Positions 1 through 38,973 of a stretch of 38,973 nucleotides of DNA are shown here, piece after piece. Numbering within the stretch: the first letter of the stretch is position 1; each line of letters begins with the position of its first letter. Below the pieces are notes generated by a model. That model saw nothing but the letters and a program-made list of their open reading frames with translations. It was not told the DNA's origin and ran no database searches. Where the stretch lies: IMG/VR virus record IMGVR_UViG_3300035698_007534, positions 1 to 38,973 of that record, one strand, 5' to 3'. Source of the stretch: a virus. A program made the position numbers and the translations under genes.

Positions 1-313
1 GCGAAGACACTCCAGCAATTGTAGTTTCAAAAGTATTATCTTTTCTCTTTGAACCAACAAACGCAATTCCTACAGGACTCAGCATCGTAGAATATTTGTA
101 TCCTAAAACTTTTTTAATTCTATTATAAATGTAGGGAATATCGAAATTATCAATGTGCCATCCTGTTAAAACAGTTGGCCGAATTTCTTTATATTTCTGT
201 AAAAAATACTGAAGTAATGTTTTCTCATTTCTGAAACTTCGAATGGCTACAGATCCTCGTTCATCTTCCGAGTCCAAATTATCTACCTCGCCAGCAGGAT
301 CTAAAATCAAAAC
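1..313 (-). CDS. 43: Family B DNA polymerase (gp43-like), exonuclease-domain part, partial at window edge
   Basis: Translating the minus strand directly after the TAG at 314-316 gives an open frame, in the same phase, that runs off the left edge. It continues the T4 gp43-type 3'-5' exonuclease domain: the Exo II motif GWHIDNFDIPYIYNR is clear and aligns with the GWNIEGFDVPYIMNR type of T4 gp43, followed by an SPVG segment also seen in T4. Together with 314-697 this is the replicative DNA polymerase with proofreading. No ATG opens this part. A TTG two codons after the stop (308-310), preceded by a purine-rich AGAGAGATAGG, is the only nearby possible re-start and is weak. I read this as the continuation of one gene interrupted by a single nonsense codon, but a split polymerase cannot be excluded. 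The palm domain lies outside the window. Confidence 0.8.
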
Positions 314-316
314 CTA
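314..316 (-). other. In-frame amber (TAG) codon interrupting the polymerase frame
   Basis: Plus-strand cta at 314-316 is TAG in the gp43 frame, between DSVSEER and VLILDPAGE. Coding sense is intact on both sides in the same phase. Confidence 0.9.
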
Positions 317-697
317 TCTCTCTTCAGAAACGGAATCTTTAAATGCTATAGAAGTAATCGGTTGCCAAGCATCTTCCGGAGCAGCGAAGCCGCCTTCTGT
401 TCCCACTTCAATGTCAAAGTTAAATATAACATGATTCTTACTTACGTGATCATCGTCTTCATATAAGTCAATCAATGTTCTTGTCATAGGATTCACATCG
501 GACTCAAAAATGTTTTCATCATATTGTCCATCGAAGTTGTAAATCTTAGTTAACGAATCACCGTGAATTGATTTGAATTCACCTAATTCATCTTTACAAT
601 AAGCATATGGTTCATATGGGAATTCTACCATTCCCTTTTCATCGTCAAATAAGACTACCTTATTTTCTTTTCTAATGTAATAAATATTTTGATACAT
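314..697 (-). CDS. 43: Family B DNA polymerase (gp43-like), N-terminal fragment ending at in-frame TAG
   Basis: This 127-residue ORF starts at ATG 697 and carries the N-terminal domain and Exo I motif of a T4-type family B polymerase: residues 93-99 read NFDIEVG, with catalytic D95 and E97. It ends at TAG 314-316. The frame resumes without a shift and reaches Exo II at the right distance, so nothing is missing from the domain. TAG is rare as a terminator here (also at 4379 and 17172) and is absent inside the other genes, so a genome-wide TAG reassignment is not supported. Options are a nonsense mutation, a sequencing error, suppression, or a genuinely split gp43 (split gp43 genes are known in some T4-like phages, at other positions). 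The gene follows the glycosyltransferase by 2 bases; no separate promoter is visible. Confidence 0.8.
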   Translation of the reverse strand: MYQNIYYIRKENKVVLFDDEKGMVEFPYEPYAYCKDELGEFKSIHGDSLTKIYNFDGQYDENIFESDVNPMTRTLIDLYEDDDHVSKNHVIFNFDIEVGTEGGFAAPEDAWQPITSIAFKDSVSEER

Positions 698-699
698 AG

Positions 700-2034
700 T
701 TACTTTTTAATATACAAATATCTGTCTTTTGTAAAGACAATATCATCTTCTTTTCTGAGTCTATTTCTATAATCTGAAAACTTTATTCTGACGCTCCAAT
801 TAAGGAATTTCAAAATATCTTTTTTAGAAACATTCTTGTTTTCTACAATAAAATTTTTGATTCTTAAATAAGCATCTGTATCATGACTTAAACAAGATAA
901 TTCATCAAACACTTTCCAACCACGGAACCATCTGGGAACTACCTTCTCCCAAGTCATGTTCGGAACCCACTTAGTAATATAATCAACGGAATTTGTTATA
1001 GCATCCGAATTGTTATTATCTAATATCGAAATAAGTTGTTTCTTGAAATCGGGAACATCACTGTAAAGTAGTGGATATTTTTCTCCGATTAATTCCGGAT
1101 AACATAACCGATCAGGAAGTAGATATGGAACGCCTCTGCTTAAACCATCGGTAGTTGAAATACTCCAAGCAGAATAAGTCTTGAAGAATCCAATTCCAAC
1201 AACCATTTGTTTAATGAAATTTAAATAATCACTTCGTTGAGGAAACCGGACCTTCTCAATGTATGGTCGTTCTTTTTCAATCAATGTTCCATATACTTTA
1301 AAATCCTGTCGGACTTTATAAATCTCATCCATCGTTTTCAGAAATTCACTCCATCCTGTATAATCATTGGATCGGTGATTGAACAAAATACTATTTGGGA
1401 TCTTGTCAACAGGATCAAAATCATATGAATCAATTCCTAAGTAATGTGGCTGAACAATTTTATCCAACTTTTCACGAACTGAATCATTGAAAACATTTGT
1501 TGATTTCCGTAAAACCAACTGTTTCAACCAATTGGAATTCACCCCACACTCATTCATTTCAAGTGTCCCAAGTAAATTCTGATTGATTAATCGCTTGTCA
1601 TAATTTGTGTTTTCATCTACTTCATACCAATGACAATATCCAATAACTTTTGGACCTATATTACTATTGTTACAAACAGTGTTGACAATTTGAGCGGTGT
1701 GTTCGGGAAGATGAGAATATATGATATCCCAATCGTTATTTTCCCAATCTAGTAATTTCAAAAATCTTACGGAATCGAAATCACACCGCATTGTATTTGG
1801 GTAACTTGGAAACTTATAAACAACCTGATCTAAATTCTTGAATTCATTTAAACTTGGAACATTATAAGGAACAGGCAATGTCCAATGAATATTATCAGGC
1901 AAATTCCTTATAACATTCCGTATAACAATTGTAAACGAATCTGCATCAAGGTTCTTTTGGTATGTCCAGTTAGGCCAAACTAAAACTTTATATGGATATG
2001 CTCTATCGTCATCTGTATATTCTAAAAAATCCAT
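700..2034 (-). CDS. Glycosyltransferase, GT-B fold (GT4-like)
   Basis: This 444-residue protein has the look of a GT-B nucleotide-sugar glycosyltransferase. A first Rossmann-like half contains DIIYSHLPEH (about residues 103-112). The second half has a basic/acidic nucleotide-sugar site region ending in TTDGLSRGVPYLLP (about residues 293-306), the place of the EX7E-like GT4 signature, followed by a C-terminal helix with repeated tryptophans. There is no signal peptide or membrane segment, so it acts in the infected cytoplasm. Candidate acceptors are modified phage DNA bases, as for T4 glucosyltransferases, or a virion protein; the sequence does not decide. It has its own sigma70-like promoter with TTGACA exactly 35 bases before ATG, and it sits just upstream of gp43. 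The GT-B assignment is moderately sure, the substrate unknown. Confidence 0.65.
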   Translation of the reverse strand: MDFLEYTDDDRAYPYKVLVWPNWTYQKNLDADSFTIVIRNVIRNLPDNIHWTLPVPYNVPSLNEFKNLDQVVYKFPSYPNTMRCDFDSVRFLKLLDWENNDWDIIYSHLPEHTAQIVNTVCNNSNIGPKVIGYCHWYEVDENTNYDKRLINQNLLGTLEMNECGVNSNWLKQLVLRKSTNVFNDSVREKLDKIVQPHYLGIDSYDFDPVDKIPNSILFNHRSNDYTGWSEFLKTMDEIYKVRQDFKVYGTLIEKERPYIEKVRFPQRSDYLNFIKQMVVGIGFFKTYSAWSISTTDGLSRGVPYLLPDRLCYPELIGEKYPLLYSDVPDFKKQLISILDNNNSDAITNSVDYITKWVPNMTWEKVVPRWFRGWKVFDELSCLSHDTDAYLRIKNFIVENKNVSKKDILKFLNWSVRIKFSDYRNRLRKEDDIVFTKDRYLYIKK

Positions 2035-2060
2035 CGACCAATACTATAACTGACCGATGG
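2031..2060. repeat. 6-bp inverted repeat over promoter and start codon
   Basis: CCATCG (2031-2036) and CGATGG (2055-2060) flank the -10 box and start codon of the glycosyltransferase gene. It could be an operator or chance; arms are short. Confidence 0.25.
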
Positions 2061-2069
2061 ATTTGTCAA
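2041..2069 (-). promoter_or_regulatory. Early-class promoter for the GT-B gene
   Basis: On the minus strand TTGACA (2069-2064), a 17-base spacer and TAGTAT (2046-2041) precede ATG at 2034. TTGACA begins at -35 and the -10 box lies at -12 to -7 relative to the A of ATG, so transcription would start at the start codon. No Shine-Dalgarno sequence is present. Confidence 0.65.
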
Positions 2070-2075
2070 ATTAGA

Positions 2076-2801
2076 ATAACTTATTTCAAAATATTTGATT
2101 TAATATCTCCCAAACAATATCATACATCTATCTCACAATTCATTTCGAAATAATTATCGACTGGCAAAATTTTACGAACTATTTGTTTGGTTTTACCTCT
2201 ATTATTTGTTTTTACTTGCCTCAATCCCATTTTCAAGTTGGAATTAACTTTATCTATTTGTGCAACAGTTACACGACTATTTTTTGAAAGATTGTCGTTG
2301 ACAGTTAGTGGTTGTAAATTTGACCAATGAAAACATTTGTATAATTCTTCTTCATCTAGTATATCAAATGATGCACATGGTCTAATATGATCCAGATGCC
2401 ATACAGACCCCCGATTACTCCAACACATGTTACCTGTAAATTGACGTTCGATATGATCAGCTAATTCATTTGGTGAGCACCCAAGTAAATCCACAGATGT
2501 CCCACCTTTTGTGCCACCCCGAAGATCTAGTAATGAGTTCACTCTACTAGACACTGCTCGCACAACTTGCCTATATGGCTGGTTCTCATATGTATCATAA
2601 CATATTTTACACCAAGATCTTTTTCCAGTTCTTTGGGCGGAGTCATTATAAAATTTTGGATATGGTTTTATGTCACCACATAATGGACACTTTTTTGTCC
2701 TAACTTGATCCGGAACTTCAAAAAATTTATATGAAACTCCTGGTATAATTTCGTGTGAAGTTTTTTTTGGATATTTTAAAAAATTGCTCATAACTTATTT
2801 C
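2076..2801. repeat. 12-bp direct repeats flanking the HNH nuclease gene
   Basis: ATAACTTATTTC occurs at 2076-2087 and again at 2790-2801, bracketing the HNH endonuclease gene almost exactly, with the second copy running over its start codon. It may mark the ends of an inserted nuclease cassette; a 12-base match in AT-rich DNA could also be chance. Confidence 0.4.
2120..2791 (-). CDS. HNH homing-type endonuclease with N-terminal zinc-binding module
   Basis: This 223-residue protein has a four-cysteine zinc-binding module (CPLC at 35-38 and CKIC at 61-64), followed by an HNH nuclease domain: WHLDHIRPC at 131-139 supplies the first HNH histidine and its neighbour, and WSNLQPL...NLSK at 156-170 supplies the conserved N and the end of the beta-beta-alpha-metal fold. 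Such free-standing HNH proteins are common mobile nucleases of T4-like phages and nick or cut specific DNA. It lies between the DUF262-HNH gene and the GT gene, ends in TGA, and is bracketed by a 12-bp direct repeat, consistent with independent insertion. No promoter of either class stands before it. The target site is unknown. Confidence 0.85.
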   Translation of the reverse strand: MSNFLKYPKKTSHEIIPGVSYKFFEVPDQVRTKKCPLCGDIKPYPKFYNDSAQRTGKRSWCKICYDTYENQPYRQVVRAVSSRVNSLLDLRGGTKGGTSVDLLGCSPNELADHIERQFTGNMCWSNRGSVWHLDHIRPCASFDILDEEELYKCFHWSNLQPLTVNDNLSKNSRVTVAQIDKVNSNLKMGLRQVKTNNRGKTKQIVRKILPVDNYFEMNCEIDV

Positions 2802-2804
2802 GAT

Positions 2805-4322
2805 TTAGTGATGTTGACTATCTGCGATAACCGGCCGGTTTTCATTTTCCGTTGTTAATTTAACATTATCAACATCTGTTCTTCCACCATTAGAATGGGC
2901 GATTCCATGAGATTGAACCATTGTTCCTTGTTTGATTTTTCGTCCTGTCGGAGATTTTCCTTCCTGGACATGATATACTTGGATTACTTCAGTTTCGTTC
3001 AACCTTCGCTTTTTGTCCAACACAATTATCCCTTTACCATCAATTTTCCCTGTTGTTTTTAAATGACGAAAAAGAAGAGAAGTAAATTTACTTAGCAAAA
3101 ACGACATTCCACTTGACTTTTTTCCATATAGATCGTCGCCTAATCCCAATCGCTTTTCTTTTCTGTAATCTGTTTCCTTTCCGTTTCCGTATTTGACATC
3201 CCATTTTGCATCCAATTTAAAAAACCAAGATGCAAATTCTTCATAATCACGAATTACACAATTATTCCTATCTAACCAATCGATAACCATATACAAAACA
3301 AGTATTGTCGATCTTTTACACTGTAAATAAGGAACTTCGTCTTTTATACATTGGTAAACCAAATTCAAAATCTTATCACATCTATTTTTAACCACAGAAT
3401 TAAGTTCCGACTTATAAATCGTCCTATACATTTTCCACAACGCATTTTTTCCAATTGAATTCATTCGTTCGTCGGATGGAAAATTCTTATTGTTGGCGGT
3501 TTCATAACACGCTTGATAAGCTATGAATTGGGCAAGTAAAGCATCAGGTTTAAATTTATCAAATGTAAAATTCAAATATTTTCCCGATGGTGCCTTTGCA
3601 TTTTTGCTCTTGTGATGATCTTTCTTGGAGAAAATGGGATGATCAAGCACGACACTTCTGACATCATCTCTGACATACGATACTAAAGCATTTCGTTTTT
3701 CAGCTTCCGCCATTTTAGTTCCGTTGTTAAGCATTATAAAACAATCACTTACATCTTGATCAGTTCCATAAAACAATACAATAGGAACAGTATATTCGAG
3801 AAATCTTTTTGCAAGAGGTTCATATTTCTGATTAATAGTCGCAAATGTCATATTACCAATATCAACAACTTCATCACCATATACCACTGTCAAATCTCTG
3901 GCCGTTCGTAATTTATGATCGTCCATGTGATATAACCAACTCAAACTTCTTTGCTGACCATCTACTACATCAAACTGGTCTGGATTAGAAAGCAAATCCC
4001 CCTGCGTAACATTTCCCAAATTGCATTTGTCCTGGAGTCTCCGAAAATAATCATGAGATTTAACATGAAGAAACATTGGCAACACCCATCCAGCAAGCCC
4101 TCTATATACTGTATCCAAAAGTCCCTGTTTCCAAGGGTTGGATGATACATCTTCCCGCTGATAATGAGGTCTATAATTAAGCCTTCCAGACTGGATTAAT
4201 TTAATTATTGTATTTATATCTGCATCTAATATTGATGTTTCTCGAACATCAGCGTGAGTCGAACTGCCAAGTAATTCATTAATTTGTCCGGCAGGGCTTT
4301 GTATTTTTGCTTTTTGTTTCAT
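2805..4322 (-). CDS. DUF262 (GmrS/ParB-like) protein with C-terminal HNH-like motif
   Basis: The 505-residue protein opens with a DUF262-type domain: YRPHYQRED at 50-58 matches the family's IPxYQR signature, and VVDGQQRSLSW at 119-129 is the DGQQR nucleotide-handling motif. The C-terminus carries an HNH-like segment, SHGIAHSNGG (471-480) followed by TDVDNVKL (482-489), with H and N at the expected places. DUF262-HNH proteins are known from type IV restriction and defence (GmrSD, BrxU, SspE) and use NTP hydrolysis to gate DNA cutting, often of modified DNA. In a phage this could attack competing phages or host DNA. It has a TTGACT-type promoter directly upstream. The DUF262 call is firm; activity of the HNH part and target are inferred. 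Confidence 0.75.
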   Translation of the reverse strand: MKQKAKIQSPAGQINELLGSSTHADVRETSILDADINTIIKLIQSGRLNYRPHYQREDVSSNPWKQGLLDTVYRGLAGWVLPMFLHVKSHDYFRRLQDKCNLGNVTQGDLLSNPDQFDVVDGQQRSLSWLYHMDDHKLRTARDLTVVYGDEVVDIGNMTFATINQKYEPLAKRFLEYTVPIVLFYGTDQDVSDCFIMLNNGTKMAEAEKRNALVSYVRDDVRSVVLDHPIFSKKDHHKSKNAKAPSGKYLNFTFDKFKPDALLAQFIAYQACYETANNKNFPSDERMNSIGKNALWKMYRTIYKSELNSVVKNRCDKILNLVYQCIKDEVPYLQCKRSTILVLYMVIDWLDRNNCVIRDYEEFASWFFKLDAKWDVKYGNGKETDYRKEKRLGLGDDLYGKKSSGMSFLLSKFTSLLFRHLKTTGKIDGKGIIVLDKKRRLNETEVIQVYHVQEGKSPTGRKIKQGTMVQSHGIAHSNGGRTDVDNVKLTTENENRPVIADSQHH

Positions 4323-4330
4323 ATAACTCT

Positions 4331-4359
4331 ATAAAAACACACTTTTTTTTAAAAGTCAA
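4331..4359 (-). promoter_or_regulatory. Early-class promoter for the DUF262-HNH gene
   Basis: TTGACT (4359-4354), 17 bases, then TTTTAT (4336-4331), with ATG at 4322. The -35 box begins 37 bases before ATG, slightly further than at the other genes. The -10 box is approximate because the region is a run of A and T. Confidence 0.45.
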
Positions 4360-4378
4360 CACTGAATTATAAAAAACT

Positions 4379-5392
4379 CTAAAATGATTCATTTATAATT
4401 TTCCACACCGTATTTCCGTGGCCTGTAGGTCCTGGATAATGAAAAATCAATGGACGGGTATCCGTATTCTGATTATAAATACCATCATTCGTGTATATCA
4501 AATCAAAATTAGCACTTCTCCCAGCATGTTCATCCCATAATACCTGAAATATTTCACAATTATGATCTAACCATGTTGAGTAATCTTTCTTTTTGATTTG
4601 ACTTACGAAAACTTGTTGAGCTAATTCTTGATCATCGTCGGGAACCCAACATCTCCGCGAAGGAAATGCTAAACATCTTTTCCAAAAATCAATGATATAC
4701 TCCCGTTCACCGACAAAGCATCCTGAATTTAAATATTTATATTTTTTGTCTTGGCACGGATGTTTTTCAGCAAGAGATGTATTTGGGAAACAATTCGTTT
4801 CAGCACTAAAAACCATTTTATGACCTCTTACATAATACCGTTCCAAGAATATTTTCAAAATGGATTCGGAGTTGGCACAATAAAGGATATCTCGGCTGTC
4901 AGTTCCAATTACGAACTTCTCTGGTCGGGATTCTAGGAAATCAATATACATGGATATCTTTGTCTTAAACCCCAGCCAAGGTTCGCCCTTACCAATAGCA
5001 TGTAAGTGATTATCAAAGATCTGGCATGATCTGATTAACCTTGCATCTTTCAGTGAGTTGGTATCAGTTTCAACATAACAACAGACATGATCACTAGGAT
5101 CTTCTTTGCTCCATGAAGGTGCGGTTAAAAAACTATCAAGATTATTCATGAAGTAATCCAAAGATCGTCTGGCTAAGACAGTCTTCATACCCATATTCAT
5201 CTCATAAATTAAAAACGCATTGCCTAATAATTCCTTAACTTCTAAAATGTTAGGATGATATTTTTTGACTGTTGGAGTGATGAACACCAAAGCGAATCCA
5301 CAGGTTTTACACCATTTAGCTTTGGTCATTAAGTCTGGATCATCTCCAGTTCCATAATGAATAAGTTTACTTATTTGCAATTCCCTCATCAT
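4379..5392 (-). CDS. PLOD-like glycosyltransferase
   Basis: The 337-residue protein resembles the glycosyltransferase domain of procollagen-lysine glycosyltransferases (PLOD/LH3 type, GT-A fold). Supporting features in order are FVIGTDSRDILYC (about 160-172) with an acidic metal-binding motif, FSAETNCFPNT (about 194-204), YLNSGCFVGE (about 220-229), and DDDQELAQQVF (about 253-263), then DHNCEIFQ. These follow the family order of metal site, acceptor loop and a DDQ helix. The likely role is transfer of a sugar to a phage or host target in the cytoplasm; the acceptor is unknown. The gene ends in TAG, and read-through would add only a few residues before TAA. It overlaps the small ORF before it by 26 bases, so translation may be coupled. 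Confidence 0.65.
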   Translation of the reverse strand: MMRELQISKLIHYGTGDDPDLMTKAKWCKTCGFALVFITPTVKKYHPNILEVKELLGNAFLIYEMNMGMKTVLARRSLDYFMNNLDSFLTAPSWSKEDPSDHVCCYVETDTNSLKDARLIRSCQIFDNHLHAIGKGEPWLGFKTKISMYIDFLESRPEKFVIGTDSRDILYCANSESILKIFLERYYVRGHKMVFSAETNCFPNTSLAEKHPCQDKKYKYLNSGCFVGEREYIIDFWKRCLAFPSRRCWVPDDDQELAQQVFVSQIKKKDYSTWLDHNCEIFQVLWDEHAGRSANFDLIYTNDGIYNQNTDTRPLIFHYPGPTGHGNTVWKIINESF

Positions 5393-5531
5393 ATGCCCAA
5401 TTCATTAAACGAACAAATTCTTCCACCAAATCTCGCGGAACCATTCCTTCGCCAATCCATTTGTCTCTGTAATACAGATCGTATTCCATATCTGTTTTCC
5501 AGTTCACGGTAAACACTTTTTTATCAACCAT
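5367..5531 (-). CDS. Small conserved-looking protein, 54 residues
   Basis: An ATG at 5531 opens a 54-codon frame ending in TAA at 5367-5369. It starts one base after the stop of the preceding membrane mini-protein and overlaps the start of the PLOD-like gene by 26 bases, the packing typical of real genes here. The product is aromatic and acidic (motifs WKTDMEYDLYYRDKW and LVEEFVRLMNWA), soluble, with a predicted helical C-terminal half. I do not recognise the family. The call rests on packing and composition. Confidence 0.5.
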   Translation of the reverse strand: MVDKKVFTVNWKTDMEYDLYYRDKWIGEGMVPRDLVEEFVRLMNWAYDEGIANK

Positions 5532-5532
5532 A

Positions 5533-5646
5533 TTAATATTCGTCTTCGTCTTTTTTGTCAGTTAACATCATCGGAACAAACACCCAAGCTAAAAATAATA
5601 TAGCCGCCATCGCCATTCCCAACATCATACCAATTATAATTTCCAT
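5533..5646 (-). CDS. Single-pass membrane mini-protein, 37 residues
   Basis: ATG at 5646 opens a 37-codon frame ending in TAA at 5533-5535. Residues 1-28 form one hydrophobic, methionine-rich segment (IIIGMMLGMAMAAILFLAWV) followed by a charged tail, DKKDEDEY. This is a typical phage inner-membrane mini-protein; the function could be lysis-related, superinfection-related or other. It lies 12 bases after the DUF4338-like gene and one base before the next small ORF. No recognisable family. Confidence 0.55.
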   Translation of the reverse strand: MEIIIGMMLGMAMAAILFLAWVFVPMMLTDKKDEDEY

Positions 5647-5658
5647 TATTTTCTTTCG

Positions 5659-6840
5659 TTATCGACCGACATTGTGAAAAAATCTTTCTTTGTTTGTGTT
5701 ATATGATTCATTAATCATCACATTATAATATTCAATTTCAGGTAACAACGAATTCTTTTCAAATAAATTTAAATATCGTTTAATCGCTCTTACTCTCCAC
5801 CAATCGATCATCTTTTGATCATCATTAAATTTCTCTTTTATTCTTAATTCCGATTGATCTATTTCACCCCTGAAAAACTCTAAGGAATTTTCATAGAACG
5901 GGGAATAATAAACCCCTCTCATATAACCATGTGTATAATTTGACTGTTTGATTTTCAAATGACGGAAGATCATATCAATGACTCGTTGTTTAGCACCTGT
6001 CACAGGACCCGATACTCCCTCTTTTTGAGTCATTTTCTTTTTATACTCAACAGCATATTCTTTCTTCACATATTGATGCCACCAAGTGTAATAATTGTCA
6101 TCTGGCTTTATAGAAATCTTTCCGGCAGATGCTCCACACTTTCTCCAATATGTTACACCATTATAAAAACTCTTAGTTCCATAAAGACTTGTCGTTGTCA
6201 TTCCCGCAAGTTTACTACCATATAATTCTTGCCATTTATCTCTAATAACAGATGATACCACAAGTGAAGCAGCTAATTTCGCTCCAAGAAAATTATACCC
6301 AAATGGTTGTGTTGACATAATACAACTTCCAATAGCAGAATTAGTTAATCTACCATCTTGTAATTTATCTTTTGAAGTCCAACCAATATACTTATCACGA
6401 ACATTAATACTGATAACATCACTTGATACCGAAGTAGCTCCTAAATATTGTTCGGACTTTTTATCTCTAATTAAAAACTTTAAAAACCGACCTGGAGTCT
6501 GGTCAAATGGCATCATATGAACAAAAATTCTAATCATTAACCAATCAATAGACAATCGTTCATTTGTTGGATCAACAAAAATAATTTCTGGTTCTAGATC
6601 CTCAATTTCCTTAACAGTTTGTTCTTTATTAAAAATATCAATTGGTCGCCAAATCTTAGCTTTTACAATATCCGATTGATTGGCAAAACTTAAATAATTC
6701 TGGACCTCATGATGCTTCTTATAAAACACATGTTCGGTTACATCCATGCTTTTCAAGTTATTGAGATTTTTTAAAATCCCTTCGCGGTATTCATCATATT
6801 CAGTTAAACCTTCAGGTTCTTCGAAAAAAGTTTCAAACAT
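5659..6840 (-). CDS. DUF4338/DruA-like protein
   Basis: The central half matches the pattern of the DUF4338 family (DruA of the Druantia anti-phage system): YLGATSVSSD, then VRDKYIGW, then a segment around LAASLVVSSVIRDKWQELYG, then TTTSLYG, then YWRKCGASAGK. The family order (IGW, LAS helix, W..YG, TT/TF, G...G(K/R)) is kept. The protein is about 393 residues from the chosen ATG at 6840, which has GGAG three bases upstream; a TTG at 6849 is an alternative start. DruA's biochemical role is not settled, and this phage protein may be an antagonist, a decoy, or a DNA-acting enzyme. It ends 12 bases before the membrane mini-protein and starts next to a late-class gene. Similarity is judged by eye. 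Confidence 0.55.
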   Translation of the reverse strand: MFETFFEEPEGLTEYDEYREGILKNLNNLKSMDVTEHVFYKKHHEVQNYLSFANQSDIVKAKIWRPIDIFNKEQTVKEIEDLEPEIIFVDPTNERLSIDWLMIRIFVHMMPFDQTPGRFLKFLIRDKKSEQYLGATSVSSDVISINVRDKYIGWTSKDKLQDGRLTNSAIGSCIMSTQPFGYNFLGAKLAASLVVSSVIRDKWQELYGSKLAGMTTTSLYGTKSFYNGVTYWRKCGASAGKISIKPDDNYYTWWHQYVKKEYAVEYKKKMTQKEGVSGPVTGAKQRVIDMIFRHLKIKQSNYTHGYMRGVYYSPFYENSLEFFRGEIDQSELRIKEKFNDDQKMIDWWRVRAIKRYLNLFEKNSLLPEIEYYNVMINESYNTNKERFFHNVGR

Positions 6841-6853
6841 AGACTCCAAGTTA

Positions 6854-7570
6854 TCATGGGTTGCTCAACTTTTCAATCTTTTTCTGTTGGATTGTTCTTT
6901 TTTTAATGGACGCCCTTGTAGGATCGGTAGCCTTCTCCTGTTTTGTAGCATCCAAAGCAACTCTAGCATTCCTAGTCACATATCGTCTCAGTTCAGGATT
7001 ACCTCTAACCAATCCTTTGTTTGTTACCGCTAAACTGTAAACCACTGCTAAAGTTGGTAGACTGTTGATGACCTTTAAAGTGTTCGCCTTCGTCTTTGCA
7101 TTGACAAAGTATGTATTACCAGTTTCATCAGTGATATCAGCTTGAAGCGGATTTCCGAAATCATCATCATATAGAAAATAATTCCCCCCAGCTTCAATAC
7201 AATAATACATTTTCGGTCCGCGAACAATAATGTCATAGCGTGGATAATGCTTTAATGAAACCAACGATGGTTGACCTTCATTCATTTCAAATATTGTTTG
7301 CCTGCGACCTCTCAACACAGCAGGAAGCGGGGCTTGGGACAAACCTTCTAACAAATTTGGTTCGTAATAAAATAATTTAAACTGTTGAGTTTTATCTCTT
7401 CTTTTTAAAAACGGGATCAATGATGAAATTCGATTGATTGATCCAACTGCGGCTTGACCATTTATCTTAACAATACTTCCCATACATGTTTCGTAACAGA
7501 GATATTTATTAAATGCTTTTATTATAACGAATGTATTCGATTTCCGCAGAATTTCTACCGACTTTAACAT
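6854..7570 (-). CDS. Unknown late-class protein, 238 residues
   Basis: The protein has a mixed alpha/beta N-terminal two thirds, including a tyrosine-rich stretch (YDIIVRGPKMYYCIEAGG) and a small strand-rich module with FLYDDDFGNPL. It ends in a strongly basic tail (about residues 195-238, many K and R) that could bind nucleic acid. No family is recognised. A late-class ATATTTATT lies at -12 to -4 from its ATG, suggesting late expression, possibly a virion or morphogenesis role. It stands alone between the rII terminator and the DUF4338-like gene, ending 13 bases before the latter's ATG. Confidence 0.65.
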   Translation of the reverse strand: MLKSVEILRKSNTFVIIKAFNKYLCYETCMGSIVKINGQAAVGSINRISSLIPFLKRRDKTQQFKLFYYEPNLLEGLSQAPLPAVLRGRRQTIFEMNEGQPSLVSLKHYPRYDIIVRGPKMYYCIEAGGNYFLYDDDFGNPLQADITDETGNTYFVNAKTKANTLKVINSLPTLAVVYSLAVTNKGLVRGNPELRRYVTRNARVALDATKQEKATDPTRASIKKRTIQQKKIEKLSNP

Positions 7571-7573
7571 AGT

Positions 7574-7582
7574 AATAAATAT
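7574..7582 (-). promoter_or_regulatory. Late-class promoter element
   Basis: Minus-strand ATATTTATT at -12 to -4 of the ATG at 7570, without a TTGACA box. It matches the element found before the structural genes. Confidence 0.55.
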
Positions 7583-7588
7583 GGGTAT

Positions 7589-7623
7589 AAAAAAAAGGGA
7601 GAGTGGACAAAATCCACTCTCCC
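7589..7623 (-). terminator. Rho-independent terminator after the rII cluster
   Basis: A perfect 11-bp stem, GGGAGAGTGGA (7597-7607) and its complement (7613-7623), with a 5-base loop. In the minus-strand direction it is followed by at least eight T (7596-7589). It lies 23 bases past the stop of the small winged-helix-like gene. Confidence 0.95.
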
Positions 7624-7646
7624 CTGTTAACTAAACAAACGAATTG

Positions 7647-8012
7647 TTATACGGAAGATTTTTCGGAAACAGTTGAAGTGGCTGACACTTCGGCTTCTTC
7701 TGTAGTATTTACAGTAGATGTTACCTTAGCAACCTTTATAATTTTATCTTCAAACGCTTCGTCAATCATCACACCACCGTCAGATGCCGCTTGTAACACG
7801 GATTCTTCAACGGGAACTGGCGCGAACACGATTGTCGGTCTACCGACTGAAGTGGGATTCTTACCGATGTAAGTAATCTTGTTATCTTCGATTGCGCGAT
7901 TGATTCGAAATCGTATCGTAATATTCTTCGCCTTTGGATGTTCGTTCTGAATATCCTGAATCGTGAAATACGATGTTGGCCAAGTTAAGTTCTTAATTGC
8001 TGAATTTCTCAT
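7647..8012 (-). CDS. Small winged-helix-like protein downstream of rIIB
   Basis: The first 60 residues look like a winged helix-turn-helix: FTIQDIQNEHP, ITIRFRINRAIEDNKITYIG and VGRPTIVFAP give helix, recognition helix and a beta wing. The last 60 residues are acidic and low-complexity (V, T, S, E). This suggests a DNA-binding regulator or an adaptor, but no exact family is claimed. ATG 8012 has a good Shine-Dalgarno, AAAGGA, six bases upstream, unlike most genes here, consistent with translation inside the rIIB transcript. The strong terminator follows. Confidence 0.6.
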   Translation of the reverse strand: MRNSAIKNLTWPTSYFTIQDIQNEHPKAKNITIRFRINRAIEDNKITYIGKNPTSVGRPTIVFAPVPVEESVLQAASDGGVMIDEAFEDKIIKVAKVTSTVNTTEEAEVSATSTVSEKSSV

Positions 8013-8042
8013 TTATTATCCTTTATTTTTTATTTAAATTTA

Positions 8043-8987
8043 TTAGTATTGATAGCCGTTTTTATAACCTCTAACATACTTCTTTGATTTCCCGATTGGG
8101 TTTTCATATTTCACACCAGCCGCGACATCTAATTTACCGTCACGCTTTCCATCAAAATACATTGAATCATCATTTTCGTCAATAACAACTTTCGGTTCTA
8201 CTTTTACGACCGGTTCATTGATTGGTTCCACTTCTTCTGCATCTGCCGTATACACTGCGTTCCCAAGAACTGCATCATAATCGGTCATTTCAGAAACAAC
8301 CTCATAATCACACACTCTCAATTTTTCATGATGTGAATCAAGCGGAACAGAAACCGCGTCTCTTGGATTGATTTTAACAATCATGACACGATTCCCTCGG
8401 TTTTCAGATGTTGGTGGTTCACTAACACCACCATACCGTTTCACATAACCAATAGCACCAACATGAAGACCTTTAGAACATGGTGTTTCTTTATCTTCGT
8501 CAACCGTATTTCTAGGAACCGAAGGTTTGTCACCAACCATATTACGAAAGGTTCCACTGTAAATGTCCATGTAATCATTTGTCACTGCTTTATATGCGAG
8601 GAAACAACCGTCTTCGGTGATTGGTAAAGAGAAGAGTTCTAAGAATTGATATAATTCATCAACTGCTCTCTTAGATGAGTTCTCATGTAAATTCTGAAGG
8701 AACCGAATCATGTTTCTAGTATCAAATCCTTGATCTCGTAATTCGAAAACTCGTTTGGTTAACTCATTTTCAAGCATTTCATCATAAAGGTAAATTATTC
8801 CCTCTTTTTCTGTGATACCGCTCACTGCCCATTTAGATCGAACATCCATAAAATCTAATACAGCAGGTTCGTCATTTTTCTTCACCGCTTCCACTATCTC
8901 ACGATAATGTGGATGGTCAGAGGTAACATTCTCAAGTGAATTGTTGATGAATATACCGATTGAATTTTTGTTGATAATTGCTTTCAT
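8043..8987 (-). CDS. rIIB: RIIB-like protein
   Basis: The 314-residue protein matches T4 RIIB: LPITEDGCFLAYKAV (121-135), DIYSGTFRNMVG (141-152), and CSKGLHVG (170-177) followed by VMIVKINPRDAVSVP, which is the family's core. RIIB and RIIA form the rII lysis-inhibition and exclusion-related pair in T4, associated with the inner membrane or nucleoid. The gene follows rIIA in the same order as T4. Residues 240-314 are an acidic, variable tail ending in tyrosine- and glycine-rich YVRGYKNGYQY. It has its own early-class promoter. Assignment is secure by motif order. Confidence 0.88.
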   Translation of the reverse strand: MKAIINKNSIGIFINNSLENVTSDHPHYREIVEAVKKNDEPAVLDFMDVRSKWAVSGITEKEGIIYLYDEMLENELTKRVFELRDQGFDTRNMIRFLQNLHENSSKRAVDELYQFLELFSLPITEDGCFLAYKAVTNDYMDIYSGTFRNMVGDKPSVPRNTVDEDKETPCSKGLHVGAIGYVKRYGGVSEPPTSENRGNRVMIVKINPRDAVSVPLDSHHEKLRVCDYEVVSEMTDYDAVLGNAVYTADAEEVEPINEPVVKVEPKVVIDENDDSMYFDGKRDGKLDVAAGVKYENPIGKSKKYVRGYKNGYQY

Positions 8988-8994
8988 TCTCTAT

Positions 8995-9023
8995 AATTTA
9001 TTATTGTAGTGGTTAATTGTCAA
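8995..9023 (-). promoter_or_regulatory. Early-class promoter for rIIB
   Basis: TTGACA (9023-9018), 17-base spacer, TAAATT (9000-8995), then ATG at 8987. The -35 box starts 36 bases before ATG. Confidence 0.6.
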
Positions 9024-9039
9024 TCTATAATAACATATT

Positions 9040-11283
9040 TTAACTTGTTGTTATATTTGTCACATAGTCTTTCTTCATATCTATAGATGGATAAGGACTA
9101 AGCATTGGATAGTTATTATAAACATTCTGTATGATCTGATTACGGTCTTCTACCGTTAGGGTTGCAAGATCATCATCGATATCACATTTACTGTTTGTTA
9201 AGTGGACTTGAAAATCGTTATAAAAGTTTCGTCGTTCATCTCCAGACAAATTCCATTTATTGAAATCCGTATGTAATGTCTTTAGGTCTTCCTGTTCAGG
9301 AAACAATTCGAACAACATATTTAATTCGGATCTATCAACTGGGGTAAATGCAAGATCCCGCGTTCTACATTCCAAATATTTATCTTTGTTATCTCTAACA
9401 TACTTTGAACAAGTAGCATCTAGTAAGTCATATAAATTAATCCAATTTTTTCTTTCGATAACACATCTGGATTTGAAATAGTTAATACCGAATATTTTAT
9501 ACTTTCCCCATAGTGTTAATCCATCCTTCGCACTAAATTTCTTTTCTAACCGTTCTGTAGAAATTCGTTTCAACACATTAGCAATATTCTCAAACTGGCT
9601 GTTTCGTATCGTATACCCTTTATTACATTCTACCGCGTCTTTATATGTTTTACATGAATGAGGTAAAACTTCGCCGCCAGAAGTTAAAACATAGATATGG
9701 GTGCCTTGTGTAATATCCACGGTTTCAGAGGACCAGTAATCATATGTAACACGATTTCGGCGATATCGAGAATATGTATGTGAACTGTTACTTTCCCCTT
9801 GATAAGTGTGAAACAGCTTTTCCTCAAATGTGTTTTTCTTTATATTGGATATCCGTTTTTTAACGACCTGTTTAGGCATTTCAGAAGCAGTTAATACTCT
9901 ATCCGCTGGATATTCTAATATAGACAATATATTATCACTTAGATCAACAAGTTTTGAATCATTATCATCTTTAATAACAACCACCGTTTTCTCTGGATTA
10001 CTATTAGCATAATATCTACATCTTGAAACACCACCACGCGGCAAATCATTGAGAACAAATGTTGTATTTTTAGTGAGAGATAAACTACCAATATATTGTG
10101 ATTTGCTTCTGCCTTTCTTCGAGGTAAATGTTCTCAATTTATATTTATAAGCATAATCTCCATAATTGGAATGTTTTTTTGGTTCATCTGTATCAAATGA
10201 TGAAATATCAACTGAAGTTTGGATTATTCGGCCTTTATAGGTCATTTGATTTAATACCGCGCTACGGAATGACCAATTTACAGCAAACTCATCATAACCA
10301 GAAATATATTCAACCGCATCCCAATAGGTTTCCAGCGAATCTACCTCTTTCTGAATTTTTTTCGTTACATCTTCCTTGATTTCCAATAACCGATTTACAA
10401 TGTTTTTCTGAGAACGATCATCAAAATGAATGGATTCTCTATTGGCAGAGATTTCCACAGATCCAATTGGAAGATCAAACTCAACCCCACAATTGACAAT
10501 CCAACCCAAATTATGAGTAGAAGATAATTGGTGAATTGAAATAGGATAGGAAATATTACCCATTACCACAAATATTTTACCGGAAATATCACCGTATTGA
10601 TGAACAAGCTTTTCTCGACCAAATTTATATGTTGGTGTAATAACTTGAAATTTCTTCGACTCCATGTTAATTTTCGCACCATTTAACAATTTAGGTTTAA
10701 TTTTAAAAAATGAATAAATGTTTCCGATAGCATTTCTAAACTTCGGAATGTCATCTTCTTTAACCGCGAAGGAAATTTTCATCCCCGAATGTTCGTTTGT
10801 CGCCTCTTCCGAAACCGGCGCTATCATTGGTCTACCGTTCACAAGGTAACAGATATAACAATTTTTAATTCCGGACTGAATACTTTCCACAGTGAAAGTG
10901 TCAGAATAACAAAGTGGAGTTTTCGAACCCAATCCCAAACACCCATTATAGTCATTACTTTCAACCTTAGTAGATTCAAAGTAAGTCGTATAAATCAAAT
11001 CAACTTCCTTTCGGCTCATTCCTACTCCAAAATCTTGACAACAAAAATGAGGTTCTGCTAACGATGGAGCATGAACCTCAAATGGTGTATCGGTATTTTT
11101 AGCGGCTATATGAGAATCCCAGGCATTCGTAGCCAATTCTCTAATTGCTGGGCGAATCGGATCAGAATAAAGTCCTTGTGACAAAATCCTGAAACTTTTA
11201 GCCGAAGCTTTAATTGTAAACTCTTTGGGCGTAATGTCGCCCACCATCTCTACGACATCACTTGTTCGTTCAATTACTTTCAT
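9040..11283 (-). CDS. rIIA: RIIA-like protein with GHKL (Hsp90-like) ATPase domain
   Basis: The 747-residue protein has an N-terminal GHKL ATP-binding fold: N-box IRELATNAWDSH (47-58, catalytic E49 and N53), G1 box QDFGVGMS (83-90), and G2 box GCLGLGSKTPL (114-124). The remainder resembles the long C-terminal part of T4 RIIA (725 residues in T4) in size. RIIA acts with RIIB in lysis inhibition and exclusion phenotypes. rIIB follows 52 bases on. A TTGACA box starts exactly 35 bases before ATG. ATP binding is predicted from intact motifs; the physiological role is by homology. Confidence 0.9.
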   Translation of the reverse strand: MKVIERTSDVVEMVGDITPKEFTIKASAKSFRILSQGLYSDPIRPAIRELATNAWDSHIAAKNTDTPFEVHAPSLAEPHFCCQDFGVGMSRKEVDLIYTTYFESTKVESNDYNGCLGLGSKTPLCYSDTFTVESIQSGIKNCYICYLVNGRPMIAPVSEEATNEHSGMKISFAVKEDDIPKFRNAIGNIYSFFKIKPKLLNGAKINMESKKFQVITPTYKFGREKLVHQYGDISGKIFVVMGNISYPISIHQLSSTHNLGWIVNCGVEFDLPIGSVEISANRESIHFDDRSQKNIVNRLLEIKEDVTKKIQKEVDSLETYWDAVEYISGYDEFAVNWSFRSAVLNQMTYKGRIIQTSVDISSFDTDEPKKHSNYGDYAYKYKLRTFTSKKGRSKSQYIGSLSLTKNTTFVLNDLPRGGVSRCRYYANSNPEKTVVVIKDDNDSKLVDLSDNILSILEYPADRVLTASEMPKQVVKKRISNIKKNTFEEKLFHTYQGESNSSHTYSRYRRNRVTYDYWSSETVDITQGTHIYVLTSGGEVLPHSCKTYKDAVECNKGYTIRNSQFENIANVLKRISTERLEKKFSAKDGLTLWGKYKIFGINYFKSRCVIERKNWINLYDLLDATCSKYVRDNKDKYLECRTRDLAFTPVDRSELNMLFELFPEQEDLKTLHTDFNKWNLSGDERRNFYNDFQVHLTNSKCDIDDDLATLTVEDRNQIIQNVYNNYPMLSPYPSIDMKKDYVTNITTS

Positions 11284-11289
11284 CCACCA

Positions 11290-11318
11290 AAGATGGATTA
11301 CTTTTTATAGAATGTCAA
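11290..11318 (-). promoter_or_regulatory. Early-class promoter (weak -10) for rIIA
   Basis: TTGACA (11318-11313) begins exactly 35 bases before ATG 11283. At the -10 position the sequence is CATCTT, a poor match, so the call relies on -35 geometry shared with other genes. Confidence 0.4.
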
Positions 11319-11323
11319 TGTTT

Positions 11324-12109
11324 TTATGTAGCAGACAGTGAGTTAACAATAGCGGTTAATTTCGAAGGAATTTGTTGAAACCGTTTGTCTTGGAAATTTA
11401 ATTTCGTGAAATCAGTTTCCATATTTGCGATAATTTTTAGCAAATTATCCTTGAAAATCCCAAACAAAACTTCAGCTTTTCTCACTTTAGCTTGAACCTT
11501 TGGATTCTGAACGTCGGTATCTCTACCTTGTAAATTCTTCTTTACGGTATTGATTCCTGAACCAACTCCTTTTGCTGCAGCGACTCCACGATCCCATATA
11601 CCTTCTCTCATTAATGCACTATTTTTAACCCTCGCCATAGCATTAATTACATCAGTCATTTTAACCAAAGAATTTGCTTGATCAGTTAATCCAATCCCAT
11701 GTAAAAAGGGAACAATTTTTGGTTCTTCTAACCCAAATGCTTTAGACATATTTTGTTTAAAGGAATCAAAGCTTTTATCTATCTTTTTCGAATAAGCAGA
11801 TACTAAACTAACAGCAGCAGATTTGTCTTTCCCAGCACGATAAACACTTCGTTTTCCTGTTTTTCCTCCCGAACGAAATCTTTCCTTGTCAGCTAATTTT
11901 TTCTCTTGGGATCTAGCTTGACTCAATTTTTCCTTATTTCCAAATGCTTTAGCTTTGATAGCATCACCTGATGCTTTGTATTTCGCCAACTTATGTTTTA
12001 AAGCTTCTTTACCACCAGCAACTCCGCCTTTAATACCAGCCGCAAACCGATCTATAAATCCCTCAGTTAACTTTTTTTTTAGATTCGTTTGCCGCTTTAC
12101 GCTTATCAT
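11324..12109 (-). CDS. Unknown basic protein, possibly the second half of a frame-shifted gene
   Basis: The 261-residue ORF is rich in lysine, alanine and glycine (for example FAAGIKGGVAGGKEALKHKL), with a helical, less basic C-terminal third. No family is recognised. It overlaps the preceding ORF by 47 bases, and the overlap contains a nine-A run on the coding strand (12080-12072). One base removed from that run would fuse both ORFs into one protein of about 535 residues. The ATG at 12109 has no Shine-Dalgarno and no promoter, which also fits a fused gene or programmed slippage. It may be a DNA-binding or scaffold-like protein; function unknown. Confidence 0.6.
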   Translation of the reverse strand: MISVKRQTNLKKKLTEGFIDRFAAGIKGGVAGGKEALKHKLAKYKASGDAIKAKAFGNKEKLSQARSQEKKLADKERFRSGGKTGKRSVYRAGKDKSAAVSLVSAYSKKIDKSFDSFKQNMSKAFGLEEPKIVPFLHGIGLTDQANSLVKMTDVINAMARVKNSALMREGIWDRGVAAAKGVGSGINTVKKNLQGRDTDVQNPKVQAKVRKAEVLFGIFKDNLLKIIANMETDFTKLNFQDKRFQQIPSKLTAIVNSLSAT

Positions 12110-12929
12110 CCGTAAAGTCTTTTACCTTTGGAGTTCCAACTTTGGAAGGTGTCACATTAATATTATCAGAATGTTCCGTTCCTTTTGATTTCTCTTCAAT
12201 CTTTTTGGTCTTAGCTTTCCGGCGTTTCGATTTTGTTAAGACATGACCATGTTTCTTAGCAGATGTGTCGCTTACATCATGTTCAGCTTTGGCCGTTTTT
12301 TGATGAGTGGATTCACCTTCTCTTTTAATTGCTCCCCAAATAGAATTTTCAATTTTATCACAAAGTTCGTCTAGCCCCAAACTAGAACCCATTTCTTCTA
12401 ATTTTATTTCAGCCAAATCTTCTGGACTAAATTCATCTTGTTTCTTGAATTTCTTGACCTCATCCATTTGATCAGTATCATCTTCTTTTAAATCATCTTT
12501 TTCTTCATGATCCTTGGAATTTTTATACGGACGTTTTCCCTTATCAAGCGCTTTTTTCTGATATGAACTATCATCACCGATAAGATCGCTTAATTCGTCT
12601 TTGATAAAGTTCTTAATATCTTCCACATGAAGACCTTTTTTGTAAATTCTATCTGAATTATGGAAATACGCTCTCATGTCATAAATGTAAGTTCCCTCGA
12701 CTGGACACAATCTCGTTGGATAAAGTTGAATATCAAACTTTAACCCATTGTGCCCATCATCCAACACCACGCGAGAAAAGGAATTATTAATCAAGGCTCT
12801 ATAATTTTTATCTAACTTCTTTAACGAAGCATCAATATCATCCAACTCCTGAACCAAATATCTATCGGTGTTTATTTGTTCAGTTACTAAGCGCCGAATA
12901 ACTTTTTTGAATTTAGCGACATTTTTCAT
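12063..12929 (-). CDS. Unknown protein with highly charged C-terminal half
   Basis: Residues 1-135 look folded, with helices, then a beta-rich stretch (FDIQLYPTRLCPVEGTYIYD) and a KGLHVEDIKNFIKDEL helix. Residues 136-288 are low-complexity, strongly charged (K/E/D) and probably disordered. A late-class ATATTTATA lies just upstream of the ATG at -14 to -6, suggesting a late, perhaps structural or packaging-associated protein. It ends in TGA right after the nine-A run shared with the next ORF. No family is recognised. See the frameshift finding. Confidence 0.65.
   Translation of the reverse strand: MKNVAKFKKVIRRLVTEQINTDRYLVQELDDIDASLKKLDKNYRALINNSFSRVVLDDGHNGLKFDIQLYPTRLCPVEGTYIYDMRAYFHNSDRIYKKGLHVEDIKNFIKDELSDLIGDDSSYQKKALDKGKRPYKNSKDHEEKDDLKEDDTDQMDEVKKFKKQDEFSPEDLAEIKLEEMGSSLGLDELCDKIENSIWGAIKREGESTHQKTAKAEHDVSDTSAKKHGHVLTKSKRRKAKTKKIEEKSKGTEHSDNINVTPSKVGTPKVKDFTDDKRKAANESKKKVN
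12072..12080 (-). repeat. Nine-A homopolymer in an ORF overlap
   Basis: Nine consecutive T on the plus strand (A on the coding strand) lie in the 47-base overlap of two same-strand ORFs in different frames. It is a natural slippage or indel-prone site. Confidence 0.6.
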
Positions 12930-12934
12930 ATAAA

Positions 12935-12943
12935 TATAAATAT
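12935..12943 (-). promoter_or_regulatory. Late-class promoter element
   Basis: ATATTTATA at -14 to -6 of the ATG at 12929, two bases further than at most late-class genes. Confidence 0.45.
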
Positions 12944-12966
12944 GTCAATAACCAAATTTCCTTCAT

Positions 12967-13731
12967 TTAATAGAAAGATGTTACCTGTTCGTCCACTGTT
13001 ATTTCCTCAATCTCACTATCATCAATAGCTGTCGTAGGATATAGTAGTGGTTTATGTTTTAATGTAGACAATATTTTCTTCCGTTCCTTTTTCGTCCGAG
13101 CAGTAATCCAAAGGTATCTGTGTTTAGAGGTTTCCTTCTTTCTATAAAAGGTTTTGCCGATAAGTTTCTTTAATCTTGCTACATTATGTGTTCCATATCT
13201 AGCAGACACCGTTCTTGAATGTAACCAATCATACGGATCATTTACAAGTGATACTGAATAATTAGGCATTAATGCAATATCATTTCCTTGATATAAAGCA
13301 TTTGTAGCTTTATAAATTGTCCCGACATGTCCTTGTTCAGGATCAGAATACGACATGATTGCTTTTATCTTCGGTAAACGAGATCGTATATAATGAAGAG
13401 ATTGACCAATACAATAACTTTCAATATTTTTACCATATCCATCATGAATAAATAATCTTGTCAACTCAAACACATTGTTAATATTAAGTTCAGGACTAAG
13501 AGAAGCAGCAGCGGACCGACCAACAGGATTCCCAAATACAGCACAACCAATCAATTCTTCTTTTACATCTTCGAAGAAATCCATTTCCTCGTCTGATGAA
13601 TAAAAGATACCCATCGCTAGACTACACATTGTCCACGAGTGACTATAGTGATTTTTGACAATAAAATCTTTAGCTATAATATTATTGATTTTACGCAAAG
13701 AAACTCTGTTAGTATCTACAAATTCTGACAT
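12967..13731 (-). CDS. Mom-like adenine-modification enzyme (GNAT fold)
   Basis: The 254-residue protein carries the conserved run of phage Mom-like proteins: KNHYSHS (26-32), FGNPVG (66-71), ELTRLFIHD (89-97), then YSDPEQGHVGTIYKATN (128-144). Phage Mu Mom converts adenine in DNA to N6-carbamoylmethyladenine and so blocks many restriction enzymes; related proteins share a GNAT acyltransferase-like fold. Here it probably modifies phage DNA as anti-restriction. It has a clear early-class promoter with TTGACA exactly 35 bases before ATG, overlapping the end of the upstream gene. A lysine-rich C-terminal region (185-225) could contact DNA. The family is fairly sure; the exact modification is inferred. 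Confidence 0.72.
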   Translation of the reverse strand: MSEFVDTNRVSLRKINNIIAKDFIVKNHYSHSWTMCSLAMGIFYSSDEEMDFFEDVKEELIGCAVFGNPVGRSAAASLSPELNINNVFELTRLFIHDGYGKNIESYCIGQSLHYIRSRLPKIKAIMSYSDPEQGHVGTIYKATNALYQGNDIALMPNYSVSLVNDPYDWLHSRTVSARYGTHNVARLKKLIGKTFYRKKETSKHRYLWITARTKKERKKILSTLKHKPLLYPTTAIDDSEIEEITVDEQVTSFY

Positions 13732-13737
13732 TAAATA

Positions 13738-13766
13738 ATATTATATTATCACTCTGAGTCTGTCAA
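13738..13766 (-). promoter_or_regulatory. Early-class promoter for the Mom-like gene
   Basis: TTGACA (13766-13761), 17 bases, TAATAT (13743-13738), ATG at 13731. The -35 box is at exactly -35 to the start codon, and it lies inside the last codons of the upstream gene. Confidence 0.65.
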
Positions 13767-14195
13767 CTCTTTTTTTCCACAATTTGTATTTAGAATTTCT
13801 AATTCTTTTTGCAATTTCTGTATTTCAATTTTATAATCATCAATAACGGATTTCAAAACCAAAATCTCAGTTTGATAAGTATCAATTGTATTCTTAAGTT
13901 CGACTATTTTTGATTGGTAGTCAATAATTATTTGTTGTAAGTTAGCGATTTGATCAACGGAATATTTATATCGTTCTTCTACATCAGTGAGTAATGATCG
14001 TAAAGTTTCACATTCAGCCCTAGTTTTCTCCTGATCTGCACGAACTTCATTGCGAAAACTTTCATTAGCTTCTAAGAGCGAAGTAAAGCTTGTTGATAGA
14101 CCTTTCTTCTTAACACCCAAATAGGTAAAAAACGCGGTAAGAAGGGAAGAAATTGCTGAAGCAATCGTAACGTATAAAATATCTGGGGAAACCAT
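13749..14195 (-). CDS. N-terminal membrane anchor plus long coiled coil (spanin- or holin-accessory-like)
   Basis: The 148-residue protein has one membrane segment (about residues 5-24, ILYVTIASAISSLLTAFFTY) followed by a charged KKK stop-transfer. A long helix of heptad-like character fills residues 30-140 (repeated L/I with E, K, Q). This topology is shared by i-spanins and other phage membrane proteins; no lysis gene sits beside it, so the role stays open. It lies between the gp41 C-terminal ORF and the Mom-like gene. A late-class element lies 37 bases before its ATG. No Shine-Dalgarno is seen. Confidence 0.55.
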   Translation of the reverse strand: MVSPDILYVTIASAISSLLTAFFTYLGVKKKGLSTSFTSLLEANESFRNEVRADQEKTRAECETLRSLLTDVEERYKYSVDQIANLQQIIIDYQSKIVELKNTIDTYQTEILVLKSVIDDYKIEIQKLQKELEILNTNCGKKELTDSE

Positions 14196-14231
14196 AACTG
14201 AAAATTTGGAATTTGGAATTTAGTATTCACT

Positions 14232-14240
14232 TATAAATAT
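14232..14240 (-). promoter_or_regulatory. Late-class promoter element, distant from the start
   Basis: ATATTTATA lies 37 to 45 bases before the ATG at 14195, so the transcript would have a short leader of about 33 bases, in contrast to the other late-class genes. The leader contains tandem AATTCCAAATTCC-like repeats. Confidence 0.4.
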
Positions 14241-14245
14241 AAGAT

Positions 14246-14725
14246 TTACCCTAAATCCTTTTCATTTTCTGCTTTTTCCCAAAGATTTCTCAATCTGGTT
14301 TGTTTCCCATCTCCCTCAGATTTCATTCTAGCGAAAACCTCACAACCTTCTGGTGAGCTTGGTTCATATATTTTAATATCACCGCACGAAGCATCAAAGT
14401 GAGTCGGGAAGGTCATTCCATCCGCTCCAAATCGATTTTTCATAATATGAGATCTTGCAGTATCCTTCCGTTTGTCCTCGACTCGTCTACTCAATGACAT
14501 AATAAAATCAGATGTCATTACTTTTCTATATGAATCAGCAACACCATCCGCTTCAATAATTTCTGAAACTGCTGAACTGTTGTGAGTATAAATATCATTA
14601 GCAAAAAACATATGAATGTCATCAACCATTATATCTAAGGTTTTTCTGTCTCCCAATAATTCAATAGATTCAATTTCATCCAATTCAAACTCATTATTGT
14701 CTAATTTATGTTCTTTTATGACCAT
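14246..14725 (-). CDS. 41: gp41-like helicase C-terminal ORF: C-intein plus C-extein
   Basis: Residues 1-49 are a C-terminal split-intein fragment ending in FFANDIYTHN, the block F/G signature with penultimate H and final N, followed by +1 Ser. Residues 50-159 (SSAVSEIIEADG...) are the C-terminal end of the replicative DnaB-family helicase, with the SSAVSE sequence expected after the conserved Q-N-R. After trans-splicing with the N-terminal ORF at 15813-17147, it would give a helicase of about 464 residues (T4 gp41 has 475). The Vsr-like endonuclease gene lies between the halves and overlaps this ORF by 10 bases. C-intein length and sequence style match the gp41-1/gp41-8 split inteins. Confidence 0.9.
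   Translation of the reverse strand: MVIKEHKLDNNEFELDEIESIELLGDRKTLDIMVDDIHMFFANDIYTHNSSAVSEIIEADGVADSYRKVMTSDFIMSLSRRVEDKRKDTARSHIMKNRFGADGMTFPTHFDASCGDIKIYEPSSPEGCEVFARMKSEGDGKQTRLRNLWEKAENEKDLG
14579..14725 (-). other. Split intein C-fragment (gp41 helicase)
   Basis: Forty-nine residues ending in THN before SSAVSE. It complements the N-fragment at 15816-16085. Splicing junction: Q-G-N-R/Ser-Ser-Ala-Val. Confidence 0.9.
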
Positions 14726-15780
14726 TTATTTATATAATTTACACATTCATTTAATACTTCATCAGCATTTTTTCTATATTGTTTTTCTTTTATTCTAATA
14801 ACCCTATACCCTTTTGATTTTAAAAAATCATCTCGTGATCTATCATTTTGTTGTCGTTCCATAGATTTATGCCAATAATCTCCATCAAATTCTATTATAA
14901 CATTCCCACATTTAAAATCAACATAAATTATTTGTGTGTTTATATTCGGAACATGATCAACTATAAATTTTTCTTCGCCAGTTAATGTATAATATTTTAC
15001 CATACTTTTATAGTCATCTGACAATATATCATAAATTTTATCGAAAAGTTCTTGGGAAATTTTACTATATGATTTGCTTTTTCCGCGACAATTTTGAATC
15101 ATTTTATCTATATGTTTAAAATATTTTTCTCTTCCCAACGTATATCCAAATCGATCAACAAATCCATCTAAAGATAATGTATATTTTCTTTTATCTATTG
15201 GTTTTTTCCATCTATTATATCCATCTTTAATTCCATATTTTTGTTGATATTCACGTAATGATCTACCATTTTTCCATCCTTGCTTTTTCTTTTGTTCAAT
15301 TCCGCGTTTCCACTTAGAAATATACGAATTCCAATGTTTAGTTCCTTCTTTTTTCCCATATTTCTCAATATATCCAGTCAATCCCAAATTACTTATTTTA
15401 GACAAATTTAATTTTTCCCAATAACCATATCCATGTTTTTCTATACATTTTTTTTCAGTCAAGGCTACAGATTTTTGTCTTTTTTTAAATAATTTATTTC
15501 CAAGAAAATCACCATATTTCAATATCAACCCATTCAATGAACAAGAATCATTTTTTAAACAATTACTTCGGCCGAACAATTCAACCCAACAATGTTCACT
15601 AACATCATTTATTATCAATGTTTTAAGCATACAATATTTTTTATTAGTTAATGTATTTTTATCATAAATTTTATATAACTTACATAAATTTCTACAAACA
15701 TTCCATGTAAAATATGTATTTAATTCTTTCATGTTTTTTCTTGATAAAAAATGACTAAGCGATTTAAAATATAGTTCCAT
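14716..15780 (-). CDS. Homing endonuclease with C-terminal Vsr-like (EDxHD) domain, in the gp41 intein gap
   Basis: The C-terminal 70 residues form a Vsr/PD-(D/E)XK-like nuclease: IIEFDGDYWH (the E..D.WH signature of the EDxHD family) with a following acidic D. The N-terminal two thirds is highly basic and carries four similar repeats of the form Y.xxYGxxxGxxxW, probably DNA-binding modules. The gene sits between the two halves of the split gp41, the fractured-gene arrangement described by Dassa and colleagues in 2009. I take ATG 15780 as start because a late-class ATATTTATT lies at -12 to -4; an ATG at 15816 overlapping the upstream TGA is the alternative. It presumably cuts intein-less gp41 alleles. 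Confidence 0.85.
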   Translation of the reverse strand: MELYFKSLSHFLSRKNMKELNTYFTWNVCRNLCKLYKIYDKNTLTNKKYCMLKTLIINDVSEHCWVELFGRSNCLKNDSCSLNGLILKYGDFLGNKLFKKRQKSVALTEKKCIEKHGYGYWEKLNLSKISNLGLTGYIEKYGKKEGTKHWNSYISKWKRGIEQKKKQGWKNGRSLREYQQKYGIKDGYNRWKKPIDKRKYTLSLDGFVDRFGYTLGREKYFKHIDKMIQNCRGKSKSYSKISQELFDKIYDILSDDYKSMVKYYTLTGEEKFIVDHVPNINTQIIYVDFKCGNVIIEFDGDYWHKSMERQQNDRSRDDFLKSKGYRVIRIKEKQYRKNADEVLNECVNYINKWS

Positions 15781-15783
15781 ATC

Positions 15784-15792
15784 AATAAATAT
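15784..15792 (-). promoter_or_regulatory. Late-class promoter element for the gp41-gap endonuclease
   Basis: ATATTTATT at -12 to -4 of ATG 15780, inside the first codons of the longer alternative frame. Confidence 0.45.
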
Positions 15793-15812
15793 GGACAGCA
15801 TCACAAAAATCT

Positions 15813-17147
15813 TCACTTTTTTGTAAATAATTTATCTCCAATCCCTAAACCGCTTTCAATTGATTTCATTTTTCCATATTTTGTTGGAAAACGATGTTCA
15901 GACGAAACATCTATAAATTTACCACTTTTTAATTTTATTCTATATACAGGTTTTTTTTCTTGTGGGAAAATATTAGTTACAATTTTATATCCTGCGTGAG
16001 TTAATATTTTATCCCCAACCACCAAATCTTTGATTTTTATATTTTTCTTATTTTGTTCACAAACAACAGTTTCCAAACAGAGACATCGATTTCCCTGCGA
16101 TGCAGTCCAAATTGGAATCTCAAGCTCTCCAGCAATTCCTCGGAGTTCTTCATAAATATTTCCCGCATCAGTATAAGTGTCACCACCTTTTCCATATACC
16201 ATTGGCCGAAGAATGTCAGCATAATCTACAATAAGCAAATCAACTTTCTGATTAGTTAATAACTGAATTCGTTCAACATAAGTTTTCAAAGTTAAAGCGG
16301 TTGCGGCTTTTACAGGGAAATATTTAATCTTTAAAAATGATTCAATATCTTTAAGAGCATGAACCACATCCTCTTTGTGATCAGCAATATCTTGAAAATT
16401 TACTCCTGTAAAACAACAATCGTAACGGCGACCAACATATTTCTGCATCAACTCCAATGAAAAATGGATTACATTTCGTTTCTGTTTTAATGCTTCGGTT
16501 CCAAGTCTAGTTAAAAACCACGACTTTCCAGAACCAGCAGCTCCGACTACAACCCCAAGTTCTCCAGGTCCTAATCCACCATCCATCAATGAATCAATAC
16601 ATTCAAAATTAGTAGGAATAGCATCTCTACAATCATCACTTAATCGTTCATCGATTCCTGTTAAATAATCATGACCATCGTTTTTCTCCATCCCAGCTTT
16701 TGAGGCATCATCGATTATAACTTTAATTTCTTCATATGCTCCAAGCTTCAAAAGATCAGCGGATTTAAAAATGGCTCCTTTAAGATTCTGATTTATACAG
16801 AACTCTAAAAATTCCTCTTTAATATACTTTAAGTCTTCCGCCTCTAACTTTTGATGAATAATTTTTAAACTATTTATAATATCTTCTTCAAAAGTTTTAT
16901 TTTCTAATTCTTCGATCTTATGCTTAAAAACATCTAAAGTGGGAAGGGTTTTGTATTTTATATAATATTCACAAATTATTTTAACAATCCACTTATTGGA
17001 TTCGGAATCAAAAAAATCATCATGAACAATATCAAATACTCGATCAAGAAATTCTTTATCAAATAAAAGAGCAGCTATACACTTACTCTGAAATGATGCG
17101 CCAAATTTCTTTAAAGTATCGATTACATCTGTGTTCAAATCTGTCAT
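15813..17147 (-). CDS. 41: gp41-like replicative helicase N-terminal ORF: N-extein plus N-intein
   Basis: Residues 1-354 are the N-terminal part of a DnaB/gp41-type hexameric helicase: the N-terminal helical domain, Walker A GAAGSGKSW (about 203-211) and Walker B LLIVDYADIL, then TASQGNR, the point where the intein begins. Residues 355-444 are a classic N-intein (starts CLCLETVV, block B SEHRFPT), ending in TGA; the last four bases overlap the alternative endonuclease start (ATGA). The C-half is at 14246-14725. The helicase unwinds DNA at the replication fork with the primase. Insertion after Q-N-R matches the gp41-8 intein site. ATG 17147 lies 25 bases after the flap exonuclease stop, so it is probably co-transcribed with it. 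Confidence 0.9.
   Translation of the reverse strand: MTDLNTDVIDTLKKFGASFQSKCIAALLFDKEFLDRVFDIVHDDFFDSESNKWIVKIICEYYIKYKTLPTLDVFKHKIEELENKTFEEDIINSLKIIHQKLEAEDLKYIKEEFLEFCINQNLKGAIFKSADLLKLGAYEEIKVIIDDASKAGMEKNDGHDYLTGIDERLSDDCRDAIPTNFECIDSLMDGGLGPGELGVVVGAAGSGKSWFLTRLGTEALKQKRNVIHFSLELMQKYVGRRYDCCFTGVNFQDIADHKEDVVHALKDIESFLKIKYFPVKAATALTLKTYVERIQLLTNQKVDLLIVDYADILRPMVYGKGGDTYTDAGNIYEELRGIAGELEIPIWTASQGNRCLCLETVVCEQNKKNIKIKDLVVGDKILTHAGYKIVTNIFPQEKKPVYRIKLKSGKFIDVSSEHRFPTKYGKMKSIESGLGIGDKLFTKK
15816..16085 (-). other. Split intein N-fragment (gp41 helicase)
   Basis: Ninety residues beginning with Cys (block A), with SSEHRFPT as block B, ending at the ORF stop. It resembles the gp41-1 and gp41-8 N-inteins in length and sequence style. 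Confidence 0.9.
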
Positions 17148-17171
17148 TACGTCAATCTATCATATATACCA

Positions 17172-18254
17172 CTAAACCTTCAAGTATTTTTTACTATAAA
17201 AATTCAAAGGACCAAACACTTCTTTTAACCACACATGATGGTTCTGAAATGTATTGAGCATTCCGTATTTTTTTAATAATGCAGTAAACTCATACGCATT
17301 AATAGATTGGACAGGTTTATTCAAACATTCCACTATACTCAATTTACAAAACGAAGGTATATCAGCATCCCGTAACTGCATCAAAGTATAATTTCTTTTA
17401 ATAATATCAATACTGTTTGCCAATGTCTGATAAGCTTTTAAACTTTCATTTTTGCAATCATCAATATGAGCTATCAAATCACTCAATGTAAGTTTTCTTT
17501 CTTCACAAAGGATCGGAATTGTCTTCTTCGCGGTAATTAATTTTACACCGTTTACACCACCAATGTTGTCTGATGGATCGCCTTCCAATATCTTATAATA
17601 AATGAAATTCTTGGCTTGTATGCCGAACTCGTCGAATATCTCCTTGGTTCCATACATTTTCTTTTTCGTTGGACTCCAAACTTTGACTTTACTATTTATT
17701 AATTGATAAAAATCTTTATCGGTGCTCATAATAGTCACCGTTTCAGTTTTATCGTTAGAGAATCCTTCATTAGCCAAATACGCAATTGCATCATCAGCTT
17801 CAATATTATCAATAGCCATTATAGTGACCGGCAATCGTTGACAAAGAGCAACAACCTTTTGCATCTGTTTCAAAATACTTTGTTGTTCAATTTCCTTGGA
17901 AGTGGTATCTTCATAAACTCTGTTTAATCTTACTTTTACTTTCCGTTTATTTTTATACTCTTTATAAATCGCTCGTCTTCTTTTTGATCCACCATGCCCA
18001 TCGAACAAAATTATACATCGAGTTGGCTGAATCATCTTTATAGCATATCCAATACTTCGAAAGAATCCACTTATTCCACCTACATGCTCACCATCCAAAT
18101 TTAAAGATGGATCAGCACTATACGATCTCATATAAGTGTTGTTTCCATCAATTAAAAGAATGTCACTATCAATAGATTTTTCCGTTCTGGTATCAACTTC
18201 GTTTTCCAAATCCGTAAACAAAGAAAACAATCTACTTTTTTGAGTTTGTTTCAT
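17172..18254 (-). CDS. rnh: 5'-3' exonuclease / flap endonuclease (T4 RNase H-like)
   Basis: The 360-residue protein has the FEN-1/5' nuclease domain architecture: DILLIDGNNTY (31-41, first catalytic Asp), FDGHGGSKRR (84-93), IEADDAIAYL (151-160, E..DD metal ligands), STDKDFYQLI (177-186), and the helix-3-turn-helix segment GDPSDNIGGVNGVKL (225-239). T4 RNase H removes RNA primers and flaps on the lagging strand. All acidic metal ligands are present. It ends in TAG; a read-through would add a few residues to TGA. It has its own TTGACA promoter exactly 35 bases before ATG and leads the gp41 transcript. Confidence 0.88.
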   Translation of the reverse strand: MKQTQKSRLFSLFTDLENEVDTRTEKSIDSDILLIDGNNTYMRSYSADPSLNLDGEHVGGISGFFRSIGYAIKMIQPTRCIILFDGHGGSKRRRAIYKEYKNKRKVKVRLNRVYEDTTSKEIEQQSILKQMQKVVALCQRLPVTIMAIDNIEADDAIAYLANEGFSNDKTETVTIMSTDKDFYQLINSKVKVWSPTKKKMYGTKEIFDEFGIQAKNFIYYKILEGDPSDNIGGVNGVKLITAKKTIPILCEERKLTLSDLIAHIDDCKNESLKAYQTLANSIDIIKRNYTLMQLRDADIPSFCKLSIVECLNKPVQSINAYEFTALLKKYGMLNTFQNHHVWLKEVFGPLNFYSKKYLKV

Positions 18255-18260
18255 ACAATT

Positions 18261-18289
18261 ATGTTATTTCATAATAATGTTACTGTCAA
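18261..18289 (-). promoter_or_regulatory. Early-class promoter for the flap exonuclease and gp41
   Basis: TTGACA (18289-18284), 17 bases, TAACAT (18266-18261), ATG at 18254. The -35 box begins exactly at -35 and the -10 box ends at -7 from the start codon. Confidence 0.65.
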
Positions 18290-18303
18290 TTTATAATAAC
18301 TTA

Positions 18304-19491
18304 TCAACTATTTTCATTCAATAATTTTACCAAATATTGTATTTTGGATTCAGTAAGCTTCGTATGTAATCCAACATAGAATGCCTGATCATGCAAAATA
18401 AGTGAATTTGGAAAATCACCTATATTTTTAAAATATTTCTCATAACAAGTCTGATATCCCAAAAATCCGGAAATAAGCGGTCTAGTTTCTATACTATTAT
18501 TTTCAAGTAATCTTTTTAGTTTATCCCGTTTCTGTTTTGTCTTACATATAACCGGCAACCCAAATGGAACATCTTTATAGAGTTCCCGACTTTCAGGCAA
18601 GAAAAATTCATTATTCAAATTTTCTTTGAAAATCCTATATAAATAAGATCGTTTTTTTGAATATCCAATAATCCGTTTAAAATCCAGACGCCCTATCAAC
18701 GCATGTATTTCAGAATTTCTATAATTCGATCCTAAACAATAAAAATCAAAAGACGAATCTACTTTACTATTTTGATATTCATATATTTGTGATGCTGGCA
18801 ATGACCTAACCAATCCGTGGTTTCTACGCATTAAAAATTGTTTATATTCTTCTTCATCATTAGTGAAAACAAATCCGCCTTCAATACTTTGAATTTGATG
18901 TCCAAAATATGTAGATGTAGTCGAAGTAAAAAATGAAGATATATTTATTCCCAAATATTCCCCAAATATATTTTCACAATTATCCATCATGATTTTTACA
19001 TTGTATTCTTTACCAAGATCAATTAATTTCTGTATATCAGGTGTAAATCCTAACAATGATGTAACAAATACACAAGCAACCTCATTTGCATCTGTTTTAA
19101 GAAACTGTTCAAGCTTTTTTAAATCAATCGAAAGATCATGCATGCTGATATCAATAAACTGGGGCTTGAATCCCTCACGAATCCATGGCACACAACTTGT
19201 CTGCCAAGTTATTGACGGTAAAACTACAACATTTCTATAATCCCCAACTCCGTCTCTAATCATTCCAGCCAACATAGTATTAGCAGATGATCCACTATTC
19301 ACAAACACGGCATATTCAGAACCAACATATTTAGCAAATTCCATTTCGAATTTTCGAACATGCGATCCCATCGTCCATCTATGATCGCGGAGAAAAAACA
19401 TGGCGAGCTTTAATTTATCTCGCCACGTAAAATTCGATACATTTAATGGCCAAGAATATTTATTCATCCTCGGTTTCATAAATAAGTTCAT
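18304..19491 (-). CDS. DegT/DnrJ-type PLP enzyme with His in place of the catalytic Lys
   Basis: The 395-residue protein is a fold type I sugar aminotransferase of the DegT/DnrJ/EryC1/StrS family: FVNSGSSANTM (PLP phosphate loop), DNCENIFGEY (Asp that binds the pyridine nitrogen), and STYFGHQIQSIEGGFV, where the Schiff-base Lys is normally six residues before the conserved E. Here that position is His, as in ColD and RfbH-type 3-dehydratases, so the enzyme more likely removes a hydroxyl than transfers an amine. It could make a deoxysugar donor for the two glycosyltransferases of this phage. It overlaps the end of the UvsX C-terminal ORF by 32 bases. The start at 19491 is uncertain; ATG 19467 would remove eight residues. 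Confidence 0.8.
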   Translation of the reverse strand: MNLFMKPRMNKYSWPLNVSNFTWRDKLKLAMFFLRDHRWTMGSHVRKFEMEFAKYVGSEYAVFVNSGSSANTMLAGMIRDGVGDYRNVVVLPSITWQTSCVPWIREGFKPQFIDISMHDLSIDLKKLEQFLKTDANEVACVFVTSLLGFTPDIQKLIDLGKEYNVKIMMDNCENIFGEYLGINISSFFTSTTSTYFGHQIQSIEGGFVFTNDEEEYKQFLMRRNHGLVRSLPASQIYEYQNSKVDSSFDFYCLGSNYRNSEIHALIGRLDFKRIIGYSKKRSYLYRIFKENLNNEFFLPESRELYKDVPFGLPVICKTKQKRDKLKRLLENNSIETRPLISGFLGYQTCYEKYFKNIGDFPNSLILHDQAFYVGLHTKLTESKIQYLVKLLNENS

Positions 19492-20338
19492 CTGGTGAAC
19501 ATTCCGATTGATCTTTATAAATCATTATTTTAGCTTTACAAATTTTTTCATAAAGTTCTTGTTTGAGATCCGGAGTTGCTGTGAGGATCTTTATAAAATT
19601 AGCTTTGTTAAATTCATATGTTTTGCCATTCAATGCTAAAAACTGAATCTTTTTTCCTAAACCTGGACACTCAACTAAATCCTTCAAAGCATCAGGATCT
19701 TTTTCCAACAACTTCGCTTTTGCATCTTTAGTTTTTGCAGCTTTTGTAATTTTTTCGTCCTGGAGAGTATTAAACCAACTTCCGTAATTATCCATACCAC
19801 GATCAAAAAACAAATCAAATTCCGCCTTGCGCATTGGAGGACCAAGGCGATTTTTGATGACCTTAGCAACCGATTTAAACCCAATAATATTTCCGCGAGT
19901 ATCTTTAATCTGACTGATCTTTGACATTCTAATTCTGATCGATGAGTGAAATGCCATAGCTTTACCCCCACTAGTCGTATTGTGATTGAGTCTACCATTT
20001 GCAATATATCGTTCACCTTCCACTTCTATATCACATACTTTCATACTTGAATCCACCCTTCTAAAGTCGGGATGATCTTCCAAAAATATCTCAGTGTCAT
20101 TTTCAATAACTCTATGTTTATTCGTGCCATTTAGTTTTCCATCTGTGTAATGATGATTGACCGACTCTTTTACCAAAAAAGATTTTATTAGTTTAAATCC
20201 TTCCACAGACTCAACTTCTATACCCAGATCTGTTATATCATATACACGTGGAGTGGAGAAGTTTTCGTTGTTTAAAAACCTCTTGGAGAATTCATATAAA
20301 GAAATTTCTTCTTCTATATATTCATTTACTGTATTCAT
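19460..20338 (-). CDS. uvsX: UvsX C-terminal ORF: C-intein plus C-extein
   Basis: Residues 1-120 are a C-terminal split-intein fragment: block B-like GTNKHRVI (71-78), then block F/G ANGRLNHN with final N. Residue 121 (+1) is Thr, opening TTSGGKAMAFHSS, the RecA/UvsX segment after the ATPase core (DNA-binding loop 2 region). The remaining 172 residues are UvsX C-terminal. It has a good Shine-Dalgarno (AAAGGA, seven bases before ATG), lying inside the end of the endonuclease gene, so it is translated from that transcript. The N-part of this intein is only about 15 residues in the other ORF. Spliced UvsX would be about 404 residues (T4: 391). Confidence 0.85.
   Translation of the reverse strand: MNTVNEYIEEEISLYEFSKRFLNNENFSTPRVYDITDLGIEVESVEGFKLIKSFLVKESVNHHYTDGKLNGTNKHRVIENDTEIFLEDHPDFRRVDSSMKVCDIEVEGERYIANGRLNHNTTSGGKAMAFHSSIRIRMSKISQIKDTRGNIIGFKSVAKVIKNRLGPPMRKAEFDLFFDRGMDNYGSWFNTLQDEKITKAAKTKDAKAKLLEKDPDALKDLVECPGLGKKIQFLALNGKTYEFNKANFIKILTATPDLKQELYEKICKAKIMIYKDQSECSPDELIYETEDE
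19979..20338 (-). other. Split intein C-fragment (UvsX), unusually long
   Basis: About 120 residues containing block B and the terminal LNHN. Together with the 15-residue N-fragment at 21454-21498 it gives an atypically split intein (N-part short, C-part long), like those of VidaL or AceL-TerL type. Confidence 0.82.
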
Positions 20339-21419
20339 TAATTATTCCTTTTATCATTGTTAAATTATTTATTATATCACCTTCCCAAAAATTTAAAAAA
20401 ACAAATCCATTTTCACGAAAGTCTTCTTTCCGTCTTTTGTCCCGTTCCCAAACTGTTTTTGCTTCAATTGTTTTGTGTGTGGTATCCGTGGCATTAAAAA
20501 GTTTCGGATTAGCATGCCAAAAGTCACCGTAACATTCTATTATCATATTAAGTGATTCCACATAAAAATCAGGCAAATATGTATTTTTAAAAAACGAAAA
20601 AACCTTTTCATATTTCCATTTGAGATTGAGATCATTCAATAATTGTGCTATTTCATATTCAATCCGATTCATTTTTATCCCCCCCACATCATAGTTTTTC
20701 CCTTTAGCGGAATTGACCATCTTATAATACAAATCTTTGTCATAAATCCTAGCACGTTCCCACATTTTCTTCGATGATATTGATATTTTTTTAATTCTAT
20801 CAGGGGATCGCATTAACTCACCAAATCGTTTTTTAAAATCTAAATCATTATTATGCAAATCGTGCAACTTTTCAGACACATTTTTATAATGACCCGTTGA
20901 TTTCCGTCGATCCATCTCATCCCGTTTCCAGCCATCATTCTTCCAAAGACCCCTATTTATCTCAGCAGTTATAGGAACCCACTTATCATTTCGCTTTTTC
21001 AATTTCTTTTTTGTTTCTAACCCCTCTGCGGAAGAATAATGATCAATTAATCCTTTAGAATTGTTTATATGCATCGTCTCCAATTGAAATAATATTCGAT
21101 TTTTAATATTATTTTCAATTTCAAAATTCGAAATGTACCAGTTATAGAGTCTATACATCGTATAAAGTTTCTTTCTCAAATTATAAAGCAACTCTATTTC
21201 ATCATCCCAACCAAAATAGTAATCATAATATTCCTTGTTCGCAGGTGTAAAAGGTTGTTTGCTATTGTTAATACCCTTTGTTTTAAATAGGGTGGCCTTT
21301 CCGGCTATGAAATGTTTTTTAATTGATAACTTTATTTTAATTCTACATTTATGTTCATAATGATGAACATCAAAATATTTTAATATTAAGTCCGTTTCTT
21401 CCTGTTGTAGTGTATTCAT
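20322..21419 (-). CDS. Homing endonuclease with C-terminal Vsr-like domain, in the UvsX intein gap
   Basis: The 365-residue protein ends in a Vsr/EDxHD-type nuclease: YLPDFYV (281-287), IIECYGDFWHANP (293-305) and WERDKRRKEDF (324-334). This matches the endonuclease in the gp41 gap in motif order but differs in detail. The middle (about 180-250) has SxxS.K.xW-type and KxxxS segments like NUMOD-type DNA-binding modules. The N-terminal 100 residues are basic and unfamiliar. It occupies the gap between the halves of UvsX and presumably cuts uninterrupted uvsX alleles. A late-class ATACTTATC lies at -12 to -4 of its ATG. Its end overlaps the C-intein ORF by 17 bases. Confidence 0.83.
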   Translation of the reverse strand: MNTLQQEETDLILKYFDVHHYEHKCRIKIKLSIKKHFIAGKATLFKTKGINNSKQPFTPANKEYYDYYFGWDDEIELLYNLRKKLYTMYRLYNWYISNFEIENNIKNRILFQLETMHINNSKGLIDHYSSAEGLETKKKLKKRNDKWVPITAEINRGLWKNDGWKRDEMDRRKSTGHYKNVSEKLHDLHNNDLDFKKRFGELMRSPDRIKKISISSKKMWERARIYDKDLYYKMVNSAKGKNYDVGGIKMNRIEYEIAQLLNDLNLKWKYEKVFSFFKNTYLPDFYVESLNMIIECYGDFWHANPKLFNATDTTHKTIEAKTVWERDKRRKEDFRENGFVFLNFWEGDIINNLTMIKGIINEYSK

Positions 21420-21422
21420 ATA

Positions 21423-21431
21423 GATAAGTAT
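21423..21431 (-). promoter_or_regulatory. Late-class promoter-like element for the UvsX-gap endonuclease
   Basis: ATACTTATC at -12 to -4 of ATG 21419, a two-mismatch variant of the ATATTTATA element. Confidence 0.4.
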
Positions 21432-21450
21432 ACAACAACTGGAGAAAAAA

Positions 21451-22602
21451 TTACACTTTATATCGTATTTTAATTTTTGTTGTAAATGGATCTACACACC
21501 ATTTATCGCCAAAAATTGCACCTATTTTCTGTCTAAGCTGATTAGTGAAAATCAAACAAATTCGTTGACGAGAAATCATTTGGGTAATCTTTCTTAAAGC
21601 CTTAGAAATAATGATAGCTTTCTGTGTAGCGTAACCTTGAGTTCCATGATCCGCCTCCAACTCTGCCATACATGAAGCAGCTGACACAGAATCAACTACA
21701 ATGGTCAATAGCCTATCTTTGTTAGCTAATCTGACCTTTGCTATCAATTCCTCTATATTATCAAATATTTCTTCTACATGGTCACATTCCAACAAAAGAA
21801 GTTTATGAGAATTTACTCCAATTGCTTCAACGAAATTAATATCCAAAGATGATTCTGTATCAATGAACACAGCTACACCACCTTTCTTTTGGGTTTCTGC
21901 AAGAGCATGCATTGCTAATAGAGTTTTCCCAGAATTATGATTAAGCATACCATTTCCAAAATAACAATGTTCAGGATGATCTACCGTTATATCAACTATT
22001 TTAAAATCTCCAATATAACTAATTGATTTTATTAAATCATAGTCGCCATTGTCACACAAAACAGAATGTGTTTTCGGTTTCAAATTTTCACACATTACCC
22101 AACCGACATTTGTAAAAAATTTATGTTCTTTAGATACTTTTATACATTGTCCAGTTATCAATGTAACTAAATATGTCTTCAAAATACCTTTGTCAATATA
22201 TTTTGATATGTTGGTATATTCGCCGTTCAATGTTCTAACGGAAACAGTTTTTCCGTCTCGAAGTAATTTTTCAACTTCTTTAATTTTTATTTTGGTTGGA
22301 TTATCTATTATAACATCGATTTCCGTATCTTCCGTGACGCATCCCTCAAGTCCGGTAATCTCAGTTATTCTACCAACAGGATAACCACCATTTGGTCTAT
22401 TAGCCATTGCTAAATCTAACGCATCGTTTCCACTTGGAACCCAATCAATAATTTTTGATGGATCATCATTGGATTCATCACCAAGAATAAATGCTACATT
22501 CACGCCATTTTTGGCGGATTTATTTATAATTGCGGCTAATTCATTTACTAATTTGTCAGAATCACCATCAGCATCATATTCAACTTTTTTACTTTTTGCC
22601 AT
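21451..22602 (-). CDS. uvsX: UvsX recombinase N-terminal ORF with P-loop mini-intein and start of a second, split intein
   Basis: Residues 1-87 and 224-368 are UvsX/RecA-like. The P-loop reads ITGLEG then, after the intein, SGKTLL, so the mini-intein interrupts Walker A between G and S. Walker B is LLTIVVDSVSAAS; FTNQLRQK follows. Residues 88-223 (136 residues) are a contiguous mini-intein: CVTEDTEIDV, block B KEHKFFT, and a terminal GMLNHN with no endonuclease domain. Residues 369-383 (CVDPFTTKIKIRYKV) begin a second intein and are cut by TAA. The C-half is at 19460-20338. UvsX catalyses strand exchange in recombination-dependent replication. Upstream lies the gp32 terminator, with no clear own promoter. 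Confidence 0.9.
   Translation of the reverse strand: MAKSKKVEYDADGDSDKLVNELAAIINKSAKNGVNVAFILGDESNDDPSKIIDWVPSGNDALDLAMANRPNGGYPVGRITEITGLEGCVTEDTEIDVIIDNPTKIKIKEVEKLLRDGKTVSVRTLNGEYTNISKYIDKGILKTYLVTLITGQCIKVSKEHKFFTNVGWVMCENLKPKTHSVLCDNGDYDLIKSISYIGDFKIVDITVDHPEHCYFGNGMLNHNSGKTLLAMHALAETQKKGGVAVFIDTESSLDINFVEAIGVNSHKLLLLECDHVEEIFDNIEELIAKVRLANKDRLLTIVVDSVSAASCMAELEADHGTQGYATQKAIIISKALRKITQMISRQRICLIFTNQLRQKIGAIFGDKWCVDPFTTKIKIRYKV
21454..21498 (-). other. Split intein N-fragment of UvsX, only 15 residues
   Basis: CVDPFTTKIKIRYKV directly follows FGDKW and ends at TAA. The block A form (C-x-D-P-x-T) supports an intein start. Confidence 0.75.
21934..22341 (-). other. Contiguous mini-intein in the UvsX P-loop
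   Basis: 136 residues, Cys1, penultimate His and final Asn, +1 Ser, with no homing endonuclease domain. It sits inside Walker A, so UvsX is inactive until spliced. Confidence 0.9.
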
Positions 22603-22626
22603 AAACTCTTTCTTTGAAGATTTAAT

Positions 22627-22659
22627 AAAAAAAGGGTATGGAGTGATTGCTCCATACCC
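22627..22659 (-). terminator. Rho-independent terminator after gp32
   Basis: A perfect 10-bp stem, GGGTATGGAG (22634-22643) and its complement (22650-22659), with a 6-base loop, followed on the minus strand by a run of T (22633-22627). It separates gp32 from UvsX, so UvsX must depend on read-through or an unseen promoter. Confidence 0.92.
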
Positions 22660-22689
22660 CTTGTGCGTTTTAATTAAAAACGAATAAAA

Positions 22690-23484
22690 TTACGTCTTGA
22701 ATAACCTATCGAAATCAGCTACTTTAGCAGTTTTTGGAGCTGCTTCTTTTTCAGCAACCGACTCAGATTTAGCAACATCATCTGCTACTTCTTTAGAAGC
22801 CGGAACACTGGTTTCAGGTTCTCCGGAACCAGGTTCATCATCTTCAGGATTTAAGTATTTCCTAAGAGCTTCGCTCAACTCATCAAATGAAGGTTCGTCA
22901 AAGATATCTGTAATATCAGGTTGATTTCGAATGGCCTCAATTAATTCATCACCTCCAACTGGTGTTTTTATCGGACGCGGAAGAATTTCAGTCTCAGGAA
23001 ATGATTTTCCTGTTTCTTCTTTTGGCTTATAATGAACGATAATATCATTACCATTATCCAAACTTGTGATATCACCATAATCTTCGTTTGCGGCAATTCC
23101 AAGAAGAGCTTGATAGACTTGTTTTCCAAAGCCCCAAAATCTTACACCTTGATCTTCTTCACCACGAACAATGACAGGAGCATAGACTCTTAACTTTGGG
23201 AATAATCCCATAGCAATTTTAAAATCATCTTTATCTCCGCTGCCTTTCACTTTATTAGCGAAGTCAACCACAGGATCTTTATGTCCATAAGTAGAAGGAG
23301 ACAAATAAGTTCTCCCACCTAAGTTATAGTGAAACTTTAATTCCACAAAGGGATTTTCCGGATCTTTTTTATACGGGACAAGCCGCACAGTTTGTTTACC
23401 ACTTGACGGTTTCCAGAGCATATTGCTCCGTTTATTTTTGCTTGTTATTTCACCCAAGCGCTTTCGCAATGCATCTATATTCAT
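22690..23484 (-). CDS. 32: gp32-like single-stranded DNA-binding protein
   Basis: The 264-residue protein has the layout of T4 gp32: a basic N-terminal cooperativity region (MNIDALRKRLGEI), an OB-fold core (VRLVPYKKDPENPFVELKFHYNLG read in two parts: VRLVPYKKD and FVELKFHYN), FWGFGKQVYQAL, and an acidic C-terminal tail ending DFDRLFKT. It protects single-stranded DNA and recruits replication proteins. There is no cysteine at all, so the T4 zinc site is absent, as in several T4-like phages of marine origin. It has tandem late- and early-class promoters, a Shine-Dalgarno (GAGGA, 9 bases before ATG), and its own terminator. Confidence 0.85.
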   Translation of the reverse strand: MNIDALRKRLGEITSKNKRSNMLWKPSSGKQTVRLVPYKKDPENPFVELKFHYNLGGRTYLSPSTYGHKDPVVDFANKVKGSGDKDDFKIAMGLFPKLRVYAPVIVRGEEDQGVRFWGFGKQVYQALLGIAANEDYGDITSLDNGNDIIVHYKPKEETGKSFPETEILPRPIKTPVGGDELIEAIRNQPDITDIFDEPSFDELSEALRKYLNPEDDEPGSGEPETSVPASKEVADDVAKSESVAEKEAAPKTAKVADFDRLFKT

Positions 23485-23520
23485 ATTTTGTATTCCTCAT
23501 TTTTTAATGTTTAAGTTACC

Positions 23521-23549
23521 ACTATATGATAACCTAAGTTAATAGTCAA
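23521..23549 (-). promoter_or_regulatory. Early-class promoter for gp32
   Basis: TTGACT (23549-23544), 17 bases, TATAGT (23526-23521). Unlike the others it lies about 40 bases before the ATG, giving a leader of about 30 bases with a Shine-Dalgarno. Confidence 0.65.
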
Positions 23550-23570
23550 TTTATAATAATTTATTCTATA

Positions 23571-23579
23571 TATAAATAT
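23571..23579 (-). promoter_or_regulatory. Late-class promoter element upstream of gp32
   Basis: ATATTTATA lies 22 bases upstream of the early-class -35 box, so gp32 has tandem promoters of the two classes. Confidence 0.5.
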
Positions 23580-23585
23580 GAGAAA

Positions 23586-24383
23586 TTACAATTTTTCATC
23601 GGGAAGTTCCATGCCTTTAGCTCGTTTTTCGTAGTCATCTATCCATTGCAACATCTTGTCTTTATCATCTTGTTTTGATGGATGAACTTGTCCTCTAAGG
23701 TCTGTATCACCTTTATATTTGCCATTTTCATCATACCAATCGCCGGAATGATCAAATACCCATTTTTCGGATAATGCAAACAAAACAGTTGGATGCAATT
23801 CGTCTAATTGAAATCCTTCGCCTTCTACACCTTGAACATCTGCTATATCATCATCATCTTTTGAAGTTTTAATGGATCTGAGAATATCATATAATTGATG
23901 CGTTTCTTTAGAACTTTTATTGGTATTGACAATTTTTATATCATCAGGAGTAATATTAGTGCCGTTCGGAATCATTTTTTTCTCCTGTTTATGGCGTTCA
24001 TGCGATTGTTCAGGAGTTTCAATAGTCGAAAACATACTTTGAGTATCTTCTTTCTCGGGATCTTCTTCGTCACTGGAATCAGAAGCACCTGTTGGGGAAT
24101 TCTCAAAGTGGGACCCACGCTCAATAGCTGCTTTCTTACTCTCTGAATCTGGAAAAGTAACCAAAACACCATTTTCATTATACGCTTGTCGTTCTGGATA
24201 ATTTCCTTCATCCAAAACACTATCCATAAGCGCAGTGGCAAATTCTTGATCTGTATGTCGAGTTACATATTCTCTAACAATCGATAAATGACCGGAATTA
24301 GTCATATCCACTGAACCATCTTTAATACGTTCATCTGCATTTATCTCAAACAAAATCATGTCTATAAAATCTTTATAATCCAT
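23586..24383 (-). CDS. Unknown acidic late-class protein, 265 residues
   Basis: The N-terminal 60 residues look helical (YKDFIDMILFEINADERI). The middle is acidic and low-complexity (EEDPEKED), and the C-terminal third has a probable folded helix-rich segment (ADVQGVEGEGFQLDELHPT, LFALSEKWVFDH, WYDENGKYKG). No family is recognised. It has ATACTTATA at -12 to -4 before its ATG, so it is probably late. It lies between the gp32 promoters and the family A polymerase-like gene. A structural or assembly role is a guess. Confidence 0.65.
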   Translation of the reverse strand: MDYKDFIDMILFEINADERIKDGSVDMTNSGHLSIVREYVTRHTDQEFATALMDSVLDEGNYPERQAYNENGVLVTFPDSESKKAAIERGSHFENSPTGASDSSDEEDPEKEDTQSMFSTIETPEQSHERHKQEKKMIPNGTNITPDDIKIVNTNKSSKETHQLYDILRSIKTSKDDDDIADVQGVEGEGFQLDELHPTVLFALSEKWVFDHSGDWYDENGKYKGDTDLRGQVHPSKQDDKDKMLQWIDDYEKRAKGMELPDEKL

Positions 24384-24386
24384 AAA

Positions 24387-24395
24387 TATAAGTAT
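24387..24395 (-). promoter_or_regulatory. Late-class promoter element
   Basis: ATACTTATA at -12 to -4 of ATG 24383, one base different from the ATATTTATA form. Confidence 0.45.
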
Positions 24396-25759
24396 TATAC
24401 TTCTATTTTTTTAAGGGTTTTGAAATTTGCCCCGACCTTAATAGAAACAGGCATACCATCCGCTTCCAAAGAATTCTTAATACGAACGATCAATTCTTTT
24501 GGATCATCCTTACAAAAATCAATAAGAAAACTATCATAAGTGTATAATATCACTTTACTCTGATAGCCTTTTAAAATATTTAATATCTTACCGGACTTAA
24601 TTAAATTAACTTCAGTCTCATAACTCTGTAATAAATAAGCAAACATCTTCTCAGCATTTTCTTCACCAAAGTTTTTTGAATCTAATTTGCGTTTGAAAAT
24701 AGGAGTTTCAATGAAACCATGTTCTCTGAAAAATTCAACCATTTGATTATTATATGCGATCTTCTTTGAAAAATACGGAATATCTTGGAATTCTTTATCG
24801 ACACGACCATATAATTGCTTGAAAGTTACTGCTTTGCTTTTATCAATTTCTTCATCTGTAATATCTCTGTTAAAATAAAATTTACCAAGATATTTGTAAA
24901 TATCCAAGCCAACAGGAATTTCATAATCAATCAGTTTTGCAATTAAATGTGGATGACATGCTTGGAAATCAATATCGAAAAGCATTCCGTTTTTACCGAA
25001 TCTGCTGACAAAGCTTTTTCGTGTGTCATCTTTTTTATTTAAAGCAGCAAAGTTAATACCACCAAATTTATTCGAGGGTCTTCCAGTAGATGTGAATAAT
25101 GAATATTCCGAAAATAGCTTTCCATCAATTATAGATGAATGAAATTTAGAATCAAATGCTTTCTTAAAAACTTCTTCGTCAACCTGAATACCAGAGTTCT
25201 CAATTTCAGCTAAAAACTCATTCATTTTAAGCATCCCTTTATAAGAAAATGTATCCAATTCATTATCAGCACCATCCAAAACGGAATCAGTGAATTCTAC
25301 CACAAGCTTGAACAATTCTAGGAAATGATTGCTGGGAACAAAACAGTTCGGACAACCCAAATTTTGGAAATTGTAGCGATAGAAATTATAATGTTTGTTG
25401 TAATATGTGGAAGATATGTCCAAAATCTCCAAAGTGGAATTATACGATAAGATATTGATGTCTATGGAGGGGAAGAAGCCAAGGGAATGATAGTCTTTCT
25501 TAGCATCCAGAGAGATAATTTCCATATCCCGCAAAAGATCCTGAATATCAGTGAATTTAATATCCGATTCAAAATCGCAATGGTCCACTGGAATAGTATA
25601 AATAATACCTGTATTTTTATCTTGTATAAATACTAGAGATACGTTATAATGAACAGGATGTATATTAAAATTAACTGGAATAATAAGCAATATACACGTT
25701 TCTAGTATATTATTAAGATTACTTAATTCAGTTTTAGTTTCTATTATTTCATAATGCAC
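24395..25759 (-). CDS. Family A DNA polymerase-like protein, compact
   Basis: The C-terminal half carries the family A core in order: STGRPSNKFGGINFAALNK (the TGRLS/NLQN region), LFDIDFQACHPHLIAKL (motif A), KSKAVTFKQLYGR (motif B, with K and YG) and YTYDSFLIDF (motif C, usually HDE, here YDS). Upstream, ISLDAKKDYHSLG and a following IDINIL look like a degenerate 3'-5' exonuclease. The protein is about 454 residues from the chosen GTG at 25759. A TTG at 25780 would start upstream of the -10 box, so I prefer the GTG, which lies 8 bases after it. A family B polymerase is also present, so this may be a repair or specialised polymerase. Confidence 0.75.
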   Translation of the reverse strand: MHYEIIETKTELSNLNNILETCILLIIPVNFNIHPVHYNVSLVFIQDKNTGIIYTIPVDHCDFESDIKFTDIQDLLRDMEIISLDAKKDYHSLGFFPSIDINILSYNSTLEILDISSTYYNKHYNFYRYNFQNLGCPNCFVPSNHFLELFKLVVEFTDSVLDGADNELDTFSYKGMLKMNEFLAEIENSGIQVDEEVFKKAFDSKFHSSIIDGKLFSEYSLFTSTGRPSNKFGGINFAALNKKDDTRKSFVSRFGKNGMLFDIDFQACHPHLIAKLIDYEIPVGLDIYKYLGKFYFNRDITDEEIDKSKAVTFKQLYGRVDKEFQDIPYFSKKIAYNNQMVEFFREHGFIETPIFKRKLDSKNFGEENAEKMFAYLLQSYETEVNLIKSGKILNILKGYQSKVILYTYDSFLIDFCKDDPKELIVRIKNSLEADGMPVSIKVGANFKTLKKIEV

Positions 25760-25767
25760 TTTTATTA

Positions 25768-25795
25768 CGTATAATAGCAAAATTTAGACTGTCAA
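25768..25795 (-). promoter_or_regulatory. Early-class promoter for the family A polymerase-like gene
   Basis: TTGACA (25795-25790), 16 bases, TATACG (25773-25768), then GTG at 25759. The -35 box begins 36 bases before GTG. Confidence 0.55.
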
Positions 25796-25802
25796 TTTAT
25801 AA

Positions 25803-26192
25803 TTAATTTTTATACAGATCAAGTGGGTATAAAAAAGTTTCTATAGATTCAAATCCATTATTTTTTAATTCATCAATAACTAATTGGTTCAGTTCCGTTA
25901 CGCCTACTTCATATAAAATACCATCTTTATAAACACTGGTTTCAGGACCTAAAATAGTCCATTTTACAGTTTTTAATTTCAAAAAGATATTATCAACATA
26001 ACGAGTGATATCATTGGGTAATATTTCTACAATTCTTCCGGAACTAATAAACAAACAGAAGGTTCTTCGAAATCTTCCTCGTCTGTAATCTTGCGCTGTC
26101 GGGATTATTTTGGTATGTGATGGAAACTTCGCAATATCCAAAAATGCCAACTGTGATTTTGATAATGTAATATATTTTTCTATGGAAGTCAT
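25803..26192 (-). CDS. Unknown small protein, 129 residues, upstream of baseplate gene
   Basis: A mainly beta-type protein with several basic residues (YRRGRFRRTFCLFI, then TVKWTILGPETSVYKDGILYEVG). Starts in a four-base overlap with the stop of the large baseplate gene (ATGA at 26189-26192), so it is probably the last gene of the structural operon. No family is recognised; a small baseplate or connector part is plausible from position. Confidence 0.6.
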   Translation of the reverse strand: MTSIEKYITLSKSQLAFLDIAKFPSHTKIIPTAQDYRRGRFRRTFCLFISSGRIVEILPNDITRYVDNIFLKLKTVKWTILGPETSVYKDGILYEVGVTELNQLVIDELKNNGFESIETFLYPLDLYKN

Positions 26193-28495
26193 TGGTCTAT
26201 AAACATACTTGGTCTAGGACGGACCATTGCTTCGATATTGGTTGTCCAATCATTATTACTCCATGAATGTTTGATATTGTTAACTTGAAAAATTGCGTTT
26301 GGATTATATGGGTATGGGAGATTTCCGATATCAAATACATCCATAAATCGAATTCCGGAAATTCCGGTCAAAGTGAGAGTAACGGTAACTCCTTGGACCA
26401 ATCCATTAAATCGTGTTGAATTTAATGGGGTATCGTCACTTGATACTGAGGATTGGACCAATTCGAAATTTGGTTCCGCTAATCGAATTGTGACATTCTT
26501 ATCGTTAGAATCTACTTTTACGATGTAATATTCTTCATCATTTTTTACTGTGATTTTCGATGGTTCTTCGATTACATCTTGTTCTCTATTGGTTTTCTTT
26601 TTTTCTTTCAACGGGTGAAAGTCGTCAACAATTTGTATTTTTCTCGGCTTATCTCCGTCCAAGTAAAATCCCCGTTGAAAAAATTTATCATCGTCCCGTG
26701 ATACATTGGAATCTTTACCACCCATCATAATTTGGGTCCCGATTTCAGTAGGTAAAGTAACCGAAAAGTCCAAGCCTCTTAAAATCGAATTGGAATCGAG
26801 TGACGAAAATGTATAATATTCATTTTTGTCTTTGAGGTCATCTATGTTTATTAAATTATTTTCATTATCAAATCCGGGAAAATTAATATCTATTATGACC
26901 ACATGATTTTTATTTTCGCTGCTTGCAAGAAGTTGAAAATCCCAAATATTCCCTGCAGCAGTAGAAATCTTTCGCAAAATATCATAAACTGATTGAATGG
27001 TTAATTGAGCAGAAACCATAGAATCTTCGATTAATCGTTTGCTTATATATAAATTTGAAATGTGTCCCGCATATCCATAGTCCGGATCAGGAAACGCACA
27101 TGTTTTTGGATCTTCGCCTTCTCGCAATCGTCGTTGACAAATTATAGTAGATAGATTAACCCGTTGGGATTTACCAGTATATTCCATCTCTGCTTCCGAC
27201 TTGAATTTACTGATTCGTAAAGCTCTGTTAACTTTCACAAGAGCGTCGTCCGCCTTTTCAAATTTCGACCGGAATTGTTTTCGATCTTGTAATAAATGCA
27301 TTTCACCATCTAAGGCTTCTATATTATCACCCTCGACCGCAAAGGCTGGCGCATTTTGATTTGGAATCAATAAAATACTGCCATCTGTTGATTTTAAATT
27401 TGGTGAAGCAGAAATCCAGCTATTCGTTATATCAATTTTAAATGCTTTGGAGTTTTTGTCACCGTTTTTAAAATCAAATGCTTTTTCTCTGTTTAACAAA
27501 GTTATGAATAACCCAAAGGAAACCCAAGCATCAGTTTCATTTAGGTCGGATTGATATGTGTATCCGCTTTCTAACTGTTTCGCTGAAAATCCTCTAGTTT
27601 CAAATGGTCGTTCGGGATAAGGTATCCGTTTTTGCGGTGGGTCATTGTCTCCGATAATCCATTTGTTACCTAATTGTTTAGCTTCTCCATTAATATAGGA
27701 ATCTAAATTTCTGATAATTATATTTGATGCTTTCTGATCAATTGAATTTTCTTTTTCATTTTCAGCAGTTTCATTAGAATTTGATTGGCCATATATAGAA
27801 TATCCTAATGATTTTACTTCAACTTCAACTTCATATCCGCCATCAGGTTGAAGCGCCATGTCATAATTGTTGATCATTCCAAACACCATCTCATAGTTTC
27901 CAGCATTATCCAATCTTCGTTCTTGTTCTAATGCCCAATTGTCTCTGAATTGTAACATTTTATCGTGACTATTTAATGGTAACAATGATGGTGGAGCGCG
28001 ATCTGCCCATCCCCATTCCATAATAATAGTGACTCCGGGAGTCATGAAAAACGGAGACAAATATTCCAATTGGAATTGATCATTACACCTGAATGAAAAA
28101 ATAGCTTTAACAAATTTACCTTCTCCACTATGAAGTTCTGAATCTATTTTTAAAATTCCTGGAGGAGCTCTTTTTAAATCAATGAATCCCGTAACATCGG
28201 ATAGCCTGTGTGGTGTTTCACCATCTATTCCATATCCTAATATTCCTGATTGCGTGCCTCCTCCGGCGAATCCATAAATGTCATCGAATCCTTTATTATT
28301 GTAGAGTATGAATCCGTTTTTAGTTTTTCGATGACCTTCGAAAGTAACTTTTGCTAGTGATGCTATTCTAGCCCATCCCATCTTTGGAGCATATGCTATG
28401 CCAGTCGTTCGATCAGGTCGTTTCAATCTACGGTCATCTAACTCATCTCTGATTATTTTATCAAATGGAGCTAATGGATAAAATACTTTTGTCAT
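26189..28495 (-). CDS. Large baseplate protein
   Basis: The 768-residue protein is beta-rich and of virion type: ITIIMEWGWAD-like (GVTIIMEWGWADRAPP), MINNYDMALQPDGGYEVEVEV and a C-terminal GVTVTLTLTGISGIRFMDVF followed by FQVNNIKHSWSNNDWTTNIEAMVRPRP, a pattern shared by large baseplate and hub-associated proteins of T4-like and jumbo phages. No enzymatic motif is visible. Its ATG overlaps the TAA of the gp53-like gene (TAATG), so translation is coupled and the proteins probably sit in one assembly. I recognise the class, not an exact T4 counterpart. Confidence 0.6.
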   Translation of the reverse strand: MTKVFYPLAPFDKIIRDELDDRRLKRPDRTTGIAYAPKMGWARIASLAKVTFEGHRKTKNGFILYNNKGFDDIYGFAGGGTQSGILGYGIDGETPHRLSDVTGFIDLKRAPPGILKIDSELHSGEGKFVKAIFSFRCNDQFQLEYLSPFFMTPGVTIIMEWGWADRAPPSLLPLNSHDKMLQFRDNWALEQERRLDNAGNYEMVFGMINNYDMALQPDGGYEVEVEVKSLGYSIYGQSNSNETAENEKENSIDQKASNIIIRNLDSYINGEAKQLGNKWIIGDNDPPQKRIPYPERPFETRGFSAKQLESGYTYQSDLNETDAWVSFGLFITLLNREKAFDFKNGDKNSKAFKIDITNSWISASPNLKSTDGSILLIPNQNAPAFAVEGDNIEALDGEMHLLQDRKQFRSKFEKADDALVKVNRALRISKFKSEAEMEYTGKSQRVNLSTIICQRRLREGEDPKTCAFPDPDYGYAGHISNLYISKRLIEDSMVSAQLTIQSVYDILRKISTAAGNIWDFQLLASSENKNHVVIIDINFPGFDNENNLINIDDLKDKNEYYTFSSLDSNSILRGLDFSVTLPTEIGTQIMMGGKDSNVSRDDDKFFQRGFYLDGDKPRKIQIVDDFHPLKEKKKTNREQDVIEEPSKITVKNDEEYYIVKVDSNDKNVTIRLAEPNFELVQSSVSSDDTPLNSTRFNGLVQGVTVTLTLTGISGIRFMDVFDIGNLPYPYNPNAIFQVNNIKHSWSNNDWTTNIEAMVRPRPSMFIDQ

Positions 28496-28761
28496 TAGAT
28501 ATATTTTCCTATATTCGCTGGTATTCTTAAACGAATCCCTTCTTGAACAGAATAACCAAATCCAATATTATTAGCTTTTGCTATAATCCACCAATAAGCA
28601 GGATTTTGATAATATTCATATGCTAGAATATCTAACTTTGTAGCTTGGTTAGTTACAATATAAAGATCGTCTATTGAAAGAGCAATCACAGGCACATTTG
28701 GACTCGCATAGAATGGCTTACCATCAAATCGTTTTTTAATTATTTTGTTTACTCTTGACAT
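28495..28761 (-). CDS. 53: gp53-like baseplate wedge protein with LysM-like fold
   Basis: The 88-residue protein has the LysM/gp53-type core: LDILAYEYYQNPAYWWIIAK (helix with YWWIIA) and an end of the form I...G..LRIP (GIRLRIPANIGKYI). This pattern is widespread in small baseplate proteins that clamp wedge parts together. It starts two bases after the stop of the preceding 806-residue protein and overlaps the next gene by one base. No promoter of its own. Confidence 0.75.
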   Translation of the reverse strand: MSRVNKIIKKRFDGKPFYASPNVPVIALSIDDLYIVTNQATKLDILAYEYYQNPAYWWIIAKANNIGFGYSVQEGIRLRIPANIGKYI

Positions 28762-28762
28762 A

Positions 28763-31183
28763 TTATATATTTAAAGAAGTTATATTGGCCAATGTTTGGT
28801 TGCTAAGGCCAAGCTGAGTTGAATAATCAAAAGCAGGTTCGGGTGGATATAAAGTTTCTGCGTTGACAAAATGTGCATTTTCAATTCTTGGTGTTTCTCT
28901 TTCTAAGAATGTCGTGGTAAGATTTAATTCAACTATCATAGGTAATTGTAAACCTTTATCTATTTCCCAAGAAGACTCATCTGGAACAATTAGCCCAATA
29001 CTATTTATTAATATTGGTTGTTGTTTATATAAATCACCGATTGTCAGTTTAACATATGGTGGAATATTTATTCCAAACTTTCCATGTTCTTTTATAGCAG
29101 CCGGATATGCCATTCCATAAAGATAATTAATTCTTTGCCACATCTTTGGCATTTCTGCTTTACTCGAAGCATAAACTCTAAAATTAAAACTGATTGTTCT
29201 GGTTAATCCACTATAAATATATACTCGATCAGCACGTCCCAAATATTTAATATCCGTCCATTCTGGAGTAACATTATCTGAAACAGATTTATATGTTGAT
29301 CTGAAAATTGCTATTTTTTTATTAACAACATCGAGAAATGAAAAATTGATTAGATCACGCAACTCCGGATCTTCGTCCTCTGCCTTTATAATCCCTTGCA
29401 TGTTTAATTTATCAATACGGGATTCACAACTTTGTCCAGCCTTTTGTCTATCTACTCCATAATTTCCAAATGACAAATATTTATCACTATTAGAATTCAT
29501 TACCGATACACCAACTGTATTAGGATCATCTTCGCCTTGTAATTTGCTTGTTCCGATTTTTGAATAAATTTGACTGTTTTCCTTTACTATCGAAATATCT
29601 TTTAAACTTCGAACTATTGGTTTTGTTCGTGGTGAAAAGGACGAATCCAATTTATCATTCAATTTTTTGATAAACTGATCATTATTAGAATTAACCGGGA
29701 ATTTATTTAATGTATGTATGTGTTTAGAATCGCCAAGTTGCTGTGTGGTGTTTTGCAAGTTCCCAGCGATCATAGATTGACGGAATTTTTCTAACCTAGA
29801 ATTGATATCAATCGGATCGGGACTCACCTTTTTCTCGTATGATGGAGAAGCATAATTGGTAAGATCAGGAATGGATAAGTCTTCATCGTCAGATAAAGTT
29901 CTTCCCGGTTCAATAACCGAATCCGCGGAATATAACTTCTCATCTTGCATGTCAGAAAATCTGCTGTTGATCCAGGATCGGGCTTGGGTATTGTAGGTAT
30001 CGGTAATTCCCAAGTTTCCTTTGATAGAAGTCTGAATAGCCGTTGGAGCCCATTTGCGTCTGAATCGAACGATAAATGAATTTTGATCTTCGTCAAGAAC
30101 ATCTAAGAATTTTTTGTAAGATTTAGCATCGAGCAATCCAACTCCGGCTTTCGGAATATTAATTATTTCCGATTCAATTTGGTTAACCGCCATCGTTGCT
30201 ACAGATTCAGGACTGTAAACATTGTATACGAATTTAGCCGGGAAATCGCTAACATTTCCGCGTCTTCCACCATTAACATGTTTAACTAAAGAAGGACGTA
30301 AATTTTCAGGAAAAGACAGTCTCGAAAGGAAAAAATTGTCCACCTTATTGATGCTGTTAATTTCTATTTCATATCTATCTTGGTCTGAACGATATATCTG
30401 TTTGGTGGTTTCATCGAATTTTACACCGTCTGGTTGTTTTGCTGAGAAACTGTGACCGAGGATTCCAGTCATGAATTTTCCTAATAAACTACCATTGTTC
30501 GGAACAAAACTCTCACCCCAGCGTGCTCTAGCTTTTGTAGCAGTATCTCCTCTTATTAAACCATATGAAGATTGTTTTTTAGAAGCATGTAATCCATCAG
30601 GTAATGTCTCCGGACTAACTATTGATTTCGGTTCTCCGAGTGTGCCGCCAAATAAAGAAACGATCCCGCCGATAGCACTTCCCCCACTTATATGTTTTGT
30701 TACCCGTGGGAGTGATCCTAGTGATGCTGGACGAATTGTAGAAACCAAATGTGAGGTTGGGTCAACCATATTTGCTTCATCGTGTGGTGCTTGTTGATGT
30801 AATAATTGTTGTTTTATTAACCAAAGAACTCCTTTTCCAGAAGCGGTAAATTTACCTATACGAATAGCATCTTGGATAGTTGATCCAATTGGGAATGCTC
30901 GACTGTCATATTTTTTTATATATTTATCAAAATTTGAATCTGCTGCTGTAACATAAACATATGGTTGTCTGAAGCCAAGGCTAAATCCAGAGTTATCCAT
31001 GAATCCACCTTTATCTTGATATGCTACATCTCCATTTCCGAATTCATCTACGAGGCCTTCATAACTCCCAACATCAGAACTTTTTGGGCTAGAGTTACCA
31101 GCACCCCTTGGCGAGAATCCGCTTGGATCGGCAAAAACAAATGGGTTTTCGCTCTTCTCAAAAATATCAGTTAATTGTGGCAT
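28763..31183 (-). CDS. Large baseplate protein with conserved C-terminal tail-domain
   Basis: The 806-residue protein has a glycine/serine-rich N-terminal half. The C-terminal 200 residues show the conserved pattern of baseplate proteins encoded beside LysM/gp53-like genes: RTISFNFRVYASSKAEMPKM, WQRINYLYGMAYP, IPPYVKLTIGDLY, then WEIDKGLQLPMIVELNLTTTF. It probably builds the tail-tube/baseplate junction. A late-class ATATTTATA lies at -12 to -4 of its ATG, so it opens the distal structural transcript. The family is recognised in general terms only. Confidence 0.62.
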   Translation of the reverse strand: MPQLTDIFEKSENPFVFADPSGFSPRGAGNSSPKSSDVGSYEGLVDEFGNGDVAYQDKGGFMDNSGFSLGFRQPYVYVTAADSNFDKYIKKYDSRAFPIGSTIQDAIRIGKFTASGKGVLWLIKQQLLHQQAPHDEANMVDPTSHLVSTIRPASLGSLPRVTKHISGGSAIGGIVSLFGGTLGEPKSIVSPETLPDGLHASKKQSSYGLIRGDTATKARARWGESFVPNNGSLLGKFMTGILGHSFSAKQPDGVKFDETTKQIYRSDQDRYEIEINSINKVDNFFLSRLSFPENLRPSLVKHVNGGRRGNVSDFPAKFVYNVYSPESVATMAVNQIESEIINIPKAGVGLLDAKSYKKFLDVLDEDQNSFIVRFRRKWAPTAIQTSIKGNLGITDTYNTQARSWINSRFSDMQDEKLYSADSVIEPGRTLSDDEDLSIPDLTNYASPSYEKKVSPDPIDINSRLEKFRQSMIAGNLQNTTQQLGDSKHIHTLNKFPVNSNNDQFIKKLNDKLDSSFSPRTKPIVRSLKDISIVKENSQIYSKIGTSKLQGEDDPNTVGVSVMNSNSDKYLSFGNYGVDRQKAGQSCESRIDKLNMQGIIKAEDEDPELRDLINFSFLDVVNKKIAIFRSTYKSVSDNVTPEWTDIKYLGRADRVYIYSGLTRTISFNFRVYASSKAEMPKMWQRINYLYGMAYPAAIKEHGKFGINIPPYVKLTIGDLYKQQPILINSIGLIVPDESSWEIDKGLQLPMIVELNLTTTFLERETPRIENAHFVNAETLYPPEPAFDYSTQLGLSNQTLANITSLNI

Positions 31184-31186
31184 ATC

Positions 31187-31195
31187 TATAAATAT
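31187..31195 (-). promoter_or_regulatory. Late-class promoter element
   Basis: ATATTTATA at -12 to -4 of ATG 31183. Confidence 0.55.
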
Positions 31196-31216
31196 ATCAC
31201 ATTGGTATTTCTTCTG

Positions 31217-34168
31217 TTAATATACTTTATTAACCAACTCTCGGGATACTTTACGACCATCTAAGTTAACCGCAATTGCGCCACCTTTCATCAATTCAAT
31301 TAATTCAGTGAGTTTCGCAGCAACCATACCATTTGTCGTTTGAACTTGTTGAGGTTGACTAGTAGTTGTAGCTACAGGCGTCTCATTTTTAGGTGAGTCG
31401 GATTGTAAAGCAGATAATGTAAGAATATTATCAGATGAAATTCGATTAATGCTATCCGAAAGATTATTAATGGATTCAGCAGTTTTTAATATATTTGCAC
31501 TTAAAATATCCGAAGATAATAATCCAGCGACATCTTTTATTAATGAAAGCTTGCCTTCAGATAATTCAGCAAAAGATTGTGCTATCATTTGGGATGGATC
31601 TGCTTGACCGAATAAGGTATCGAATATCTTTCCAACTGTATTCTCAACCATTTTGAATGGAGCCATGAGTAGATTAGAAAGCGGTTCTACAACAGCAGAG
31701 ATTCCTTTTAAAATATTAAGTCCAAGTGTCGATGGACTGTTGCCGAAAAATGTTTTTGATAACCATGTCCATGCAGTAGTATATGGCCATAAAAGCCACC
31801 CTAACACAAGCGAAGCAGTACCTTTGACACCAGCCACAATTCTTGTTCCGAGCATTTCTACTCCCATCATATCCCCGACCCAATCAACTATCGCTTGGAA
31901 TGGAGCCCATAATATATCGAAAATATAACTAGCCGCAAATTTTATACCATCCAATATAGAAAGTCCTATTTGAAATGGATCAAATCCCGTGACCCAATTC
32001 CAGGCATCTCTGAAAGGGGTTGTTATGCTATTAAATATCGTTTTTTCCCCTATTTGTAATGCTGGTATTATTGAAGATATTCCTGATTTGATTTTATCCC
32101 AATATTTCCATATGAGATACAATCCTGATAAAATTACGCCAACTGCAACAATAATCGGAAGGGCACCAACTATAATCGGTGATAAGGCCGCTGCCATTCC
32201 TAAAGCAATCGAAGAAACAACAAATCCAATTCCTGACAAAGCCGCTGAGATTCCCAAGAATGTCGCTACTATGGCTGCTCCGCCAAGAAGCAGTTTAGCA
32301 AACATTTTTACAACGAATATACTAGGTTCTAGCCAATAGTTTAGCGCAGTTCCCACCGTCGTAGCTTCGGACGCCAATTTAGAAACATAATCTACTAAGT
32401 TAGCAAACTGGTTAGATGCCCAAATAACAGGTTCGAACGCGAATCGAAGTATGTCTCCTAAAAATCGAAATATAGGAACTAAAATATTCACAGCAACCGA
32501 AACGAGTGGAACAAATATCTGAGCTAAAGATAACCCAAGTGACGCCAATTCAGCCATCATTTTTGTTTGGTCTGCTCTCAAGTCTCGTTCTCGAACCATT
32601 TGGTCAATGCCTTTTTGAGATATGTCATTCATATCTAACAATCGATCTCGTTCTTCGTTAGTCAATTTGCTGATGTCAAGACCTTCTTTTCTGATTTTAT
32701 CTTGTAACATCAGTTGTTTTCTGAGTTCACCGACTGTCCAACCCGTAGCTTTAGCTAATGCTTCTTGTTGGAATACATTTAAATTATTAAAATCCCCGAT
32801 TCGACGGACAACCCTAAGTATCTCAGTTTGAGCACCAGCAATATCACCTTCAAATCTTAATTGACGGGCACGCTGTAAATTTATGTTTTGACCAAGGAGA
32901 GTAGCAGCTGACATTTCAGCACTAATGGACGATTGAAAATCTAATAACCCTCTTGTTTTATCAGAAATATCACTAATAGTGGTTCCTAATTGTCGAGCAA
33001 CGGTAGCTGCTAAAATTAGCTGTTTAGGCATTCCACCGAAAGCAATCAAAGTATCTTCACTAGCATTGGCAACATCTTTCATAACTTGCGCCGGTGCCAC
33101 TTTCGCCATATCTGATAAACTATAAACTCCTAATGTGAGATTTAATGCTGTTTCTAATGACATATCGTTTATCATAGCCATATTTTTAGCAAACCCAACC
33201 GAAGTTTCTTCTGAAATTCCTAAAGCTGTTGATAAGATCGAAACATTTTTTACCAGTTCTTCTGAAGCGGCTTGCAATGTCCCAAATTCACTTACTATTG
33301 CAGATGTTGATTTATAAACATCGTCAATTCCCACTCCTAAATATCGATACTCAACATTGATATTCTGAGCCATTTTCTCAAGTTCCCGTGTCTGATCTCC
33401 TGCTAACCCAACTTCTTTTCGAAATGCTTCAGCAGCCTTTTCTAATGCTAGAAATCGTTGAACTGCTAATGCGACCAATGCTAATAAAATAACAAATGGA
33501 TTTGTAAGGGCGGCTGTGGCTGCTCTTCCAATAGCAGCAAATGTAGCAGTTCCCATTTGTCGTAATGCCGGAAATAATTGAGCAGGATCGGTTAACGCTT
33601 TTCTTAATGGGATTTCCAAATCCGCCATTAAATCTTGTCTGATTTTATCAAGATTTAAACTAGATGAAATCAACCCACCAACATACGGAATTCGTTCTGC
33701 TAATGAACCGAATCGTATAGACATTGCCCTTGCTTGTTCTGCTGCTCCTTTTAAATTAGACTGTAGGGCATCAGATTTGTCTTGTAACGATTCCAATTGT
33801 CTAACTTGTATATCAAACCCTGCCATGCGGATCTTATCAGCATCAGTGTCCTTGCCTATGAGCGCCTTTCTGATTTTCGCTAAATCTTGCAAAGCATCAG
33901 ATATATCAGCAATAGAAGTATCTGCGCTATTCCCAATATCTGTAACTGATTTAGATAATGCTGCATCAGCACTAGTCCACAGATCATCTAATGATTTGAC
34001 ACCTGTTTTGGCTGTGTCTTGAATCTCCTGAACCAAGTCTTCTGTAGAGCTTTTGAAACCCACCACAGATGTTTTAACAGCATCCTGGATGCCACCCATG
34101 AGATCAAACATAGTTGATTCCAGGTCATCGTGGAATTCGTTTACCAAAGTTGTAGGGTTTTTAGCCAT
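31217..34168 (-). CDS. Tail tape measure protein
   Basis: The 983-residue protein has the composition and layout of a tape measure. Helical, coiled-coil N-terminal 200 residues (alanine, serine, aspartate-rich repeats) precede a hydrophobic block LTNPFVILLALVALAVQRFL and a second hydrophobic region (about 570-690, ILVPIFRFLGDILRF, LLLGGAAIVATFLGISAAL and ALSPIIVGALPIIVAVGVIL). The rest is glycine-rich and ends with a charged VNLDGRKVSRELVNKVY segment, typical of phage tape measures. It sets tail length and is injected or ejected with DNA. It overlaps the end of the preceding small gene by 8 bases. Confidence 0.85.
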   Translation of the reverse strand: MAKNPTTLVNEFHDDLESTMFDLMGGIQDAVKTSVVGFKSSTEDLVQEIQDTAKTGVKSLDDLWTSADAALSKSVTDIGNSADTSIADISDALQDLAKIRKALIGKDTDADKIRMAGFDIQVRQLESLQDKSDALQSNLKGAAEQARAMSIRFGSLAERIPYVGGLISSSLNLDKIRQDLMADLEIPLRKALTDPAQLFPALRQMGTATFAAIGRAATAALTNPFVILLALVALAVQRFLALEKAAEAFRKEVGLAGDQTRELEKMAQNINVEYRYLGVGIDDVYKSTSAIVSEFGTLQAASEELVKNVSILSTALGISEETSVGFAKNMAMINDMSLETALNLTLGVYSLSDMAKVAPAQVMKDVANASEDTLIAFGGMPKQLILAATVARQLGTTISDISDKTRGLLDFQSSISAEMSAATLLGQNINLQRARQLRFEGDIAGAQTEILRVVRRIGDFNNLNVFQQEALAKATGWTVGELRKQLMLQDKIRKEGLDISKLTNEERDRLLDMNDISQKGIDQMVRERDLRADQTKMMAELASLGLSLAQIFVPLVSVAVNILVPIFRFLGDILRFAFEPVIWASNQFANLVDYVSKLASEATTVGTALNYWLEPSIFVVKMFAKLLLGGAAIVATFLGISAALSGIGFVVSSIALGMAAALSPIIVGALPIIVAVGVILSGLYLIWKYWDKIKSGISSIIPALQIGEKTIFNSITTPFRDAWNWVTGFDPFQIGLSILDGIKFAASYIFDILWAPFQAIVDWVGDMMGVEMLGTRIVAGVKGTASLVLGWLLWPYTTAWTWLSKTFFGNSPSTLGLNILKGISAVVEPLSNLLMAPFKMVENTVGKIFDTLFGQADPSQMIAQSFAELSEGKLSLIKDVAGLLSSDILSANILKTAESINNLSDSINRISSDNILTLSALQSDSPKNETPVATTTSQPQQVQTTNGMVAAKLTELIELMKGGAIAVNLDGRKVSRELVNKVY

Positions 34169-34478
34169 TTTTCATTTTTGATATGAGTATATCAATCTTT
34201 TTATTCGGCAATCCGAAAATATAACGATACAAATCAGGATCTATTTGTTTTCTATCACTCAACGCTTTAGCCAAACTTTTAAATGAAATCGAATCCAGTT
34301 TTCCAGGATGTCGTTGTTCTACCTGTGCCATTAAATAAGTAAATTTTTTAAATGAATCGATGGTATTTATTTTAACATTCCGTTTATATCTTCGCTTGAG
34401 CCGTTGCGCATAATCCTTGTCGGAAATTTTTCTAGCTTTTGCGATATCGGGATTGGCCTCAGAGAAAATATGTTTCAT
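34161..34478 (-). CDS. Small unknown protein before the tape measure gene
   Basis: The start is chosen at ATG 34478 (about 105 residues, MKHIFSEANPD), because a late-class ATATTTATA lies at -12 to -4; a TTG at 34496 would lie upstream of that element. The product is basic and helical (LKRRYKRNVKINTIDSFKKF), with a C-terminal segment YRYIFGLPNKKIDILISK. Position between the gp26-like gene and the tape measure fits a tail-assembly chaperone, but no family is recognised. Confidence 0.65.
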   Translation of the reverse strand: MKHIFSEANPDIAKARKISDKDYAQRLKRRYKRNVKINTIDSFKKFTYLMAQVEQRHPGKLDSISFKSLAKALSDRKQIDPDLYRYIFGLPNKKIDILISKMKNG

Positions 34479-34481
34479 ACT

Positions 34482-34490
34482 TATAAATAT
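34482..34490 (-). promoter_or_regulatory. Late-class promoter element
   Basis: ATATTTATA at -12 to -4 of ATG 34478; this decides the start codon over the upstream TTG. Confidence 0.5.
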
Positions 34491-34502
34491 CGCCAATTAT
34501 AA

Positions 34503-35393
34503 TTATTTGGGAATATCCGGCCTTGAAACTGGCTCAGTTGGCGGAGCATCTTCGGTAGATTTACTTTGATCTTTTTCTTTCTGCTTGATATCTTTGAGTT
34601 CTTCGGTATACACCAACCGTAAACTTATGGGCATATTGTAAAGATCGGTATGGGTAAATCCACCCTCAGAACCATATAGAATTGCAAATAATTCTTTGTG
34701 AAGATTGACTTTGTAACTTCCGTTCATTCTAAAGAAATTTTGATCAAACTTAAATGGTAATTTAATTGCTTCACTACACGAGGTGCATATAATGCTGGTT
34801 TCAGGTAAAATATGCGGAAATGATCTTTCCACGAACTTTATGAATTTTCTGTATGGGTTCCAGTGAAATATTTTAATGAACTGTTCCTTGCTAACTGCTT
34901 TCCCATTTTCGTCAATCACTCTATCAATCAAATTTTTTAATAACTCCGGTTTGCCAGGAGACCTCTTGAACAATTCATAGGTGTATATGTTGTAATGGAT
35001 TGTATAATTTTTATACTGATAAGTTCGGTCGGAAGGAATCAAAGCCTCAACAGGCTTGTAATTCAACAGATTAATGATATAATCGTCCTTCTCTTCACAA
35101 TGAGGACATATAATTTCAACTTTCTGCTTTGGGCCAAACGCTAATACTTTAGCAGCCAACAATATACCTTCTACATCTCCTTGCAAAAGTTTATCAATAT
35201 CAACATCGCTGTTTTCAATGATGTCATGTAAAATTATATCAAAGTGATAATAATCACGATATAATCCGGGAGAACAGAGAATATCTTCGTGTTTCGCGGT
35301 TAATGGATATAAATTAATCTTGCCATCGGCTAATGAATTTTTATAACATTGTCCATTGCTTGGAAGATTTATTCTTTCAAATGAATATTGCAC
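34503..35393 (-). CDS. 26: gp26-like baseplate/tail assembly protein, first of two paralogues
   Basis: The 296-residue protein resembles the T4 gp26-type baseplate family: INLPSNGQCY at the N-terminus, an ...PLTAKHEDILCSPGLY segment, then helices (LLQGDVEGILLAAKVLAFG), and ELFAILYGSEGGFTHTDL before a charged tail. Two cysteine pairs, CPHC (about residues 98-101) and CTSC, suggest a zinc ribbon. It starts at GTG 35393, two bases after the stop of its paralogue. Likely works in baseplate hub or tail assembly. Confidence 0.7.
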   Translation of the reverse strand: MQYSFERINLPSNGQCYKNSLADGKINLYPLTAKHEDILCSPGLYRDYYHFDIILHDIIENSDVDIDKLLQGDVEGILLAAKVLAFGPKQKVEIICPHCEEKDDYIINLLNYKPVEALIPSDRTYQYKNYTIHYNIYTYELFKRSPGKPELLKNLIDRVIDENGKAVSKEQFIKIFHWNPYRKFIKFVERSFPHILPETSIICTSCSEAIKLPFKFDQNFFRMNGSYKVNLHKELFAILYGSEGGFTHTDLYNMPISLRLVYTEELKDIKQKEKDQSKSTEDAPPTEPVSRPDIPK

Positions 35394-35394
35394 A

Positions 35395-36303
35395 TTACGA
35401 TTCGGGCCAGAAGAAGGACATATTGATTGGAACAGGTAAACTATCTATATGACCACACTCTACACAATCAAAATTGTAATTTAAATCGAGTCCCGGAGTA
35501 TTTTGTGAGAGATTTTTCCGGAATGCTAACGAATCTCGAGAACTCAAAGTGTCCACGAATCGTTTGATAAAACCTTTATCTTCATTTCCGTCTACTGATA
35601 AAATCATCTTTTTCAATCGTGTGGTTATCGTTGGAGCTTTACCACTTTTATCAAATCTAGCAACACCTTTTAATTCCTCACGAATCAGTCTTTCATCCAG
35701 TCCACTTAGTAATTTGTATTTAATCGATTTCTTACTAACGGGGAATGTATACTCAAATTCATTAATACCTTTTGGATATTTAGAGAAATCAAAATCTTTG
35801 AATTGAAGCTTGTCCAAATCAAACATAATTTTATTATCCTCACCACAGCTTGGACATTTAACTACCGCTTCATAATCTGATCCGTAAGCAAGTTTTCTCG
35901 CACAAACAAACACAGCATTCTTATCTGTGATTAATAGATCATCTCCTGTAATTCCAGGGGTTAAAATAAGTCGGTCGATAAGGTAATCTAGGACTATACC
36001 TTTTTTAATTAAATTGTCAGATGAAAGAATATCTTCCTCCTGCGCAGTCATATATTTAATTAAAATTTTACCGGTTGAAAGTGGAGATTCGGGACCGTAA
36101 AAGTGACCATTACTTGGAAGGCCAAATTCTTCCTGTGGAACCTCTTCAATATTTCCAACAGGATCATTTGCTTGCGGTCCAAAATGTTGTCCAGCTGATG
36201 CTGCATCTTGTCGCAATGTCGCCATAACCGACTCAGGAACATTTAAATTGGGATTGATTTCTTCTTTCGAAACTGCTTGTTTTCTAATAGGTATCTCAGT
36301 CAT
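35395..36303 (-). CDS. 26: gp26-like baseplate/tail assembly protein, second paralogue
   Basis: The 302-residue protein shares order with its neighbour: FGLPSNGHFYG, IKYMTAQEEDILSS, FVCARKLAYGSDYEAVVKCP, then cysteine pairs CPSC and CVEC and a C-terminal MSFFWPES. The two genes are tandem and diverged, so they probably derive from a duplication and may pair as a heteromer. The N-terminal extension (about 55 residues, E/P/Q-rich) is absent from the first paralogue. No promoter element of either class lies directly upstream. Confidence 0.7.
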   Translation of the reverse strand: MTEIPIRKQAVSKEEINPNLNVPESVMATLRQDAASAGQHFGPQANDPVGNIEEVPQEEFGLPSNGHFYGPESPLSTGKILIKYMTAQEEDILSSDNLIKKGIVLDYLIDRLILTPGITGDDLLITDKNAVFVCARKLAYGSDYEAVVKCPSCGEDNKIMFDLDKLQFKDFDFSKYPKGINEFEYTFPVSKKSIKYKLLSGLDERLIREELKGVARFDKSGKAPTITTRLKKMILSVDGNEDKGFIKRFVDTLSSRDSLAFRKNLSQNTPGLDLNYNFDCVECGHIDSLPVPINMSFFWPES

Positions 36304-36344
36304 ATATATTGTTGATTATATTAATATGTATATACTAACAATTA

Positions 36345-36785
36345 TTATATTTTGAGTTTCCGAGCCAATTTTCTAATCTCAAACAACGGTTCATCCTCTT
36401 CTTCTTCCGGCTGCTTCTCTGGTTCATAATCAGAAGTTTGTTTGGAAAGATCGGGATCATATTGTGACTGATCATCTAAAGATGCTTCTTCCTTATCGTA
36501 TGCTGGAGTGTCATTTAGTTCGTCACCCATAGGTTCTGCTTGTTGACCATATGGTGCTAAAGCAATATTAACTTGCTTTATCAATTCTTTTGTGATATCA
36601 TCGGTTCGTGTTTGGTCAACTCCCGTGATAGCACCAGAATTGAAAAGTGTTTTTACTGCTCCAAGCAAAATGCCATGTGCCTTTTCAGGATCAACTGCTG
36701 GTTTTAAAGTATCGTCTTCTCTGATTTGGTTACGAAATGCTTCCAATTCTTCGTTAATAATCTGTTTTAGTAGGTTTTTTCTCAT
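36345..36785 (-). CDS. Unknown small acidic protein, 146 residues
   Basis: The N-terminal 75 residues appear helical (LLKQIINEELEAFRNQI, GAVKTLFNSGAIT), and residues 80-135 are very acidic and low-complexity (EKQPEEEEDEP) with a short basic end (EIRKLARKLKI). It overlaps the previous ORF end by 32 bases. Position among tail genes is compatible with a small tail or head-assembly factor. No family is recognised. Confidence 0.6.
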   Translation of the reverse strand: MRKNLLKQIINEELEAFRNQIREDDTLKPAVDPEKAHGILLGAVKTLFNSGAITGVDQTRTDDITKELIKQVNIALAPYGQQAEPMGDELNDTPAYDKEEASLDDQSQYDPDLSKQTSDYEPEKQPEEEEDEPLFEIRKLARKLKI

Positions 36786-37347
36786 CTGATTTAAAGTGTT
36801 TATTTTCTAATTTTTCTCCAAGAGTTCGTCCTAAATTGTCACATGTATTTTTCAAACTATCTATCGCTAATGGTAGAAATTCTCTACGAACCATTAATGT
36901 GTGACTACCTTTTTTATATCCCATTGTAGTTTCACATCCACATTCTTTTAAATGATATGCTAATCCATTAATTGTAGCATAATCCGCTCCTCTGATTACA
37001 TTAACCATATCGTCTTGGCCTTCATGCAGTCCCTCCGGAAATACCTTTTCGCCATGTTGTCCGTTTGGCAACAAAGTGTAAACATTACCTTGATGTTTGG
37101 TTGCTAAAGCAATGGCTTGATCTAAAGCTTGATGTTCTGGAAGCTTAGAGAATTTGAAAATGCCTACAGGATAAACATTATCATCAGAATCGCCTGGCAT
37201 ATATCCTTGTTTAGTATGATCAACAACCGCGACAACATATCCGACTTTATTTTGCTGGAGAGCTTCCTGAAGCAAATTTTTAATCATATATTTTGCCCGC
37301 TTTTGAGCTGTCAACTTCCGAATATATTTTTCAATTTTGTTAGACAT
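36754..37347 (-). CDS. Unknown protein, 197 residues
   Basis: A compact alpha/beta protein: VGYVVAVVDHT, DNVYPVGIFKFSKLP, a helix AIALATKHQG, a CGCETT cysteine motif (about residues 137-142) and RREFLPLAIDSLKNTCDNLG. The C-terminus is lysine-rich. A late-class ATATTTATA lies at -12 to -4 of its ATG. No family is recognised. Confidence 0.65.
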   Translation of the reverse strand: MSNKIEKYIRKLTAQKRAKYMIKNLLQEALQQNKVGYVVAVVDHTKQGYMPGDSDDNVYPVGIFKFSKLPEHQALDQAIALATKHQGNVYTLLPNGQHGEKVFPEGLHEGQDDMVNVIRGADYATINGLAYHLKECGCETTMGYKKGSHTLMVRREFLPLAIDSLKNTCDNLGRTLGEKLENKHFKSDEKKPTKTDY

Positions 37348-37350
37348 GTA

Positions 37351-37359
37351 TATAAATAT
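37351..37359 (-). promoter_or_regulatory. Late-class promoter element
   Basis: ATATTTATA at -12 to -4 of ATG 37347. Confidence 0.55.
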
Positions 37360-37362
37360 GAG

Positions 37363-38277
37363 TTAATTAACAAAATCATAGAGCGCATCACATTCTGTAT
37401 ACTTTCGACACAGTTCTTTGAACTCATTATATTTTCCCGGACAAAGGTCCTTAGCTACATTTCTGAAAATCTTTAATATTCTGCTTTTGTATAGATGTTC
37501 CTTTTCAAGAGATTCAATTATTTTATCTCGTAAATCATCATTCAAAATATCAGGATGTTTTATCTTCTCATAAAACAATAAATCACAAAAACATGAAAAT
37601 GCTTGTGGACACAATTCCACAGAACAACACATGTAATTTCTACAAAAATTGGTTCTTAAATGTGGACTAATCTTTTTTCCCATTGTCCAATTTTTAATTA
37701 AATCATCCATGTTTTCCAATTCGACAGATTGAGAATATCTTCTTGTGACCGCTGGGATTTCATAATAATCAACAATAGCAGTGGAATATTCCTTCATTTT
37801 GTGATGTTGGATATAATGAATAATTTCATGACCAAATCCCTTTGCTATATTCAATTGTAATGTTATGTAATCTTTGTTTTGTAAATATTCGATGAAGTTT
37901 TTAGTTATTTCCAAAACAATATGAGGTTTTTGTTCATAAAATGTAGAATTCGTATCAGCAAAATGACAGACATTAAAACATGGATTTTTTAGAATTTTAG
38001 AATATCCTCTCATTTTCCAATTTTTAGGATCAGGATCAGAGAAAAATATTTTACAAGGGAACTTTTTCGTGTGTTTCCCAAATACAGAATTAAGACGATG
38101 ACATATGTTTAAAATCTCAGAAGTCGTAGCCTTATCGATATTACTTGGAATCGAATTCAATATAGATTGTCGATTTGATTTCAAAATTTTGACGAACGCT
38201 AGCGAGTAATTTATGTCCACAGGAACAAATTGTGAACCAGGATCTTTCATCTCCAATATTAACTTTTTTAATTTCAT
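37363..38277 (-). CDS. HExxH metallopeptidase-like protein
   Basis: The 304-residue protein has HEIIHYIQHH at 150-159, with the zincin HExxH motif (His150, Glu151, His154), and a downstream YYEIPAVTRRY (171-181) whose Glu173 could be the third ligand. Cysteine-rich NYMCC..ELCPQAF occurs late in the chain. No signal peptide or membrane segment is seen. In a late tail gene cluster it could process virion or host proteins, or act on the host envelope; the substrate is unknown. It overlaps the next upstream ORF by 4 bases (ATGA). Confidence 0.6.
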   Translation of the reverse strand: MKLKKLILEMKDPGSQFVPVDINYSLAFVKILKSNRQSILNSIPSNIDKATTSEILNICHRLNSVFGKHTKKFPCKIFFSDPDPKNWKMRGYSKILKNPCFNVCHFADTNSTFYEQKPHIVLEITKNFIEYLQNKDYITLQLNIAKGFGHEIIHYIQHHKMKEYSTAIVDYYEIPAVTRRYSQSVELENMDDLIKNWTMGKKISPHLRTNFCRNYMCCSVELCPQAFSCFCDLLFYEKIKHPDILNDDLRDKIIESLEKEHLYKSRILKIFRNVAKDLCPGKYNEFKELCRKYTECDALYDFVN

Positions 38278-38603
38278 CCGTTTAATAACTCTTTCTTGTC
38301 ATCGTAGTTTTTCCCAACTACTCTATATCCTTGTCCCTCAAGTCGTTTAACAACATCATCGGAGGCGCCGACCTTCTGCTTGAGAAATTGTAAAGCGGTC
38401 CGCGGATTCATGGTCCCACATTTAAATCCATAAATTTCATATTTTTTACAGAAATCTTCCAGTTCTTTTATATCTACTGGATCAAATTTAACATCAGGAT
38501 ATTCCACTGGCTCGTGTTTGTGTAACAATCCCCGAATAGCATTCAATGACAATTCACCTTTAGATCCTGTTGGTCGATATGGGTTTGATTTGGTAGTGAA
38601 CAT
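38274..38603 (-). CDS. Unknown small protein, 109 residues
   Basis: The sequence contains a short helix-loop pattern (AIRGLLHKHEP, DIKELEDFCKKYEIYGFKCG, TALQFLKQKVG) and a C-terminal DDVVKRLEGQGYRVVGKNYDD. No family is recognised. A late-class ATATTTATA lies at -11 to -3 of its ATG, and its end overlaps the metallopeptidase-like gene by 4 bases, suggesting co-expression. Confidence 0.65.
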   Translation of the reverse strand: MFTTKSNPYRPTGSKGELSLNAIRGLLHKHEPVEYPDVKFDPVDIKELEDFCKKYEIYGFKCGTMNPRTALQFLKQKVGASDDVVKRLEGQGYRVVGKNYDDKKELLNG

Positions 38604-38605
38604 AC

Positions 38606-38614
38606 TATAAATAT
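38606..38614 (-). promoter_or_regulatory. Late-class promoter element
   Basis: ATATTTATA at -11 to -3 of ATG 38603, partly overlapping the stop codon of the upstream gene. Confidence 0.5.
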
Positions 38615-38973
38615 TATATTTTTAAAATCTTGTTTCTATACTTCGCTGGCATGTCCGGAAGTATCTCTAAAAATTTAACCCAAAGTTCATTCTCATCACT
38701 TATTCCATACTCTGTAATACCAAAGAAAAGACCAGCAGTTTCAGCATTCATGTTGGTTATCTTAGCAATAACCTTCCGCATTTCTTCTCCCTCGTCACTT
38801 GAAATAAATTTAAGCATCACGTTGTCTGATTGATGAATAGATTGTAATTGTTGTTTCTTGCGATTGGAGGCGATTAATTTTAACATAGATACTTCGTTCG
38901 GCTTATATTCATTCATAGTCCAAAAATAATCATATGGACTTTCCACCATTGAATCAACATCCGCCTTATCCCA
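38614..38973 (-). CDS. Unknown protein, cut by the window edge
   Basis: The frame stays open to the right edge (upstream residues WDKADVDS before the Met at 38949), so the gene may start outside the window. The visible part is helical and mixed-charge (MLKLIASNRKKQQLQSIH, EEMRKVIAKITNM), ending in RNKILKI. No family is recognised. It is the most upstream gene seen of the late structural block. Confidence 0.55.
   Translation of the reverse strand, partial: WDKADVDSMVESPYDYFWTMNEYKPNEVSMLKLIASNRKKQQLQSIHQSDNVMLKFISSDEGEEMRKVIAKITNMNAETAGLFFGITEYGISDENELWVKFLEILPDMPAKYRNKILKI

What the first reader, a model, noticed from the sequence alone, without database searches (positions are those of the whole stretch)
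19460..22602. UvsX recombinase is split by an atypical intein (15-residue N-part) with a homing endonuclease in the gap
After FGDKW the N-terminal ORF adds only CVDPFTTKIKIRYKV and stops. The missing intein body with block B and LNHN begins a second ORF 1.1 kb on, followed by +1 Thr and UvsX sequence TTSGG. Between them lies a Vsr-like endonuclease gene. Short-N, long-C split inteins are rare in nature, and here the split enzyme is essential for recombination-dependent replication.
Basis: partly seen in the sequence, partly recalled or inferred. Interest (0 to 1): 0.92.

Follow-up and report, generated by a model that had tools for sequence, protein, structure and literature searches.

The report
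Split intein in a phage recombinase
A phage's DNA-recombination enzyme (UvsX) is encoded in two separate genes that must be stitched together by a protein-splicing element cut only 15 residues from its start, with a DNA-cutting mobile gene in the gap; the arrangement is a known kind, but its relatives show the same element whole, split, split with the nuclease decayed, or absent at the same spot.

Summary
On the minus strand the uvsX N-gene ends FGDKW|CVDPFTTKIKIRYKV*. A Vsr-like endonuclease gene follows. A second gene then supplies the other 120 intein residues (block B TxxH, block F D, LNHN) and +1 Thr with TTSGG. I found the same arrangement in about 20 further IMG/VR contigs. About 70 sampled contigs have an empty FGDxW|TTSGG site, and 8 carry the same intein as one continuous protein. 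That excludes an assembly error and fixes both splice junctions. AlphaFold of a contiguous homologue gives an intein (Hint) fold, with the split in the turn after strand 2 (the S1 position of VidaL and PolB16). The window endonuclease folds like Vsr and I-Bth0305I. The best reading is a naturally split class 1 intein joining UvsX in trans, with a homing endonuclease lodged in the break. Splicing and cutting are inferred, not shown. This is a new member of a known kind: fractured genes plus atypical short-IntN split inteins. New here are repeated contiguous/split changes at one site, split copies with only HEN remnants, and relatives whose UvsX is in three pieces.

The parts
22342..22602 (-). 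UvsX N-extein 1 (87 aa, up to GLEG in the Walker A loop)
   Evidence: Pfam RecA and PHROG UvsX-like matches to the ORF
21934..22341 (-). Second intein, contiguous (136 aa, C1...LNHN), in the P-loop GLEG|SGKT; homologue of the VidaL intein at the same insertion site
   Evidence: phmmer to VidaL 6vgv E 7e-6; VidaL chain ends ..VSHA|SGK; coordinates
21499..21933 (-). UvsX middle extein (145 aa, SGKT...FGDKW)
   Evidence: Pfam RecA 223-366
21454..21498 (-). Split intein N-part, 15 aa CVDPFTTKIKIRYKV, then stop codon 21451-21453
   Evidence: identical residues in L001 although the flanking UvsX is 59% identical
20322..21419 (-). Vsr-like (EDxHD) homing endonuclease gene in the gap, 365 aa; its stop overlaps the start of the C-gene by 17 nt
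   Evidence: NCBIfam vsr E 3e-6; AlphaFold domain 239-365 matches Vsr 1cw0 Z 12.6 and I-Bth0305I 3r3p Z 11.7; invariant PDF, ECxGDxWHAxP, D, WE
19979..20338 (-). Split intein C-part (120 aa): block B GTNKH, block F VCDIEV, block G LNHN; own start codon with AAAGGA upstream
   Evidence: profile hit to Spl DnaX mini-intein E 1.8e-4
19463..19978 (-). UvsX C-extein (172 aa), +1 Thr, TTSGGKAMAFH...
   Evidence: Pfam RecA profile positions 198-261, continuing the N-gene's match that ends at 198

Best explanation
The uvsX gene of this phage is fractured. Two polypeptides are made: UvsX N-half (itself carrying a contiguous P-loop intein) with a 15-residue intein N-part, and a 120-residue intein C-part with the UvsX C-half. 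They associate. The 15-residue strand completes the intein fold, and a class 1 reaction (Cys1, block B His, block F Asp, penultimate His, terminal Asn, +1 Thr) joins FGDKW to TTSGG, restoring the loop that in RecA lies at the DNA-binding L2 region. The P-loop intein is removed in cis. The gene in the gap encodes a Vsr-like (EDxHD) homing endonuclease, most likely cutting the intein-free uvsX site so that the whole unit is copied into it. Shown here: the anatomy, homology, fold class, conservation and natural empty, contiguous and split states. Inferred: trans-splicing, cleavage and homing.
For: Anatomy. The RecA profile match ends at 198 in the N-gene and resumes at 198 in the C-gene. Empty sites FGDPW|TTSGG occur in about 70 relatives. 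Contiguous versions of the same intein occur at the same site in 8 distinct contigs (L098, L118/L123, L119/L124, L121, L127/L117, L129, L131, L132), e.g. L118 CVDPLSTKIKIRYKV-IEEEITL...LHHN|TTSGG. H (block B), D (block F), H-N and +1 T are invariant in 26 sequences, and Cys1 is present in every N-part and contiguous copy recovered. AlphaFold of L118 (pLDDT 91) gives the intein fold: Z 15.6 to PI-PfuI, 14.8 to NrdJ-1, 14.4 to VidaL; the split falls in the turn between strands 11-16 and 19-24. The HEN domain matches Vsr Z 12.6 and I-Bth0305I Z 11.7. dN/dS is about 0.05-0.13 for the intein C-part and 0.15-0.25 for the HEN in three pairs. No group I intron was found between the pieces.
Against: No splicing or cleavage experiment was possible. 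The split pair itself could not be folded as a two-chain complex; the model is of a contiguous homologue. Sequence similarity to solved inteins is weak (best E 1.8e-4; none for the window sequence alone). The HEN target is not known.
Confidence: 0.9

Rival explanations
1. Gene in pieces without splicing: the two halves of UvsX assemble non-covalently, as reported for split NrdA of phage Aeh1, and the intein remnants are dead.
For: Free-standing endonucleases split phage genes whose halves work without joining (PMC2988022).
Against: Intein residues needed for splicing are invariant across 26 divergent sequences, the intein C-part is under purifying selection, and contiguous forms persist. The break lies in the FGDxW/TTSGG loop, where a 120-residue appendage should block DNA binding (inference from RecA).
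Confidence: 0.05
2. The interruption is removed from RNA (group I intron) or bypassed by frameshifting, not by protein splicing.
For: A group I intron sits about 15 nt downstream at the same uvsX site in a relative (L088, 70.9 bits; L008 below the curated threshold).
Against: No Rfam match in window 19400-22700 beyond a chance-level one. Intein residues flank the gap on both sides, and contiguous relatives read straight through.
Confidence: 0.02
3. Assembly error or frameshift artefact; the real gene is continuous.
For: The record is a metagenomic contig.
Against: About 20 other contigs, from many samples and as little as about 40% identical, show the same arrangement with an endonuclease gene of the same family.
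Confidence: 0.01

Closest known systems
VidaL intein (PDB 6vgv/6vgw; Neugebauer 2017, named UvsX-2 from memory), atypical split intein with 16-aa IntN
   Same: Short IntN, S1 split after strand 2, Cys-dependent, same fold (Z 14.4); its chain ends ..SH|SGK, i.e. it sits in a P-loop, which fits a UvsX host.
   Different: VidaL corresponds to the window's other, contiguous P-loop intein (phmmer E 7e-6). The 15-aa split intein is at a different uvsX site with +1 Thr and no detectable direct sequence match to VidaL.
Fractured genes of Dassa et al. 2009 (gp41-1, NrdJ-1 and others)
   Same: Host gene split at a split intein with a Vsr-like homing endonuclease in the gap. The window's own gp41-type helicase is such a gene (E 1e-20 to gp41-1).
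   Different: Those are canonical splits (about 90-100 + 35-50 aa); here the split is 15 + 120 and in uvsX. The paper itself was not held.
PolB16 OarG split intein (Pasch 2023, PMC10189870)
   Same: IntN of exactly 15 aa at the S1 site.
   Different: Ser1/Ser+1, in PolB; the window's intein uses Cys1/Thr+1.
I-Bth0305I (PDB 3r3p), EDxHD homing endonuclease
   Same: Same catalytic fold (Z 11.7) and a recA-type host gene (from memory).
   Different: Encoded in a group I intron (PMC3943268), not in a split-intein gap; but in L008 a related endonuclease sits in such an intron next to the split intein.

Membership tests
Class 1 intein (Hint fold) | Cys/Ser at position 1, block B TxxH, penultimate His and terminal Asn, Cys/Ser/Thr at +1 | tested here: met
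   C1, TNKH, HN|T in the window; H, D, HN and +1 T invariant in 26 sequences; Cys1 in all recovered N-parts and contiguous copies
Class 1 intein (Hint fold) | Hint fold | tested here: met
   AlphaFold of contiguous homologue L118, Z 15.6 to PI-PfuI; the window's own pair was not folded
Class 1 intein (Hint fold) | Protein splicing activity | not testable with these tools
   needs expression
Atypical (S1) split intein | Natural split after strand 2, IntN 15-37 aa | tested here: met
   IntN 15 aa; contiguous homologue shows the cut in the turn between strands 11-16 and 19-24
Fractured gene | Two host-gene halves flanking a Vsr-like endonuclease ORF | tested here: met
EDxHD (Vsr-like) homing endonuclease | Vsr-like catalytic domain with conserved E, D, H, D | tested here: met
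   E295, D299, H302, D327 invariant in 12 rows; fold match
EDxHD (Vsr-like) homing endonuclease | Site-specific cleavage of the intein-less allele | not testable with these tools
   empty alleles exist; cleavage untested
VidaL-type P-loop intein (window 21934-22341) | Same insertion site GLEx|SGK and sequence similarity | tested here: met

The most novel reading that the evidence does not exclude
One intein at one site in phage uvsX has changed between contiguous and split forms several times, and several split copies retain only remnants of the endonuclease (or none), so that fracture is maintained without it. In some relatives a second intein is split as well (13-aa N-part), giving a recombinase assembled from three genes by two split inteins that must not cross-react. 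This is a natural series for testing how split inteins arise and whether the endonuclease breaks the gene or invades an existing break.
Probability: 0.6. Interest if true: 0.65.

Novelty: new member of a known kind. Interest (0 to 1): 0.5.

Why it matters
Short-IntN split inteins are sought for labelling and semisynthesis because the N-part can be made as a peptide. This family adds many natural 15-aa Cys1/Thr+1 pairs, and related contigs show a 13-aa N-part, shorter than the 15 aa called the shortest characterised (PMC10189870). Biologically, the coexistence of empty, contiguous, split-with-HEN and split-with-HEN-remnant alleles at one site makes the origin of split inteins testable.

Tried and rejected
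Direct phmmer of the window's split intein against the PDB gave nothing usable; the family profile and the structure model were needed. PHROG and NCBIfam gave no match for the contiguous intein L118. Rfam on the window region found no intron. The Dassa 2009, Taylor 2011 and Burton 2020 papers are not held, so features of those systems are from memory or from citing papers. I considered a single origin of all contiguous copies and rejected it by AU test (p 5e-9; 7e-44 without the three longest branches). A scan for Shine-Dalgarno sites before the C-gene was inconclusive across relatives: it found one in only 7 of 22 loci, the window among them.

Full report
CHECK. On the minus strand the N-gene (21451-22602) reads UvsX up to FGDKW, adds CVDPFTTKIKIRYKV and stops. 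After 31 nt an endonuclease gene begins (20322-21419). Its stop overlaps the start of the C-gene (19460-20338) by 17 nt. The C-gene encodes 120 residues ending LNHN and then TTSGGKAMAFH and the rest of UvsX. The RecA profile match stops at position 198 in the N-gene and resumes at 198 in the C-gene, so no host residue is lost. The window is a whole linear IMG/VR record of 38,973 bases.

A SECOND INTEIN IN THE SAME GENE. The N-gene also carries a contiguous 136-residue intein in the Walker A loop (21934-22341, GLEG|CVTEDT...LNHN|SGKT; Pfam, PDB and NCBIfam intein matches). Its closest atypical relative is VidaL (6vgv, E 7e-6), whose crystallised chain ends ..VSHA|SGK, i.e. the same P-loop site. 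So the well-known split VidaL has a contiguous cousin here, and the 15-residue split intein is a different intein at a second site.

RELATIVES. Searches of viral contigs gave three states at FGDxW|TTSGG. EMPTY: about 70 of 80 contigs nearest to the window's UvsX. CONTIGUOUS intein: 8 distinct contigs. SPLIT after about 15 residues: more than 20 distinct contigs. Most of the split ones have an endonuclease of the same family in the gap, whose end overlaps the C-gene region. In L118 the contiguous intein reads KIKIRYKV-IEEEITL; split forms read KIKIRYKV-stop ... M..YIEEEITL. This pins the break to one turn.

FOLD AND CONSERVATION. AlphaFold of the contiguous L118 intein (pLDDT 91, 26-row alignment) matches inteins throughout (Z 15.6 PI-PfuI, 14.8 NrdJ-1, 14.4 VidaL). 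The break lies in the turn between strands 11-16 and 19-24, the S1 site of VidaL and PolB16 (terminology from PMC13014065). His of block B, Asp of block F, HN and +1 Thr are invariant, and Cys1 is present in all recovered N-parts and contiguous copies. The window's endonuclease has a C-terminal Vsr-like domain (1cw0 Z 12.6; I-Bth0305I 3r3p Z 11.7) with invariant PDF, ECxGDxWHAxP, D and WE, behind a long helical part that is presumably DNA-binding. Substitution ratios show constraint on the intein C-part (dN/dS about 0.05-0.13) and on the endonuclease (0.15-0.25) in three pairs. Endonuclease and intein distances correlate (Mantel r 0.77), more than endonuclease and extein distances (0.63); this suggests, but does not prove, that they travel together.

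HISTORY. On the intein tree, contiguous and split copies are interleaved: at least 3 changes are forced by starred branches, 5-7 on the best trees, and a single contiguous clade is rejected (AU p 5e-9). L127 (contiguous) and L088 (split, no endonuclease) are sister rows (100/99), and L088's N-part keeps the residues that form the linker in L127. The tree is unrooted, so direction is not given by it. However, L105 keeps the start and the end of a deleted endonuclease between its split halves, and L115 and L116 keep only its last residues. There the endonuclease was lost and the split stayed. In L008 the halves abut (ATGA) and a related endonuclease sits instead in a group I-like intron a few codons downstream; L088 has a group I intron at the same place (70.9 bits). 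The site attracts two kinds of mobile element using related nucleases. L001, L106 and L091 have the P-loop intein split as well (13-aa N-part in L001 and L106; only its C-part was seen in L091), so their UvsX is encoded in three pieces.

MECHANISM. Most likely the two polypeptides splice in trans by the class 1 route and the gap gene is a homing endonuclease. Shown: anatomy, homology, fold class, conservation, natural allele states. Inferred: splicing, cleavage, homing, the need for spliced UvsX. That UvsX takes part in homing in T4 (PMC2988022) means the endonuclease may depend on the protein it interrupts; this is inference.

NOVELTY. Short-IntN split inteins (15-37 aa) and fractured genes with Vsr-like endonucleases are both established. 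In the held papers I found no description of this uvsX site, but the primary papers could not be read, so absence is not proof. I file it as a new member of a known kind, with unusual value as a natural series.

Noticed in passing
window 14246-17147 (-): A second fractured gene: gp41/DnaB-type helicase split by a canonical gp41-1-like intein (N-part about 90 aa after SQGNR, C-part ending THN before SSAV) with another endonuclease ORF (14716-15816) in the gap; the reconstituted intein matches gp41-1 at E 1e-20.
   Followed up: partly
L001/L004 and L106: The P-loop intein is split with a 13-residue N-part (CVTEDTKIKVIIE, CVTEDTIIKVIIE), with an endonuclease ORF in L001 and almost no gap in L106; shorter than published natural IntN records.
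   Followed up: partly
L008 6900-8070; L088 660-982: Group I intron just downstream of the intein C-junction in uvsX; in L008 it holds an endonuclease of the same family as the one in split-intein gaps.
   Followed up: partly
L121 2776-4089 (its - strand): A possible third intein site in uvsX only a few residues upstream (HN|TSFGDPY), next to a contiguous site-b intein.
   Followed up: no
window 18304-19491 (-): A DegT/DnrJ/EryC1-type aminotransferase gene directly follows uvsX-C and overlaps its end by 32 nt.
   Followed up: no
L086 gap between uvsX halves: The gap holds a short ORF without detectable similarity to the endonuclease family.
   Followed up: no
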